From assembly GCA_963422465.1 (NCBI GenBank), contig OY730169.1:5394001-5458000 (forward strand): 64,000 nt of DNA, given 5' to 3'. Origin of the DNA: Lichina pygmaea (Eukaryota; Ascomycota; Lichinomycetes; Lichinales; Lichinaceae). This document shows positions 1 to 64,000 of the stretch, in pieces. The notes beneath the pieces were generated by a model, which had not been told where the DNA came from, did not search any database, and was given only the letters and a program-made list of their open reading frames with translations. Numbering within the stretch: position 1 is the first letter of the stretch; every line of letters starts with the position of its first letter. A program made the position numbers and the translations under genes.

Positions 1-496
1 TCTCCACGTCCTCCATAAGCATTACCATATCTGTCCCACCCAAGCCGTTCCGGCCACGTCCAGGAACGGATATGCGCCGAATCATTCCATCCTTAACCAA
101 CTGCGCCAGCTCCCTCTCAGTTGTAGTAGGTGTATTCATGACAGCGTGAATGTGCCCGAGAGAGACAAGGCGCGGTAAAGATACTCGATAGTTGAGCACT
201 GTCGAGATACGTGTGGAGTTCATGCCCGAGGCCCGCTCGGGCAGCTCACTGAACATGCTCTCCTGAATATGTCGAATAGCAAAGACAACCCCTCGAACCC
301 GCTGCGCTGGATACAAGGATAGTACCAAGCCCGTGTCTGGAAGACATTCATTGAAGATATCATCTTCCTTGTGTCCAGCATCAGCTCTGCTCCGAGAGCT
401 GCTCTTCTGGCTCGAGCGAAGTGTAGGTGGGGGTCTAGCACTCTTTGGTGACTTGCTTATGCGCGATGAGTGCGCAGAAGTGAGTTGGAGAGACAT
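1..496 (-). CDS. STK19: STK19-like (winged-helix) protein, 3' part cut by window edge
   Basis: One open frame runs from an ATG at 496 off the left edge, about 165 codons without a stop. Residues 1-46 are Ser/Arg-rich and look disordered. From about residue 47 the sequence matches the STK19 family. The strongest block is residues 107-148, beginning LPRLVSLGHIHAVMNTPTTT and ending VPGRGRNG. STK19 proteins were first called kinases but are now regarded as DNA-binding tandem winged-helix proteins, with a role in transcription-coupled repair in animals; the fungal role is inferred. Family members are roughly twice this length, so the C-terminal half is missing. The gene is divergent from the DGAT2 gene, with 496 bp between the starts. 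I see no frameshift or intron in the visible part. Confidence 0.8.
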   Translation of the reverse strand, partial: MSLQLTSAHSSRISKSPKSARPPPTLRSSQKSSSRSRADAGHKEDDIFNECLPDTGLVLSLYPAQRVRGVVFAIRHIQESMFSELPERASGMNSTRISTVLNYRVSLPRLVSLGHIHAVMNTPTTTERELAQLVKDGMIRRISVPGRGRNGLGGTDMVMLMEDVE

Positions 497-992
497 GCAG
501 AAGCTTTTGTTGCAAGAAAAAGTTTGAGGGAAGAGAGATGGACGTAAAAAAGAGATTGAATGTACGCAAGGGATGGCGCGAATGACGTCACAGCTCATTG
601 AGGCCACCGGCTTGTGAGCGGTCGTCAAGATACGTTCCGTACTTGAGTCAGAAGATACCAACATGATCGTGGGCAAAAGTAATGCTCACAAATCCGCCTC
701 AAATCCCCTCGAACGCTTATGTGTATTTGATGCTTATCAAAAGTTCCTCGTCCAAGAGAGCCTCTTGAAACGGGCAGGCTACTAGTACGAGTACCGTAGC
801 AGATTAAGATTAGTAAGCCACTTTTTGCCAACTATCTCACGTGACAGTTGTCTCAATTCGCCTTGAACGCGAAAGCTTGCGCGGCAACTTCCAAATCGCA
901 TTCGCTTACGGAACGTACGAGATCCAAAAATATTTGAGGACACTGTCGTGACTGTCCAGCGCAGCTTCCTCAAGCAGGCGTCGTCGTACGAG
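497..992. promoter_or_regulatory. Divergent promoter between STK19-like and DGAT2 genes
   Basis: This 496 bp gap separates two genes transcribed away from each other, so it must carry both promoters. It contains a perfect CRE/ATF palindrome TGACGTCA at 583-590 and a CACGTG E-box at 838-843. No convincing ORF lies in it. That bZIP or bHLH factors use these sites is inference from the motifs only. Confidence 0.45.
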
Positions 993-2403
993 ATGGCGAC
1001 GGCGTACGACGGCCTTTGGCCTGGCTCGCCGCCATCGCATCACAGCTTCGAATCTGATTTCAGCGACTCGGCGCACGGTGGCCACGCTCATGATTGGACA
1101 TCCAACCGGATGACCCCGATCGCAACGCCGGACGCTGTCCTCGTCAATGGCCTCAAGATGGACCCGGACACCCCTGATGAGATGGAAGCAGCATTCGTCC
1201 GAGAGGCTAGTGGAACGAATGGACGGGAATTAGACGTCAAGCGAGACCGCCAGGAACATCGCCCCAGACGACGAGGCGCATCTGCACCAAAGCAACACCA
1301 CACGGACGATCTAGTCACTGGTCGGCGCATACCCAGGTGATCCCCCTTCCCTCTCCGAGCCCAACGGGAGAAACTAACGCCGTGTCAGGATTCATTGGGC
1401 GCCATTGCGACTCCCGTTCCGACGAAGACTGCAGACTCTGGTGGTCTTACTGCACACCATCAGCATCGCCCTCCTGGTATCCTCGTTCTTCTTTCTCTGC
1501 GCCATCCCCATCACCTGGCCATTGCTGCTCCCATATCTTGTCTACGTCCTTTTGTCCCGGGCGCATGTGTCCGGGAAGTTGACCTATCGATCGCATTTCC
1601 TACGATCCCTGCCGCACTGGTCCCTCTTTGCAGCATATTACCCTGCTCGCTTGCATCGGTCCGAATGTCTCCCTCCCACGAGGAAGTATGTCTTTGGATA
1701 CCACCCGCACGGGATCATATCCCACGGTGCCTTTGCCGCCTTCGTCACCGAGGCCCTCGGCTTCTCCCAGCTGTTTCCTGGCATCACCAACACCCTGCTT
1801 ACTCTCGATTCGAATTTTCGCTTGCCGCTGTACCGCGAATATCTTCTTGCGCTCGGCATCGCATCGGTCTCGCGCGAGTCTTGCGAGAACATCCTCTCCA
1901 ACGGTGGGCCCAACGGCGAAGGAATGGGCCGGGCCATCACCATCGTCGTTGGCGGTGCGGCCGAGGCACTGAACGCGAGGCCACGAACCTTGCGCCTCGT
2001 GCTCAAGCGACGAAAGGGCTTCGTCAAGCTGGCCATCCGCACCGGCGCCGATCTCGTTCCGGTTCTCTGCTTCGGAGAGAACGATCTGTACGACCAAGTA
2101 AGCTCGACGTCGCACCCGCTGATCCACAAGGTGCAAATGCTTCTCAAGCGGTCCCTGGGCTTCACCTTGCCGCTGTTCCACGCTCGAGGCGTCTTCAACT
2201 ACGACGTCGGCCTCATGCCGTATCGTCGGCCGCTGAACATCGTCGTCGGCCGCCCCGTCAGGGTGGCCCGACAGGCGCGGCCCGAGGACGGCTACGTCGA
2301 CCAGATCCACGTCGAGTACGCCCGAGAACTGCAGCGTATGTGGGACGAGTGGAAAGACGTCTTCGCCCAAGACCGCATCGAGGAGATGAGCATACCGGAG
2401 TGA
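993..2403 (+). CDS. DGA1: Diacylglycerol O-acyltransferase, DGAT2 family
   Basis: Proposed join is 993-1336 and 1389-2403, giving 452 residues. The 52 nt intron has donor GTGATC, branch site CTAAC and acceptor GTCAG, and the phase is correct. The enzyme transfers an acyl group from acyl-CoA to diacylglycerol, the last step of triacylglycerol synthesis, at the ER and lipid droplet. After an acidic disordered N-terminus of about 115 residues comes IHWAPLRLPF, a hydrophobic hairpin (about 131-170), and the catalytic YHPHG motif at 219-223. Downstream are the GGAAEA block and the RKGFVKLAIRTGADLVPV/FGE block (about 325-347). These are the hallmark motifs of DGAT2 and are intact. An upstream in-frame GTG at 948 is open, but the ATG at 993 is preferred. 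The GTGATC donor is slightly unusual. Confidence 0.9.
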
Positions 2404-2914
2404 CCCCTTTCTCCCCAGACCCTTTCTTCCTCCGTTGTAATCAGACACATCGCAAAAGATTCTTGTAGCTCGATAGAGCATTCATCATTCTTAACTATAC
2501 TTGTAAGCAAAACCGCATGTCAAAGGGGGCACGACACACATCCTTACAGCCGCAAGAAAAGTCTTTCCAGCCAATCATGCCTCCCCGCAGAAATCCATCC
2601 AGGGACTGTAAAGCTGTGCTGTCCAGGAAAGTGCTGTTGTGAAACATGGCTTTGTTTTCGTCGACATTGTGATTGAAGTGTTGGGATAATCGAGTGTCGG
2701 TACACTTCAGAATGACGAGGCACTTAGAAGACAATAGGATCTTGTATTCAATAGGATGTACTAAGACATTCTGAAAAATGAGAAAACCCTTCTTCCCAAT
2801 CTAGGGTTAGCGCCCTTCTGCATGTCACGTGGTATGACGTTGCAGATCGCCCAACTTCAACATGAAGCATAGGAAGGTGTGCCTCGTAGGATAAGTCGTC
2901 CGGCGTAAGATACA
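2404..2914. other. Intergenic gap between converging gene ends
   Basis: The DGAT2 gene (+) and the PD-(D/E)XK-like gene (-) converge here, so the stretch holds two 3' untranslated regions. I see no family-like ORF, RNA gene or repeat in it. Confidence 0.6.
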
Positions 2915-4564
2915 TCAGTAGACGGCTCCGGAGGAAGATTTGCCTTTGCCTCTGCCTCTGCCTCTGCCCTTCCCGTTGCCCTTGGCTCTGCTTGTGCGTC
3001 GACGGTCGGGCTCCGGCGTCTGCGATGTCGTCGATGTGTCCGATACGGTGGGGATTTCCAAGCCGAGAGCCATCTTCGAGAACCACGGTCGGTAGACGGT
3101 CCGAGTCCAATGAGCGAGATACTGGATCGTAGCAACGATCTGATACACGCCCAGAGCCGTTGATGTCGTACCAAAACGGGCCTTGCTCCAGATGTTCTAG
3201 GTCTTCTCCTCAGCAACGGGAAAATCCAACCTAATTAAGCACCGGTCAGGTGTGATGGCGAAGAGAATCGACCTACCGTCCGACCATGCTCCCCTGCCGA
3301 AGCCACCAAGAAATACCAATCGTGGCCTTGAACAACGACAAGCGGTAAGGCAGGTATAGTTTTGGGGTCCCCACCGACGTCAGCCACGAGTCGGCTGAGC
3401 TTGGCAATGTGGGCTGCCGCCCATATTCCAGATTGCACGACTGCCTTGTCCCATCCTTCCCCGGTGCGCTTCGTCTCGAGGCTCACGCTCACCGGGCGTG
3501 GTATTAGAGGTGTGTGCCATGTATGGTTGACCGAGGCTGTTTCGTACGGTCTCCGAGCCGCCATAGCTCGCATCGCCTCGAGCATCCCTTCATCGGGCTC
3601 GATATAGATGGCGAAGTCGATCATTTTGGACTCGCCAGGCCTGCCAGCGTGATCGGCCTGTATGAGGTCCCTCGGCTGAATTTGTGCAGTTGTGCTGAAA
3701 CCCAATTGGTCATAATCCGGGGAGAGGAGAGGGCCCGCGGCTTCTTACCAGTTCAAGAAATCTACTTCGCCACGATACTCGTCATTGTCAAGAGCCAAGT
3801 CAAGAATGTAGGTGTGTACTAGACAGTTCCAAGACGGCTCGCTGTGCCCATCTTCTTCGCATTGACTTGCTCGTCGGATAATTTTTGCTACAGCGCGCGG
3901 CGATGGTGACGGGCCGTAAAGATCGGCGTCTTCACTGCTTGCATATGCATATCTGTCGATCTGGGCGAATATGTCGTCATTGCTGCGTGCAATCTCCTCC
4001 TATGTTCATGTTAGCGATGTTTACAGCTTTCGCAAGATTGGGAGGTGCAACCCTGCATCCGGGTGAGATGACAGCTATGCCGCGATCAAACTGCTGTATC
4101 CTAAGCAGCATTTCCCGAACGTCTGGTGGTAGAGAGCTGTAGTCTCTGAGAAACTCTCGCAGGACCGTCGGTGCGGGGCGAAGCACCATGTCGGCCATCC
4201 TCTTGACTGGACTTGATGAGCGAGCGGAGGTACTCGACTTGGTCGGCGAACGGGTCGCCGTTGATTGAGAGCTCCGAGCCGAGCTCAAAGGAATGCTGAT
4301 TCCATGACGAGATGCACGGGGAGTTGCCTCCAATTCGCGATTCTCATCGTAGTCGTCCACTTCCGCGGCCTTTCTCTTCTTGCTTGGCGAGTCGTCGCGT
4401 TCCGCCATGATGTTGAGATTCCGCTCAGCGAGGCCCCGGTCTGGTGACGGGACCCCTGACAGCCAAGCTTCAATCAGTCGATCTCCTCTCCCCCACCTCT
4501 GAGCAGTATCTCTGTCTCGCACGTCTACGAAGATATTCGTATCTTGCCGAGACGTAGAAGGCAT
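2915..4564 (-). CDS. Fungal PD-(D/E)XK nuclease-like domain protein
   Basis: Proposed exons on the minus strand are 4564-4052, 3999-3749, 3694-3277 and 3196-2915, giving 487 residues. All phases agree. The donors are GTTGCA, GTAAGA and GTAGGT; the first is weak and least certain. Residues 1-171 are a low-complexity Ser/Pro/Lys region containing a putative nuclear signal (KKRKA). The domain follows: HSEPSWN near 223-229, MIDFAIY with Asp281, VSLETK with Glu328 and Lys330, then GTTSTALGVYQ in the last exon. This order is that of a large fungal family annotated as PD-(D/E)XK-like, whose biochemical role is unknown. The C-terminus ends in a Lys/Arg/Gly tract resembling a nucleic-acid-binding tail. 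Whether it cuts DNA is not shown here. Confidence 0.75.
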
Positions 4565-4991
4565 TGGATCGCAGGATGACTGGAGACGTGTGGTCGAGAC
4601 TATTAAACGTTTGACGACATCTGAGCATAAGTAAACAAACGTAACCACGGCGACGCTTTCAGATGATTAGAGTGCGGAGCGAAGACGGTACATACAAAGT
4701 ACGTACCGTCGTTCCGTGGAGCGAAACGTGTAAGATCACGTGCAATATACGAGTACTCTCGCTTGTACATACGTAGCTGGAAGCGCAATGTGGGTCCAGT
4801 CTTGAACGACCAAAACATGTCACTCCCCTGTCTACATACATTTTTTTGTTGGACATCGCATCTGCAAGTGAAACTCCGACACAATCCAATTGGGAGTGGT
4901 CATGACTAAGTTAGGTGCACTCGTATGGACGTACGAGGGTACCACTACGAGTACTCCGTGCTTCCGTACGTACTGTACGTACTCGTACTAC
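4565..4991. other. Upstream region with GTAC-rich sequence
   Basis: No gene seen. The stretch contains the promoter side of the PD-(D/E)XK-like gene, a degenerate member of the GTCGGACATC repeat (about 4838-4890) and a GTAC-rich tract near 4920-4990. Confidence 0.5.
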
Positions 4992-5469
4992 GTTTGTTTG
5001 TTTGTTTGTATTCCTACACCATTCTAGCTCTAGTGTATCTAGGCTATGCTGGGTCCACTATAAAAACAGGCTAGGAAAACCCCTAGGGGTGAAAAAACCT
5101 CTCCCTGCAGCGCCTTGCTAGCGCTATCCTATCGAGTCACTGCGGAACGTGGGGGGGGTGGACTGGCTAGTAGCCAGCTGCCAGCTGCTCCTGAGCCCAG
5201 GAGAACTGGGGAAGGACACCGTGGCGGAGGATCCACGATGTAAGGGCGGCGGCGGGCCGCGGGCGCGAGATCAACACCTGGTAGTCAGTAGTGGAGGCTG
5301 TAGCAAAAAGACTACAGCGTGCGTGTTGCAGCCGTGGGCAGTCCATCACCACATGCCTGGCAGTCTCCCACTGCGCCCCGCAGCTGCAGGCCGGCGTTGG
5401 GAAGTCGGGGACCCGCCGCTTACAGAGGAAGGCTGCCAGCCCAATCTTACCTGTCCGAACTTGTGTCAG
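4992..5469 (-). mobile_element. Truncated LINE (Tad-like) 3' end
   Basis: Read on the minus strand from 5469, the sequence encodes LTQVRTGKIGLAAFL, then a Cys-rich block (CSCG...ETARHVVMDC), and stops at 5167. This is the typical C-terminus of fungal Tad-type LINE ORF2. It is followed by a 3' untranslated region and an (AAAC)n tail at about 4992-5009, a normal LINE end. The 5' side is missing, as expected for a 5'-truncated insertion. The visible coding part (about 100 codons) has no stop, so it is either fairly recent or under weak decay. It is GC-rich, unlike the LINE at 50-57 kb, and so is a different lineage. Confidence 0.75.
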
Positions 5470-7343
5470 GTACTCGTACTACGTAGTTCTGTTGTAAAGT
5501 TCCTAAGAGTCTTGTCGGGTTGGGGGCAGAGGGCATGGAATTGGCCTGTCATGCCTGTTGAGGGCCACTGGGGGGGCACTCTTTGGGGGGCATCTTGTTA
5601 GGCGAGGTCCAGTTTTGTTCGAGTCAAACCAGCGCGATGTCCGACTAAAATCTGTCCATGGTTGTCGATGGACACTTTTCTGTCGGACATCTCATATGCA
5701 AGTGAAACTCGGACACATCAATTGATGACTAAGCTACAAGTACTTAGCAGCCTAGGGTTCCACGACGCAGGGTACGTACAGACCTAGCTCCGTACAGTTA
5801 CAGTGGAACGACAAGTCGTTGGGATGATGTGATTTGGGAGCATCTAGGGCGGCCTTTTGGGAGGGGGGGAGGCCCAATTCTGTCAGTGTCCAATCAACCA
5901 GATGTTTGACAAAGATCTGTCCCTCCACTAACCCTGGGCACTTTTCCGTCGGACATCTCATCAAAGTGAAACTACGAAAAAATCAGCGTTCGACTAGTCC
6001 TGACTACTCGTACAGCAAGTAAACCGCCTCTGGAGCACGTACAGTGGAACAACACAAGTCCTTGTACAGCTGCCTACACAGTCTACTTTGAACCATCCAT
6101 ACAGTCGATACTAATGCGACACTAGCACTGGAAACATCATAGGGGTCCATTATATTACTTATGATCTGGATTAGGATCAGGATGTACATAAACCTATGCC
6201 GTGCCGCTGGACTGCGCACGCCACCAGCACAGTATGGTACACAGTATCTACGTACCTTATACATAATTTTGTCGGAGTCTCAAACCAACACGATGTCCGA
6301 CAAAAGCCTGTCTCTCCCATGCTCCACAGACACTCCTCCGTCAGACATCTCATCAAAGTGAAACTATGAAAAAATCAGCATTCAACTAGTCCTGACTACT
6401 CACGCAGCAAGTCATACACAATCTACTTTGAACAATCCTGTACAGTCAATACTAGTGTGGCCGCAGCACTGCAAACAGCATCAAGGTTCATTGTATTTCT
6501 TATGATCTGAGTTAATCTCAGGATGTACATGGACCTGTGCCGTGCCACTGTACTCCCGTTTTCTACACGCGACGAGCACAGTACAATACATAGAACGTAC
6601 GTACCTCGCACATAGTTTTGTCGGAGTCTCAAACTGACACGATGTCCGACAAAAGCCCGTCCCTTCCATTCTCCAGACACTCTTCCGTCGGACGTCTTAT
6701 CCAAGTGAGACGACAACGCATTCAAAATCTGTCTTGTCGTGACTGCAGTACTTACTCAGACCTGGGACACGTACTGTACACACATACCACAAGTAGGGAA
6801 CGTAGCTTCGCAGCCACGAGCGCCTGCTAGACTGGGGGGCCCTGTGGAGGTCTTTTTGGCCTGTGGAAGAGCACCGTGGAAGCCTTTTCTTGGGCGGGGA
6901 TAGCCTATTTGGGCCGGGCAAACGGCCTGTTTTGGGAGTTCCAGTCTTCTCGTTCAACGGCCCGAATCGATGCGATGTCTGACAAAAAATCCGTCCGACA
7001 AAAATGCGGCCCTCTCTACTCGTACACAGTACTGTACAGTACGTACGTACTCGTAAAAACCCCCATTGTCCACAGCCACTTTCGCCGTCGGACAGTTACA
7101 TCTGCAAGTTGAGATCTCCAATATATCCGACTAAAATCATCTCTGCCAAAGTTCGCGACGAACGAAGAAGACCCTCTTTTCATTATTGGAATCGAAACAT
7201 CTCTGGGATGGCCGACGATAGAGGTACAGACTGGCTGGTAGCGTGTCTCCTGATTCGTTCTACAATCCAAGCCACCCACGAGGGTTGGTGCACATGAATT
7301 GAAACTTCCCTCGGAAGTCTGTCCTTGGGCAAGAGAGTACATT
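5470..7343. repeat. Array of degenerate inverted 10-mer modules
   Basis: Five or six copies of a module of roughly 100 bp occur here, near 5640-5700, 5890-5965, 6285-6355, 6635-6700 and 6975-7100, with an outlier near 4840-4890. Each has a left GATGTCCGAC-like arm and a right GTCGGACATC-like arm, perfect inverse complements in the best copies. The arms are about 50-60 bp apart and followed by CAAGTGAAACT-like sequence. No ORF is convincing. The modules could be relics of a small inverted-repeat transposon or a clustered binding site. I do not recognise the family. Confidence 0.6.
5952..6700. repeat. Tandem duplication of a ~360-390 bp unit
   Basis: Units at about 5952-6340 and 6341-6700 align along most of their length. 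Both start with CATCTCATCAAAGTGAAACT, carry ACTAGTCCTGACTACTC and a TCAGGATGTACAT stretch, and end in TTTTGTCGGAGTCTCAAAC plus an inverted-10-mer module. Many differences are transitions, so the duplication is old. Confidence 0.65.
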
Positions 7344-7367
7344 CCCCCCCCCCCCCCCCCCCCCCCC
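7344..7367. repeat. C24 homopolymer just past the glycosyltransferase stop
   Basis: An uninterrupted run of 24 C lies 14 bp from the stop codon of the minus-strand glycosyltransferase gene. It would be a G24 run in the transcript's 3' untranslated region. Exact length is prone to sequencing error. Confidence 0.8.
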
Positions 7368-7381
7368 TCACAGACTACAGA

Positions 7382-9248
7382 CTACCACATGATCCCTGTC
7401 CAATCCCAGTCCCCAGGTCGATCAATGTTCATCCATTGCCGGCGTTCGATGGCTCGTTCCCAGCCCATCATGACGGCCAACAACCGACACGCGACGGCGC
7501 TGACGGCGCAGACAACCCCGTCCGTGGCCTCGCCTAGAATCTTCATGTCGAGGAGGTATGATCGCGCGAGGAGTTCCCGTGCCGCGACCGCCTTGGCGGA
7601 CGGTGTTGCTCGACCCCACCGGGCCCCAGTCCGATTCTGAGCGGACGCTGACGACGACGGGCTGACATCGAGAGCCCAGAACGCGTCGCTGAAGAAACCA
7701 CCGCTCCGATTGCCATGCTGGGCGGAGAAATCCGTGAGACCAGAATCTGAAGACCGTAGGGGCTCGGGCCGCGCGCGATCTTGGGCCTTGGTGGCGTCGT
7801 GAAACTGCTCCGAACCGTAGACAGCTATATCGTCGGAAGCGACGAGGGTTGTTGTGGCGTGTCGGGCCGATGCCGTTGAATCATCCTGTTCGAGCCGTGT
7901 CGTGCTGTTGTAGATTGATCCTGCAAGCGACTCGACGGCCGAAACGTATCGATCCAAGGGCATGTACTGCTTCTTGGCGCGGAACTTGTGAGGGAAGCGA
8001 TCACCGCGACGCACGTGGACGCCGATCGAGACTCGCTTCTCCGCCGCCGTCGTGGCGGGCCTTCCATCCCGTCTCAGAGCCTCTTTCCGTTCTGTAACGT
8101 AGCTCTCGTCGAGCTGGTTCAGGTGGAAGAGAGCCTCATATCCCACGCGAGCCAGAGAGAATATCGGCTTTTGACGCATGACGCGCATCGCCTTTGCATC
8201 CTCCCACTCGTCGTTGAACGCATGGCCAAAGGTCCAGTGCACCGTGGCGGCCGACGCCACGAGGTGACGCGCCTGATGGGGACAAGGGACGATCTCGTTT
8301 CGGGGCGGTGGCCGGCACGACTGCGCCGGCGGCGGAGCAAAGTACGTAAGGTACTCGCCATACGCCCTGTGCCAACAATCAGCACCATCTGACACCCGCC
8401 CTCGGACCCAGTACTTACCAGTGAGAATCGTCAACGAAAAAAGCCCGGTCTTCTTTCTGGGCCAAGCCATAGGCTGTCCACAGCCCGAACAGAACGTTTC
8501 CGAAGCCCGCGTCGGAGGACTCGAGGACGTAGGTCAAGCTCCTGTCGCAAACACGTCTTCCGTCGTGGCTCCCTCTCACATCTCGACTCGATCTATATCC
8601 CGACCTAGCCACGCCGGCCAGTTGGGTGCATCGCGGGCCCGAGGGAAGAATCCCATGTTGCTTGGCCTCGGCAACATCCATGTAGTTCGGATCGACGGCG
8701 TAGTAGCTCGGATGACCGCCGAAATAGTGCGTCAAGTTGCGATGACGCTTCAGATCAAGTATCTTGGTGGAAGTCGGTACCACGTGCGAGCAGATGTGCA
8801 CGTACTGCTTGGGTAGGAGTGGAAAGTCGAGCTCGGGCGGGATCGAGACCGTCCACTTGGCGCGTCCTCGTCGGTCCGCAACGATGACAGGCAACGCCTC
8901 CTCCGGCAGCGAATTGTTATCCCAGACGCTGTAAGCCCTTGCGTCGTGCGCCGCGTATCCCAACCCCGGGAGGTCCCCTTTGAGCCCGCCGTACGAGACT
9001 CCATACCACACTATGGCGCCGACCCCCAGGACCCAATAGACGCACTGGGCTAGTCTCCCCCTGCTGGGAGCACTGATCCGGTGAGTAGTTGGGCCGGCGG
9101 GAAACCGTTGGGTAGGAGATGGGTCTTCCAGCAATGCCTCCAATGAAGCGTCCGAGCCAAAGGAGTCCGTCGTCGTCCCGATTCGAGCGGGACCACCATA
9201 ATTCTGATAGACATGATGCTGGTCGTCCAAGGACGTTTCGGAAAGCAT
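7382..9248 (-). CDS. Membrane-anchored fucosyltransferase-like glycosyltransferase
   Basis: Proposed exons are 9248-8419 and 8366-7382, joined across a 52 nt GTAAGT...CACAG intron that restores DSHWAYGEY, giving 604 residues. Residues 1-65 are polar, followed by one membrane segment (about 66-86), then a long lumenal domain: a type II Golgi/ER topology. DAGFGNVLFGLWTAYGLA (about 246-263), WTFGHAFNDEWE (321-332) and GVHVRRGDRF (near 393-401) resemble the GDP-fucose-binding fold of FUT8/NodZ-type enzymes, where HxRRxD contacts the donor. The substrate and sugar are not shown by the sequence. A short hydrophobic stretch near the C-terminus could be a second membrane segment. The family is found in filamentous fungi; the enzyme class is inferred from motifs. 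Confidence 0.75.
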
Positions 9249-11539
9249 GGCAGAGTGGAACAGCGCGCCAGGCGCAACTCAAAGCCAGCGACGCAAATCT
9301 AAAACGCAGACGGCCGTTCCGCCAACTCGTACAAAGTGCCAGACCAGATCGAGAGTGGACTGTGGAGTCTGTCCAGCAGCTCGCAAGCCGACTTCAAGCC
9401 AGCTGTTCACGATCTGGCTCCACAAAGACAACAGAGTCCTTGGCAGGGTCTCTGATCAAGAAAGCAAGACGGCCCAAATGTATCCGCCCAGCGGATTCGA
9501 AACCAAGAGATACCGTAGGTCAATCGAAGACGTCGTAACCAGAAATCGTCGGAAAAGTCGCATCATCTTGGTCCCTGCATTGCCTCCCGAGCACTACCGT
9601 ACCGGTACGGTATGAGAGGTTGCCAGCGCTGTGCTTCGAGCACGATCTTTCACTGAAAGACTCCAATACCGTACGGGGGTACTCGTACGTAAGGTACGTC
9701 CGTACTCCGCACAGGAATCCCAGATACCAGTTACTACCGGTGGGTACTGTAAGGAAAGCAGAGACACCACACGCCAACTGGTGAACACAGAAGGAGAGAG
9801 GATGAAAAGGACCGGCAGCAGGATGAGCGATGAAATCTTGGGCAGGCGACCTTAGCTAAAGCGGCGCTTGAAGGATGCCGCCATCCTCAAACAGGGGGCG
9901 CTTGGAAGCTGTCTGAGAAGCCGTGCGGCAGGCTGGTATCTGAAACGCGGGGGCACGACCCTGTGTACTTGTTCGGTAGGTCGGTCTGGTCGTTAGTACG
10001 CATCACTCGTACTGGTACGTACGTACGTATGTACCGGTACGGGGAGACTGTCCCAGTACCCTTGTAACGTACTGTACTCTACTGCACGAGTAGGCAGGAA
10101 CGGTACCTTCGTAGGTCACTACCTCTCTGTTGCAAAACTCATACCATTGTACGGAGTACATACTTCAACCACATTTCAATAGCCACCAAAGAGACCTAGT
10201 TTTTACTGTACGTACTATGTACACATTTGAAGATGGGGCGGGGAGGGCTGGAATAGCCCTATGATATATTGTACGTACAAAGTAGCTGCCCTCCGCCACC
10301 CCCTGCTCCTGCCTCCCTGCTGCCTCCCTGCTGCCTCCCTGCTGCCTCAGGTCAGGCATGTACTGTACAACTACTTGGGAGGGGGTACGTACGAGAGTAC
10401 TGGACTACGTACTTACTGTGCCTAAGCTCTACCGGTACTGTATCGTGTACTTCGTACTTCCGTACCTCCGTACCGTGTGTATGTTTAGTCCAGGAGTTCA
10501 GATCCTGATCTACGGAGTACCTCCCCACACTTCCGTACTCCGTACACTGACTGGGAATGTTCAAGACTAGACACAGCTAAGCTACAGCCAACAGCCTGCA
10601 TGAGTAGACTCGGACACCAACTCCCTCGAGGGATCCGACATGAGTACCAATGCAATAGATGTCCTCGTCTTCATGCCCATCCCCATCCTCATTCTCATGG
10701 CCTGTACATACGTACAGTTGGGTATGGTGCTTCTTTTCCTTCTTCATCTTCTTCTGCTTCCTCTTCTGCTGCTGGTACTACTACTCTGTTCTGTTGCTAC
10801 CGCTGACAATGATGTTATACACAAGACACTCAGCCATGTCCTACCCGTTCCCCTGCCATCTCTGATTCCAATTCCAATACGCCCTGTTACTGTTCCAGTT
10901 CCCAGTTCCGGGTTCCCCATACAATCGTAACATTATTTTCCCATAGCTATCTCGGTGAGTAGTACGTACGTAATTTGTAGGGGAGTGGTAGAAGGAGGAA
11001 GGAAGAAGGAGGAAGGAAGGAGGAAGAAGAACTAATATCGATACACGATGGTAAGAAGAGACCAGAGAGCCCACAGAGCCGAGAGAGGAGAAGAACCAAG
11101 TAGAAGAGGAAGAAGAGAAAAGAGAAAAACAATGGCCAAGCCACCGCCTCGTCTCCATTATTGGACACCGATTACGCCCTCCACGTTTTTGAAAGACACA
11201 AAAAGAAAAATGCCCAGACAGACAGACACTGGTACTTGTTAAATTGGTCCCTGGTGGGGGAACCGGGGGGGGGGGGGGGGGGTGAGCGGACGGGAAGTGT
11301 AGGGGTGTTCGGAAAGCGCCTCTGGAGACCGGGTTTCTTTCTAAACCTCTGGACATGGACGTGCTTCGGATGTGTTTAATTGAACTGAGACTAGGATGGG
11401 AGAGGATGGAGGAAGAGGAGAAGGAGGAGGAGGAGGAGGAAAAAAGAGGCGACGGGTCTGGTTTCAGAGTCAGAGATTATTAATCCATTCATAATCGTGA
11501 TAAGAGCTGGGATATCTCGCGTGGCTGCGTCGTGGCCGT
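9249..11539. other. 2.3 kb intergenic, GTAC- and homopurine-rich
   Basis: No gene supported. It contains exact GTACTCCGTAC/GTACGGAGTAC 11-mers at 10149-10159 and 10535-10545, an 11 bp CTGCCTCCCTG tandem repeat near 10304-10346, GGAAGAAGGAGGAA-type purine tracts near 10990-11030 and 11400-11450, and a G18 run at 11265-11282. A hydrophobic ORF at 10640-10930 is explained by CTTCTT/CTGCTG low complexity. Confidence 0.6.
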
Positions 11540-12028
11540 TCAGGCGCTGGCCGTCGGATCGATGACCGTCCGCTGAGGAAGGTCGACGTCGATGGGCGAG
11601 ACGGGGCTCGGCGAAACGTCGCCGCTCGCCGCGGGCAGATGCCGCTCCGTGAGCGAACGCTCCGTGGCAGGACGGTCGGCAATGTCGCGCTTGCGGGCCG
11701 AGCTCCGGAGCGCCGTGATCATGTGGTCCTTGTCGTCGAGTCGGGCCCGCAGATCGGCAATCTCGTTGTCTTTCTCGAGCAGCACGGCGTTGACGTCGAC
11801 CTCGTCGCTCGCTCCACCGCCACCGCCACCGCCGCTGTCACCGCTGAGGTTGTTGAGCTTGTGCGTGGGCGAAAAGGCGCGCGAGATGCGCGAGTGGCTG
11901 GACCGACGGGCCTGCAGCAGGCGCTTCTCCAAAGTCGTGATGTAGCGGTTCTTGTCCGACAGATTGGCCTGCAGGGCCCGCACCTGGGTCGCCAGCGAGG
12001 CCGTGCCGTCGCCGTACTCGCCGACCGA

Positions 12029-12071
<43 letters not shown>

Positions 12072-14692
12072 GGACCGGGCTCGCCCACGAACGTGGCCGA
12101 GAGCGGCGCCGAGGCGGAGCCCGTCGAAGCGGCCCGGCCCAGCACTTCGCCGTTCGGCCCGACGATGGAGCGCGTCGTCGTCGTCGTCGTCGTCGTCGAC
12201 GACGATCGAGCCGAGACGGGCGACATCGGCGTATCCGTCTGGTGGCGCGGCACGGCGCCGTAGGCGCCCAGCGTCAGCAGGTGGCTCCCGCCAGCGTTGA
12301 CGCCGGTCGACCTGGAGCACAGGATCAGACGGTTGAGGTGCTCGATCCGCTCCTTGAGCGCCGTCCGGGCGAGCTGCATCTCGAGCATCTGTTCCTCGTG
12401 ACGCTGCGTCACCTCCTTCTCGCGCAGGCGCTCATCCTCCTCGCGCTTCTCCTTGGCCTGGGTCTCGAGCTGGTGCCGCAGCCCCTGGATCTCCATGCGG
12501 TACCGATCCAGCAAGGCGCGGCTGGCGGCGTCGCCGCCGGCGCCGGCGCCGCCAAAGGCCTCCTCGGCCCGCTTCGCGTGGCTCACGATGTTGTTCTTGG
12601 CTCGGGCCGCGAACTTGAGGGTGTTGAGGGTCTCGGCCGTGTGGGCGCCGGCGGCGGCGCTGCTCCCGTTGGCGCCGACCTGGATCGTGCACAGGATGCT
12701 GATGAGCGAGTTGCCCGAGAGGGCCGGTTGCAGCAGACGGGTCAGCTTGCTGTCGCGGTACGGCAGGTGTTGGCCGTCCTTGTCGCCGCCGCCGCCCTTT
12801 CCGTTCCTGTCCTTGGTGCCGGACAGCCTCGCGATGACGGTGCCGAGCGTGAGCAGGCTCTTGTTGATGTGAGCGCCTTCCTGGCGGCGCTCCTTGCTCT
12901 CGGCAGCCCGCTCGGAGCCGGCGAGGTCGATGAGGCTCAAGGTCGAGACGCGCACGCCGCCGGGGACCAGGGCCGCTCGCTTGCTCTCGCGGCCGGTCTG
13001 GGCCAGCTGCCGTTCGCGGCTCTCGACGACGATCTGGACGACGGCGTGGCTGCGCGAGCTGCGCACGTTGTACTGGGTGCTGCTCGTCCGGCGCGCGAGG
13101 TCGCCGCGGGCGATGACGCGCAGCAGCTGCGTCGGGCTCTGCACGATCTCCTCCTTGAGCGGGCTCGCGTAGACGCCGCGCTTGCCGTCCTCGCGCAGCT
13201 TGATCTCCTCCTGCTGCTGCTGCTGCTGCTGCTGCGCCGCGGCCGCGGCGCCGCCGTTGTGGCCGAAGCCCGACGTGACGGACACCGACAGGAGATCGTA
13301 GATCTTCTCGTTGTAGATCTCGAGGTAGCTGACCCGAAGCAGGAACTCCCGGTTCGGCGTCTCCCGGATGTAGGAGAAGATGTCGGTGATGGCGAGCGGG
13401 ATGACGCCGGGCGACGAGGCCGTGCCCTGCATCGAGAAGGTCTTGCCGGTGCCGGTCATGCCGTAGGCGAAGACGGTGCCGTGATAGCCCTCCATGACGC
13501 GGCGTACCAACCGCTTGGCGCAGGAGTCGTAGACCTTGGCGTTCTTGTCCTGCTGGGCGAAGACGTGGTCTGGGAGGGGAGGCACGTCAGCGATCCGACA
13601 TCCATCGCGACTCGGCGCTTCGACAGTCTCGACCGTCCGAAAGGACGCGGGCGAGGGGGTGGTCGCGTTACCGTATCCGTAGGTCCCGCCCTCCTTTCCG
13701 CGGTAGGCGATGACGGACCTGCGCCCGTCCACGAGCCACTCGCCGTCGGCCCGGGCGTTCTCGCCGTTGGCGTCGGGCCGGACGCGGACGCTGACGACGA
13801 CGTTCCCCTTGCCGTCCTTGGGTCGAGGATCGGACGTCCGTTCGGCCGACGGGCCTCGGGCGGCGTTGTCGCCCGAATCCTCAAAGGTCGTCGCCGTCGT
13901 CGAGTCGGACTCGTCCACGGACAAGCACGGGCTCGGCGGACGCGACTGGAGGCTGGAGCGGGCGTCGGAGAAGCGGGAGGCTGGCCCGGTGGACATGGAT
14001 CGTCGGCCGGCGGGGCCGGCGGGGCCGGCGGGGCCGTCGGACGTCTTGCTCGCCGCAGCGGCGGAGGCGGCCAGGTTCGAGGTGCTCCCGACGCGACCGC
14101 CGCCGCTTCTCTTGAGCCGCGAGACCGTCCTCACCGGGATCACAGGCCCTTCCCTCGCGTCGTGGCCCGGCGTCGCGGCCGGAAGGTAGATGTTGCCGGA
14201 CGACAGCGGCGAGATGAGCAGGTTGGCCTGCCGCCTCGCGGCCTTCGGAGGTTGGGGAAAGGCGGCGAGGCTGACGGATCGCCTCACGTCCCTGGCGGCG
14301 GCCACGGATCCGGCCGCGGATCCGGCCTTCGAAGGTCCGTCCGACCGTGACTTGGTCACGGACGAGGAAAGCGTGGGCGACGACGGCACCGCGTCGTTGT
14401 TGGCGGCCGGATCCGACGTCGCGCGCACCGAGGGCGACATGCCGCGCGGCCGGCGCAGGCCCGACGGCGACACCTCGTCGCTCGGGGACGGTCGGGGCAG
14501 CGAGGTCGTCATGGCGGCGTTGGCGGCCGAGGCGGTGATGATGGAGATCATGGTCGAGTGGGGGTCCTTGGACGACCAGACGAGGCTTCTGCGGCGAGCC
14601 TTCGACGATGGCAACGGGGGCAGAGCCGTGGTCGGGGGGCCCAGAGCCGGTCGCGAAGACGCGATGGGAATTGCCGTCGCCGCCGCCATCAT
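11540..14692 (-). CDS. kipA: Kinesin-7 family motor (KipA/Kip2-like)
   Basis: Proposed exons are 14692-13672 and 13569-11540, giving 1016 residues. The 102 nt intron is divisible by three and open, but its removal gives GYDHVF, the normal motor sequence. A Ser/Pro-rich N-terminus of about 295 residues precedes the motor. Motifs are VVVSVRVRP (near 298-306), P-loop GMTGTGKT (377-384), switch I NVRSSRSHAV and switch II LIDLAGSE. The block SKLTRLLQPALSGNS follows. The EGYHGTVFAYGMTGTGKTFSMQG wording is close to fungal KipA, a plus-end motor that carries polarity and microtubule-tip factors. A polyGln run sits in the motor and a 14-Asp run in the tail, and the tail has predicted coiled coils. The gene has a G24 run 10-33 nt upstream of its ATG. 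Confidence 0.88.
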
Positions 14693-14701
14693 TTCCCCTT
14701 T

Positions 14702-14725
14702 CCCCCCCCCCCCCCCCCCCCCCCC
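14702..14725. repeat. C24 homopolymer in the kinesin 5' leader
   Basis: Twenty-four C on the + strand form a G24 run in the kinesin transcript, ending 10 nt before the start codon. Such a run could form a G-quadruplex and reduce scanning; that is inference. Confidence 0.75.
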
Positions 14726-17700
14726 TCCCCTCTCCCTCTCTCTCTCCCTCTCTCGCTTCCGCTACGCAGCAAACGCTGGCGGCCTGGCTGGCTTCCTGTT
14801 CCTGCTTGTCGCCTCGCTGGAACCAGCTTGGGTCTATTTCGTTATCATGCAGATGCAGGTCCGTAAGCGACACCCGATCGACGCATCACACCACAGGCCG
14901 GGGCCGGTTTCCTGACCGACTCGAGGAAACGTGAGGCGGCGGAGGAAAGCACGATGGACGAGAGAGAGAGAGAGCGACGAGCAGAAGAAGGAGAAGAAGA
15001 GGAAGAAGAAGTAGGTTGGGTCCGACCTCGAGGAAAGCTGCTTCGACGTTTTCCGCGGCGCTATCGGGCGATGCCTGCGCTTCGGTAGTTATGTAGGTCG
15101 ATCAGTCGTTCGGCGTCAATCTGCAGTGGCCACGACAAGGCGAGTACGTGTCTACTCTGTATGTATGTATCGTCGATGGATATGCGGTGGAACGACGGTC
15201 GCAAGGAAGGAGGAACGAAGGGAGGAAGGACGGAGGGAAAGAAGGGAGTCACGCAATGCGATTTCCATTCTACGCCGTCCGGCTGCACCTTCAACTGCCG
15301 CGATATCCCCTTTGCTGCTGGATACTGCACCAGCCTGCCTACCTACGGTATGTACGTTACGTACTCCGCACGGAACATACGTTACCTACATGCGTACTGC
15401 ACCGGGTAGTACGCAACTATGGATCACGTACGTACGGAAGGAAGTACCTCAGTTCCGAGCCCGACCCTCGGCCAACCCTCACCCGTCACCCGTCAAGCCG
15501 TCATCGCAAGGTCAGTTGGAGCACTGTGCTGTCCTTCGTACTGTACTGTAGCAGTCCGGCGAGATCGCGCCTGAAGTTGGAGGTGCAAGGTCGGCGGACG
15601 GTCCTCCTGCCGAATGCGGACGTTAGACCCTCTACCGTACGTGCCTGCCTCGAGCCAATCCCTGGGCGGACTCTCCCTTCACGAGACACCCCGCCCAAGC
15701 CCCCACGGCCCCTCACGAGCTTCGCGCTTGGAGGCAACGGTCGCTCGTTTCAACGCCGTCTGTGGCCCTCGGAACGACGAGAGCTGCGAGGAGCGGCTTT
15801 GTCCCATTGGCGAAGGACGCTGGCGCGACTGGAAGCGACTGGGATCCCCCTGGGATCCCCACGGATCGGCCACGGGACGGAGGCTGAAAGGGCGACGGGC
15901 CTCAACCGTGGAAGATTCTCAATTCGGTCGAGCTTGGCTCAGGGGTCAAGGTTACGGCCCTGGGGACGCCGAGGCGCTCGGATGGCCGACGGCCGTCTTT
16001 GCATTAGCCCTGGCGTGGGCTCGGGGTCGAAATTGTCCAGGCGCCGGTGCGACGCCCGCACGGCTCTGTTTCGCCCAACGATATCCCGGCGTGGCCGCCA
16101 CGGCCGGTTTGACCTGCGTTTGACTCGAATAGGACTGGTGCGTGTCCGGGACGAAGACCCATCCGATGTGCAGCGTGCAGAAGTCTTGGGGGTCTTCGAG
16201 GTCATCCTCCAGCAGATCGCGTAGCTAATGCGACTCGAGAGCTCCTGGACACTCTGCATCTGTAGAAAAGTCTTGCGGCGGTGGACGTACCCCGTGATAC
16301 TCCCGTTCTGCGCAACGCCTTTGACACGACTTTAATCTCCGTTTCCACACCACGCACGCCTATCGGGGCATGGTGTTGGTGGAAGCGACATGCAGCTCGG
16401 GAAGCAGACTTCGATCCGAAACCAAGTGGTCCGTTCCGTACGGCGATGTACGAGGCAAGCTTCTGCCCCACCGACGCTAACTTGGGCATCGCCGTGACAC
16501 CGCGCCACGGTACGGAGTATGCTGCGAGACTGCCTGACGTCGATCAGCGAAGCTCGATGATGTGACGTGATCAAGAGGTGGGGTTGGAGCCCAGGAACAT
16601 CAGACCTTTGATCATCGAGACGTGGGGGCTGTAGAGTCCAGCATCGTCCTCGATTTCCGGCATTCCGAGGACCGGTCGAGCAGGGATATCCTCGACGACC
16701 AACTGCCGCCGCGAGCCATCCTCAGAGACTGCTTCTAGAACGACACGCCGTTGCTAGCTTCAGATGGCAGGCTGAGTTAGCCAAGGGGGGAGGGGGGGTG
16801 GAGAAGTACGTAACCGAGCCTTGTGGTCCACCTACTGTACGTAACGTACTCCCTCCGCTTGTACGAGGTAGGCTCCTCTGCTCAAACAACATCCTCAACG
16901 GAGGACGGGCCAAGGAGATCCAACGTCGACATCTGTACTCGTAAGTCCGTTCTCACGGACCACAGCAATCACACGCTTCGCACCGTACCTTCCGTATCCA
17001 GATCGGTGACGAGCCAGCTCGTGAGCCAATGTCGCTGCCCTGGCAGTTTCTGACGAGCAATTGAGCTCGGACCCAGCCTGAAACATGCGTACCGTACAGC
17101 AACTTACTGTTCGTACATGTCATGATGGCTCCAGTTGCAAACAACTGGAGCAGGAACGATGGATCGACAAAAAAGCAATCCGCCGAGCACGAAAGAGAAG
17201 CTCCTCCTGTGAGGACGACGTACGTAACCTCCGTACGTACGTCTGTACTTATGTCCGGCACCTTGAGCTCCGACACTGTACGGTAGTAGGTCGTTTCCAA
17301 CAGTACCGTGCGTAGTGGCTCACTCCTTCCGGCAGCGAGGACACACAAGAATAGAGAAGAGTCTTCTCGAGAAAAGTCCAAGTGGACAGATCGGTACGAT
17401 GAAGATGGGGAGTGTTTGACAAAATTGCTACCAGTAGACAGTAGGACAAGTAAGTAGCAAAATGTTGTGCTGATGATACCAGACTGTTCTTCAGAGGCCT
17501 TTGGTTCTAAAAGTCCCACCCTCCAATGCTGTTCAGGTGGAGGGGTGCTGTGTCGCAGCACTTGAAAGCGATACAAATAGAGAGCTGGCTGGGGTGAGTC
17601 AAGACTGAGACATCTCCTCAGACGAAGCTGCATGTTTCGTTCCATGCTAAAATTTAACGTAAGAAGAGAGGAAGGGGGAGGGGGGGGGGAGTTGTCGTCT

Positions 17701-18271
17701 GAAATTACGTTTCCACAATTTCTCTTTCGTAGATAACTTCCTTAGGCACATGCTGCAGAAATATATCAAAACACAAGAAAACAGTACAGTAGTAGGCAGG
17801 TGGCTGCCTGAGATCAAGCCAATGAAGAAAGTCATGCGTTTCGTGGTTCGCCCGTCTCACTCTTTAGATCCATTGATGGTGGTGCATTCCAGATGTAGGA
17901 TGTCTTCAGGATGCAAAAAACACTGGAGAGTGATAGTATACAGTTGAATCATGCAGTCGCTCCCCTCGAAGTTGAATCATCGTACGTAAGTACATCTCAA
18001 CATCTCATGTGGGCCGACACCGGCTTGGCTGGCGTTATTGTGCCATGTAAGAGGGCACGACGATGCCGTGCATGGTCCAAGAATTTCGGGTGAGACGTCT
18101 CGCGTGTTCTGGGTGCTGCGGGAGACCTCTCTTCCATCGTGCGTCGTGAGACGCCAATCGGATGACCATGTATCCCAACGAGGCAGCTGCAAAGATCTCC
18201 CTCGCGAGCTTCCCATGCACCAGCCGCATGAGTGGGTTCGCCGTCGGCCGATCCAGGAATCGAGCTCGATT
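14726..18271. other. 3.5 kb intergenic between kinesin and KIN28
   Basis: No gene supported. It starts with CT-rich sequence upstream of the kinesin. A GC-rich stretch of about 750 bp at 15460-16230 carries overlapping long frames on both strands, but none shows family motifs or clear start and splice context. GTAC-rich tracts lie near 15340-15440, 16810-16860 and 17220-17250. The last few hundred bases are the 3' side of KIN28. Confidence 0.5.
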
Positions 18272-19553
18272 TCAACGAGCCTTCGAGAAGTCGAGTTTCC
18301 GAGCGATCTTCGAGCCCCGAGAATCGTCCGCGTCGCCGCCACGTCGCTTGAGATCGTCTCCCATCCGGTCTACGCCACCTCCCTTCTTGGGAAGGTCTTC
18401 TTTCCGCGTCGGGTGCGGCTCTGCTCTCCACCACCCGTGCTCGAGCACCTGTCTTGCCGTCGGCCGTTTCCTGGGATCGAGGGACAGGGTCGACATCAAC
18501 AGCTCGACCCCCAGAGGGCCTGCGCTGCCGAAGAGACCGCTGTAGTACTCCTTGCCTTGCACGGGCCGAACTGCGTTCTGGCCCAGTGCTACGTAGTCCG
18601 GGAGCTTGGACACGCCCGACCAATTGGCTTCCGTCGGTGTTCCGACGGCCTGGCAGATGAGATCCAGCTGGTGCACGTCGGTGTTACCCGGCAGGAAGGG
18701 CGTCCGCAGGATGAGCTCGGCGAAGACGACCCCCATCGACCAGACGTCGACGGCGCCCGAGTAGTGCCGCGCGCCGAAGAGAAGCTCTGGCGGGCGGTAC
18801 CACCGCGTGATCACCTGATGCGTCATGGCCGCGTACGGGTCCGAGAAAGACCGGGCCAGACCGAAATCCGCCAGTTTGACCTCGCCGTCCGCCGCCAGGA
18901 GCAAGTTGTTCGGCTTGATGTCGCGATGTAGGATGAAGCTCTCGTGGCAGAACCACACGGCTCGCCCGAGCATGCCCATCCACGTCTTGACGTCCGCCGC
19001 ACCGTAACGGACTCCGTCAATGTCCCGAATCAGCTGCTCGAGGTCGCCTAGCGGAAGGAACTCCAGCACCAGGTTGAGGTTCTGGTTCTTGGATGAGAAG
19101 ACGGAGTGCAGCGCGATGATGTTTGGATGGGATAGTTCCTGCAGGTACTTGACTTCACGGATGGCATCCATCGTGAGGCCATCGCGGTAGTCTGCGATGA
19201 CCTTGATCTTCTTTATCGCCACCTTCTTGCTTGGGTCCGCCCTCAGATGACCGAGATAGACGATGGCGTAGGTACCCTCGCCGAGCTTCTTGTCTGTGTT
19301 CCGAGATCGGCTGAGCATCGAGGGGAGACGCAGCATGCGCAGACGGAGGGAGCTGGGTGGAGGTACCTTTCACATACTTGCGCTTGGTGTCCTCATTCAG
19401 CTGCTCTGCCAGCTCTTGATCCCCATGACCGCTTGAAGGCTGCCCGGCTGCTTCGGTCTGCGATGTGGCAGGCGGAGCGGCGGCGAGCTTGGCCTTCGAT
19501 CTCTTGACGGTGGCGTCTGGAGCCGGTGGTGGGATCGCTGGAGACACCGCCAT
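18272..19553 (-). CDS. KIN28: CDK7/Kin28 cyclin-dependent kinase of TFIIH
   Basis: Proposed exons are 19553-19367 and 19293-18272, giving 402 residues. The 73 nt GTACCT...CACAG intron joins KYVK to DKKLGEGTYA. The kinase phosphorylates the RNA polymerase II C-terminal domain within TFIIH and can act as a CDK-activating kinase. Visible motifs are GEGTYAIV (67-74), VAIKK, ILHRDIKPNN (HRD 185-187), ADFGLA (DFG 205-207) and an activation loop with MTHQVITRWYRPPELL (Thr about 220). This THQVxTRWY loop is diagnostic of the CDK7 branch. The N-terminus is a ~55-residue Ala/Pro/Lys-rich extension, common in fungal orthologues. The C-terminus ends in KIARKLDF. A TTG nine bases upstream is in frame, but the ATG is chosen. 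The gene is divergent from mS41. Confidence 0.93.
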
Positions 19554-19993
19554 GATGAGCAAATGCCAGCAAGAGAACTTCTCACGGGGAAGCCTTGCGG
19601 CCTCACCTCCCCGCCTTTCGATTGTGTCGTCGACTTGGGTAGTTACTCGCGCGGCTCGGTCTCTTAGTCATAGGATTTCCCTGCCCAGGAGCAGTAATTA
19701 AGTTACGACCAAAGTCATGAGAAACCGACAGCTGGGCGCAGGGACCAAACAGGGCCCATAATTACGGTGCGCCATAGCTTGCGATGCTCGCCGGTTGAAA
19801 ATTATCGCTCGTTCAACGTCTCGACTCCCCTTCGCACGCTTGGGTCAAGAGCTGGGCGGCAAACGTCGCATACCGTCCAGAACACTAGTAAGTGGAGATT
19901 GGTCTGGTATCTGGTGCTAGCCCAGTGCTAATCCTTGAGATAGGTCACCGTCATCACCGATCTCTCCGGCGGTGACGACCCGGTGACCCAGCC
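19554..19993. promoter_or_regulatory. Divergent promoter KIN28 / mS41
   Basis: A 440 bp gap between start codons of opposite genes must carry both promoters. I see no TATA box and no recognisable long operator. Co-regulation of the two housekeeping genes is possible but not shown. Confidence 0.45.
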
Positions 19994-20716
19994 ATGATCC
20001 TTCGACAGCATCGTCCGGGTCGGCAACTTCGCAGCCTCCTCGAGCTTTTAGCTCCTCGACGAGAGTGCGGCCGGGGTCTGCATGGGAGCGTCAAGGCACC
20101 GCCGGTTCCGCCGCCGATTCCATTCGTTCCCGACGTCCAGACGTTTCTCAAGGTCATCGGCCGAAGCTCGAGTCAGCACGCTTCCAAATTCCCAACCTGG
20201 GATGCGCTGTTCTCGCTCTCTTCGGCACAGCTACGTGAGGTGGGCTTGGAGCCCCCGCGAGCCCGGAAATACATCCTGCGGTGGAGAGAAAAATATCGGA
20301 AAGGAGAGTTTGGCGTTGGAGGAGATCTCACCGAGATCGTCGACGGGGCGGCCGAAGTCAAGATCGTCGAGGTGCCCGTACCCATCAGGCCGGGATCGGA
20401 TGGCAAGCTTGCGACCGGGACGTTGACCTCTTCGCCGGGAAAAAAGAAGGTGATCGTCAACGTCAAGCCTGGGGCGTCAGAACCACCTGTGCCGCTCGAG
20501 GAGGTGAAGCCTGTCAACCGGTTGAAGATCCGAGACGGCCGTGTCATTTCCGGACCCTACGTCTCTCACGTCAATGGCAGCGGTGGCACCGTTGCTCGGA
20601 TCACGGCCCGGGAGGGCATGTGGGAACACAAACGAGGGCGGAAGATCGATGGCGGCGAGCGGAGGAGGGCCGAGGTGCGAGCGAAGAGAAGGGCCCGCGA
20701 GAGAGCAGAGGCATAG
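19994..20716 (+). CDS. FYV4: Mitochondrial small ribosomal subunit protein mS41
   Basis: A single exon of 240 residues. The N-terminus (1-35) is Arg/Leu-rich without acids at first, a typical mitochondrial presequence. Residues 46-104 form the SAM-like mS41 domain, including the IGR motif at 55-57 in VPDVQTFLKVIGRSSS and the TWDALFSLSSAQLREVGL helix pair. The family corresponds to yeast Fyv4, a component of the mitochondrial small ribosomal subunit. The C-terminus is long, basic and Arg/Lys-rich (from about 215), suiting rRNA contact. The ATG is the first in frame and directly precedes the presequence. No intron is needed. Confidence 0.88.
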   Translation: MILRQHRPGRQLRSLLELLAPRRECGRGLHGSVKAPPVPPPIPFVPDVQTFLKVIGRSSSQHASKFPTWDALFSLSSAQLREVGLEPPRARKYILRWREKYRKGEFGVGGDLTEIVDGAAEVKIVEVPVPIRPGSDGKLATGTLTSSPGKKKVIVNVKPGASEPPVPLEEVKPVNRLKIRDGRVISGPYVSHVNGSGGTVARITAREGMWEHKRGRKIDGGERRRAEVRAKRRARERAEA

Positions 20717-22718
20717 CTTGCGGAATCCACTCTACTGTACTGTATCTCACGCCAAATCGATTCAGAACCGTACTGTCACCATATGACATCTCTTCACCGT
20801 CGAGTATTCGACAAAGAAGGCTGGCCTGCACTGTGACACCAGCGACCACTTCTCTCTATTGCTGTACGGGAGTATGCTCGACAAAGATCATCGCAAGGTA
20901 GCAAGTCTTGTATGTCCAGTAAGTCTTGTGTTTTGATAACTGGCGCCCGCTAGCAGGTACCCTACTAGCATCACCAAACGCCGGAATATAGATCTGTTGT
21001 TACGGTGAGGGCCGTACAGGTGTCGTCTGCTCGTACTGTAGAATCTCTTCGGGACGTAATCTCATGTGAGTACGATACTCGATGATTTTGCCACTGGGAC
21101 GTCGACCAATACTACCTTTATGGAAGCAAGATGGCTGGTAACAGATAGCGCATCTCTCCTTCCAGGAGTGGCGGCAAAGCCATCGGCAGGCCGTGGAAGA
21201 CTAGTCAGACAGCCGCATCGGTGGCACAGAGCCGACCAGCAAGTCTCCTTTCCCCGCCTCCGGCAACTAGCATCGTGGAGGATGACCAAACACGACAATG
21301 CATCTTCCCCACGCGCCGAAGCACTGGAACTGGGATGCAGCATTGTGTTTTCGCGTGTGATACCGCCGAAGCTGCTGGAACACTAGCGCTAGCTGAAGCA
21401 CCCGCCAAAGATGCAGAGACGAAATCAACCGACTGCTTACATGCAGCTCCCCTGTGGCTGTGCTCTCTATATTCACACGGGGTACGTAAGTACTCCGTAC
21501 GTAACGACACTCACGGACCATCTGTTCTCGTTATCGTGGATTGCCGTACGGTATGGTATTGGCATTGTCAAGCTGGACTCTTGGCACAGCCGTCTGCGGC
21601 GCAACCGAATCCCACACCACATGCAGCTCAGATTTTAAGACGGCCGGAAGACGGCTTTTCAGCCCTGCAGTCGCTGTCAGCTTTGATCATCGAGAGGCAG
21701 TGCATCGAACCTTCAAAGGCTCAAATCACCCATCTCATGCGTCCATCTTGACGAGCACGACCATCGTGGGATCGATAATCGATCAGAGAGAGGGCGAAAT
21801 AGATCTGGAAAGCTTGGGATCCATAGCAGCTCGATGATGCAAGCTTCGGGCGGTCCAGAGGAGCGAAGGGTTTTGATATCTTGATGCCCAACTGTTTCAC
21901 CGTCTGTTCCTCGACTTTGTGCCGGTGGCGGTGGTCCTAAATTTAGAACCCATCGCAGGGCTTATCCCGCTCGCGGGAAGCTCCAATGCCGCTACGAAAG
22001 TACGTTACGCACCTTGTAGCAAGAAGGTACATGCTCATGCGGCTATCTACAAAAGTGATAAGGGTAGAATGCGCGTCCATCTTTGCACCCCGACGACGAT
22101 ATGTATGTACCTGTAAAGTCCCGACGCGTCTATACCCTCGTATGAAGTACTCAAACTGGCTGCTGCGCGGTCCTTGGCCGACGGAGAGATCCTCAAAGTA
22201 AGTATCGAGTCTGATGCTACTTTTATCAGAAATCTCCGGGGCACGTATGGTACTCCGTACAGATTTCGGTTTTATCGACACGGAAAGAGCCGCAAGTCCC
22301 CCGATACGTTTCCAGAGATTTAAATGGCACAAACGCCGAGTGCGCCCTCCACCGTAACCAAAGCTGCGATGGGACGTATGAAGAAGTCTGGGAAAGGATC
22401 GCAAACACAACAGCCACATACTCGTAAATAGGACAGCGACATGGTTGAGCTTGCTGAGTAGGGGGTGCGAGCGCGGGAAGAATACAGGCTTAACCATGGC
22501 TCGAAGCTCGAGCCGGCCGGTCAGACTTGCGACCACAACGGATGCGCCTTCAAGAACCGTCCTCCTGCCCAGGATATAGCGATGCGGCTCGACTCGATTG
22601 CGCAAGCCGACGCACTTCTGGGGTCGTCGGCCAAGGAGCATGCAGCCCGCTTGTTCGCAGAGACCATCGTCTCAGCACTATGGTCGAGGCCCACCGTTGC
22701 CGCCACAGGCCGGACGCG
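20717..22718. other. 2 kb intergenic
   Basis: No gene supported. The stretch has exact GTACTCCGTAC copies at 21490-21500 and 22250-22260 and scattered short frames without family motifs. Its right end should hold the promoter and leader of the Pro/Gln-rich gene. Confidence 0.5.
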
Positions 22719-25700
22719 ATGGCTGGAATGGAGGTCCACCAACTTCAGGTATCGTCGCGTGCAACACTGCTCCGGTCTGATGGCCTATATGAGCAGCGCT
22801 GACAGCGCCGTCAACCCCAGTCCGTCCGCAACACTCTCACGGAGCCTTCCAGGCCCCTCTGCCCCCTTTGCTCACGGGTCAACGCCCACCGGGTCAAGCC
22901 CAAGTCGCGTCGCCATCTCCGGTGGGCTGGGCCAGGCAGGGCTCCGAGGCCGGTCAAGCCCCGGCAGCTCCGCCTGCCAGCCAGCTGTCTGTGCCGTCGT
23001 ACAATCCTTCGCTGTACGGACCGATGCCCGGAGCGCAGCAGCAGCAGCAACAGCAACAACAGCAGAGTCCCGTGAACCAAGCATACCCAAACGGCGCAGG
23101 GAGCGGATCTAGTCCCGTACACTCGCCACCTCCCGGAGGGGCTGGTCGTGGGGACCAGAGTGCCGTCCAAGGCACCGGCCAGTTCGGATCCGACGTGCCG
23201 CGATCCCATCCGACACAGAACAGACCCTTCCCCCACACGGATTTCTCTCAAGGTCCGGGCTACGGAAGGTCTGACGGTGCTTCGCAGCAGCTGCCAAAGC
23301 CATTTTTACCGGTGAGGCTGTTTATCTTGTCTCTTGCTTCACCGCAAGATGGTCGATGGATGTGTCGTCGCTGAATCTGCTCTTGCTGTCAAGCCACGGC
23401 CGACGAGTGCCGTCTACCAAGCACCGGTACAGCCGGCTCCTCGACTGTTCGCGCGTGGCCCAGACCAATATCCCTCACCCTCGTCTCAGAACATGGAGCC
23501 TTCGTACCACCAGCAGCCGCATCCTTTCGACGTGCAGTGCCAGCATCCATACTACAACGAGCCATATCAGGGGAGCACGATGGCTACCACAGGCCAGGCA
23601 TCCCCAGGATTACCTGTCGTACCGTCAGGTTATCTATCGGAAGTACATGCAAACCAGCAGGCTTCGATGCCTCACCCCCCATACTCCTACGACCCACCCA
23701 CGCATCGGTACGAACCCTGGAACCAGCAGGCTCCGATGCCTCATCCCCCGTACTCCTACGACCCACCCACGCATCGGTACGAACCCTGGAACCAGCAGGC
23801 TCCGCCGCCTGGCAGCCATGCAGGCCCGATGACGCACTACCCGCCACCTGTCGGTAGCCAACCTCTTCCGCCGAAGGTGCCGCCAAAGACCCTGGCGGGC
23901 GCTTTCGACCCCGCAGACAGCCACCCACCCAACGCCTATCACGGGGCGCAACACCCATCGCCGGCGTTGTCACAAGCTTCCGCGCAATCTGCCGCTCCGC
24001 AACCGCCGACCTGGTCGACGAACGTCGTTCAACCGAACTCGCATCAGATGGCCCATCTGCCCGGCCCCGCGACATCGCAGCCGAACACTTCCTGGGCTCC
24101 CACACCAGAATCCCGCCAGGCCGGCTCGCTACCTTTGCACTCGCTCTCTCCCAGCATGGGGAGCGCAACGGCGGGGCCTGCTCTGGCGCATCCATCCTAC
24201 GCGCCCCCGGCAACCGATCCTGGTCCAGAACAATTCCATCCTCCTCTCGGCCAGCGACCCTACACGGTTTCTCAATCGGATCGGCCTAATTGGCCTCCCG
24301 CTGAGCATTCGAGCCTCTCCGCCGCACAGCAGGCTTCACTCGGAGCTCAAGGACCTATTCTCGGACCGCAGCCGCAGCAACCTCGTCAGGAGGCTCGTCG
24401 GCCAGATTACGACCAGAGCTCCGTTCATCCACCGAAACCGCCGGTCAGCCATCCGGATCCGAATGACCATCATCGTCGTCGTCGTCATCGGCAACAGGGC
24501 GTCTTGATTGAATCGCTCCAGTCACCCCAGCCCTCTGCGGCTCATCTGGTCACCGTCGACCGGAACGATCGCCATTCCCAAGCCGGTCTTCCACATGGCG
24601 CTGCTTCACCGCCTCCGATCGTGCAGACTGAGCCACAAATAGCGGAACCAAGAAGACCAGGTCTGACCACTCCCGTACCTCAGCCGCCCTATGACGGAGA
24701 CCGGGTACATCGACCGCACGATCAAGCCCCAATTCACAATGCGGCTAAAGTCTCGCCTGATCGGGCAAGACCACCGGTCGCTGGTATGGGAGCTTCCGTC
24801 CTCGGTGGCTTTGGCGGGCCGTCTGACTGGGAACGCTTTGAAGAGTTCCCAGAGGACGGGCCCTCGGACGAGGTCCCCGACAGGTCCGGCTTGCAAGTCG
24901 CCCACTCGCCGCCGGAGAAGGCTTCGGAGCGAGCAGCGACGACCGAAGGCGAGCAAGCTCGAGCAGCGGCCTCCGGTGAATCGAACGAGCCCCATCTGCC
25001 CTCTGTTCCTGCACCGCTGCATCCGCACAGGAGCAGTCCGAGGCCTGAACTCCCCAACACCACCACCACCACCACCACCACCACCACCACCACCACCACT
25101 CCCGAACGACGGACGTCAGAGGCTCATGCCGTCTCTCCGCTCCGGCGCGAAGAGCTTGGTCGGCACACGTCGGAGACAGGCGCGAGCGTCGTATCCTTCG
25201 ACGTCGCGCCCTCACCCTCGGAAGGGTCGGGCGCGAGCATCGATAAAGCTATCCGAGCCTGGAACCAACCCGGTGCCTCGGGCGCGTCACCGGATGCACG
25301 GGATCTCATCATCCAAGACGCAGCAGCCCCACGTAGGTCTGGAACACCGAAGGGGTACGTCACACAAGCGACAATAGCACAAGGCCAGCCGACAGGCGTA
25401 GCCCATCCTAGCCACGGGGAGGCTCTCTACGACAGTTCTCCAAGAAGGGAAGACAGGAGCCTGGTGGAGGCTGCAGCTCAAGGCCAGAGACCACCGGCAA
25501 CCGTTGTGGTAGAACAGCCAAGGCATGTGTCGGAGCAACAACGTCACCCGTCTCCTGTCCAGCTGGACACGGATCTCGACGACCCGGCCAGAGAATCCCT
25601 GATTCGTTACGCCGTCGTGCTTCACGAAGAATCCCAAGCCGCCACGGTCGAGCGGAAGGTTGCTCTTTTCACGAGTTTCGTCGCCAGCGAGTCGCGCTTT

Positions 25701-27737
25701 CGGGGACCGGAGTTTGAGGCTGTCTTTAAGGCTTCACAGAGGCTGCCTGAGCCGCCGTTCGCCACTCTGGCCACACAGAATCCCGAAGCAAGTGCCCCGA
25801 TTGTGGGACCCGAGTCTGTGTCGAGCAGGGCGGCCGGGCTCTGCACCCCTCTCGGCACGAGGACGACTCCAGTCGGCCCCGAAGACACGGATGAGCAGCA
25901 GTACACCCCAGGTGGTAGGCCGGTGATCCACCGCGTCGCTTTCCAATCCTCACCCGATCCGGTCGGCCAATCCGGTCGAGACCGATCAGCAGCGCCGCAG
26001 TCGGAAGATGAGGACAGGCCCGACCCGCCATCACCGGGCGCCAACGCGCCAATCCCGGTTGGCCTCGACGACGAAGATCATCGTTCGCGCTCTCGGGGCC
26101 CGAACCGCATGTCTCGAGATGGATTGCCCGCCACGTACCGATCGTTCCAGCAGCCAGTCGGGATCTCGTCCCCAGACCGCATGCGATCCTCAACACCCTA
26201 TCGGCCGAATCGAGACAGCAACGCCACCATCGTGCCGGGCAGCACCCCTGTCAGTCCGGCCGAGAGCGATCGACGCATGCCATTCCATCGGTCGCCTCGA
26301 CAGCGAGATTCCATGTCTGGCAGCCCGTATGCAGCCTCTACGAGGGCGAAATCCCAGTCGCCCCGACAGGCAGACGGCTTGTCTGTTGGGCCGAACGGGA
26401 AGAACACCGGCCCCGATAGGAGGAGGAGCAGGAGCGGCGGCAGCAGCAGCAGCAGGAGGAGCAGCAGCAACGCTGAGGGGACGAGTCAATCTCCCCTTCC
26501 ATCCGCGCGCGCCCCGGGACCCGTCCATCGAGATGACAGGCCTGACTGGGTCGTCGCGCTCAAGGAGATGTTGCCGCCGGGCCGCGAGCTGAAGCAAAGC
26601 GGGAACCCGGCTCTCGACACCATCCAACAGGCCCTGATGGCGATCTCGGAAGACTTTGGCTTCATCGACCAAGAAGCCAAGGCTTGGGAGGCAGACGCGA
26701 GGAAGAGCCGGAAGCGGCTCCAGGAAGAGCGGCAGCAGCGGCAGGACGAGCACGAGACGCACACCGAGCGGCTGTACTCCGAGGGCCACATCGGCTACGG
26801 GGAAGTTGGCGCGATGACCGACGAGTTCCAGAAGGACGAGGCAGCCCGAGAGGCGCAAGAGACGGAGCTGGAGTACCATGGCTACGCGCAGAGAGTGTTC
26901 GACCCGGTGTACGGCAGGCTGCAGGTGCAGATCAAGGAGCTGATGGAGCAGTACCTCTCCTGTCTCGACCTCGTGAAGACGGCCGTGGCCCGGGAGAACT
27001 CGCGGAAGGAACGGCCGTATCTCGGTCGGCTCGTCGAGGTGCTGCTGGAGCTGCACACCCACATCGAGGTTCGACACGAGAAGGTGTTGCAGGCCATCTC
27101 GAAGCGGGACCGGAAGTACCAAGAGGCCATGCTGCGGCCGCTGTACTCGAGCAAGGACAGAGGCAGCAACATGCGCGAGTTCGAGCTGCATTTCGAGGCG
27201 GCGGCCAGGAAGACGAAGCTCGACGCCTGCGCCACCAAGGAACAGCGGGCCAACCGGCTGGCCCAGGCAATCGAGCAGAGCGTGACCCGTGGCGTCGCCG
27301 AGGAAGTGGACTACATGAGCAGCATCACGCGCGAGCTGCGCAACATCGCCGAGGGTCTCGACTCGGCCGGCAAGGGCAACGGGCCGACCGAGGGTGAGGC
27401 GGCCGAGCTGCGCGACGACGTCCACTTCGCGCGCGAGGTTCTCGAGATCCTGGCTCGCAACGCCGAGGTGCTGTATCTGCAGGCTCACGGCGCGTCGCGC
27501 ATGGGCAGTGTCGCGCGGTACGACCTCGCCGTCGCGTCGGCGCAAGTGTCCCACGCCAACGCCAAAGCCGACGCCGACGACGACGACGAGCTCGAGAAGC
27601 TCCAGTCAGACAAGGCCAAGGACGAGGCGAGGCTCGTGACCGAGATGGAACGTCGCGTCCGGGCCGTCAAGGCCGAGCTGCAGAAGGGTACCGACGAGGT
27701 TGAGCACGTCGTCCGGAAACTCGACGGTGTGGCTTGA
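22719..27737 (+). CDS. Large Pro/Gln-rich protein with coiled-coil C-terminus
   Basis: I do not recognise the family. Firm parts are an exon ending at 23311 (donor GTGAGG) and an exon 23394-27737, joined in phase. The beginning is tentative: ATG 22719-22748, GTATCG donor, then 22853. This gives about 1610 residues. The first ~1150 residues are disordered and rich in Pro, Gln, Ser and His, with polyGln, a 23-residue tandem repeat and a polyThr run. Two short folded-looking parts stand out: ARESLIRYAVVLHEES (about residue 890), and a charged, probably coiled-coil region from DRPDWVVALKEMLPP (about 1215) to the end. The architecture suits a scaffold or actin/endocytosis adaptor, but that is a guess. 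No membrane segment or catalytic motif is visible. Confidence 0.65.
23658..23795 (+). repeat. 69 bp in-frame tandem repeat (two units)
   Basis: Units 23658-23726 and 23727-23795 each encode 23 residues starting QA(S/P)MPHPPYSYDPPTHRY. They differ at only a few bases, so the duplication is recent or kept homogeneous. Confidence 0.9.
25057..25099 (+). repeat. (ACC)n microsatellite coding polyThr
   Basis: About 14 ACC/ACT codons in a row encode a threonine run inside the Pro/Gln-rich protein. Confidence 0.85.
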
Positions 27738-27814
27738 TGGATCTTTCATGACGGTCACTTCGTGATGAATCCTTTGTGACATGATTCTGATGACGAATGA
27801 TCCTTCCTTCCCAG

Positions 27815-27881
<67 letters not shown>

Positions 27882-29700
27882 TTGTTCCTGCGGACAGGTA
27901 CGAGGGCAGTGGGGGGGTTACATGCTGTCCGTACAGTACATTTCCCCCCACCCCCGTCTTTGATGATTTGCCCTGTTACGCCGAAAAGGGGAAGGAACGG
28001 GGGGAGAGGGGGGGAAGGAAGATATACTGTAGGGTGATCCAAGGATGACCAGACTATTTGACTGGTCCTTGCCCTGTTCTTTCCCTTGCCTGACAATCTT
28101 TCCTTGTCATGATAATCTCTCTTGGTCCTGGTAGTTATCCGGGTTGTATATAAAACACTTTTTTTTTCCCTTGTCTTTTCTTAGGCAAACATTCTCAATG
28201 ATGATGTTATTCATTCTATCCTTGTCTGTGTTCAAGTCTCATGTAGGTTCTGGTGAACTGAGGATCTTGCATGATGGGTAACGTGTCTGGCTTTCCAGCT
28301 TCATCTTCAACCATGCTAAGCCTTGCGAACTTATAATATGTGCGGAGTACGAGTAGAGTGCATCTGCGCCTATGCGTGCTGCTATTCACTGCCCCCCGTA
28401 GACAATTTTCTTGTGGACATGTAGCCGACTCTCCCAAGGGGTATCACTATAGCTACAGAAGCATGCTTCAAGCACTTCCGTACAAGCAGGACTGTTGAGT
28501 GACGATAGGACAAGCAGCTCCTGTTTTCATTGTCTGGAAAAGAAGCGTCGTGGGACTTGTAGAACCCACAAGCCCGCAGCTGAAGCGTACGATGATGGCG
28601 AGAAGCCAAGGTCCGGCTCGCGAGCCGTCTTTGTATGTGACTGGTATGGAGAGATGTGGGTCACGTGTCCCTCTGGCGTGCCTAAAGGACAGGAAGTCTT
28701 GTGGAGAACGTGGAGAAGTACCCTTACGGCAAGCCATTCCACCCACAGGCGCAATACGCTAAGCGCTGACGCTGAGTAAGCGTAGTGCGCCACACTTGCC
28801 CAGCGGTCCGGAGCTGCCGTCGGCTCCGCCAGAACTGTGTGCCAACGGGGCGTGTCAGACAAGCCAGCCAACGCTAAGGGGCTCCCCCCCTCTAAAAAAG
28901 AAAGCCCATGACCTTCGAGCCGGTGATTGATTGTATTTTGGTTGGGTCTTTTGAAAGGGCACGGAAGGGCGAGTGCCGTCGCAAAAAAGGATCTTGGCCC
29001 GTTGTCTTCACCGAAAGAATTTCTCGAACACTTTCGATCTCCCGGGGAGAATTGATTCGAAGTTGGTTTGCGCGGGAGAACTGAATCTTCCATCATGATT
29101 ATGAGACCCTTTTGATGTTCCGGGTAAAATCCAATTCAATCTCTCGAAATGATGAACGACTTGTTTGCCATCGGGGGTGTTTTTTTTTCGAGGGGATTTT
29201 CGGTGAGGATTGTCCAAACAATTGAATTGACCTAATTGTCGGGGGGCTTTTTCGCGGCAATCGAATTTGGATTTCCAGCAGGTGATTGCAGTCGAGAAGA
29301 GAAGAGCGGCCCGTAAGCGCCCGCCATAGTCACCCCACCCACGATCCCCCCAATGAGAGAGCCGCCGCAAGCCAAAGGCCCACTGGCGTCACCAGCTGTA
29401 CGACGCCCGTACGTAACGTACAGCCGTACCGTTCGGACAGTAAGAAAGCGACATCTCGGATTTCCTGTCGAGGCGAGAGCGCCTATTGTCGGACACATCC
29501 GGAGACCGGCACCCTCACATTCGACGACTCTCGTTTGAATATCAGTATCTTGTGCTTGCTTCCTAGTAAGGGCTAACGTAGTCGCTGTAGCCTCTGCAAA
29601 GCCCCGAGCTCGGTTATCCGGACTGCGTCTGCGAGTGACCTGGTCCGTCAGCTCCTCGTGTTCGACTGCCGTGCGCCGTGGGCGTGACGGCCATCCCACG
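27738..29700. other. 2 kb intergenic
   Basis: No gene supported. It contains the (AC)n microsatellite, poly-C/G short runs near 27910 and 27950, T-rich sequence near 28160 and an AT-richer stretch near 29100-29280. The right end is the leader of the PhoD-like gene. Confidence 0.5.
27816..27877. repeat. (AC)n dinucleotide microsatellite
   Basis: About 30 uninterrupted AC units lie some 80 bp past the stop codon of the Pro/Gln-rich gene. Confidence 0.95.
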
Positions 29701-30876
29701 ATGTTCAACAGCAACCGTCGGGGACGCCCGGAGGAGGAGATGTTCATCAGGAAGCCCGAACTGGAAACGCCCACGATAGAGCCCCTGCGGATCCACAAGC
29801 GCGAATCCCTCTCGCCGCAAAGCACGGGATCGACGTCTCAAGCGGACCAGAGCTCCGATCAAGCCGGCACATCTGGGCCCAAAGCTGCTCTGCCCTATCC
29901 CAATGATGAGCCTGCGCGACGCGCCTCTCCTCGACCGGGGCCGTCGTGGTCGATTCACGACCATGCCCAGCCAGAGGGAAGCAGACAAGACCCCTCGAGG
30001 ACACCTCCGCCTGCGCTTCGGCCCCACTTTCCTGGCTCGAGTGAGACCGGCTCCGGTGCTGCCGCCGGCCAGGGCCAGAGACAACGGCATCGTGACGAGC
30101 ACGGCAGCCCGACGCTGGCGCAAAGGCGCGGTACGGCTCCTCTGCCTTTCCCGGAATCGCCGCCGCGCAAGAGCCAGGAGGACGATGGACTGTTCGCCAA
30201 ACGCCCGCAGAGAGAAGGCCAGACGCGCAAGGCGTCCGTAGCCGAGTCCGCAGCCCTGAATCCGTACCCGGAGTATCACCAGCAATACTGGCCTCCGCCG
30301 GTGACGGCTTCTTCGGAGCGCGCTCCGAGCGCTGGGTTCCGCCAGCCCGAACCGGCTCCCGTCGGCCGCCTGGATTCGACGGCGTCAATATCGACGACGA
30401 GGGCGGAGAGAGGCTCGCCGCCGCCTCCGCCGCCGACAAACCGCAGAGAGGCAGCTGGCGGCAGCTCGACTGGTGCCGGTGCCGGTTCTGGTTCTGGTTC
30501 TGGTTCTCGTGCTGGCGCTACCCTTGCCGCGCCACAACCCAACCGGCTGAATTCGGTGTCGTCCACCTATACAACCCGCGCCGAGCGGGGATCGCCACCA
30601 CCTCCGGAGACGCCCGTCACGCCGGCGGGGGCTGGTCCCGGCGATCTGGAGAGCCGGTATGCCGCTGCAGGTATCGCTGGTGCTGCCACTCTGAACAGCA
30701 TACAGTCGCAGAACAGCGCCGCGGCTCAACGCGCAAACCATTACGGTGCCACTCCGCCTCCGGGTCCGTCTGGAAGGCCGTGGACGCCCACGGAGCCACC
30801 GGGCTCCCATCCGTTCGGCCCACCTACCGTCTACCAGGGACCGTCGGAGGTGCCGACTTCCGCCCCGTCGGCCCAA

Positions 30877-30907
<31 letters not shown>

Positions 30908-31117
30908 ATGCCGCCACTGCTCCGGGAGCGGCCAACCGTGCGCCAGGCCAGGCCGGGCTCGAGGAGGACATGCAACGTATGCAGATGAACTCCTCTCCAC
31001 CTCCGGCGTACTCCAGCGTCCCGCAGAACGCCCCGCCAAGGCAAGGCTACCCGAACGAGAAGGCCGGCTCTGCTCAGACGGCCACGACGGCCGCCGCTGC
31101 GGGAGCAGCGGGCTCAT

Positions 31118-31151
<34 letters not shown>

Positions 31152-33304
31152 TGCGGCGGCTGCGGCGCTGCCCGCCTCGAATGGCGTCCCCGCGGCTCAA
31201 GGGCGCCCCGCCGAACAGACGCCGCCCCTTCACGACCCTCGACAGGCGCCGTCGCCCCAGCCAGGTCAAGATCCCGACGCGCCCGCCCCGCAGATCGTAG
31301 GGCCGCACGCGGACCATCCGGGTCCGACTCCGGCCTCACCGCCGCCACTGCCCGAGGGTTGGATTGCTCATCTCGACCCGAACTCCGGACAGTACTACTA
31401 CATCCACCTTCGGACCCAAGCTACGCAGTGGGAGTTTCCCAAAGGCCCGACCCCGCTCAACCTGCCGGAGCCCTTGTCGCCAACGCACAGCACCTACGCC
31501 GGCCACGCCCTCGCCTCACCGGGTCTGGGTGCGTACGGTGGCCAGCCGCTCGGTTCGCCAGGTTTCCCTTCGCCGGGATATCCGCCCATGACGCCCGGCT
31601 ACCCAGAAAGCATCATGAGCGTCGGTGCGGCATCGACCATGACGAGCGGCATCACGGGGCCGCCGCCGGTGGGCATTGAGATGTACAGGATCGCGCCAAC
31701 CAACGGCGTCTACTTCGGACCGTATCTCCGCTACGTCAACATGGACCTGGAGCGAGGTCTCTGGCTGGGCTCGATCATGCTGGTGACGGATGCGGCGCAA
31801 CCACCTACGATTCACATCCACCAGAGCGTCGATCTGTCTCCGAACCGTAAGTCGCTCACCTCAGAGTCACTCGTCCCTTGACGCAAGAGAGTGCCTGCCC
31901 CTTTGCTCATCCTCTCCACCCCCCCCCTACAGCACGGCAACTGAAAGCCGTCCCAATCCATACTCATCAGCGTTGGATCTTCTACCGATACGACGTCGAC
32001 CTGCAGATGGAAGACAATGCCGGCGCCAAGTGGACCTACGCCATCACCTCCCACCTAGGTTGTACGCGGTACGAGTTCCTCGTGGCGGGCAGGTACGAGA
32101 CGAGTTGGCGCTTCGTGGCCCACTCCGGCAACGACTTCTCGATGAACGTCAGCGCCAACGACCGGCAGCGCCTCGGCGGGGTCGGGTACCTGTGGAAGGA
32201 CCTGCTGCAGAAGCACGTCGAATGTGGCGGCTTCCACGTCCAGCTTGGCCTGGGCGATCAGATCTACGGTGACCGCATCTGGAGGGAGATTCCTCTCCTC
32301 AAGCAGTGGCTCGGCATGGGCGGCAAGGAGAACCGGAAGAACGCGCCTTGGACGGCCAAGCACGACGAGGAGGCGACGCACGCTTTCTTCCACTATTACA
32401 CCAGCCACTTTGATCAGCCGCAGCTGAGAGAATCGTTCGCTCAGATACCCCACGTCCTGCAGATCGACGACCACGACATGTACGTCGGTGGGAGCTCTAG
32501 TCTCGTTCTTCTCTCGGTGACGACGCTGACGGGCCGATTCAGTTTCGACGGTTACGGATCCTATCCGGACTACATGCAGTACTCGCACATGTTCAAGAAC
32601 ATTGGCCGGATCGGCATCGAGATGTACCTCCTCTTCCAGCATCACGCCAACTACGAGATGCTGCGCAACATCAGCAACGACCGAGACATCTTCACCGTTA
32701 CCGGTAGCGGGTGGCATTTCATCAAGTACCTCGGCCCGGCCGTCGTCGTCGTCGGGGCCGACTGTCGATCGGAGCGGAATCAACATCAGGTCATGGCCGG
32801 CCCCACCTACCAGGGGCTCTTTCCCAAGGTCGCAACGCTCCCTCCGAGCGTGCAACATTGCATCTGGATGATCTCGGTGCCTCTGATCTATCCCCGGCTC
32901 GAGGCGGCCGAGAGCCTCGCCAACACGGTGGCGACGGGCAAGAAGGCCGTCACGGGCGCGTACAACATGCTCGGCAGGGTCACCAGCTCCGTCGCCGGCG
33001 TCGTCGGTGCCAAGAGCGCCGTGGGCGAGGGCTTCAACAGCGTCAAGCGCGCCGTCGGAAAGTCGGGCATGATGGGAACGTTCCTGAGTCCGTTTGGAGA
33101 CATTGACGTTCTGGACGAGCTTCGGGATCAATGGACGCACGAATCGAAGGTCAGCGAACAATGATCGTCTGGCTTGATCCGTTCGAGATTTGACTCGACG
33201 AGCGTGCAGGACCTCGAGCGAACCTACTTCATCCGCACCCTTCAGGGCATCGCGCATCAGAGGAGCATCCGCATGACTTTCTTCTCTGGAGGTACGAACC
33301 TGCT

Positions 33305-33348
<44 letters not shown>

Positions 33349-33883
33349 TTTTCATCTTGTCGATCGCCTCTGTATATGGCGACTGACGCTCGCTCCCTTA
33401 GACGTCAACTGCTGCGGCGCCGGTCTCGTGCACGACCCGGCCCACCCGTCCGACCACAAGACCATGTACCAAGTCATCTCGTCATCGATCGTGTCGGCCC
33501 CGCCACCGAACTACGTCGTCAAGCTGCTCCACAGCAACAAGCCGCTGTACGTGCCGCCAAACGGTCATCGGAGCACCAACGCGCCGTCGGACACGAAAGA
33601 AGACATGCTCGAGATCTTCAAGGTCGAGGTCAACGGCGTCCAACGCGAGCACCGGCGACTGATGGCGCGACGCAACTACGTCGCCTGCGTCGCCTTCGAT
33701 CCCGATCTCGTCGGCGGTGGCGGCGCCGCGGCCAGCAGCGCCGCATCCATGAGCAACGGGTACGGTCCGACCAAAGGCACGCTCAACCTGGCCATCGACT
33801 TTATGGTCCAGGGCGAAGGCATCTACGGTACGGCGATGAAGTACGGGCCCGTCGTCATTCCGAGTCTCGAGTTTGGCCGATGA
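29701..33883 (+). CDS. WW-domain PhoD-like phosphatase
   Basis: Proposed exons are 29701-31846, 31933-32479, 32543-33149, 33210-33291 and 33402-33883, giving 1287 residues. Phases agree and donors include GTAAGT and GTACGT. Residues 1-545 are disordered and Pro/Ser/Ala-rich with two polyAla runs. A WW domain lies at about 551-580 (Trp554 and Trp577, with YYYIH between). The rest is a PhoD-type metallophosphatase fold: GLGDQIYGD (Asp824, Asp829), QIDDHD (894-897), then FDGYGSYPDYMQ and a late SGDVNCCGAG block. PhoD proteins are metal-dependent phosphatases or phosphodiesterases; the substrate of these large fungal forms is not known. The WW domain suggests recruitment by Pro-rich partners. The last intron contains a (CT)n tract. 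Without the 63 nt intron at 32480 the frame stays open, so that intron could be retained. Confidence 0.85.
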
Positions 33884-36151
33884 AGAGACTTTTACCCCTC
33901 CCTTCCTCAATGGGGGGGGGGGGGCAACGAGCGACGAAGAGAGGATGAACGAACGAGTGAGCGAGTGAGCGAGCGATCGATCGATCGAGAGAACTTTTCT
34001 TTTTTGTTGATTCTTGGGTACAGACGGAAGCCAGTCCACGCTCACTATTCTCCTGAACACTGTGCCTAGGATAAGAACCCATCGCATCTGATCTTTTGTT
34101 TTCTCTTCTCTTCTATTTTTTTTTGGATATCTTCCACAAGTGCTGTCGTACATCTCATCCATCTACTTTCCTATCGGTCTATCTATCTATCTCTCTATCT
34201 ATCCATCAGTCGGTCGACCTATACCTCACACTGACTACCGGTCTCTTTTCAAAGTCTTTCCTTTTCACTTGCCACTCAGTGCTTGCCAATGCTTGCCATC
34301 AAGCTGTGCCTCATGATCTAAGTATCCCTTTCTCCGTACACATGTTTGGCTGTTCATTGTTCTACATGCCCATGGGTGGAATGCAAGAGACTCTTCTCCT
34401 CTCCTTGTCACCAATCCATTTCACCAGTCCTCGTGACCAATCCTCGTAACCAATCCTCGGAGCCAACCCTTTGACCAAACTGCTATACCGCAACTGCTTG
34501 TTTGCGGCTGCTCATAGACAGCTGAGATATGTGTGTACGCACACGCGCACCCTTGGTGTCTGACTGAGCATACTGGTCGTCTGGCCAAGTGAATAATGCA
34601 TTACGGAAGTACGGAGGCCCGCGCCAAAAGTATTCGGAAAGATTTCTATATGAATGACAAAAGTCGTGAGACTATCCTGTCGTTCCCCTCCTAATCATTA
34701 TCATGATTCTTGTTGTCATCCACCACCACCCCACCACCTGTGGTTTGAGGTCTTGAGGTCTGAAGTCCTCATACATCTTCTCATAAAGCTCAGTCTTCTT
34801 CCCACTCTGAGCTGTCACTATTCTTGTCATTGTTGTTATCATCACTGTTGTTGTTCTTGTCTGTGGAGTTGGTGAATGGATAGTAGCCACAGTTGTACAC
34901 AAATTTGGTAGATTGTACTATACGTACTAAAAGAAAGGTCTGTGAGATCACTGACATACTTCACAGGTACACCTTCTTCAAGAAGAGCAAGCACACATGC
35001 TTTCTGTGCAATGTTGATACTTTTTTTAGTTGTTGTTCATCAGTGGTGTGGGGGTCGGGTGAGATGGTTTTGGTGGTGGGGCATAGTCTCATCACTTTTT
35101 GGTGGGATTCCGAATATTTCTGTCGCCAGCTCCCGTACACAGGCTGTTTGATCAAGGGTTTTCCACTTGCAATGGGTGGCTTCGTCTTTACCTGTTGTGT
35201 GGCTGCCTGGCATGTACGTAATGTGGCATGAGCGGTGCTGTGCTGGCGATGTACGTACGTACTGTATGTACCGGAGTACCGGACTGGTGGCGTGAGTGGT
35301 CAAAAGACCACACAGCCATGATCACGTGATCAGAACTGCTGTTAGCTGATTATGTAAGGTTGCGCGTAATGGGAGGGGGTCGGTGGTGGGTGGGTACGTA
35401 CTGGAAAGTACATGCGTACCCTCGTACCTCCCTGCCAGCGTCTCTATCGTCGAACATCGGATGGAAAGCTGTGTAGTTTACTAGATGGCGTGGTCGGGTT
35501 ACGTAAGTAAGCCAAGTCTCGGAGCAATAGCACGTGAGCGGAGCAGCATAAGATTCGACCACTGATGGCTATATGGGCCACCGGAGAGTATAAAGTGCAT
35601 GAAGGATTATGCAGTCGACACAAAAAAGTGCGCCTGTGGTCTTAATAGCTCAACATAGCTAGCTCATCGGTGGACATGCACAAATGGTCTGACTAAGTGC
35701 AGTTTCAGCATGCACAACGCAGCGTACCTAGCGCCAGGCAGTGAGGGGTACTTCCGACGGTCGGCGACAATACCCAGTCGCGCAAGGACGCGGTACCTCG
35801 TCAAGCGCCGGCGCCAGAGATTAGTCAGGCGGCCCGCGACGCGTCGCCTACCCAGAGATTAAAACACGACGCGTCCGAAATAAATTAGAAACCGGGGATT
35901 TAAGAAAATTGAAATGGCCGGGCGAAAACAAATGGGTACTTGGCCGCAACTTCTTGGTGCAGTAACACGTCCTCCCCTCCCGCCATCTCCGTGACCTTCC
36001 CAAACTCGACCAACTCGACCGAGCAACCTCAGATCTACCTCCAAGAACGTCCCCACTATACCTCCACGATACCGACTGCCCACGTCGGCGTCCGAAGCCC
36101 GACGATACTTACCGTATACGGCTCGGAGGCTTCGAGTAGAAGTCGCTCGAC
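33884..36151. other. 2.3 kb intergenic
   Basis: No gene supported. It holds a G11 run near 33911, GAGC/GATC short repeats at 33950-33990, a TCTA tetranucleotide tract near 34175-34205, and GTAC-rich sequence near 35250-35285. The last 200 bp are the CDC6 promoter and leader. Confidence 0.5.
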
Positions 36152-38388
36152 ATGGCCCCGCTCGCGCTCGCGCGCTCTTCCGTCCTCGGAAAGAGAACCA
36201 GACAAGCCGTCGCTGCCGCCGCCGCTGATCGTGACGGTGATGACGACGGAGAAGGTAGGACAGCCACCACTGCCGGCCAGCCCATGGCTGCTGCTGCTGC
36301 CGCCGCTGCTGCTGCTGCGGCTGCGGCGCACGAGACGACCATCCCATATGAGCGCCGTCGCGACCGAGAATTGGACCTTGCTTTGCTGACTTCTCTTGTC
36401 TCGTCCTGGCAGCTACGATCTCCAGTGTCGGTCGGGCGAAGCGACGAGCAAGAGCGCCCGGTAGATCTGCCGCGGTGACGGTGAACGACGAGAATGACAA
36501 TCCCTTCGTCGGGCCGCGTCGTCGGGGCGGCGCAAAAGAAGTCGTCGCGACTACGGCCCATGTCGAAAGAGGCGAGACGACCCCGACCAAGCACTCGGTC
36601 GCCGCGACCCGCATCGTCCTCTCGCCGGCCAAAGTCAATCGCCAAGCGCCGTCGCCAGTGACCTCGCCTGGTATGTGAGCCCTTCAAAAGTCTCGCGAGC
36701 CCGTTGAGACCCTGTCCGCTGACCCCACACGCCGCGACGAAGAAGCGCCGCAGCAGACGGCCACACCTCAGACCCCCCGTCGTCGAGATGCCCTGTCCAA
36801 GAAGGTGCCGGTCACACCGCGACACCGAGTGCGCCTGGCCGGCAGCAAGCTCCCGTGGACGCCCCGCACGCCGCGGACGCCGTCGACGCCGACCGGCAAC
36901 ATTCCGACCGTGTACAACTCGGCGCGGCAGCTCTTCGCCCGGAGTGCCCATCCCGGGCGTCTCGTCGGCCGCGACGACGAGCGCGCCGAGCTGCGCGCCT
37001 TCCTGCGCCGCTGCGTCGACGCGAGATCGGGTGGGTGCCTCTACGTCAGCGGGCCGCCGGGCACGGGCAAGAGCGCGCTCGTCGGCGAGGTCTGCGACGA
37101 GACGAGGGGGGTCGAGACGGAGGTCAAGATGGCGTACGTCAACTGCATGAGCATCCACACGGCCAAGGACATGTTTGGGAAGCTGGTCGACGATCTCTGC
37201 CAGGACGCGGCCGAGCTCGAGGCCGACCCGGCGACGACGCTGCACAAGATGTTCACGTCCCGGAAGAAGAAGCAGCAGCAGCAGCGGAGTCCCCGGTCCG
37301 TCTACGTCGTCGTGCTCGACGAGATCGACCACCTCCTGACGCTCGAGCTCGAGGTCGTCTACCGCATGTTCGAGTGGTCGCTGCAGCCGGCGTCGCAGCT
37401 CGCGCTCGTCGGCATCGCCAACGCCCTCGACTTCACCGATCGCTTCTTGCCGCGGCTCAAGGCCCGCAACCTGGCGCCGCAGCTGCTGCCGTTCCTGCCC
37501 TACGCCGCGTCGCAGATCAACTCGGTCATCGCGAACCGGCTGCGGTCGCTGCTCCCGGCCGGCTCGTCCGCGCCGCCGGACTTTGTGCCCTTCATCCACC
37601 CGAGCGCGACGCAGCTGTGCGCGCGCAAGGTCGCCAGCCAGACGGGCGACATCCGCAAGGCCTTCGACATCTGTCGCAGGGCCATCGACCTCGTCGAGAG
37701 CGAGACGCGCCAGAAGCATCAGGAGTCGGTGGTGGTGGTGGCCGCGAGCGGCGACGAGTTCTCGCCCTCGACGCCGTCGCGCGTGCCGCTCGTCGACAAC
37801 ATCAACCTCGCGTCGTCTCCGTCGGTGCAATCGTCGCCCGTTCAAGCGATCCCGGCCGCAGCGAAGACGCAACCAGGCCGCGCCTCGACCGACGGCCTGC
37901 GCGCGCTGACGCCCGAGACGGCTCCTCGGGCGACGATCGCGCACGTCGCCAAGATCTCGTCGGCTTCGTTCGGCCAGGCCGTGTCGCAGCGGCTGCAGTC
38001 GCTGACCCTGCACCAGAAGGCCGCTCTCTGCGCTCTCGTGGCCATGGAGCGCAAGAGGCGGCGGGCGTGTCCGACGCGCCAGTCGTTGCTCGCGACGCCC
38101 ACAAAGTCCGCCACCATCATCACCACCACCGGCACATTGACACCGTCGAGGTCGTCGTCCGCGTCGTCGTCGCTCGACCGAGGCTCGCCCACCATCCGCG
38201 CGCTGCTCTCGACCTACGCGAAACTCTGCCGACGAGACGGTCTGCTGCAACCGCTCAGCAACACCGAGTTCCGCGACGTTGTCACGAGCCTCGAGACGCT
38301 CTCGCTGATCATGCCCGTCGACAGGGGTACATCCACCGCCTCCTCTTCCTCGCTCTTCACGGGCTCGTCCCGCGGCCTCTGTTTTTCG

Positions 38389-38420
<32 letters not shown>

Positions 38421-38685
38421 CAATGCTCGCTGCTCGAGAGGCGGCGCTCGACGCAGCAGACCTCCCGTCACGGGCGGCCTCTTTCACAGCGCCAGCACCG
38501 CAAGTGCCCGTGTCGGTGTCGGTGTCGGTGTCGGCGCTCAGACCCGCGACGATCGCCGTGTCGCGAGCAACGTCAACGAGAAGGAGTTGCTCGACAGCCT
38601 CGAACAGGCCGGTGGAGTCCAGGCCGGGTTGCTCCGCGGGTTCCTCGTCGAGGAAGACGACGATGACGATGAGATGGTGCTTTGA
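36152..38685 (+). CDS. cdc6: Cdc6/Cdc18 DNA replication licensing AAA+ ATPase
   Basis: Proposed exons are 36152-36254, 36413-36670 and 36743-38685, giving 767 residues. Donors are GTAGGA and GTATGT. The second acceptor could be three bases further right without changing the frame. Cdc6 loads the MCM helicase at origins with ORC and Cdt1. The N-terminus begins MAPLALARSSVLGKRTR, typical of fungal Cdc6, and carries many Ser/Thr-Pro sites, including TPRTPRTPSTPT, likely CDK targets. Walker A is GPPGTGKS (224-231) and Walker B VVLDEIDHL (Asp313-Asp316). Sensor 1 is ALVGIANALDFTDR, and SGDIRKA-like TGDIRKAFDICRRAID is sensor 2. A winged-helix region follows. The first intron contains CTG/GCC runs, so an unspliced reading of exon 1 stays open for 108 codons. 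Confidence 0.9.
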
Positions 38686-39150
38686 AGTTCTTGTGGTTTT
38701 TGTTTGGGGGGAATCACGCCGAAGGATGGTCCTCTATGTAACTGCGTGGTGTACGGCGCAGCAGTGTCGCTCACCCCCCGCGTGCCTCTCTACCGTGTTG
38801 TCTTTGATTGGCATCTTCACCATCTTCATTATTCTCCATCGGCATCGGCACTGATACCAGCATCAGCATCAGCATCAGCATCGTCATCAGCGTCGGTTTT
38901 CCCCTCCCACCGGATACCTACTACCGACGACGAAGAACGGGGATTGGATATTCTCCTTGTTGGCGTCTGATGGAAAGCTCATGTCCTAGGTCACGGATGA
39001 GGAGGATTCCCATTCTCATTCGTCCATGCGTCCGTGCGTCCGTGCGGCCATATGTTCATGCGTCCATGCGTATACCCATATCGTACCCATCCGTTCTTGT
39101 ACTCATTGACCGCAGATACCCGTCCACGATGACTGATGGGCACTCATCGC

Positions 39151-39189
<39 letters not shown>

Positions 39190-39843
39190 TATCGTCCATC
39201 ATTCATCTCCATCACTCATCTCCATCACTAATGATCCATGATCCAACGATCCATGATCCGTCATTCATCATCCATGTTTCTTTCCCGAAAGGGTTCTTTA
39301 CCCCTCTTGACCAGGAGAGACATTTACGAGTCACCAGTCCTGTCTCCCCAGGAACGATAGATCAGTCCCCAGTCCCCAGTTCACGAGCAAAAACCCAAAT
39401 CACTAAACAGAACATGACATGACAAGTGATGCGCCATGCCGTGTGACTTGTGTATTCCCATGTCTAGAGACTTGCGTATTCCCACGTCTAGAGGGGGGAA
39501 TGTACGTTAGATATGGATGAGTACTGTAGTGAACGAGCACAAGGCGTGCAAGGATACGAGGCGTAGTTATACTTATGGAGTACAGGTACGTGTCTGGTAT
39601 CGTTGGTGGAGCTATAGCTAAGAGAGAAGATGGAGAGGGGAGGTGGAGGCGGAAGGGGCTTAGGGGGAGGATGGACAGTGGATAGCATGGATGGATGGAT
39701 GGATCAGATAGATGAATAGATGATTGGATGGATACATGATACATGAATCTACGAGTGGAGAAATCAACAGACGGATGACGGATGGATCAATCAAGGAATG
39801 GGATGACGGAATAAATCAAAAGACAGCAGAACAAATGTACAAA
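38686..39843. other. 1.2 kb intergenic, microsatellite-rich
   Basis: No gene supported. It contains CATCAG/ATC repeats at 38850-38890 and 39147-39190, CGTCCATG-type repeats near 39020-39075, a 24 bp direct repeat (about 39444-39492) and a GGAT tract near 39680-39710. These sequences lie between CDC6 and the MFS gene, whose 3' ends converge. Confidence 0.6.
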
Positions 39844-42030
39844 TCACCGCTTCTCCTCGTCGTCCTTCACCTCCTCGTCGTACTTGAACCCCTGATCGGT
39901 GACGAGTTCTCGGTCGAGGCTGATGCCGCGGGTGGCGAGCGAGGTGAGGAGGCCGATGCCGGCGAAGACGGCCATGACGGCCCAGACGTCCTGCAGGCCC
40001 TTTGCGTAGCTGGCGATGATCTGGGCGCGGGCCGGCAGGTCCTTGGGCATTTCCTTGATGACCTGGACGAGCGCGGCGGCGTCCTTGCTGTACTCGTCGG
40101 CGCGGGCGGCGATGTCGGCGAACTTGAGCATCTGCTTGCGGATGCCGTTCTGGAAGACGACGCCGCCGACGGCGACGCCGATGGCCTGGCCCAGCGCCCG
40201 GAAGAAGCTGAACATCGCCACCGATATGGCCATGTTCTCGTCCGTCGAGGCGGCCTGGATGGCGAAGGCCATGGCCGGGAACAGCAACCCCGTCCCGATG
40301 CCGGCCACCAGGTTCAAGAAGATCCACTGCACCGTGCTCGTCTCGACGTCCAGCAGCGTGAGCAGACCCATGCCGACGACGGTGAAGACCCAGCCCGACC
40401 ACACCGCCCACCGGTATCGCCCCGTCATCGTCACGACGACGCCGCAGAAGACCGAGGCCGGTGCGACCGTGAAGGTCTCGGGCATCATGCTGACGCCCGC
40501 CATGATCGGCGTCGAGCCTTTCACGGCTTCGTAGTACAGCGGGATGTAGTACAGGATACACCAGAGCTGACGACCGGTCAGATGTGGACTGGCGCCGACA
40601 GAAGCAGCAGGCCCGTGAAGGGGGAAAAAAAAGCCAAACTTACCACCATGCCGTGGAGGACGGTGCCGATGTAGGTGACAGCCGCCGATCGATTGTTGAA
40701 GATCGACAACGGGATCATGGGCTCAACGGGGACGTACTTCTCGTAGACGATGGCGCCGACCAAGCCGGCCGACCCAAGGCACAGCGGCACCAGCGTGCGC
40801 CAGTGGTCCCACGGGTACATGACGCCTCCCTAGAACCCGTCAGCGACGACCGCCGTGCCGCTCGGCTTTCTTCAGGACCATCTTACCCATGTCACGGGGA
40901 TCAAGATGCTCAGGATGGCGCAGACGAAGAGCGTCGAGCCGAGCCAGTCGATTCGTCGCAGCTTCTCGAGGAAGGAGCTGGTCTGGTAGTTGAGTTTGAG
41001 GTACAGCGGGATGAGCACGAAGCCGAGGGCGCAGAAGGGCAGGTTGATCCAGAAGATCCATCGCTGGGTCGAATCGTAAGCCACGGACCGAGTACCCCGC
41101 CGCGGTGGAACAGGCTTACCCATGAGACTTCCTGCGCAAAGGCACCCTGCGAACAACATCAGCCCTGGAAAAAGCGTGGGATGGGCCCGTCCACTTACAC
41201 CCATCAGAGGACCGCCAACGCTCCCGAGGCACCACACCAGCGAGATCATGGCAAAGTAGTTGCCTCGCAGCCTCAAGGGCACGAGATCGGTCACGATGAC
41301 CTCGGTCAAGACGAGCACGCCACCGGCACCGATGCCCTGGAAGACGCGGCCAATGAGCAGGGCGGTGAAGCCATTGGCAGAGCCGGCAACGATGGCACCG
41401 GCCGTGAAGAGCGTCAGGCCGATGAGAAAGATGGGCTTTCGTCCGAAGATCTGCGAGAACGAGGCAAAGGCTGGTTGGAGCACCGTCGCGGCGACGAGGA
41501 ATGATGTGCCGGCCCAGAAGGCCTCGATGGCCGTGGTCTTGAGCTCCTGCGAGATGATCTGACCGGACGGCCATCAGCTGGGGCACGATGGCTACTCGAC
41601 GGGTATTTTCCCCCCGGGCCCCAAGGCTCACCGCTAGGGCCACCGAGAGCGACGTCGCGTCCAAGGCGGCGGCGAGGGCGATGACGAGCAAGGTCGAGAA
41701 GCACACGTAGAAGCGCCATCCGGGCTCGAACTTGGGCGGCGATTCCTTGATGGACGGAGCCGGCGAAGAATCCGGCGAGGCCTCTGGCGGGGGCAAGGGC
41801 GCGATGCTCGTAGCCACCCCGACGAAGCCAGGGAACGAGTTTCTCGAGCTGCGATCGACCGTGCTCCGCGGTCTACGGTCGCCGTAGATCCTTGAGGTGC
41901 GGTCACCAACGAGCCGCGAGGTGCGATCGCCAACGATCTGTGAGGTGCGGTCACCAGCGACGCGCGAGGTGCGATCGCCGACGATCTGCGACTTGCGATC
42001 GCCAGCAACGATTGAAACTCGGTCCACCAT
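39844..42030 (-). CDS. MFS multidrug/toxin exporter (DHA2-type, 14 TM)
   Basis: Proposed exons are 42030-41632, 41558-41199, 41146-41120, 41063-40887, 40829-40644 and 40566-39844, giving 623 residues. All introns are 52-77 nt and in phase; the third exon is only 27 nt and supplies GAFAQEVSW. The protein is a proton-coupled drug antiporter at the plasma membrane or vacuole. Family marks are ALDATSLSVALA in TM1, IEAFWAGTSFL, the motif-A loop GRKPIF, motif C-like GSVGGPLMG, RWIFWINLPF after TM6, and YYIPLYYEAVKGSTP. The substrate is unknown. The cytosolic N-terminus holds six tandem 8-residue GDRxSxxV repeats, unusual for the family. No toxin-biosynthesis genes lie nearby, so a stand-alone efflux role is likely. 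Confidence 0.88.
41872..42030 (-). repeat. 24 bp tandem repeats coding GDRTSxxV
   Basis: About six 24 bp units at the 5' end of the MFS gene encode GDRKSQIV, GDRTSRVA, GDRTSQIV, GDRTSRLV and GDRTSRIY-like octapeptides. Differences among units are mostly single bases. Confidence 0.85.
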
Positions 42031-43548
42031 GATGGGCGGCCGCCGTGGAGAAACAAGGAAGGGATTAGAGAGGAGGAACGAAAACGACCGGAGACGGTTG
42101 AGAAGAAGGACGACTTCCGCAACGATGTTGGCCAGGGCAAGCGAGCAGGAGAGAGGAGCACCAGACGAGATGGCTTTATATCAAAGATGGTGTTGAGAGC
42201 GGGAATGGCTGGTTGGCCGTCCAGGCGCAGGGGACTCCGTTGCCGTGTCCTGGGCGTTGCGGTCCTAGAGGTATCCCTCCGCTACACGGCGCAGACGATG
42301 TCCGTCGGCTCCGTTCGCACGTGTCCGGCACGCGCTGATGGGCCTGGAGGGCGGGGTCATTGGTCCTTTCCGATCCGATGGGCAGGCCTTACGGCCGAAG
42401 GAGATCCATCCGAGGTGTTGCACGTCCATGAGACGGTCGACATGCGGCCGAGTGTTTTCCCCTCGCCGGAGACATATCGAAGCTGTATTTCGACATAGGT
42501 TGTGCAGTCTGTGACCATACTTTGTAGCCCTGGCTAGTGCTCCGGTGTCATGTCCCCAGTAAACATCCCGGTGTCGTGAGCCCGCTTGGATGTTCGCGAT
42601 GCGACAGAGAATATCACGTGACATATAAGCTGCCTCATGCGAACGGACGTCCCTGGGTCTGACGGCGCAACGGCCGAGTCGCATCCTTGGCGTGGCTTCG
42701 ACTGTTTAGCCGGGCCCGAACGGCGTCACGATGTCGGTGCTGGCCGGGGCCAAGTCGCCTGAGCATCAGGAAAATGTCCGACGAGCGACGGAAGGTGGCC
42801 TGTGCCTGAGCGGCTCATTCGGCGGATGAGATCCTCGCTGCTTTCTTCTTTCTCCGCCTTGCTCGTCTTGTCCGTTGGGCTTATATTGTCACTTGCCGCA
42901 CCATCGCAATATCTCGATGGGCCTGACGATGGACAGGAGTCGGCGTGCGGTACCGTACTCCGTACATACGTAGACGGATTGCCAACGGATGCGACGGCAT
43001 ATTTGACGCCAGTGATCCCACTTTGCGATGGAGCGGCTGTCGTTCCATCGCTCGCGATAGCTCTTGAAGATGCCTGATCGACGCCGTCGCCAGAATGTTG
43101 AGCATGGACGACGTTCATGCAGGTCCTGGCCACGATGTCGCAAACTTGAATGCCTTGCAAGCTCGTTCGTTTTGAAGCTCGGGCAGGCCTCTCTGGAAGC
43201 GCATACAGCTACTCGTAGTACGCCGCGTAGAACATTTGTCTATCAAAAGAATCCAGAGACGTCTCACACAAAGATACGCGAGGAGGATCTCGGGAGCTTT
43301 GCAAAAAGAATATAAAATGCAAGGTACCGTAGCTGGTCAGTGGCTCGAGGATGACGACGCCCTGTACGGAGTACTCCCGTACTTATACCCGTTGCTCGTC
43401 TTCGAACGAGATTGACGTCCACGACCGTCTGAGAATAGGAAGGTGTTTCGTAGTCTGAATAGAGGGCTGTACTCTGGCTCACGCGTAGCCAACATGCACG
43501 ACGAGAGTGAGACCAGGGCGAGCCTTCTGGAACCGCTTTTGACAGATC
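42031..43548. other. 1.5 kb intergenic upstream of the MFS gene
   Basis: Holds the MFS promoter and leader, exact GTACTCCGTAC-type 11-mers at 42955-42965 and 43363-43373, and one short secretory-looking frame listed separately. No other gene is supported. Confidence 0.5.
42826..43077 (+). CDS. Candidate small secreted protein (weak)
   Basis: An ATG-started frame of 83 residues begins MRSSLLSSFSALLVLSVGLI, a credible signal peptide with a possible cut after LSLAAPS. The mature part has only two cysteines and no recognised domain. Against it, the frame crosses an intergenic GTACTCCGTAC copy, and short hydrophobic frames arise by chance. No splice or homology support is available. Confidence 0.2.
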   Translation: MRSSLLSSFSALLVLSVGLILSLAAPSQYLDGPDDGQESACGTVLRTYVDGLPTDATAYLTPVIPLCDGAAVVPSLAIALEDA

Positions 43549-44085
43549 ATGAGAGGTGCGATGGCTGACTCGGGCCCTGACACGAGCGCTTTAGGTCCTC
43601 ATCCGCTGCTTGCCCAGATTCCACTTACGGTGTCTCCCTTCGTGTCGCTGCCGACGGCTACGACTCTGCCTTACACGTACAAAAAGCTCCCTTCGACGCT
43701 GCCCCCACCGTCTACCGGTGATCCGCATGCGCCCAAGAAGCACGGCATAGTCGTCTCGGCCTCGGGTCACGCAGCCAATCCCGATGAGATTGTGGACTCG
43801 TGTCGCAGGCTACAGGCTCACCTTCGGAGGCAGCAGGACGAGGCCGACGGCGCGGCGAGGGAGTGGAACGAACAGATCAAGCAGAGGGAGCTGGCCGAGA
43901 AGAGGAGTGTCGCACCAGGCTGGCTTGACAGAGAGGAGAAGCTTCTGGAGCCGCAGAGGCTGAGCGAGCCACCGTCATCGGCTCAGAGCTCGGAGAGCTC
44001 TCGTCGAGATGCAGCACCTCCGGCCGCTGAAGACGCCGAGGGCACCGAGCTGGACAGAGCGTTTGGTGGGCTGGGAGTCGGATGA
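43549..44085 (+). CDS. Small uncharacterised fungal protein
   Basis: Single exon of 178 residues; a second in-frame ATG at 43561 is equally possible. The N-terminal half is Pro/Leu-rich. Residues about 75-135 form a charged helix, probably a coiled coil, ending in KRSVAPGWLDREEKLLEPQ. The APGWLD block looks like a conserved motif in short fungal proteins of unknown role, though I cannot name the family. The last 40 residues are acidic and Ser-rich. No signal peptide or membrane segment is visible. Codon composition matches the neighbouring genes. Confidence 0.55.
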   Translation: MRGAMADSGPDTSALGPHPLLAQIPLTVSPFVSLPTATTLPYTYKKLPSTLPPPSTGDPHAPKKHGIVVSASGHAANPDEIVDSCRRLQAHLRRQQDEADGAAREWNEQIKQRELAEKRSVAPGWLDREEKLLEPQRLSEPPSSAQSSESSRRDAAPPAAEDAEGTELDRAFGGLGVG

Positions 44086-45059
44086 CTGCTGCTTCACCGA
44101 CATGGCAAATGCAGCAGCTACTCGTACTCCTTGGGACTTCTATCGAGTGGAACTCGCTAGTCGGCGGTGTGCTTCTGCTGCTGTATCCGCCGCGGTCGAT
44201 GCCATCCCGGTCATCGAGTCTCTTGCTCGTCATCCACCGGTGCCGGTGCGGTGCCACCGGCTGTGGACTTGAAGTTCCGGGATCGACAATCTTATCATCT
44301 GGAATCCTGCTGCTTCGTTTCGCCATGCCCTGTCTCCGGCTCGGTCGCATGGATTTCTCCATCCTAGTTCTGCTTGTGACTGTCATTCCCGGCATGCGCC
44401 TGGCAGGACCAGGATTCAACCTGCATCCTCCGCCGTCCGGCGTCTGTCGTTTACTCCCAGCCGATGGTGGTTATCAATGCTTGGCCCGCATCGCCGATCG
44501 AGCGTCGCTAAGCCGAACGACGGCTTCTGTGGCTTCCCGTTGACAGACCAAGCCGTCATTGGCTCAAGGGCGACGCAGCTGCTCCGCAAGGTTCCAACGC
44601 TCTCGTCGGCTGCGGAGTGGCAGAGAGTTCCTGCAGAGGATGGCTTCGGCAGGGTTCCGCCGGCGCCATGGCGGCGGCATAGGTGGTCCCCAGCCGTCCC
44701 AGGGCTTGCACCGGCTTCAGCTCGTTTCAGCTCCATTGACGTTGTTCGACTGAGGGGTTGCGGCCGACATCCGGAAGGCTGCTCCCAACCTCTGGCTTGA
44801 CAGACGCCAGCATGACGGATCTCATTCGTGACGCGCCTCTGGCCAAACTCATACGATTCGCCACCCGCAACAAGGTGCTGCGGTGTCGCTAGAAGAAGCC
44901 TGGCTTCGCGCCTCCGGAACGTTACTACCCAGCATCATGGCCTGTCGCGGAGGACCGCAAACCCGAGAAGAGCTCCCGTCCGGCCGAAGATGAGGTCGAT
45001 CCCCAGGTCCAGGCTCGTGCTTCTCGGAATTTCAATGTCCTAGAGAGGACGATGACCGA
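44086..45059. other. ~1 kb without a supported gene
   Basis: Several short frames exist but none shows family motifs. Part of it could be the decayed 5' end or promoter of the MFS pseudogene that follows. Confidence 0.45.
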
Positions 45060-46342
45060 GAAACGGACGTTGAGCGTTCGACCCCGAGCGTGGCACGGGG
45101 AGGGCCGATCTGGCCCTCGGATCCTGACAACCCTCGGAGCTGGAGCACCTGGAAGAGAGGATTCGTGATGTCCTTGATGTGGTGGGTCGAACATCGCTTC
45201 CTGCCGATACGTCGCTGGCGTGCAGATCGGAGTATATGTATTCCCCCGGCTTACATGGGCTCGGTCATCTCCGCTCCAAGCCAAGGGTATGCACTTACAC
45301 GCTCGAGAAACTTTACCCCGATTCAATCTCACCCACCCTTGATGCAGGAGTGTCATGCATGTGGTCGACATTGGCGTCGTCGCTCGGGTTAGCGCTCCAC
45401 GTTCTTGGACGTAAGCCTTGCGGTCTAGCCCTCCAAGAGATCCCTGTACTGACGCGCCCAGATGAAATTGGCCCGCTGCTCTTCTCTCCGTCGAGCCCGT
45501 CGTCTACGGAAGCTCACCGGCAATCAGAAGATCAAGAGCCAGAGCGAGATTGATCAGGCCAACATCTGACTGCGGGATCCGGTGATCGAGTCCCTCTGGC
45601 GACCCGTGCAGATCATGCTTCTCGACCCGGCCATCTGCTTCGGCGATGTGTACACGGCTCTGCTGTACGGCATCTTCTAGAGCTTCTTTCCCCTCCATCC
45701 GGTCATGTACGGCTTCAACGCCGGCGAGCTGGGTTTGACGTTACTGTGCATCACCGCCTCCGCCATCATCGCACTGGCGTGCTATATCCCGTATCCTTAC
45801 TTCCACGTCAACCCCACCGTTCGTGCCAGGGGCCTGCTACATCCAGAGACATGTCTCGTGGCCGCTATGGTTGCTTCGTCCCCGCTCCTGTCGGACTCTT
45901 CCTCCGCCAAGGCGTCTATCCCGAGCTCCTTCCGCTTCCTATCCAGCCCACGACAACCTTTGTTTATCTTCCCAACCCCCGAGGAGACCTTTGTACCCGA
46001 CCTAACAGCAAGACTGTCAGGATGGACATCCCACCCCTCAATTTACTGGATCGCGAACATCATCGACGTGACGATCTACAGCGGCAGCATCTTCATCTTC
46101 CTGCAATGCCTGTTCGTCTACATCCCGATCACGTACCCGCAATACGGCCCGAGTCTGCTCGCCGGCAACAACTGCCTACAGTCCGCTCTCGCCGCCAGCG
46201 GCATTCTCTTTGCCGACCTCTCCTTGTCAACCTAGGCGTCAGCCTCCTCGCCGTGCTTATAGCCGGTTGTGTCTTGGGCATCTTTGACCAGTGCTTCTTC
46301 GGCGCCAGACCGCGGGCCCGTTCAAAGTGTGCTGCCAAGTGA
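45060..46342 (+). pseudogene. Decayed MFS exporter (DHA1-type)
   Basis: Pieces of one 12-TM MFS drug exporter appear in order but in different frames. WPSDPDNPRSWSTWKRG is near 45112, SSLGLALHVLG near 45376, and KIKSQSEIDQAN through ESLWRPVQIMLLDPA and PVMYGFNAGELGLTLLCIT lie at 45525-45780. YWIANIIDVTIYSG and YIPITYPQYGPSLLAGN lie at 46035-46170, and FFGARPRARSKCAAK ends it. In-frame stops are TGA 45567-45569 and TAG 45678-45680, and at least three frame changes occur (about 45900, 45990 and 46200). Several conserved stretches between the pieces are absent or unreadable. The family suggests proton-coupled efflux of drugs or polyamines at the plasma membrane. The gene is not functional as read. 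It lies at the edge of the transposon island, and its decay may reflect mutation spreading from there. Confidence 0.8.
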
Positions 46343-46535
46343 GATGCTTGATATGTATTGGTTCGCCCTAGCCTCTGGATGCAAGTTTGCTTTGTCTGGT
46401 CTGAATTCTGGGGGTGGAAGGCCAGTCATTGTGATGACGGCTATGATGATGCTGACGACGACGACGCAAACTGAAGACGATCAATGAAGCTGAGAGACAA
46501 GACCTTGTAAGTCGACCGAAGGCCAAGTCGTACTA
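46343..46535. other. Short spacer before the MITE
   Basis: No gene seen. It lies between the MFS pseudogene and the first transposon. Confidence 0.5.
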
Positions 46536-46677
46536 CAGTGGGGGTCCGTAAGTGTTAGAAAAAGGTTTCTTGCGACTCTTGTCATTCCTTGATGGTTGCC
46601 TGTCAAGTCGTGGATGGAGAGGAAACCACTGCTAAAGTCATGAGAAGACTTTTTCTAACACTTACGGGCCCCCACTG
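46536..46677. mobile_element. MITE, Tc1/mariner type, 142 bp
   Basis: Terminal inverted repeats of 29 bp begin CAGTGGGGGTCCGTAAGTGT on the left, with one mismatch to the right arm. TA dinucleotides flank both ends (46534-46535 and 46678-46679), the Tc1/mariner target duplication. The 80 bp centre has no coding capacity. Its termini differ from those of the 2.5 kb element next to it, so another family must have moved it. Confidence 0.9.
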
Positions 46678-46794
46678 TAGTTCACGTTCATAGCACGCAG
46701 TCAAGTTCGCACCAATGTCCAACTCGTGCACAGTAGCATACTTTCGTCACGTGACGCATTCGTTCGGTCTTGTCCTTGCAGTCGGAATTGACTA

Positions 46795-49283
46795 CCCGTG
46801 CCTTGGAGGTACTTCGTACCTCCCCTCCCCTCGCTAGCTCGGTCGGGACACCCTTACTCCGTAAGGGTGTCCGACAGTGCAACGGTGTGGACAGTGCAAC
46901 GGTCACATTCCACAAAATCAGCTTCGCAGTTCTATAACTTCACAACACAATGACTAAATTGAAATCTGATTTGCTCATTAGATTCCCCTACCTCTCAAGT
47001 ACAATCTCTGAAGTTTTAGAGCTCTTGTGAATTTTATAGCAAAGCTGAGAAACTATCGTAGTTACAACCCCAATAACAGATCCTTGACAGATCAAGTTTA
47101 CAAGGTTAATAACTTTACAACAAAGCGATAAAACTGTAGGTTTTATGAGCCTATCTGATTCTAGATCAGATGTTCTATCAGTACCCAAGGTGTCGCCTCC
47201 TCTGGGAATTCGTGGCGTTGTTGAGAGCCTGGGGAGATTGCTGGCACCACTATCACTGGCTCCGCTGTTGCTTGCTGTTCTGTCGCCGGCTCCACAAACG
47301 TTGCCCCACCATGCCCCACTACTGCCCCACCATGCCCTGTCATTGTTGCTTTCTTTGCTTCCTTTGCCATCTCCTTTGCTATCTTTGCATCTTCTTTCAC
47401 TTTAGCTGCTGCTGCTTTCTCTGCATCTTTCACTGCCTTTGCTTCCTCCTTTGCTTTTGCCACTGCTGCTTTTTCAGCCTTCTTTGCGTCACGCATTCAA
47501 GCATGTTCCACGTGCTTTTCCTCCTTAATTTGTTGTTTTTCCGCCACCGCCCAGGCTGCACCAGAGCTAATAGAGCCCCTGTTCTGAACTTGTCACTGGC
47601 TTGGCTTCTGGCCCGTGCTTCAAGCAACTTCTGCTGCCTTTGTATGCCTCAGTTCATCTTTGAGAATGATGTTCTCTGTCACCCAGGTAATAGTCACTTT
47701 GGCAATTTTGCGTAAGTCCTCAGGGTACGCTGGTGTTTCTGGGTCCATGGAATTGCTAAGCTGCTGTTTGAATGTTTGAATCATGAGAGGTGTTGTGAAC
47801 ATTGGCTTGATAGCCTGTGGCTGTACAGGAGGGGTGGCCAGCTGTCGAAGTTCTGTATCTTTTTGTCTTTCCTCCTCTTTTTCTTGTAGTCTGTTGACCA
47901 CCTTCTTAGGTCTGTATGGGATGAGACCAGTCTCCCTGAACACAGAAAGAATAGTCGATGGCTTCAATACTTTCTGGCAAATTGATCCTAGAGCTTCGAG
48001 GAATTCCAGCTTGTTGAAGTCTACACACCCTGTACAAGCAGCAGTGTCAACAGCCTCAGTATGCCAATACTTATAGGGCTGGAAAACAACAATGTCCAGA
48101 GGCTGGAGAAGATGGGTGGCATGAGGTGGGAGACAGAACAGTACAATCTTGTTCTTCTCACAGTGGTCCAGGAACTCATATGTGCAGTGGGACCTGTAGC
48201 CATCAAGCAACAGAAGCTGATGAGCACCAGTCTGGGACTTGGCACTATGTTCCTCAAAGTGCTTGATCCACTCATAGCTGAGCTGATTATTTGAGAAGCC
48301 ACTTTCTGACACAGAGACAAGGGTGTTGTCTTCAAGGCTTGTACAAGTGTACCACCACTCCTGATGGATTTTTCCTGATAAGATAACCTAGATGTAGATA
48401 ATTTCATTACTATCTATTGAGTATTTTTGGATTGCTTATCATCTACTCACCTGTGGGGGGATTACTTTTCCTCCACCACTGATAGCCTCAACAACTGTAA
48501 CTAGCTCATGATTACTGGCACTTCCAATATAGAACTGGTGACAAATATCCTTGGTGATGATCTTCTGGTTCCTTCCCAGACCTATCTGGAATCCAGACTT
48601 GTCTATGTTCCAGCAATCACCAGACTGGATCCCCTTTTCCAGGTACATGGCATGGAAATCCTTGAACCATGCTTCTATTAACTCAGCATTGTTCACAACT
48701 TTTTGTCTTGGGTCTGTTGCTTTCTGTTTGCGTACAGAGTACTCAGGATGGTGATCCAGGAATCTCTGAGACCATCAAGAGCTGACAGTAGGTGGGGGGC
48801 TATTGCTGTTGTGGTTCTGGGCGAGAATGACATTGGCACAGTTACGTAGCATTGGTGGTCTAACACATAATCCTAGCTGATCAAGTCTGTCAATATAACA
48901 ACAGACAGCAACTTCCTCAGTTGGAGAGAGCTTCCTGCTGGCTGGAACCTAGGCATTTCAAGACAGAGTTCCCTTTAGGTGATTTTTGAGGTGTCACGCA
49001 GGAATGTTGAATCTAGCAGCTAATTCTGGAATTGAAACTTCTGTGTCAGGAAGAATTGATCCAAGAGCTTCCTGGATCTGATCCTCAACTTCAGCGTATG
49101 ATTTGGGCATGTTGTTGAGAAGTTATGGTGATTTGAAGGTGGCTGATGCCAATTTACTTCAATTTTGTGTAGGGACTGTTGTACTGTCCACACTGTTGCA
49201 CTGTCAGACACCCTTACAGAGTAAGGGTGTCCCGACCAAGCTAGCGAGGGGAGGGGAGGTACGAAGTACCTCCAAGGCACAGG
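46795..49283 (-). mobile_element. Tc1/mariner (pogo/Fot-like) transposon, 2489 bp, inactive
   Basis: TA duplications at 46793-46794 and 49284-49285 flank the element. The arms 46795-46903 and 49175-49283 are inverted copies of about 109 bp beginning CC(C/T)GTGCCTTGGAGGTAC. Within each arm lie two further palindromes, GGAGGTACTTCGTACCTCC and ACCCTTACTCCGTAAGGGT, and a repeated CAGTGCAAC. The interior encodes a DDE transposase on the minus strand, broken by stops. The long arms with sub-repeats are unusual for fungal Fot1 elements, whose arms are usually well under 100 bp. Confidence 0.85.
47161..49110 (-). pseudogene. Broken DDE transposase, pogo/Fot-like
   Basis: Starts at an ATG at 49110 with a helix-turn-helix-type N-terminus (PELAARFNIP). 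It continues through NIDKSGFQIGLG (first catalytic Asp) and, after a 63 nt GTGAGT...CTAG intron (48450-48388), LLLLDGYRSHCTYEF (second Asp), PPHATHLLQPLD and KPSTILSVFRETGLIPYRP. This order is that of the DDE_1 superfamily. Nonsense codons interrupt it near 48994, 48958, 48949 and 48775 and again after 47620. Most would revert by one C-to-T change, suggesting mutation rather than frameshift. A Lys/Ala/Glu-rich C-terminal tail (47496-47161) remains in the same frame. It cannot produce a transposase as it stands. Confidence 0.85.
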
Positions 49284-49285
49284 TA

Positions 49286-49585
49286 GCGTGATGCAGCACA
49301 AGGCAGAGGTGCTGGCTGTACCTGTGCCCCCATGCCATGTTCCCCAGAGGGGTGTTAGTCACCCCAACAAACATGACACCTCTATGAACAACTGCACACA
49401 ACTATGGCTCCGGACAACAACGACTAGATAGAAATCCAAGCAGCTTATTTGATTCCTCTACTTCTACAATTTTGAAATTGTAGACTTCTCTGAATTTTTC
49501 TAGTGTTGCTACAGTAGTTGTCACTTGAAAATAGGTCTTTGATAGTGACAGTTTCAAACACTTATAACTTGACAACACAACCACA
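49286..49585. other. AT-rich spacer between transposon and LTR
   Basis: No gene seen. The right half (about 49430-49580) weakly resembles the transposon's inner sequence at 46920-47120, including ATAACTT(G/C)ACAACACAA. Origin unknown. Confidence 0.4.
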
Positions 49586-49597
49586 TGTTGCGGTCCG

Positions 49598-49870
49598 TGT
49601 CACGGTTCTGGCCCAGTTGCATATCTGGCACAAGTCACGCACCTTGCCGGGAAGTCCCATCTGCACTGTTGCCTGCTTGCTCCGCCGTTGCCTGATCCCC
49701 TGCCTATAAGAACTTCTCCTGCTCCCCCAGCTTCTTCTCTTCTTCTTTTCTCTTTTCCTTCCTTGTCTTTCGTCTTGTACATCAATCCAAGTCTCAAGTC
49801 TCAAGCCAAGTCAGGTCAAGGTTACTGGATCAGTTAGGCTTGAGTTCTGCTCTGCCATTGCCTCGTCACA
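49598..49870 (+). mobile_element. Solo LTR, family 1 (Gypsy chromovirus)
   Basis: 273 bp starting TGTCACGGTTCTGG and ending CGTCACA, flanked by the 5 bp duplication GTCCG (49593-49597 and 49871-49875). It matches, in inverse orientation, the LTRs of the Gypsy element at 58315-63631. It arose by LTR-LTR recombination of a full insertion. Confidence 0.93.
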
Positions 49871-50715
49871 GTCCGTACCGTACCGTCCTATCCGAGTATA
49901 GGATTAGGGCGAGATGCGGAAGGCGGGTTGGTTCTCGCAGGAGAGGAGTGTCAAGGAGCGTGAAGGGGTTTGGTGGAACGTGGTGATGGTGACACCTGAT
50001 CAGTGGCTTCGTACAAGATTGTATTGAAGTAGATCTAGTTGTCTGGATCACAACATGAGTTGAAGACGATTGTTCCATAAGGGAACTATCGCCGGACTAT
50101 ATAGTGCTGGTCCGTCGAGACAATCGAGATTGTCTCGACAGTCTCGCCATGTCATGCACGCTGCATCGAGACAGGTGAGATTGTCTCGATGCTTCATGTG
50201 TCCTGCATCGTTCTGGCCCAACTCTTCCCAGAACCACGTCCTTCAAGGACCATCATTTTTGACAAACACCACAATTTGTCATATATTCTGGAAAACAGCC
50301 GAGTTCCTCTCTGAAACCACTCAAACCTTAAGGTGAAAACCCATCACCTTTGAGAACCACGCGTGTTTGTCAAAAGTTGTGATCTTGAATCCACGATCTT
50401 CTTCTTCAACAACCAGCAATCTACCCACAACCAGAGAGAGAGTCTCAGGATAAGAGGAATGGTTAGAGTCTGACTGACTCTGGAGCTAGCAGAGTCTTTG
50501 GCTCAAGGAAAGTCTAGATAGGGGGTCTGGTCCCTAGTCTAGGTTAATACTTCTAGCTTTGCCCAGAGCTTAGTTGGAAAAAGCTGCCCAGGAAAGTCTA
50601 GTCTTGGGGATTGGTCCCAGGACTAGATTATTACTGCTGGGAAACCAGGTGACTCTTCTTTCTGGCAGTACTCTGCAGACAGAAAACACCAAACCAGTGC
50701 CAAACAATCTCTAAC

Positions 50716-52107
50716 ATGGCTCCCAAGAAGAAAAAACCCACCTCTTCAGAAAGTAACACCAGAGCTACACCAGCTATACTCTCCCAACCAGCTTCCAGTC
50801 TGCCTAGCACCCAGTCCAGCTCTCCTACCCTCCAACCAGCTCCCCAGAATGACTACAAACTAGTAGACTCCTGGATCAAAACCCAACCAGTCCCAGAATC
50901 TATTCTGAAAAGCTGGGAAAATATCAAAAAGAACTCCTTCTCTACAGAAGCCCAGTCTAGCTCTACTGGCCTCACTAACAGAATCTTCCAGGAGCTGGAG
51001 AATATCAACAAGCGGCTGGACAAACAAGAAGCCAAGCCATCATATGCCCAGGCTGTCCAAAAATCTATTCCAGCACAAATCCCTCTACCTGCAAGAATTC
51101 TCAAAGAAGTTCTTGTACATCCTGGTATCCAGCCACCTGACATGGCTAATAGAACTCATATCCAGCTTTTCCAGGCTCTTCAAGACAGACTACCCAGCCC
51201 CTACAACAAGCAGGTCAGAGCAGTAAGGGAACTTCCTTCAGGGGATATTCTTATTAACACAGAAAGCCAAGAGACTAAAGTCTTCCTAGAGAAAAACCCT
51301 GCCTGGGTATCAGCTATCTTCACAAAGGAAGCAACCATCCAGTCCAAGAGATTCCCAGTTCTGATCCATGGAGTCAGAACAGAAGATATCCAACCTGAAG
51401 ACCTGGAGAAAACCTGCCAGATAATCCAGAACAGCAACCCATCTCTGAGCAAACAAATCACCATCCTGAGAGCCTACTGGTCTAAGAAGGCTATAGCTCA
51501 AAAGAAGCCAGTTACCTCTCTCCACCTGGATCTGGCTACCCCTGAACAAGCCAATCTTTTGATTGAGAGTGGGCTAGTGCTGGGGCACAGGATGCATGAA
51601 GCAGAACCTTTCCTGGCAGACACAGTCATTGCACAATGTTTCAAGTGCTTTGGCTATGGGCACCAAGCACACTTCTGCAAGAACAAAGCTGTGTGTGGTG
51701 CCTGTGGAGGCCAGCATGAAAGGAGAGCCTGCCAAGTTCCTGAACAGCTTCTCAAGCCAAAATGCTGCAACTGCAGAGGAGCTCACCCAACCTGGGCCAG
51801 TGTCTGTCCAGTACGCCAGGAAGCAGCCAAGAAGGCAAGAGAAGCATGGAACACACGCCCAGGAAAATATGAGATCCCAACAGCTACCTCTGTTCCAGCT
51901 CTACAACCTCCCCCAGTTATGTCTTTCCCTCTCTCTCAGTCTCTACCAGGAGGGAAAAAACGTAAAACAGCTGAGCTAAGCAGAAGCTCAGAGCGACTCA
52001 GAGGTGCACTCCCAGAAGTGCAAATTCTTTCTTCAAGATCAGCCAACTCTGGAGGAAAGCTACCAGCTAACTCCTTCAAGATCTTTGATGCTGAGATGTC
52101 TGCATGA
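50716..52107 (+). CDS. LINE ORF1 (Gag-like, zinc knuckles)
   Basis: An intact 463-residue frame. The N-terminus is basic and Ser/Pro-rich (MAPKKKKPTSSESN), and the middle resembles fungal LINE ORF1 nucleic-acid-binding domains. The C-terminal third has three Cys/His knuckles: CFKCFGYGHQAHFC, CGACGGQHERRAC and CCNCRGAHPTWASVC. ORF1 proteins coat LINE RNA and help the ribonucleoprotein reach the nucleus. The stop overlaps the ORF2 start as ATGA (52104-52107), pointing to coupled reinitiation. No nonsense mutation is present, unlike ORF2. Confidence 0.88.
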   Translation: MAPKKKKPTSSESNTRATPAILSQPASSLPSTQSSSPTLQPAPQNDYKLVDSWIKTQPVPESILKSWENIKKNSFSTEAQSSSTGLTNRIFQELENINKRLDKQEAKPSYAQAVQKSIPAQIPLPARILKEVLVHPGIQPPDMANRTHIQLFQALQDRLPSPYNKQVRAVRELPSGDILINTESQETKVFLEKNPAWVSAIFTKEATIQSKRFPVLIHGVRTEDIQPEDLEKTCQIIQNSNPSLSKQITILRAYWSKKAIAQKKPVTSLHLDLATPEQANLLIESGLVLGHRMHEAEPFLADTVIAQCFKCFGYGHQAHFCKNKAVCGACGGQHERRACQVPEQLLKPKCCNCRGAHPTWASVCPVRQEAAKKAREAWNTRPGKYEIPTATSVPALQPPPVMSFPLSQSLPGGKKRKTAELSRSSERLRGALPEVQILSSRSANSGGKLPANSFKIFDAEMSA

Positions 52108-55024
52108 AAGACACAAAGCTGACACTTCTCCAGTATAATGTGCAAAAAAGCCAATCAGTCCAAGAGCTACTGCTAGCAACCTCAGCTCTCCAAGAGGTAG
52201 ACATTATTGCACTTCAAGAGCCCTGGAAAAACCCTCACCTAGAAACAAGCACTTCAACTGTTTTCTCTTCCTTTCTTCCTCTCTACTGTTCAGAGATTGG
52301 CAGAACACTTTTTCTTATTAATAAAAATCTGAAACTCTCTTCTCTTCATCCTACCTTCTGGAATAAAGACTTTGTTTCTCTTGAAATCTACTTGGAAAAC
52401 TCTCCTACTTCTCTTTGGGTACATAATCTCTACTTCACCCCATCAAGTCAAGAAAACTACACAGAGGCATCAGAAGCTCTTCTCTGTTTACTCCAAAATG
52501 CTTTACAAGAACAAGGACAACATATTCTTCTCACAGACTCAAATCTTCACCACCCAGACTGGTCAAAGAAAAGAAGACTGTACTCTGAGACTGCAAACAA
52601 GTTTCAAGACCTAATGAAAGATTTAAATCTGGATTTAGCTATTGCACCTTTCACCCCTACCAGAGCAAGATCTCTTTCTGAAAAACCATGTTCTGCTATT
52701 GATCTGTTTTTTATTTCTTCTTCTCTTTCTAACTCTCTGATTTTCTCCAAAGTGGCTCTTCAGTTCTTTCATGAGTCTGACCACAGACCTGTACTAACCT
52801 GCCTGGACCTGGATCCTCCAAGGAAAATCTGGAAACCAGAAAGAAACTGGAGAACACTGGACTCAAACCTTGCAAGAGTAGAGTGTGAGAAGCTACACCT
52901 GCCCTTCCACTTCCAAGACAAATATGAAGTGGATGAGTACTTGGAGTATCTTGACAACTTTCTCCAAGAAATAGCAAGCAAATCCACACAGCTCCAGAAG
53001 CAATCTGGCCACTCAGTCCCCTGGTGGAATCAAGAGATCCAAAACAAGGTTAAAGAGGAAAGAAGAGTAAGAAGAAAAGTGCAAAAAAGACAAGCAAGTC
53101 AAGAGGAACTTGAGCAAGCAACTAAGCTCAAGAAAAAGGCAGTCAGAGATGGAAAACAGAACACTTTCAGACACCAAATCCATGAGCTGGCCAGCTCTTC
53201 AAAGTTCTGGAAGCTTGCAAAGTGGGGAAGGTCCAAAGCCAACAAGACTCCTGATCTTCCTCTGGTTCCTGACCTGGAAACACAAGAAGGAATAGCCAAA
53301 ACCTTTGAGGAAAAGACTAAAGCCTTCTCACAGCAGTTCTTTCCAAAAGCTCTAGTTCCAGAACCAGGCTCAGAAAGCTCCCAGACTATCTCTGAGATAC
53401 AGCTCTCCCAGGAGGTAACATGTGAAGAAGTGGAGCAAATTCTGGCCAAGAAGAAACCTTTCACAGCAGGAGGGAGAGATAAGCTGCCAAATGGATTTCT
53501 GAGAGCTCTGGGGCCTAGGTTCTGCCAAGCTCTAGCTATTCTGACTTCAACATGCTGGAAACTGGAGTACTTCCCTGAAAGATTTAAGAGTGCAAAAACA
53601 GTCTGCTTGAGGAAATCTGGCAAGGGAACCTACAATCAAGCTAAAGCCTGGCGCCCTATAGCTCTGCTAAACACAACAGGCAAGCTGATGGAAGCTATTG
53701 CTGCAGCCAGACTAAGCAAGATAGCAGAAGAAGCTGGACTATTGCCAGATATCCAGATGGGCTTTAGGAAAGGAAGATCCACAGAAGCAGCACTTTTCCT
53801 TCTAACCTCCCAAGTGGAAAAAGTCTGGAAGGAAGGCATGGTTGCATCCCTACTCTCACTGGATATCTCAGGAGCCTATGACAGAGTTCTCCCCAAGATA
53901 CTACAGCAAATTCTGAAAAGAAAAGGAATACCTGCCTGGCTAGCTTCCTGGATCTACTCCTTCTGTGATAAGCGCTCTACCACTCTTGTCTTTGATGATT
54001 CTGAGTCTTGTTCAATTCCTATTCATTGTGGAGTTCCTCAAGGTTCTCTATTATCCCCTATTCTTTTTCTATTCTACATTTCTGAATTGCATGAGACTGT
54101 GCATACTCCCTCTTCTGGTGTATCTGCCCTGGGGTTTGCAGATGATACAAATCTGCTTGCTTTTGGTCACTCCTTGAAAAGTAACCTTCTGAAGTTAAAG
54201 AACACACACCTCAAATGTCTATCATGGGCTGCAAGACATGGAATAGTCTTCTCTTCTGAGAAATATGAAATACTTCATTTTTCCAGAAGAAGATCAGACA
54301 ATCTTCAGCTCAAGCTCAGACTGGGGAATGTGATTCTCAAACCAAAAGAAGAAGTGTGAGTACTTGGAGTGTACCTAGATGCAAAGCTCCACTGGCACAA
54401 ACACCAGAGGATTATTCTTCAAAAAGCACAGAAAGCACTCTCTTCTCTTTCTAGAACTTCCTATTCTACTTGGGGCTTTCCAGTTCACACATCACGTCTG
54501 GTGTACACTGCTATACTGAGATCTCTACTGAGCTATGCAGTGGGGATCTGGTTTAACCCTCTAAGAAAATTCTCCAATATCTCTTCTCTTGTTTCATTTC
54601 AAAACAGATGTCTAAGACTTATTGGGGGTGCCTTCAAAGCCACTCCTTCTTTTCTATTAGAGAGTGAGCTTTTTCTTCTACCTCTAGACCTATACTTTAA
54701 ATTTCGCACTGCCTGTTTTCTTTCTTCTATTCAAAACTCCCCTCTCAAATACTTTCTTGACAGTATCTTTTCCACTATTTCCAGCTATGCCTCTCTCTTG
54801 AAGAAACCTTTAAAGGAATCCTCAACTATCTCTCCTAAGTGGAAACTCACTTGGTTAAGTCAAATAACTACTAACCAGGCTAGTTCAAAGAAAGAACTAA
54901 AAAAGCTCTTTACTAAAGAGTGGGAAGACCAATAGGAAGAGAAGAAAAGAAGAAGCTATCCAGGCTGGCAGACTTTCTGTCAAAAGCCACACAAAAACAA
55001 TCTGAAGCTCTACAAAGAGTTACA

Positions 55025-55136
55025 GGCCTGCAACGACTTGAACCTCCACGTGGTGCAGGCTGGGAACCTCGGGGCAGTCGATGGCGGGCGGCTTCCCAGG
55101 CTGCTCGTAGTCGCTGCACCAAGAGCTAATCAAGTC
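55025..55136 (+). ncRNA. HDV-like self-cleaving ribozyme candidate
   Basis: Hand folding gives the full HDV double pseudoknot. P1 is GGCCTGC (55025-55031) with GCAGGCT (55055-55061), including the G-U first pair. P2 is GACTTGA (55035-55041) with TCAAGTC (55130-55136). P3 is ACC (55042-55044) with GGT (55052-55054), closing the seven-base loop TCCACGT. The joining strand GGGAAC starts at 55062. P4 is long and interrupted (68-77 with 114-125, plus inner pairs). J4/2 is CTAA, with C55126 as the expected catalytic base. Cleavage would fall just before 55025, exactly the element's 5' boundary. HDV-like ribozymes are known at the 5' ends of several non-LTR retrotransposons. Activity is not shown here. 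Confidence 0.75.
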
Positions 55137-56141
55137 ACCGGTCGAGCTGCTGGTGTTGCGGAGCGACGGGCCACCGGAGGTGTCGCGCAGGCACCCTGGA
55201 CGCCCCCGTGAAACAGCTACAGCAGAACAGAGGACTGCGACCAAGCTTGGGAGATGAAAACCACCTGACAGACGACTACCGTGTACGCTACAGCCTGAAG
55301 CCAGCCCCACAGCTGGTGGATGTGAAGTCTAGGCGTCTGATAGGGCACCTCTGGAGTAGTCGAGAGGAGTTCTCGTCACGTCACCCTCCTAGCAGAGTCT
55401 CCAGCTAACGCGTGAGGATCTGCTAGGGGGGGAGTGGCCTTGGCACCGCGGCGTTGTTAATCGAACACGGACCACCTGTTAAAGAAGGAGAGTGGTCGTA
55501 CAAGGAGACGTCGCCGCTCCAGTGCCTAAGGGCCGTGTGATAGCCAAAGTGCTGGCTTGATGGTTTTGCCTAAGGCCTTGCCACGAAGTCTCTTCGTACA
55601 ATCCACAATCTGGGGCCAGGGGACTGGGTTATCCAGTGGGCCAACAGGTGCAACCGGGGCCCCACAGGCGACAGCGGACCAAGGAGAACTCCTCCCTACT
55701 TGGTTAGTGGGCTGGAAAGGCAGCCCTGCAGGTGCTGGCACGGCCTGCAGGGTCCGTAAGGCCTGCGAGGCATGGTCGGCCTTTGTACAAGAGATCTGCG
55801 AAGGTAACGTGAAACAGTTAACAACTGCGAGGCGTGGCATATAATGGCAGTGACGGAGGTAGGGCCTGGGCCTACTACAAGACTGTCTATATGGCCCGAG
55901 AGAACGGATGCGCATGCCGGTTCGTACGGAGTGCAGGCTTAGGCTGCAAACAACAAGCTCAGGGAGTAAACTACAGTTGGAGCGTGGGCTCTGGGCTGGT
56001 GACCCAGCGCTCCGAAGCAGGATCCCAGGGGTGAGCACGTACGGCGGAGTGCAAGAGACCTCGGGACTGTGGGAAAGTGTGGTAGAGACCCTGTGGGGGG
56101 GTGCCAACTCTACACTATGTTCTGGCATAGTACGACTGTGG

Positions 56142-56554
56142 TCCCTACCCCACTATGTGTGTGTGGCCAAGCAGAAGAAACTGCAAAACATATCACCTCT
56201 TCATGCTCTCTTTATTCAAGACAAAGACAACAAGTCTCTTTTAATCCCCAAGACTTCACCACTATTATTTCAAACCCAGAGCTACTACAGAAGTTCTTGT
56301 ACTGGTTTATGTCTTTGAAAAGACTAAACCAGTTTAATCTAGCTTTCAAACTCCACTATTCCCAATCCAATACCTAGATTCTCTTCTCTTACCAGAAACT
56401 TCAAGATTCCTTTTGTTACATTCCCTAGTCACACCCTGCCTTCAGTTTTTATCCCTTCAAAGGTTTTCTGAAGGAGTTCACTATTAGCTAGAAGATCTGC
56501 ATGGCTGTAAAGCTACTACCAGTGTAAGAATCAAATAAAAAATAAAATAAAAAA
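56142..56554 (+). repeat. Copy of LINE 3' end within the chimeric element
   Basis: Direct repeat of 56654-57067, the host LINE's own 3' end, starting TCCCTACCCCACTATG and ending in AATAAA-rich sequence. It still encodes CVCGQAEETAKHITSSC, but without any upstream frame. Confidence 0.92.
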
Positions 56555-57362
56555 ACAAAGAGTTACAGAAAGCTGAGGTAAGTCTGCTACTGCAAATCAG
56601 GACTGGAAGAATTGGTCTGGCAAGTTTTCTTTTCAGAGCTGGAGTTCCTGACTTCCCTACCCCACTATGTGTGTGTGGCCAAGCAGAAGAAACTGCAAAA
56701 CATATCACCTCTTCATGCTCTCTTTATTCAAGACAAAGACAACAAGTCTCTTTTAATCCCCAAGACTTCACCACTATTATTTCAAACCCAGAGCTACTAC
56801 AAAAGTTCTTGTACTGGTTTATGTTTTTGAAAAGACTAAACCAGTTTAATCTAGCTTTCAAACTCCACTATTCCCAATCCAATACCTAGATTCTCTTCTC
56901 TTACCAGAAACCTCAAGATTCCTTTTGTTACATTCCCTAGTCACACCCTGCCTTCAGTTTTTATCCCTTCAAAGGTTTTCTGAAGAAGTTCACTATTAGC
57001 TAGAAGATCTGCATGGCTGTAAAGCTACTACCAGTGTAAGAATCAAATAAAAAAAAATAAAAATAAAATGTGTCCTGCATCGAGACTGGTGAGATTGTCT
57101 TGATGCTTCATGCATGCTGCGTCGAGCCACCCGTGTTTGTCTCGACAGTCACGTGACTCCCTGTTGGTTGGTCACTTGACTCCACGGTGGTCTCTTTCCT
57201 GGCCCAAGGCCTGATGTCTATAAATGAGTGGCTTCCCTTTCCAGGGATCGTAACACTACCTTCCTCTCTTTCATTCATCGTCTTGATGAATTCTTGAGTA
57301 TGTCTGCAAAATCACGTGCCTCTGTTTACCGAAAGCAGCTGTCGGTCCAGATTCGTGATCGC

Positions 57363-57960
57363 TGTTACGACCCCTGGGATGGGAGCCACTCATTTATAGG
57401 CAATCAGGCCGCGGGCCAGGCAAGAGGACACCATGGAAGTCAAGTGACCAACCAACAAGGGGTCACGTGACTGTCGAGACATGGGCGGCTCGACGCAGCA
57501 TGCATGAAGCATCGAGACAATCTCACCAGTCTTGATGCAGGATGCAGGAAGTATCGAGACAGCCTCACCAGTCTTGACGCAGCGTGCATGAAGCATCGAG
57601 ACAATCTCACCAGTCTCGACACAGGGTGCATAACATGGTGGGACTATCAAGACAATCTCACCTGTCTTGACGTCAAGACTGTCAAGACAATCTTGATCGT
57701 CTCGACAGGCCAGCACTATATAGTCCGGCGATAGTTCCCTTATGGAATGATCATCTTCAACTCATGTTGTGATCCAGACAACTAGATCTACTTCAATACA
57801 ATCCTTTTGTACGAAGCCATTGATCAGGTGTCACCACCACCACGTTCCACCAAACCCCTTCGCACTCCTTGACACTCCTCTCCTGCGAGAACCAACCTGC
57901 CTTCCACATCTCACCCTTAATCCTATACTCGGTTAGGACGGCACAGTACGGACCGCAACA
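57363..57960. mobile_element. Solo LTR, family 2, inverted copy
   Basis: 598 bp from TGTTACGACC to CCGCAACA, with imperfect 5 bp flanks ATCGC (57358-57362) and ATCAC (57961-57965), one transition apart. It is the inverse of the split copy at 49586-57255 and longer, because a ~43 bp internal repeat (GAAGCATCGAGACAATCTCA and relatives, 57495-57640) is present about three times. A TATATA motif lies near 57715. Confidence 0.85.
57495..57640. repeat. ~43 bp tandem repeats inside family-2 LTR
   Basis: Three imperfect units share GCATCGAGACAATCTCACCA or close variants. The split copy has fewer units, so copy number varies among LTRs. Confidence 0.8.
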
Positions 57961-58314
57961 ATCACAACTTCCTGTCACTTGCTCCGTGTGACTTCTGTGC
58001 TTTGAATCGCAAGCCCTGTTTCCGAATGTCTGACAACAACGATAAATTGAAGTGTGCTGAATGCACTCGTCGTGGGAAGTCCTGTGTGTCGCTTTCTTGG
58101 GAGTCGCTGAACATGACCCAGGATAACCTTCGTGATGATCTGGCTGCCGACGAAGCCAAGCGGGATGCTCTTGTTGAGCAGCTTACCGAGCTGCAGGCTT
58201 GTGTATCCCGGAAGCGGAAAGTTCTCGAAGGGGCCGAGGGTCGGGCGAAGAAGAAGCTCCAATGCCTTGTTGCTGAGATGGAGGCGGATGGCGAGGACTT
58301 GTCGGCGACAGTCA

Positions 58315-58581
58315 TGTGACAAGGCAATGGCAGAGCAGAACTCAAGCCTAACTGATTCGGTAACCTTGACCTGACTTGGCTTGAGACTTGAGACTTGGAT
58401 TGATGTACAAGACGAAAGACAAGGAAGGAAAAGTGAAAAGAAGAAGAGAAGAAGCTGGGGGAGCAGGAGAAGTTCTTATAGGCAGGGGATACGGCGGAGC
58501 AAACAGGCAACAGTGCAGATGGAACTTCCCGGCAAGGTGCGTGACTTGTGCCAGATATGCAACTGGGCCAGAACTGTGACA
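58315..58581 (-). repeat. 3' LTR of the Gypsy element
   Basis: 267 bp, TGTGACAAGG to ACTGTGACA on the + strand. Same family as the solo LTR at 49598-49870. Confidence 0.92.
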
Positions 58582-61500
58582 TTACCCCCCTCCTTCACAT
58601 GGTGAACTCCTGTGAGTCTCAGGCCGCTCGTGGGCGTAGTTCCGTGGCTGTGGTTTCCTTGGGTATTTCTCATGGAAGTTGTAGATGGTGTCTTTGGCGT
58701 TGTCAAGATACTCAATAGACTCTTCAGTGGCATCTTCAATTGGCTATCCGGACTATTTGACCAGGTACTTGAACTTCTGTCGAGACATTGCTGGCTTGGA
58801 GTCAAGGATTTCTTCAACCTGGAACTCTTCATCTGTGTCTTGACCAATGACAGGGCCAGGGTGTTCATTTGATTGGCCAGGGATAGGATTAGCAGGTGTC
58901 AGACGTAGAAGGGAAACGTGAAAGACAGAGTGGATCTTGAGAGTGTGTGGAAGCTCCAGATGGCAGGCATGGCTTCCGACTGTCTTCAACACCTTGAATA
59001 GTCCAATCCACTTGTTGTCAAGCTTTTTGCATAGGCAGTGTGTCCTGATGTTCTTGGTATTCAGCCAAACAAGATCTCCAGTTTGATAAGACAGTGACAG
59101 GACTTGATGCAAATTAGTGGTGTGAGCTTGAGCTTCCTGGGATAGTTGGAGTTCAGCTTGCAACTGCTCCAGAATCTGCGTCATTTCTCCAGAGATTTCC
59201 ATAGCATCTTGGTTGCAGGCTTCACTTGTGGGTGTGATGCTGAGCTGTGGATGGAACCCTTTGTTGGCAAAGAACAGTGACATGCCAGAGGAATCAGACT
59301 GGGAGTTGTTCTGCGTGAACTCTGCCAGAGGAAGCTATTGGACCCAGTCATCTTGGAGATAGTTGACATAGGATCTCAGGTAGCGTTCAAGTTCCTGATT
59401 CTCTTGTTCTGTCTGACTATCTGTCTCTGGGTGGTGTCCTGAGGATAGTTGTAGCATGACATCAAGATGGGCACAGAGTGCTTTCCAGAATAAGCTGACA
59501 AACTGACCTCCTCTGTCTGAGACAATACTCCTGGGCAAGCCATGGGTACAGACAACAAACTGGATGAACATCTGGACAAGATGCGAGGTTGTCATCTCAG
59601 CACATGGCACAAAGTGGTGTTCTTTGGTGAGATAGTCAGTGATGACCCAGATGTGCTTGGCACCAGGGAAGCAGGTATCTCTTGACTTGGGCAAGTCAGT
59701 AATGAAATCCATAGCCAGATCCTACCAACATTGCTGAGGCATGGGAAGAGACAGCAGCTCTCCTTGGCGATCACAGGCAGGCTTTGCTTGAGAGCAGACA
59801 TGACAATTCCTGATGTACTGCTGTATGATGTTCACTATCTTTGGCCAATAGTACCAACAAGACAGAAGACTGTGGGTCTTGGCAATCCCAGTGTGGCCAG
59901 CCATTGCTTGGTCATGGGCTTCTTGGAACAGGTGTAGGTGTAGCTTATTGTTCTCAGGGATCCAGAGTCAGTTCTTGTAGAAGAGACAGTTATTTTCCAA
60001 GCTGCAGTCTGAGAGAGACACTTCTTGACTGTGCCTGACACCATCCCTTAGCATCTGTGACACTGTTGCCACTGGATCACCTTCAGCAAGGTTGTTATAG
60101 GCAGCTTGGATGATGTCTGAAAGAGGTGCAGTATCAGGTTCAGTGTCAACTGGTGCAGCTTCTGAACATCTCAGGATCTGGATAAGCTTGACTTGAACCT
60201 CTGAATGTGCAAGATTCTTGGGCTTGAGGATAACTTGCTCCATGAAGTCTTGACAGGGATCACTGTCTGACAGGAGGTCTTGGGAACATCAAGTGAGGGC
60301 GTCAGCCTTGCACTGACTGCCTGGACAGTAGCTGATCTTGAAATTGAAGTGTGACAAGAACTTGCTCCAACAGGCTTGACAGTGGGAAAGGCACTTTGAC
60401 AACATGAAGTACTCCAAGTTCTTGTGATCAGAGATCACCTTGACAGGTTCTGGAGATCCTTCAAGCTCTGCTCACTATTCTTCAAAGGCACAGACAATTG
60501 CCAGCAACTCTTTGTCGTAGATCTCGTAGTTGCATTCTGCTGGCAGGTGGCAGCATGACAAGAAGGCAACAGGGTGTAGAACTCCTTCATGGTCTGGCTG
60601 TGACAGGACAGCACCAGAGACGTAGTCAGAAGTGTCAGTCTCAACAACACACTCCTTCTCTGGATCAAAGTGCTGCAGGATGAGTGCAGTGCTGAACAAC
60701 TTCTTGATACTTTCAAACAAGCGCTGCTCTGGGGTTTCCCACTTGAAGGCAACATTCTTGTTGGTCAGAGCTGTGAGTGGGGATGCAAGCTTGGCAAAGT
60801 CTTTGATGAACTGGCAGTAGAAGTTTGCAAAGACAATGAAGCTCTGCACTTCCTTGAGACTGGCAGGAGACTTCCACTCCTTGATGGCATCAGTCTTGGC
60901 TGGGTCCATGCTCACAGATCCGGGTCAGCTGTCTTCAGTGGCAGACTGAATGATGAGGCCAAGGTACTTGACTTGATACACTTCAAAGTCACACTTGGAG
61001 ATGTCAACTTGCAGGCTTGCATCTTGTAGTCGACTGAGAACAAGCTTGATGTACTTCCGGTGTTCCTTGAGTGTCTGACTGTAGACAAGGATGTTGTCCA
61101 CATAGGCAGTGCCAAAGACATCAAGGATGTCAGGTCCCAAAACATTATTGATGTAGTTCTGGAATGTGCTTGGAGTATTGGCAAGACCAAAGGGTATGAC
61201 AAGGTATTCGTAGAGGCCTGAGCATGTGCGGAACGCAGTCTTCCATTCTTCACCTTCCTTCATCTGGATACAGTTGGAGGCACCAACAATGTCAAGCTTG
61301 GTGTACCACACAGCTTTGCAAAGCTGGTCCAACATCTCCCAGATCAGTGGCAGGGAGTAACAGTTCTTGATAGTGATGGTGTTGAGTGCTCTGTAGTCTA
61401 CACAGAAACACAATCCACCTTCTAGCTTCTTGACAAAGAGGACTGGTGCAGCAGCAGGTGATGAAGATGCTTGAATGAAGCTCTTGTTCAGGTTCTCTGT

Positions 61501-63296
61501 CAGGTACTTCTTGAGAACTTCAAGTTCTTCTCTGCTCATGCTGTACAGAGGTCCAGAGGGTGCCTGGGTTCCTGGTTCTATCTTGATCTTGTGGTCAACT
61601 CCTGGGTGTAGAGGAGGAAGCTTGGCAGTGTCATCCTTGCTGAAGATGTCCAGGAACTTGTAGTACTGAGCAGGGAGAAGTGTGGCAGGATCCACACACT
61701 TCTTTGGCTTCAACACCTGCTCAATGTCTCTCAGAGAAACACTGAACACCTGGTGATCTGGCTTGGCAGCAAGGAGAGAAAATACAGCAGCATTGATGGG
61801 GATTAGCGTGGCAGAAAGAGGCTTGGGATCCTGAGACTTTCCAGCAGATGTCTTGGCTTCAAGATCCAAAGAGATTGGATAGCCATTGTTTGACTTGAGG
61901 TATGCAGATCAGCAGTGATCTGACTTGAACATGATTGAGGTGTTTGTCCAATCAATGTGTGGCCTGTGCTTCTGGAGCCATGGCATCCCCAGAATCACAT
62001 TATAGTGAAGACCAGGAGACACAAAAAGAGAGACTTCCTCCTGGTGCACGCCATGTGCTGTGGTCATGATTGTCTTGGCAAGATGTGTGGTTTGCGACGT
62101 CTTGCCATCAAACAATCACAATGTGCGTGGGTAGGGGAGAGGTTCTTGGTGAAGAGATTGCGCAAAGAAAGCACCAATGCAGCCAAATGCTGAACAGCCA
62201 GAGTCAATAAAAGTATTGCACTTGAATTTCCCATCTAGGATACAAGGAAGAAACAAGCACTTGCTGTCCAACTGCTGGTCTGGAGACAGATAGCCAACAT
62301 GGAGATCCTTTTCATGTCCTTGGGCACAACGATGACCAAGGACTACTTGTTTTCCGACTCTGGAGTAGTCTCAACAGTGGCAGACTTGGTGGTGGTTGTG
62401 GTGGTGGCAACAACAGGCATGCTTTTCACTGGACAGAAGGTTGAGACATGACCTTGGTTCCCACAGTAGAAGCAGAGGCCTTTGCTTCAGTGATGTTCTT
62501 GCTCTTCTGGCATCAGCTTAGAGTGGCTGAGATCCATGGTAGGACTTGGTGGCTGTGGCGTGAAGGCTGGCTTGATGAACCCTGGACACAGAACTGAAGC
62601 GCCTGACTGTGGAACTGAGGCTTGGGTGGGAGGTGCTTGACGTGGATGGTGAGAGTTGGCAGAAGTGGCACGCAACTGGTTGTCCTGCAGCTGGCATTCC
62701 TCAACAAGCTTCTGATAGCTGATGTCCTTGAGGTTGATGCTGACAAGCTGCTTGGCAAGCTCTTCAGAGACAGTGCATTGAAGATGGCACTTCAAGGCCT
62801 TGTTGTTGAAGCCTGTGCATGGAGCATACTGATTGAACTCTGTGAAGAACTCAGCAAAGGAACAGTTGGCCTGACACAAGGTGATGAGCTTCCTCTGAGC
62901 TAGGAACTCTGGGTCTGGGTCGGAGGTGTTCCGGAGATCTTGGATGATGTTGTGCCAGTCAATGTACTGGCCAGCCGTGATCTTAGCTGAGATGTAGGAC
63001 TGCGCAGTGCCAGTCGTGCGTGAAAAGACGTACGCAATCTGCGATGTTTCTGTGGGGTACCAGTCAGTGTTGAGTGTCATCTTGAGTGACAGTGACATGA
63101 TGAAGCTCTCAAGCTTCTCATACATGATTTCCGTGTTTCCACCATCACCACTGAAGATCTCTGGGTCAGCAGTGCATTCAGACTTGGACTTGGGAGTGGT
63201 GTTGGTAGCTTGAATTCACATGAACTCTGCAAACATGTTGTGAAGGAACTTGTCATTTCCAGCAACTGGCATAGCTTGGTCTGGTTGTTGAGACAT
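58582..63296 (-). pseudogene. Decayed gag-pol of the Gypsy element
   Basis: Begins at an ATG at 63296. Gag carries a zinc knuckle CFYCGNQGHVSTFC (about 62475-62430), reached only through a TGA. The protease keeps its DSG active-site triplet and ILGMPW. The reverse transcriptase (61869-60925) has the catalytic box changed to YVDN where the family has two adjacent Asp. RNase H (60915-60475) and an integrase with an HHCC zinc finger and D, D, E positions follow. The chromodomain starts EEFQVEEIL and contains two TAG codons at Trp positions. The final TAA (58584-58582) abuts the 3' LTR. At least eight nonsense codons occur, mostly explained by C-to-T or G-to-A transitions, so no polyprotein can be made. 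Confidence 0.88.
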
Positions 63297-63354
63297 GACA
63301 AGAACGTGAACATGGCTTGGTGAAGTGTGTTATAGTTGGGTAGGTCTTTTGTAG

Positions 63355-63631
63355 TGTGACAAGGCAATAGCAGAGCAGAACTCAAGCCTAACTGATTCAG
63401 TAACCTTGACCTGACTTGGCTTGAGACTTGAGACTTGGATTGATGTACAAGATGAAAGACAAGGAAGGAAGAAAAAGAGAAAAGAAGAAGAGAAGAAGCT
63501 GGGGGAGCAGGAGAAGTTCTTATAGGCAGGGGATCAGGCAACAGTGGAGCAAGTAGGCAACAGTGCAGATGGAACTTCCCGGCAAGGTGCGTGACTTGTG
63601 CCAGATATGCAACTGGGCCAGAACTGTGACA
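63355..63631 (-). repeat. 5' LTR of the Gypsy element
   Basis: 277 bp, TGTGACAAGG to ACTGTGACA on the + strand. It differs from the 3' LTR in a purine-rich stretch and a short duplicated GGCAACAGT(G/A)GAGCAA segment. Confidence 0.92.
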
Positions 63632-64000
63632 AGCTGAGCCTCTCCTGGTGGGTCCTCCAGCTTGATGACATTCCAGTCTCTGTCAAGTGTATTAAGTTGC
63701 CGTCGGTGCACCTTGTTCTTTGAACAACAGTCTTTCGCCATGTAGCCTAGCTTGCCACAGGCATAGCACTTCAGTGCTTTCCTTTTTTTGTTGTTCCTTC
63801 TCTTTGTGAACCTTCCCCTGTGGTGGACTGCATCCAGTTCCATGGGTGCATAGCCATATGGGTCATGTGGTGGTGCCTTGTTAGGCAGCTTGTAGTGGTT
63901 GCTCACATGCCATGCGGGGCAGCTGTATCCTCTGTCGTGGTGTTTCTCCATCGCTTGCTTGAATAGCTTGTCATCAATATTGATTGCTTGTGTGATGAGC
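63632..64000 (-). pseudogene. Partial Gag of a second Gypsy-type element
   Basis: A minus-strand frame enters from beyond the right edge and runs to the LTR at 63631. It encodes HDPYGYAPMELDAVH, a basic stretch KRRNNKKRKALK and the zinc knuckle CYACGKLGYMAKDC, as in Gypsy Gag C-termini. It is not the Gag of the neighbouring element, whose knuckle differs. The frame is cut by the LTR, so the protein is truncated. The rest of the element must lie to the right of this window. Confidence 0.75.

Follow-up and report, generated by a model that had tools for sequence, protein, structure and literature searches.

A putative HDV-like ribozyme at the 5' end of LINE-joined copies of a ~1.1-kb non-coding RNA in Lichina pygmaea

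The closest described counterpart of the element reported here comes from Magnaporthe, which belongs to a fungal class other than that of the present host. In MINE, the Magnaporthe element, full-length copies of the non-coding RNA WEIRD (1113 nt) sit on 5'-truncated LINEs at many sites; WEIRD is described as highly expressed and mostly joined to MGL, and no solo copy of it was reported from what was an incomplete genome (PMC2104539). The present element has the same build, with an RNA half of ~1117 nt, and it shares with MINE what are read as double template jumps and a preference for a C-rich motif at the LINE breakpoints (PMC2104539). The reported target duplications are 10–20 bp in MINE and 10–13 nt here, and 31 MINEs compare with at least 239 ribozyme cores in the present genome (PMC2104539). 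The likeness to WEIRD is one of anatomy, the sequence comparison consisting of three published primers: two WEIRD primers and one MINE primer (PMC3978060) gave no match above shuffled primers in two copies of the RNA half, here called the body. The word "ribozyme" is absent from the MINE paper (PMC2104539). Why the RNA half of MINE-type chimeras should be complete and sharply bounded at its 5' end was a puzzle left open in 2007; a ribozyme is the mechanism that we offer for it, and if one makes that 5' end here, the same may hold for WEIRD. In mammalian chimeras of L1 with U6 or other RNAs, template switching is likewise reported to have placed a full-length cellular RNA 5' of a truncated LINE (PMC2104539). 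The U6 of those chimeras is the product of a known snRNA gene, whereas no gene for the body described here was found among 146 copies. To our knowledge, U6 carries no self-cleaving ribozyme.

HDV-like ribozymes are themselves familiar at the 5' ends of retroelements. In Drosophila, R2 and the non-autonomous R2/R1 hybrid SIDEs carry one, the hybrids combining it with the 3' end of another LINE and showing 14-bp duplications (PMC3414825), and in R2 the type of 5' junction correlates with where cleavage takes place (PMC3774820). The ribozyme of the R2/R1 SIDE stems from R2 and insertion is at the R1 rDNA site (PMC3414825), whereas the 1.1-kb RNA of the present element bears no relation to the LINE, to which it is joined at many sites. 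NARTc and related short trypanosomatid elements are, like this one, non-autonomous and headed by an HDV-like ribozyme; unlike it, they are described as truncated versions of their own LINE, and an internal promoter lies within the same 77 nt (PMC4035085). The HDV class is also known from fungi: an account of 2017 gives 230 variant representatives from 26 species, partly overlapping 11 earlier ones, and cleavage was demonstrated for two (PMC5640933). Typical of those variants are a C-G pair where cleavage occurs, a loop E within P4 and an additional base separating P2 from P3 (PMC5640933); the ribozyme described below has G-U at the cleavage site, and its P2 and P3 follow each other without such a base. 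The original prediction, which knew of no such ribozyme in a non-autonomous fungal element of this kind, is thus to be narrowed: 5' HDV-like ribozymes of non-autonomous and hybrid elements are known outside fungi, and what is left of it is the fungal MINE-like combination. Among the open-access matches listed, with subscription papers (including the first MINE paper) outside their scope, there was no description of an HDV-like ribozyme in a fungal MINE-like chimera.

The locus lies in a 64,000-nucleotide stretch of DNA, analysed as a whole and referred to as the window. Around 50.7–57.07 kb of it lies a LINE that encodes endonuclease and RT domains, and a 1530-bp element (55025–56554) is inserted into the 3' region of this LINE. 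The parts are as follows.

50716–54935, plus strand: target LINE, also of the partner family (the start given is that of ORF1)
50716–52107, plus strand: LINE ORF1
52104–54359, plus strand: LINE ORF2, with endonuclease and RT domains
54369–54935, plus strand: further LINE frame
55012–55024, plus strand: 5' target-site duplication, 13 bp, ACAAAGAGTTACA
55025–56141, plus strand: body, copy of a non-coding RNA of ~1117 nt (perhaps 1119 if it ends in GGCC)
56142–56554, plus strand: 5'-truncated 3' tail of the neighbouring LINE family, joined to the body
56555–56567, plus strand: 3' copy of the target-site duplication, ACAAAGAGTTACA
56568–57069, plus strand: remaining 3' end of the target LINE beyond the insertion

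The final 413 bp of the element are a copy of the LINE tail found from 56654 on (98.5% identity over 412 nt), and the first 1117 bp have no match to the LINE. The chimeric retroelement that had been proposed is therefore borne out as a body plus a 5'-truncated LINE tail, with one correction: its 5' part is the copy of a separate ~1117-nt RNA that has fixed ends and many LINE junctions. The 13-bp duplication that had been taken to define the boundary is real, and an insertion-free version of the target site is present in the LINE part of copy L092. Because a 14th duplication base, G, also belongs to the element, the boundary is ambiguous by one base at this locus; it is resolved to G55025, the predicted cleavage site, since other copies start there.

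The full HDV double pseudoknot, P1.1 included, can be drawn by direct reading of 55025–55136, and every part of the fold first proposed was found again on redrawing.

55025–55136, plus strand: HDV-like ribozyme, nested double pseudoknot, predicted cleavage 55024/55025
55025–55031 with 55055–55061, plus strand: P1, 7 bp, first pair G1-U37
55035–55041 with 55130–55136, plus strand: P2, 7 bp
55042–55044 with 55052–55054, plus strand: P3, 3 bp
55045–55051, plus strand: L3, TCCACGT
55062–55067, plus strand: J1.1/4, GGGAAC, whose first two G can pair with the CC of L3 as P1.1
55068–55123, plus strand: P4 with its distal hairpin
55124–55129, plus strand: J4/2, AGCTAA
55126, plus strand: putative catalytic C in J4/2

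The catalytic role of C55126 is putative and assigned by analogy with HDV. The CpG sites of the window copy have decayed and its P4 contains one C-A mismatch (55070-55121), for which reasons this particular ribozyme may cleave poorly. A descriptor of the HDV fold, composed with the target site already known, matched the window on both strands only at 55025/55126; it gave no match in 100 dinucleotide shuffles of the 64-kb plus strand (6.4 Mb) and none in 3000 shuffles of the body. Scores from the Rfam HDV model stayed under its cut-off in the three copies scored. With Infernal, which aligned the model end to end, 55023–55139 scored 27.6 bits (E 0.13), and two further copies reached 39.1 (L010) and 43.9 bits (L009); all three lie below the 50-bit gathering score of RF00094, which is a database cut-off rather than a defining property, and the whole window has no match to Rfam at the gathering threshold. 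In a genome-wide search with the same model, for which 86 of 1614 candidates were scored, L009 alone passed E 0.001 (E 6e-4) and none of the 86 exceeded the RF00094 cut-off; 14 control genomes gave no match. As evidence against the ribozyme, the original prediction had named a covariance score below threshold together with a lack of compensatory changes in other copies: the score is indeed under the Rfam threshold, but paired changes between copies do occur, as described below.

Genome-wide searches covered the 32.47-Mb assembly (8 contigs). The ribozyme core, taken as a 28-base pattern with up to three mismatches, occurs at 239 genomic places, and the reversed pattern has no match in the genome. 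Bodies that lack the 5' end are under-counted because copies were located via the ribozyme sequence. Close comparison was made of 63 copies, 55 of them full length, with L002–L008 left out as shorter stretches of L010–L016. As had been anticipated, most copies start at the same G as the window copy: G1 is the first base in 58 of the 63 (GGCCTGC in 56, GGTCTGC in 2), three read AGCCTGC, their first base being either mutated or lost with a start at the next base, and two start at base 3. Every start therefore falls within two bases of the predicted cleavage site, and 58 are exact. No two of the 63 upstream flanks (20 of them only ~20 nt long) resemble each other, and no copy runs 5' of the position of 55025 into shared sequence, an extension that had been named as counter-evidence. 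With these starts and unrelated flanks, the copies end at the predicted cleavage site without any common upstream sequence. T and A are preferred at bases -14 and -13 (35 and 33 of 63), as expected with a nick site ~13 bp away. Abutting target duplications of 10–13 nt were found in 9 of the 43 copies scanned; the other 34 had none of at least 10 nt, in part because the scan mostly reached ~1.3–1.5 kb downstream or the tail is interrupted.

The bodies fall into subfamily A (1117 nt) and subfamily B (often 1124 nt), which are ~80–84% identical, and further diverged lineages exist, L061 among them. CpG transitions make up 519 of 726 substitutions from the majority in A and 567 of 1244 in B, a pattern that suggests decay after insertion, with a single master sequence behind A and at least two behind B. 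No reading frame is conserved between one A and one B copy. A long minus-strand frame in A, of 200 aa in the window and of 204 codons between stops in L010, had brought a delta-antigen-like protein to mind; that candidate was rejected because the frame is not kept in the B copy L060, where the longest minus-strand frames are 108, 77 and 78. The predicted fold of two copies is branched, not rod-like, and ~3 SD more stable than 15 dinucleotide shuffles of each; the minus-strand folds deviate similarly (-3.8 and -2.5), so fold stability does not tell the strand. Rfam families beyond HDV gave nothing convincing in the body, and a second ribozyme on the minus strand was not found with Rfam in L009 or L010. 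A head-to-tail body junction, searched genome-wide as an exact pattern with 0 to 6 bases between, was met nowhere, which leaves multimeric templates without DNA support, and the exact ribozyme pattern has no match in IMG/VR contigs.

Comparison of the ribozymes used 40 distinct copies, 39 pairs and thus 1560 base-pair cells; 41 had been aligned, and the second ribozyme of L041, cut off inside P2, was left out. Standard pairs occupy 96.9% of the cells, against 27–38% with slid partners. All P1 cells are paired, and P2 is the least well kept helix at 92.1%. All 40 copies keep the C of J4/2 (position 102), the CC of L3 and the GG of J1.1/4 unchanged. Two pairs divide the subfamilies, with A-U prevailing in one subfamily and G-C in the other: P2 pair 16-107 (A-U 24, G-C 12, G-U 1, unpaired 3) and distal P4 pair 62-82 (A-U 25, G-C 10, G-U 4, unpaired 1). 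The covariation score, the paired-cell share and the count of double-change cells were all above 500 of 500 shuffles. Two other measures were not above control: 185 of 500 shuffles had at least as many doubly changed pairs as the five observed, and the number of pair types did not exceed the shuffles either (457/500). Since subfamily A varies mainly by CpG decay, the comparative evidence comes from few independent lineages, and the double change in P2 of the window copy may be coincidence. Between A and B the ribozyme shows 11 majority differences in 112 nt, fewer than most body stretches. L032 (1004–1332) and L061 are diverged body lineages with an altered P4 in the ribozyme; in L032 the body match ends after 347 nt.

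The 3' end was read from 100 further copies, 91 of which contain the body end; the nine left out comprise one that lies inside the body, one in LINE sequence of the opposite strand and otherwise unmatched cases. The body stops at the same GG in 90 of the 91 junctions and two bases short in the remaining one. LINE sequence follows in 89 and a second, 5'-truncated body fused to LINE in two. A same-sense LINE was detected by translated search within the first 400 nt of flank in all 55 full-length bodies, using references that came partly from other flanks of the same family (the weakest match given is L027, E 2e-6); at the nucleotide level the first LINE match of L020, L027 and L043 lies 117–588 nt from the junction. 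No solo body without a LINE was present in the 146 copies examined, of at least 239. Among the copies examined, the body is seen only upstream of 5'-truncated LINE pieces, and no LINE was seen with this ribozyme as its own 5' end. Two apparent solo copies, L069 and L104, were rejected when longer stretches revealed LINE sequence. For twelve flanks unmatched to the first LINE (L014, L015, L018, L024, L047, L054–L058, L061, L068), the source gene or other RNAs were considered; both readings were dropped when pairwise comparison, translation and further matches identified a second, G+C-rich LINE family or other LINE pieces. The body thus has at least two LINE families as partners. The second one is found downstream of the body in L014, L015, L018, L024 and L047, and it ends in a TCAATCAATCAA tail in L014 and L047.

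The fixed end of the body is met by scattered LINE positions. The 52 copies whose partner is the first LINE family show 40 distinct breakpoints, 33 of them single and seven shared out among 19 copies; the commonest, 4959, accounts for four of the 52 and for two among the further junctions. The recurrent positions on the joined reference (4959, 4258, 5223, 6111, 6112, 5149 and 3269) are either hot spots or re-amplified chimeras. C occupies the first place after the body in 71 of 99 junctions and the second in 70 of 99. Among nine copies whose first three bases are unlike the LINE reference, five still have CC; because CC recurs even there, the RNA may end ..GGCC, and short homology at CC may guide the jump. 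Double junctions occur in both orders of the subfamilies, namely full A followed by B from base 46 and LINE, and full B followed by A from base 211 and LINE.

L111 101–2293, body's strand: triple chimera, two body subfamilies in tandem plus LINE
L112 107–2137, body's strand: triple chimera, two body subfamilies in tandem plus LINE

The explanation that we favor, and regard as probable, is that a ribozyme-headed RNA of ~1117 nt has been captured and copied through LINE RT jumps. Under this model, 55025–56141 would have arisen by reverse transcription of a structured non-coding RNA that is separate from the LINE. The HDV-like ribozyme in its first 112 nt would cut a precursor at G55025 and so create the 5' end of the free RNA, whose 3' end is likewise constant (..CUGUGG or perhaps ..GGCC). 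At a nicked target, the LINE RT would often quit its LINE RNA template at scattered sites, preferably at CC, jump to the 3' end of the free RNA and copy it through to the ribozyme-made 5' end, after which the chimera would be sealed with a ~13-bp target duplication. Serial jumps between free RNAs could yield the triple chimeras, and these, one of them broken inside the ribozyme at base 46, fit an RT that stalls on structured RNA and jumps again. The HDV-compatible pairing, the fixed ends, the scattered LINE breakpoints and the duplications are results at the level of the sequence; that the ribozyme cleaves, that a free RNA exists and is abundant, and that the RT jumps between templates are what we infer.

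That the fold is an HDV look-alike without catalytic role that happens to head a repeat seems very improbable to us. Such a reading would fit the scores below the Rfam threshold and the putative status of the ribozyme activity, but it leaves the empty 6.4 Mb of shuffled window, the paired subfamily changes with an invariant core C, L3 CC and GG, and the agreement of cleavage site and copy start (58 of 63 exact, 63 of 63 within two bases) to accident. A self-standing non-autonomous element, comparable to the R2/R1 SIDEs, would be transcribed as a chimera, trimmed by its ribozyme and re-inserted whole via the LINE tail. The seven positions common to 19 of 52 copies, most often 4959, are what such re-insertion might leave, and MINE transcripts were reported in Magnaporthe (PMC2104539). 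On the other hand, tail-driven re-insertion of units would preserve one junction, and 40 breakpoints in 52 copies (33 single) with at least two LINE partners call for repeated fresh joining, so that we think this course unlikely.

Within the favored reading, capture of a free RNA by a jumping LINE RT, the source of that RNA has to be weighed as well. The simplest source of a discrete, abundant RNA is a chromosomal non-coding RNA gene, located among the remaining copies or in an assembly gap, with the ribozyme trimming its own transcript or read-through from upstream. This is our sober guess, although we give it slightly less than an even chance: subfamily A scatters round one sequence, mostly by CpG decay, as if from one master, but no such gene is present in 146 of at least 239 copies, and WEIRD too was described without one, from an incomplete genome (PMC2104539). 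Unlikely, in our view, is a viroid-like or satellite RNA that replicates outside the chromosomes, whose ribozyme would cut multimers to unit length and whose genomic copies would be LINE-captured fossils. Unit ends fixed on both sides, the lack of solo copies in 146 and the several diverged RNA lineages speak for it, as do the high expression of WEIRD without a solo gene in its incomplete genome (PMC2104539) and the fungal viroid-like RNAs reported with ribozymes (PMC13343976). Against it stand the absence of an exact head-to-tail junction genome-wide, a predicted fold that is branched rather than rod-like, and the lack of a second, minus-strand ribozyme in two copies compared with Rfam; moreover, the check for a solo gene covered 146 of the 239 places. 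A fuller version, which we hold to be just as unlikely, is a ~1.1-kb ribozyme-bearing replicon in several diverged lineages, fossilised in hundreds of unit-length copies through LINE template jumps; WEIRD would then be a further replicon of this sort.

In any case, an RNA whose ends are precise but whose gene was not found among 146 copies raises the question of RNA replicons in filamentous fungi, and the copies form a large natural record of LINE RT template jumping in which donor and acceptor sites are resolved to the base. As for the surroundings of the locus, two direct repeats of ~275 bp near 58316 and 63356 were seen by eye to bracket a minus-strand polyprotein-like stretch (58314–63630); close to the LINE on its downstream side there is thus probably an LTR retrotransposon. 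One host gene on the minus strand of the window encodes a kinesin (11540–14692), for which the best match with a named source, among the matches listed, is from Watsoniomyces obsoletus (61%), an ascomycete of the class Lichinomycetes; a protein without a name comes nearer (82% over 65% of the query). Another minus-strand host gene encodes a protein kinase (18272–19336).
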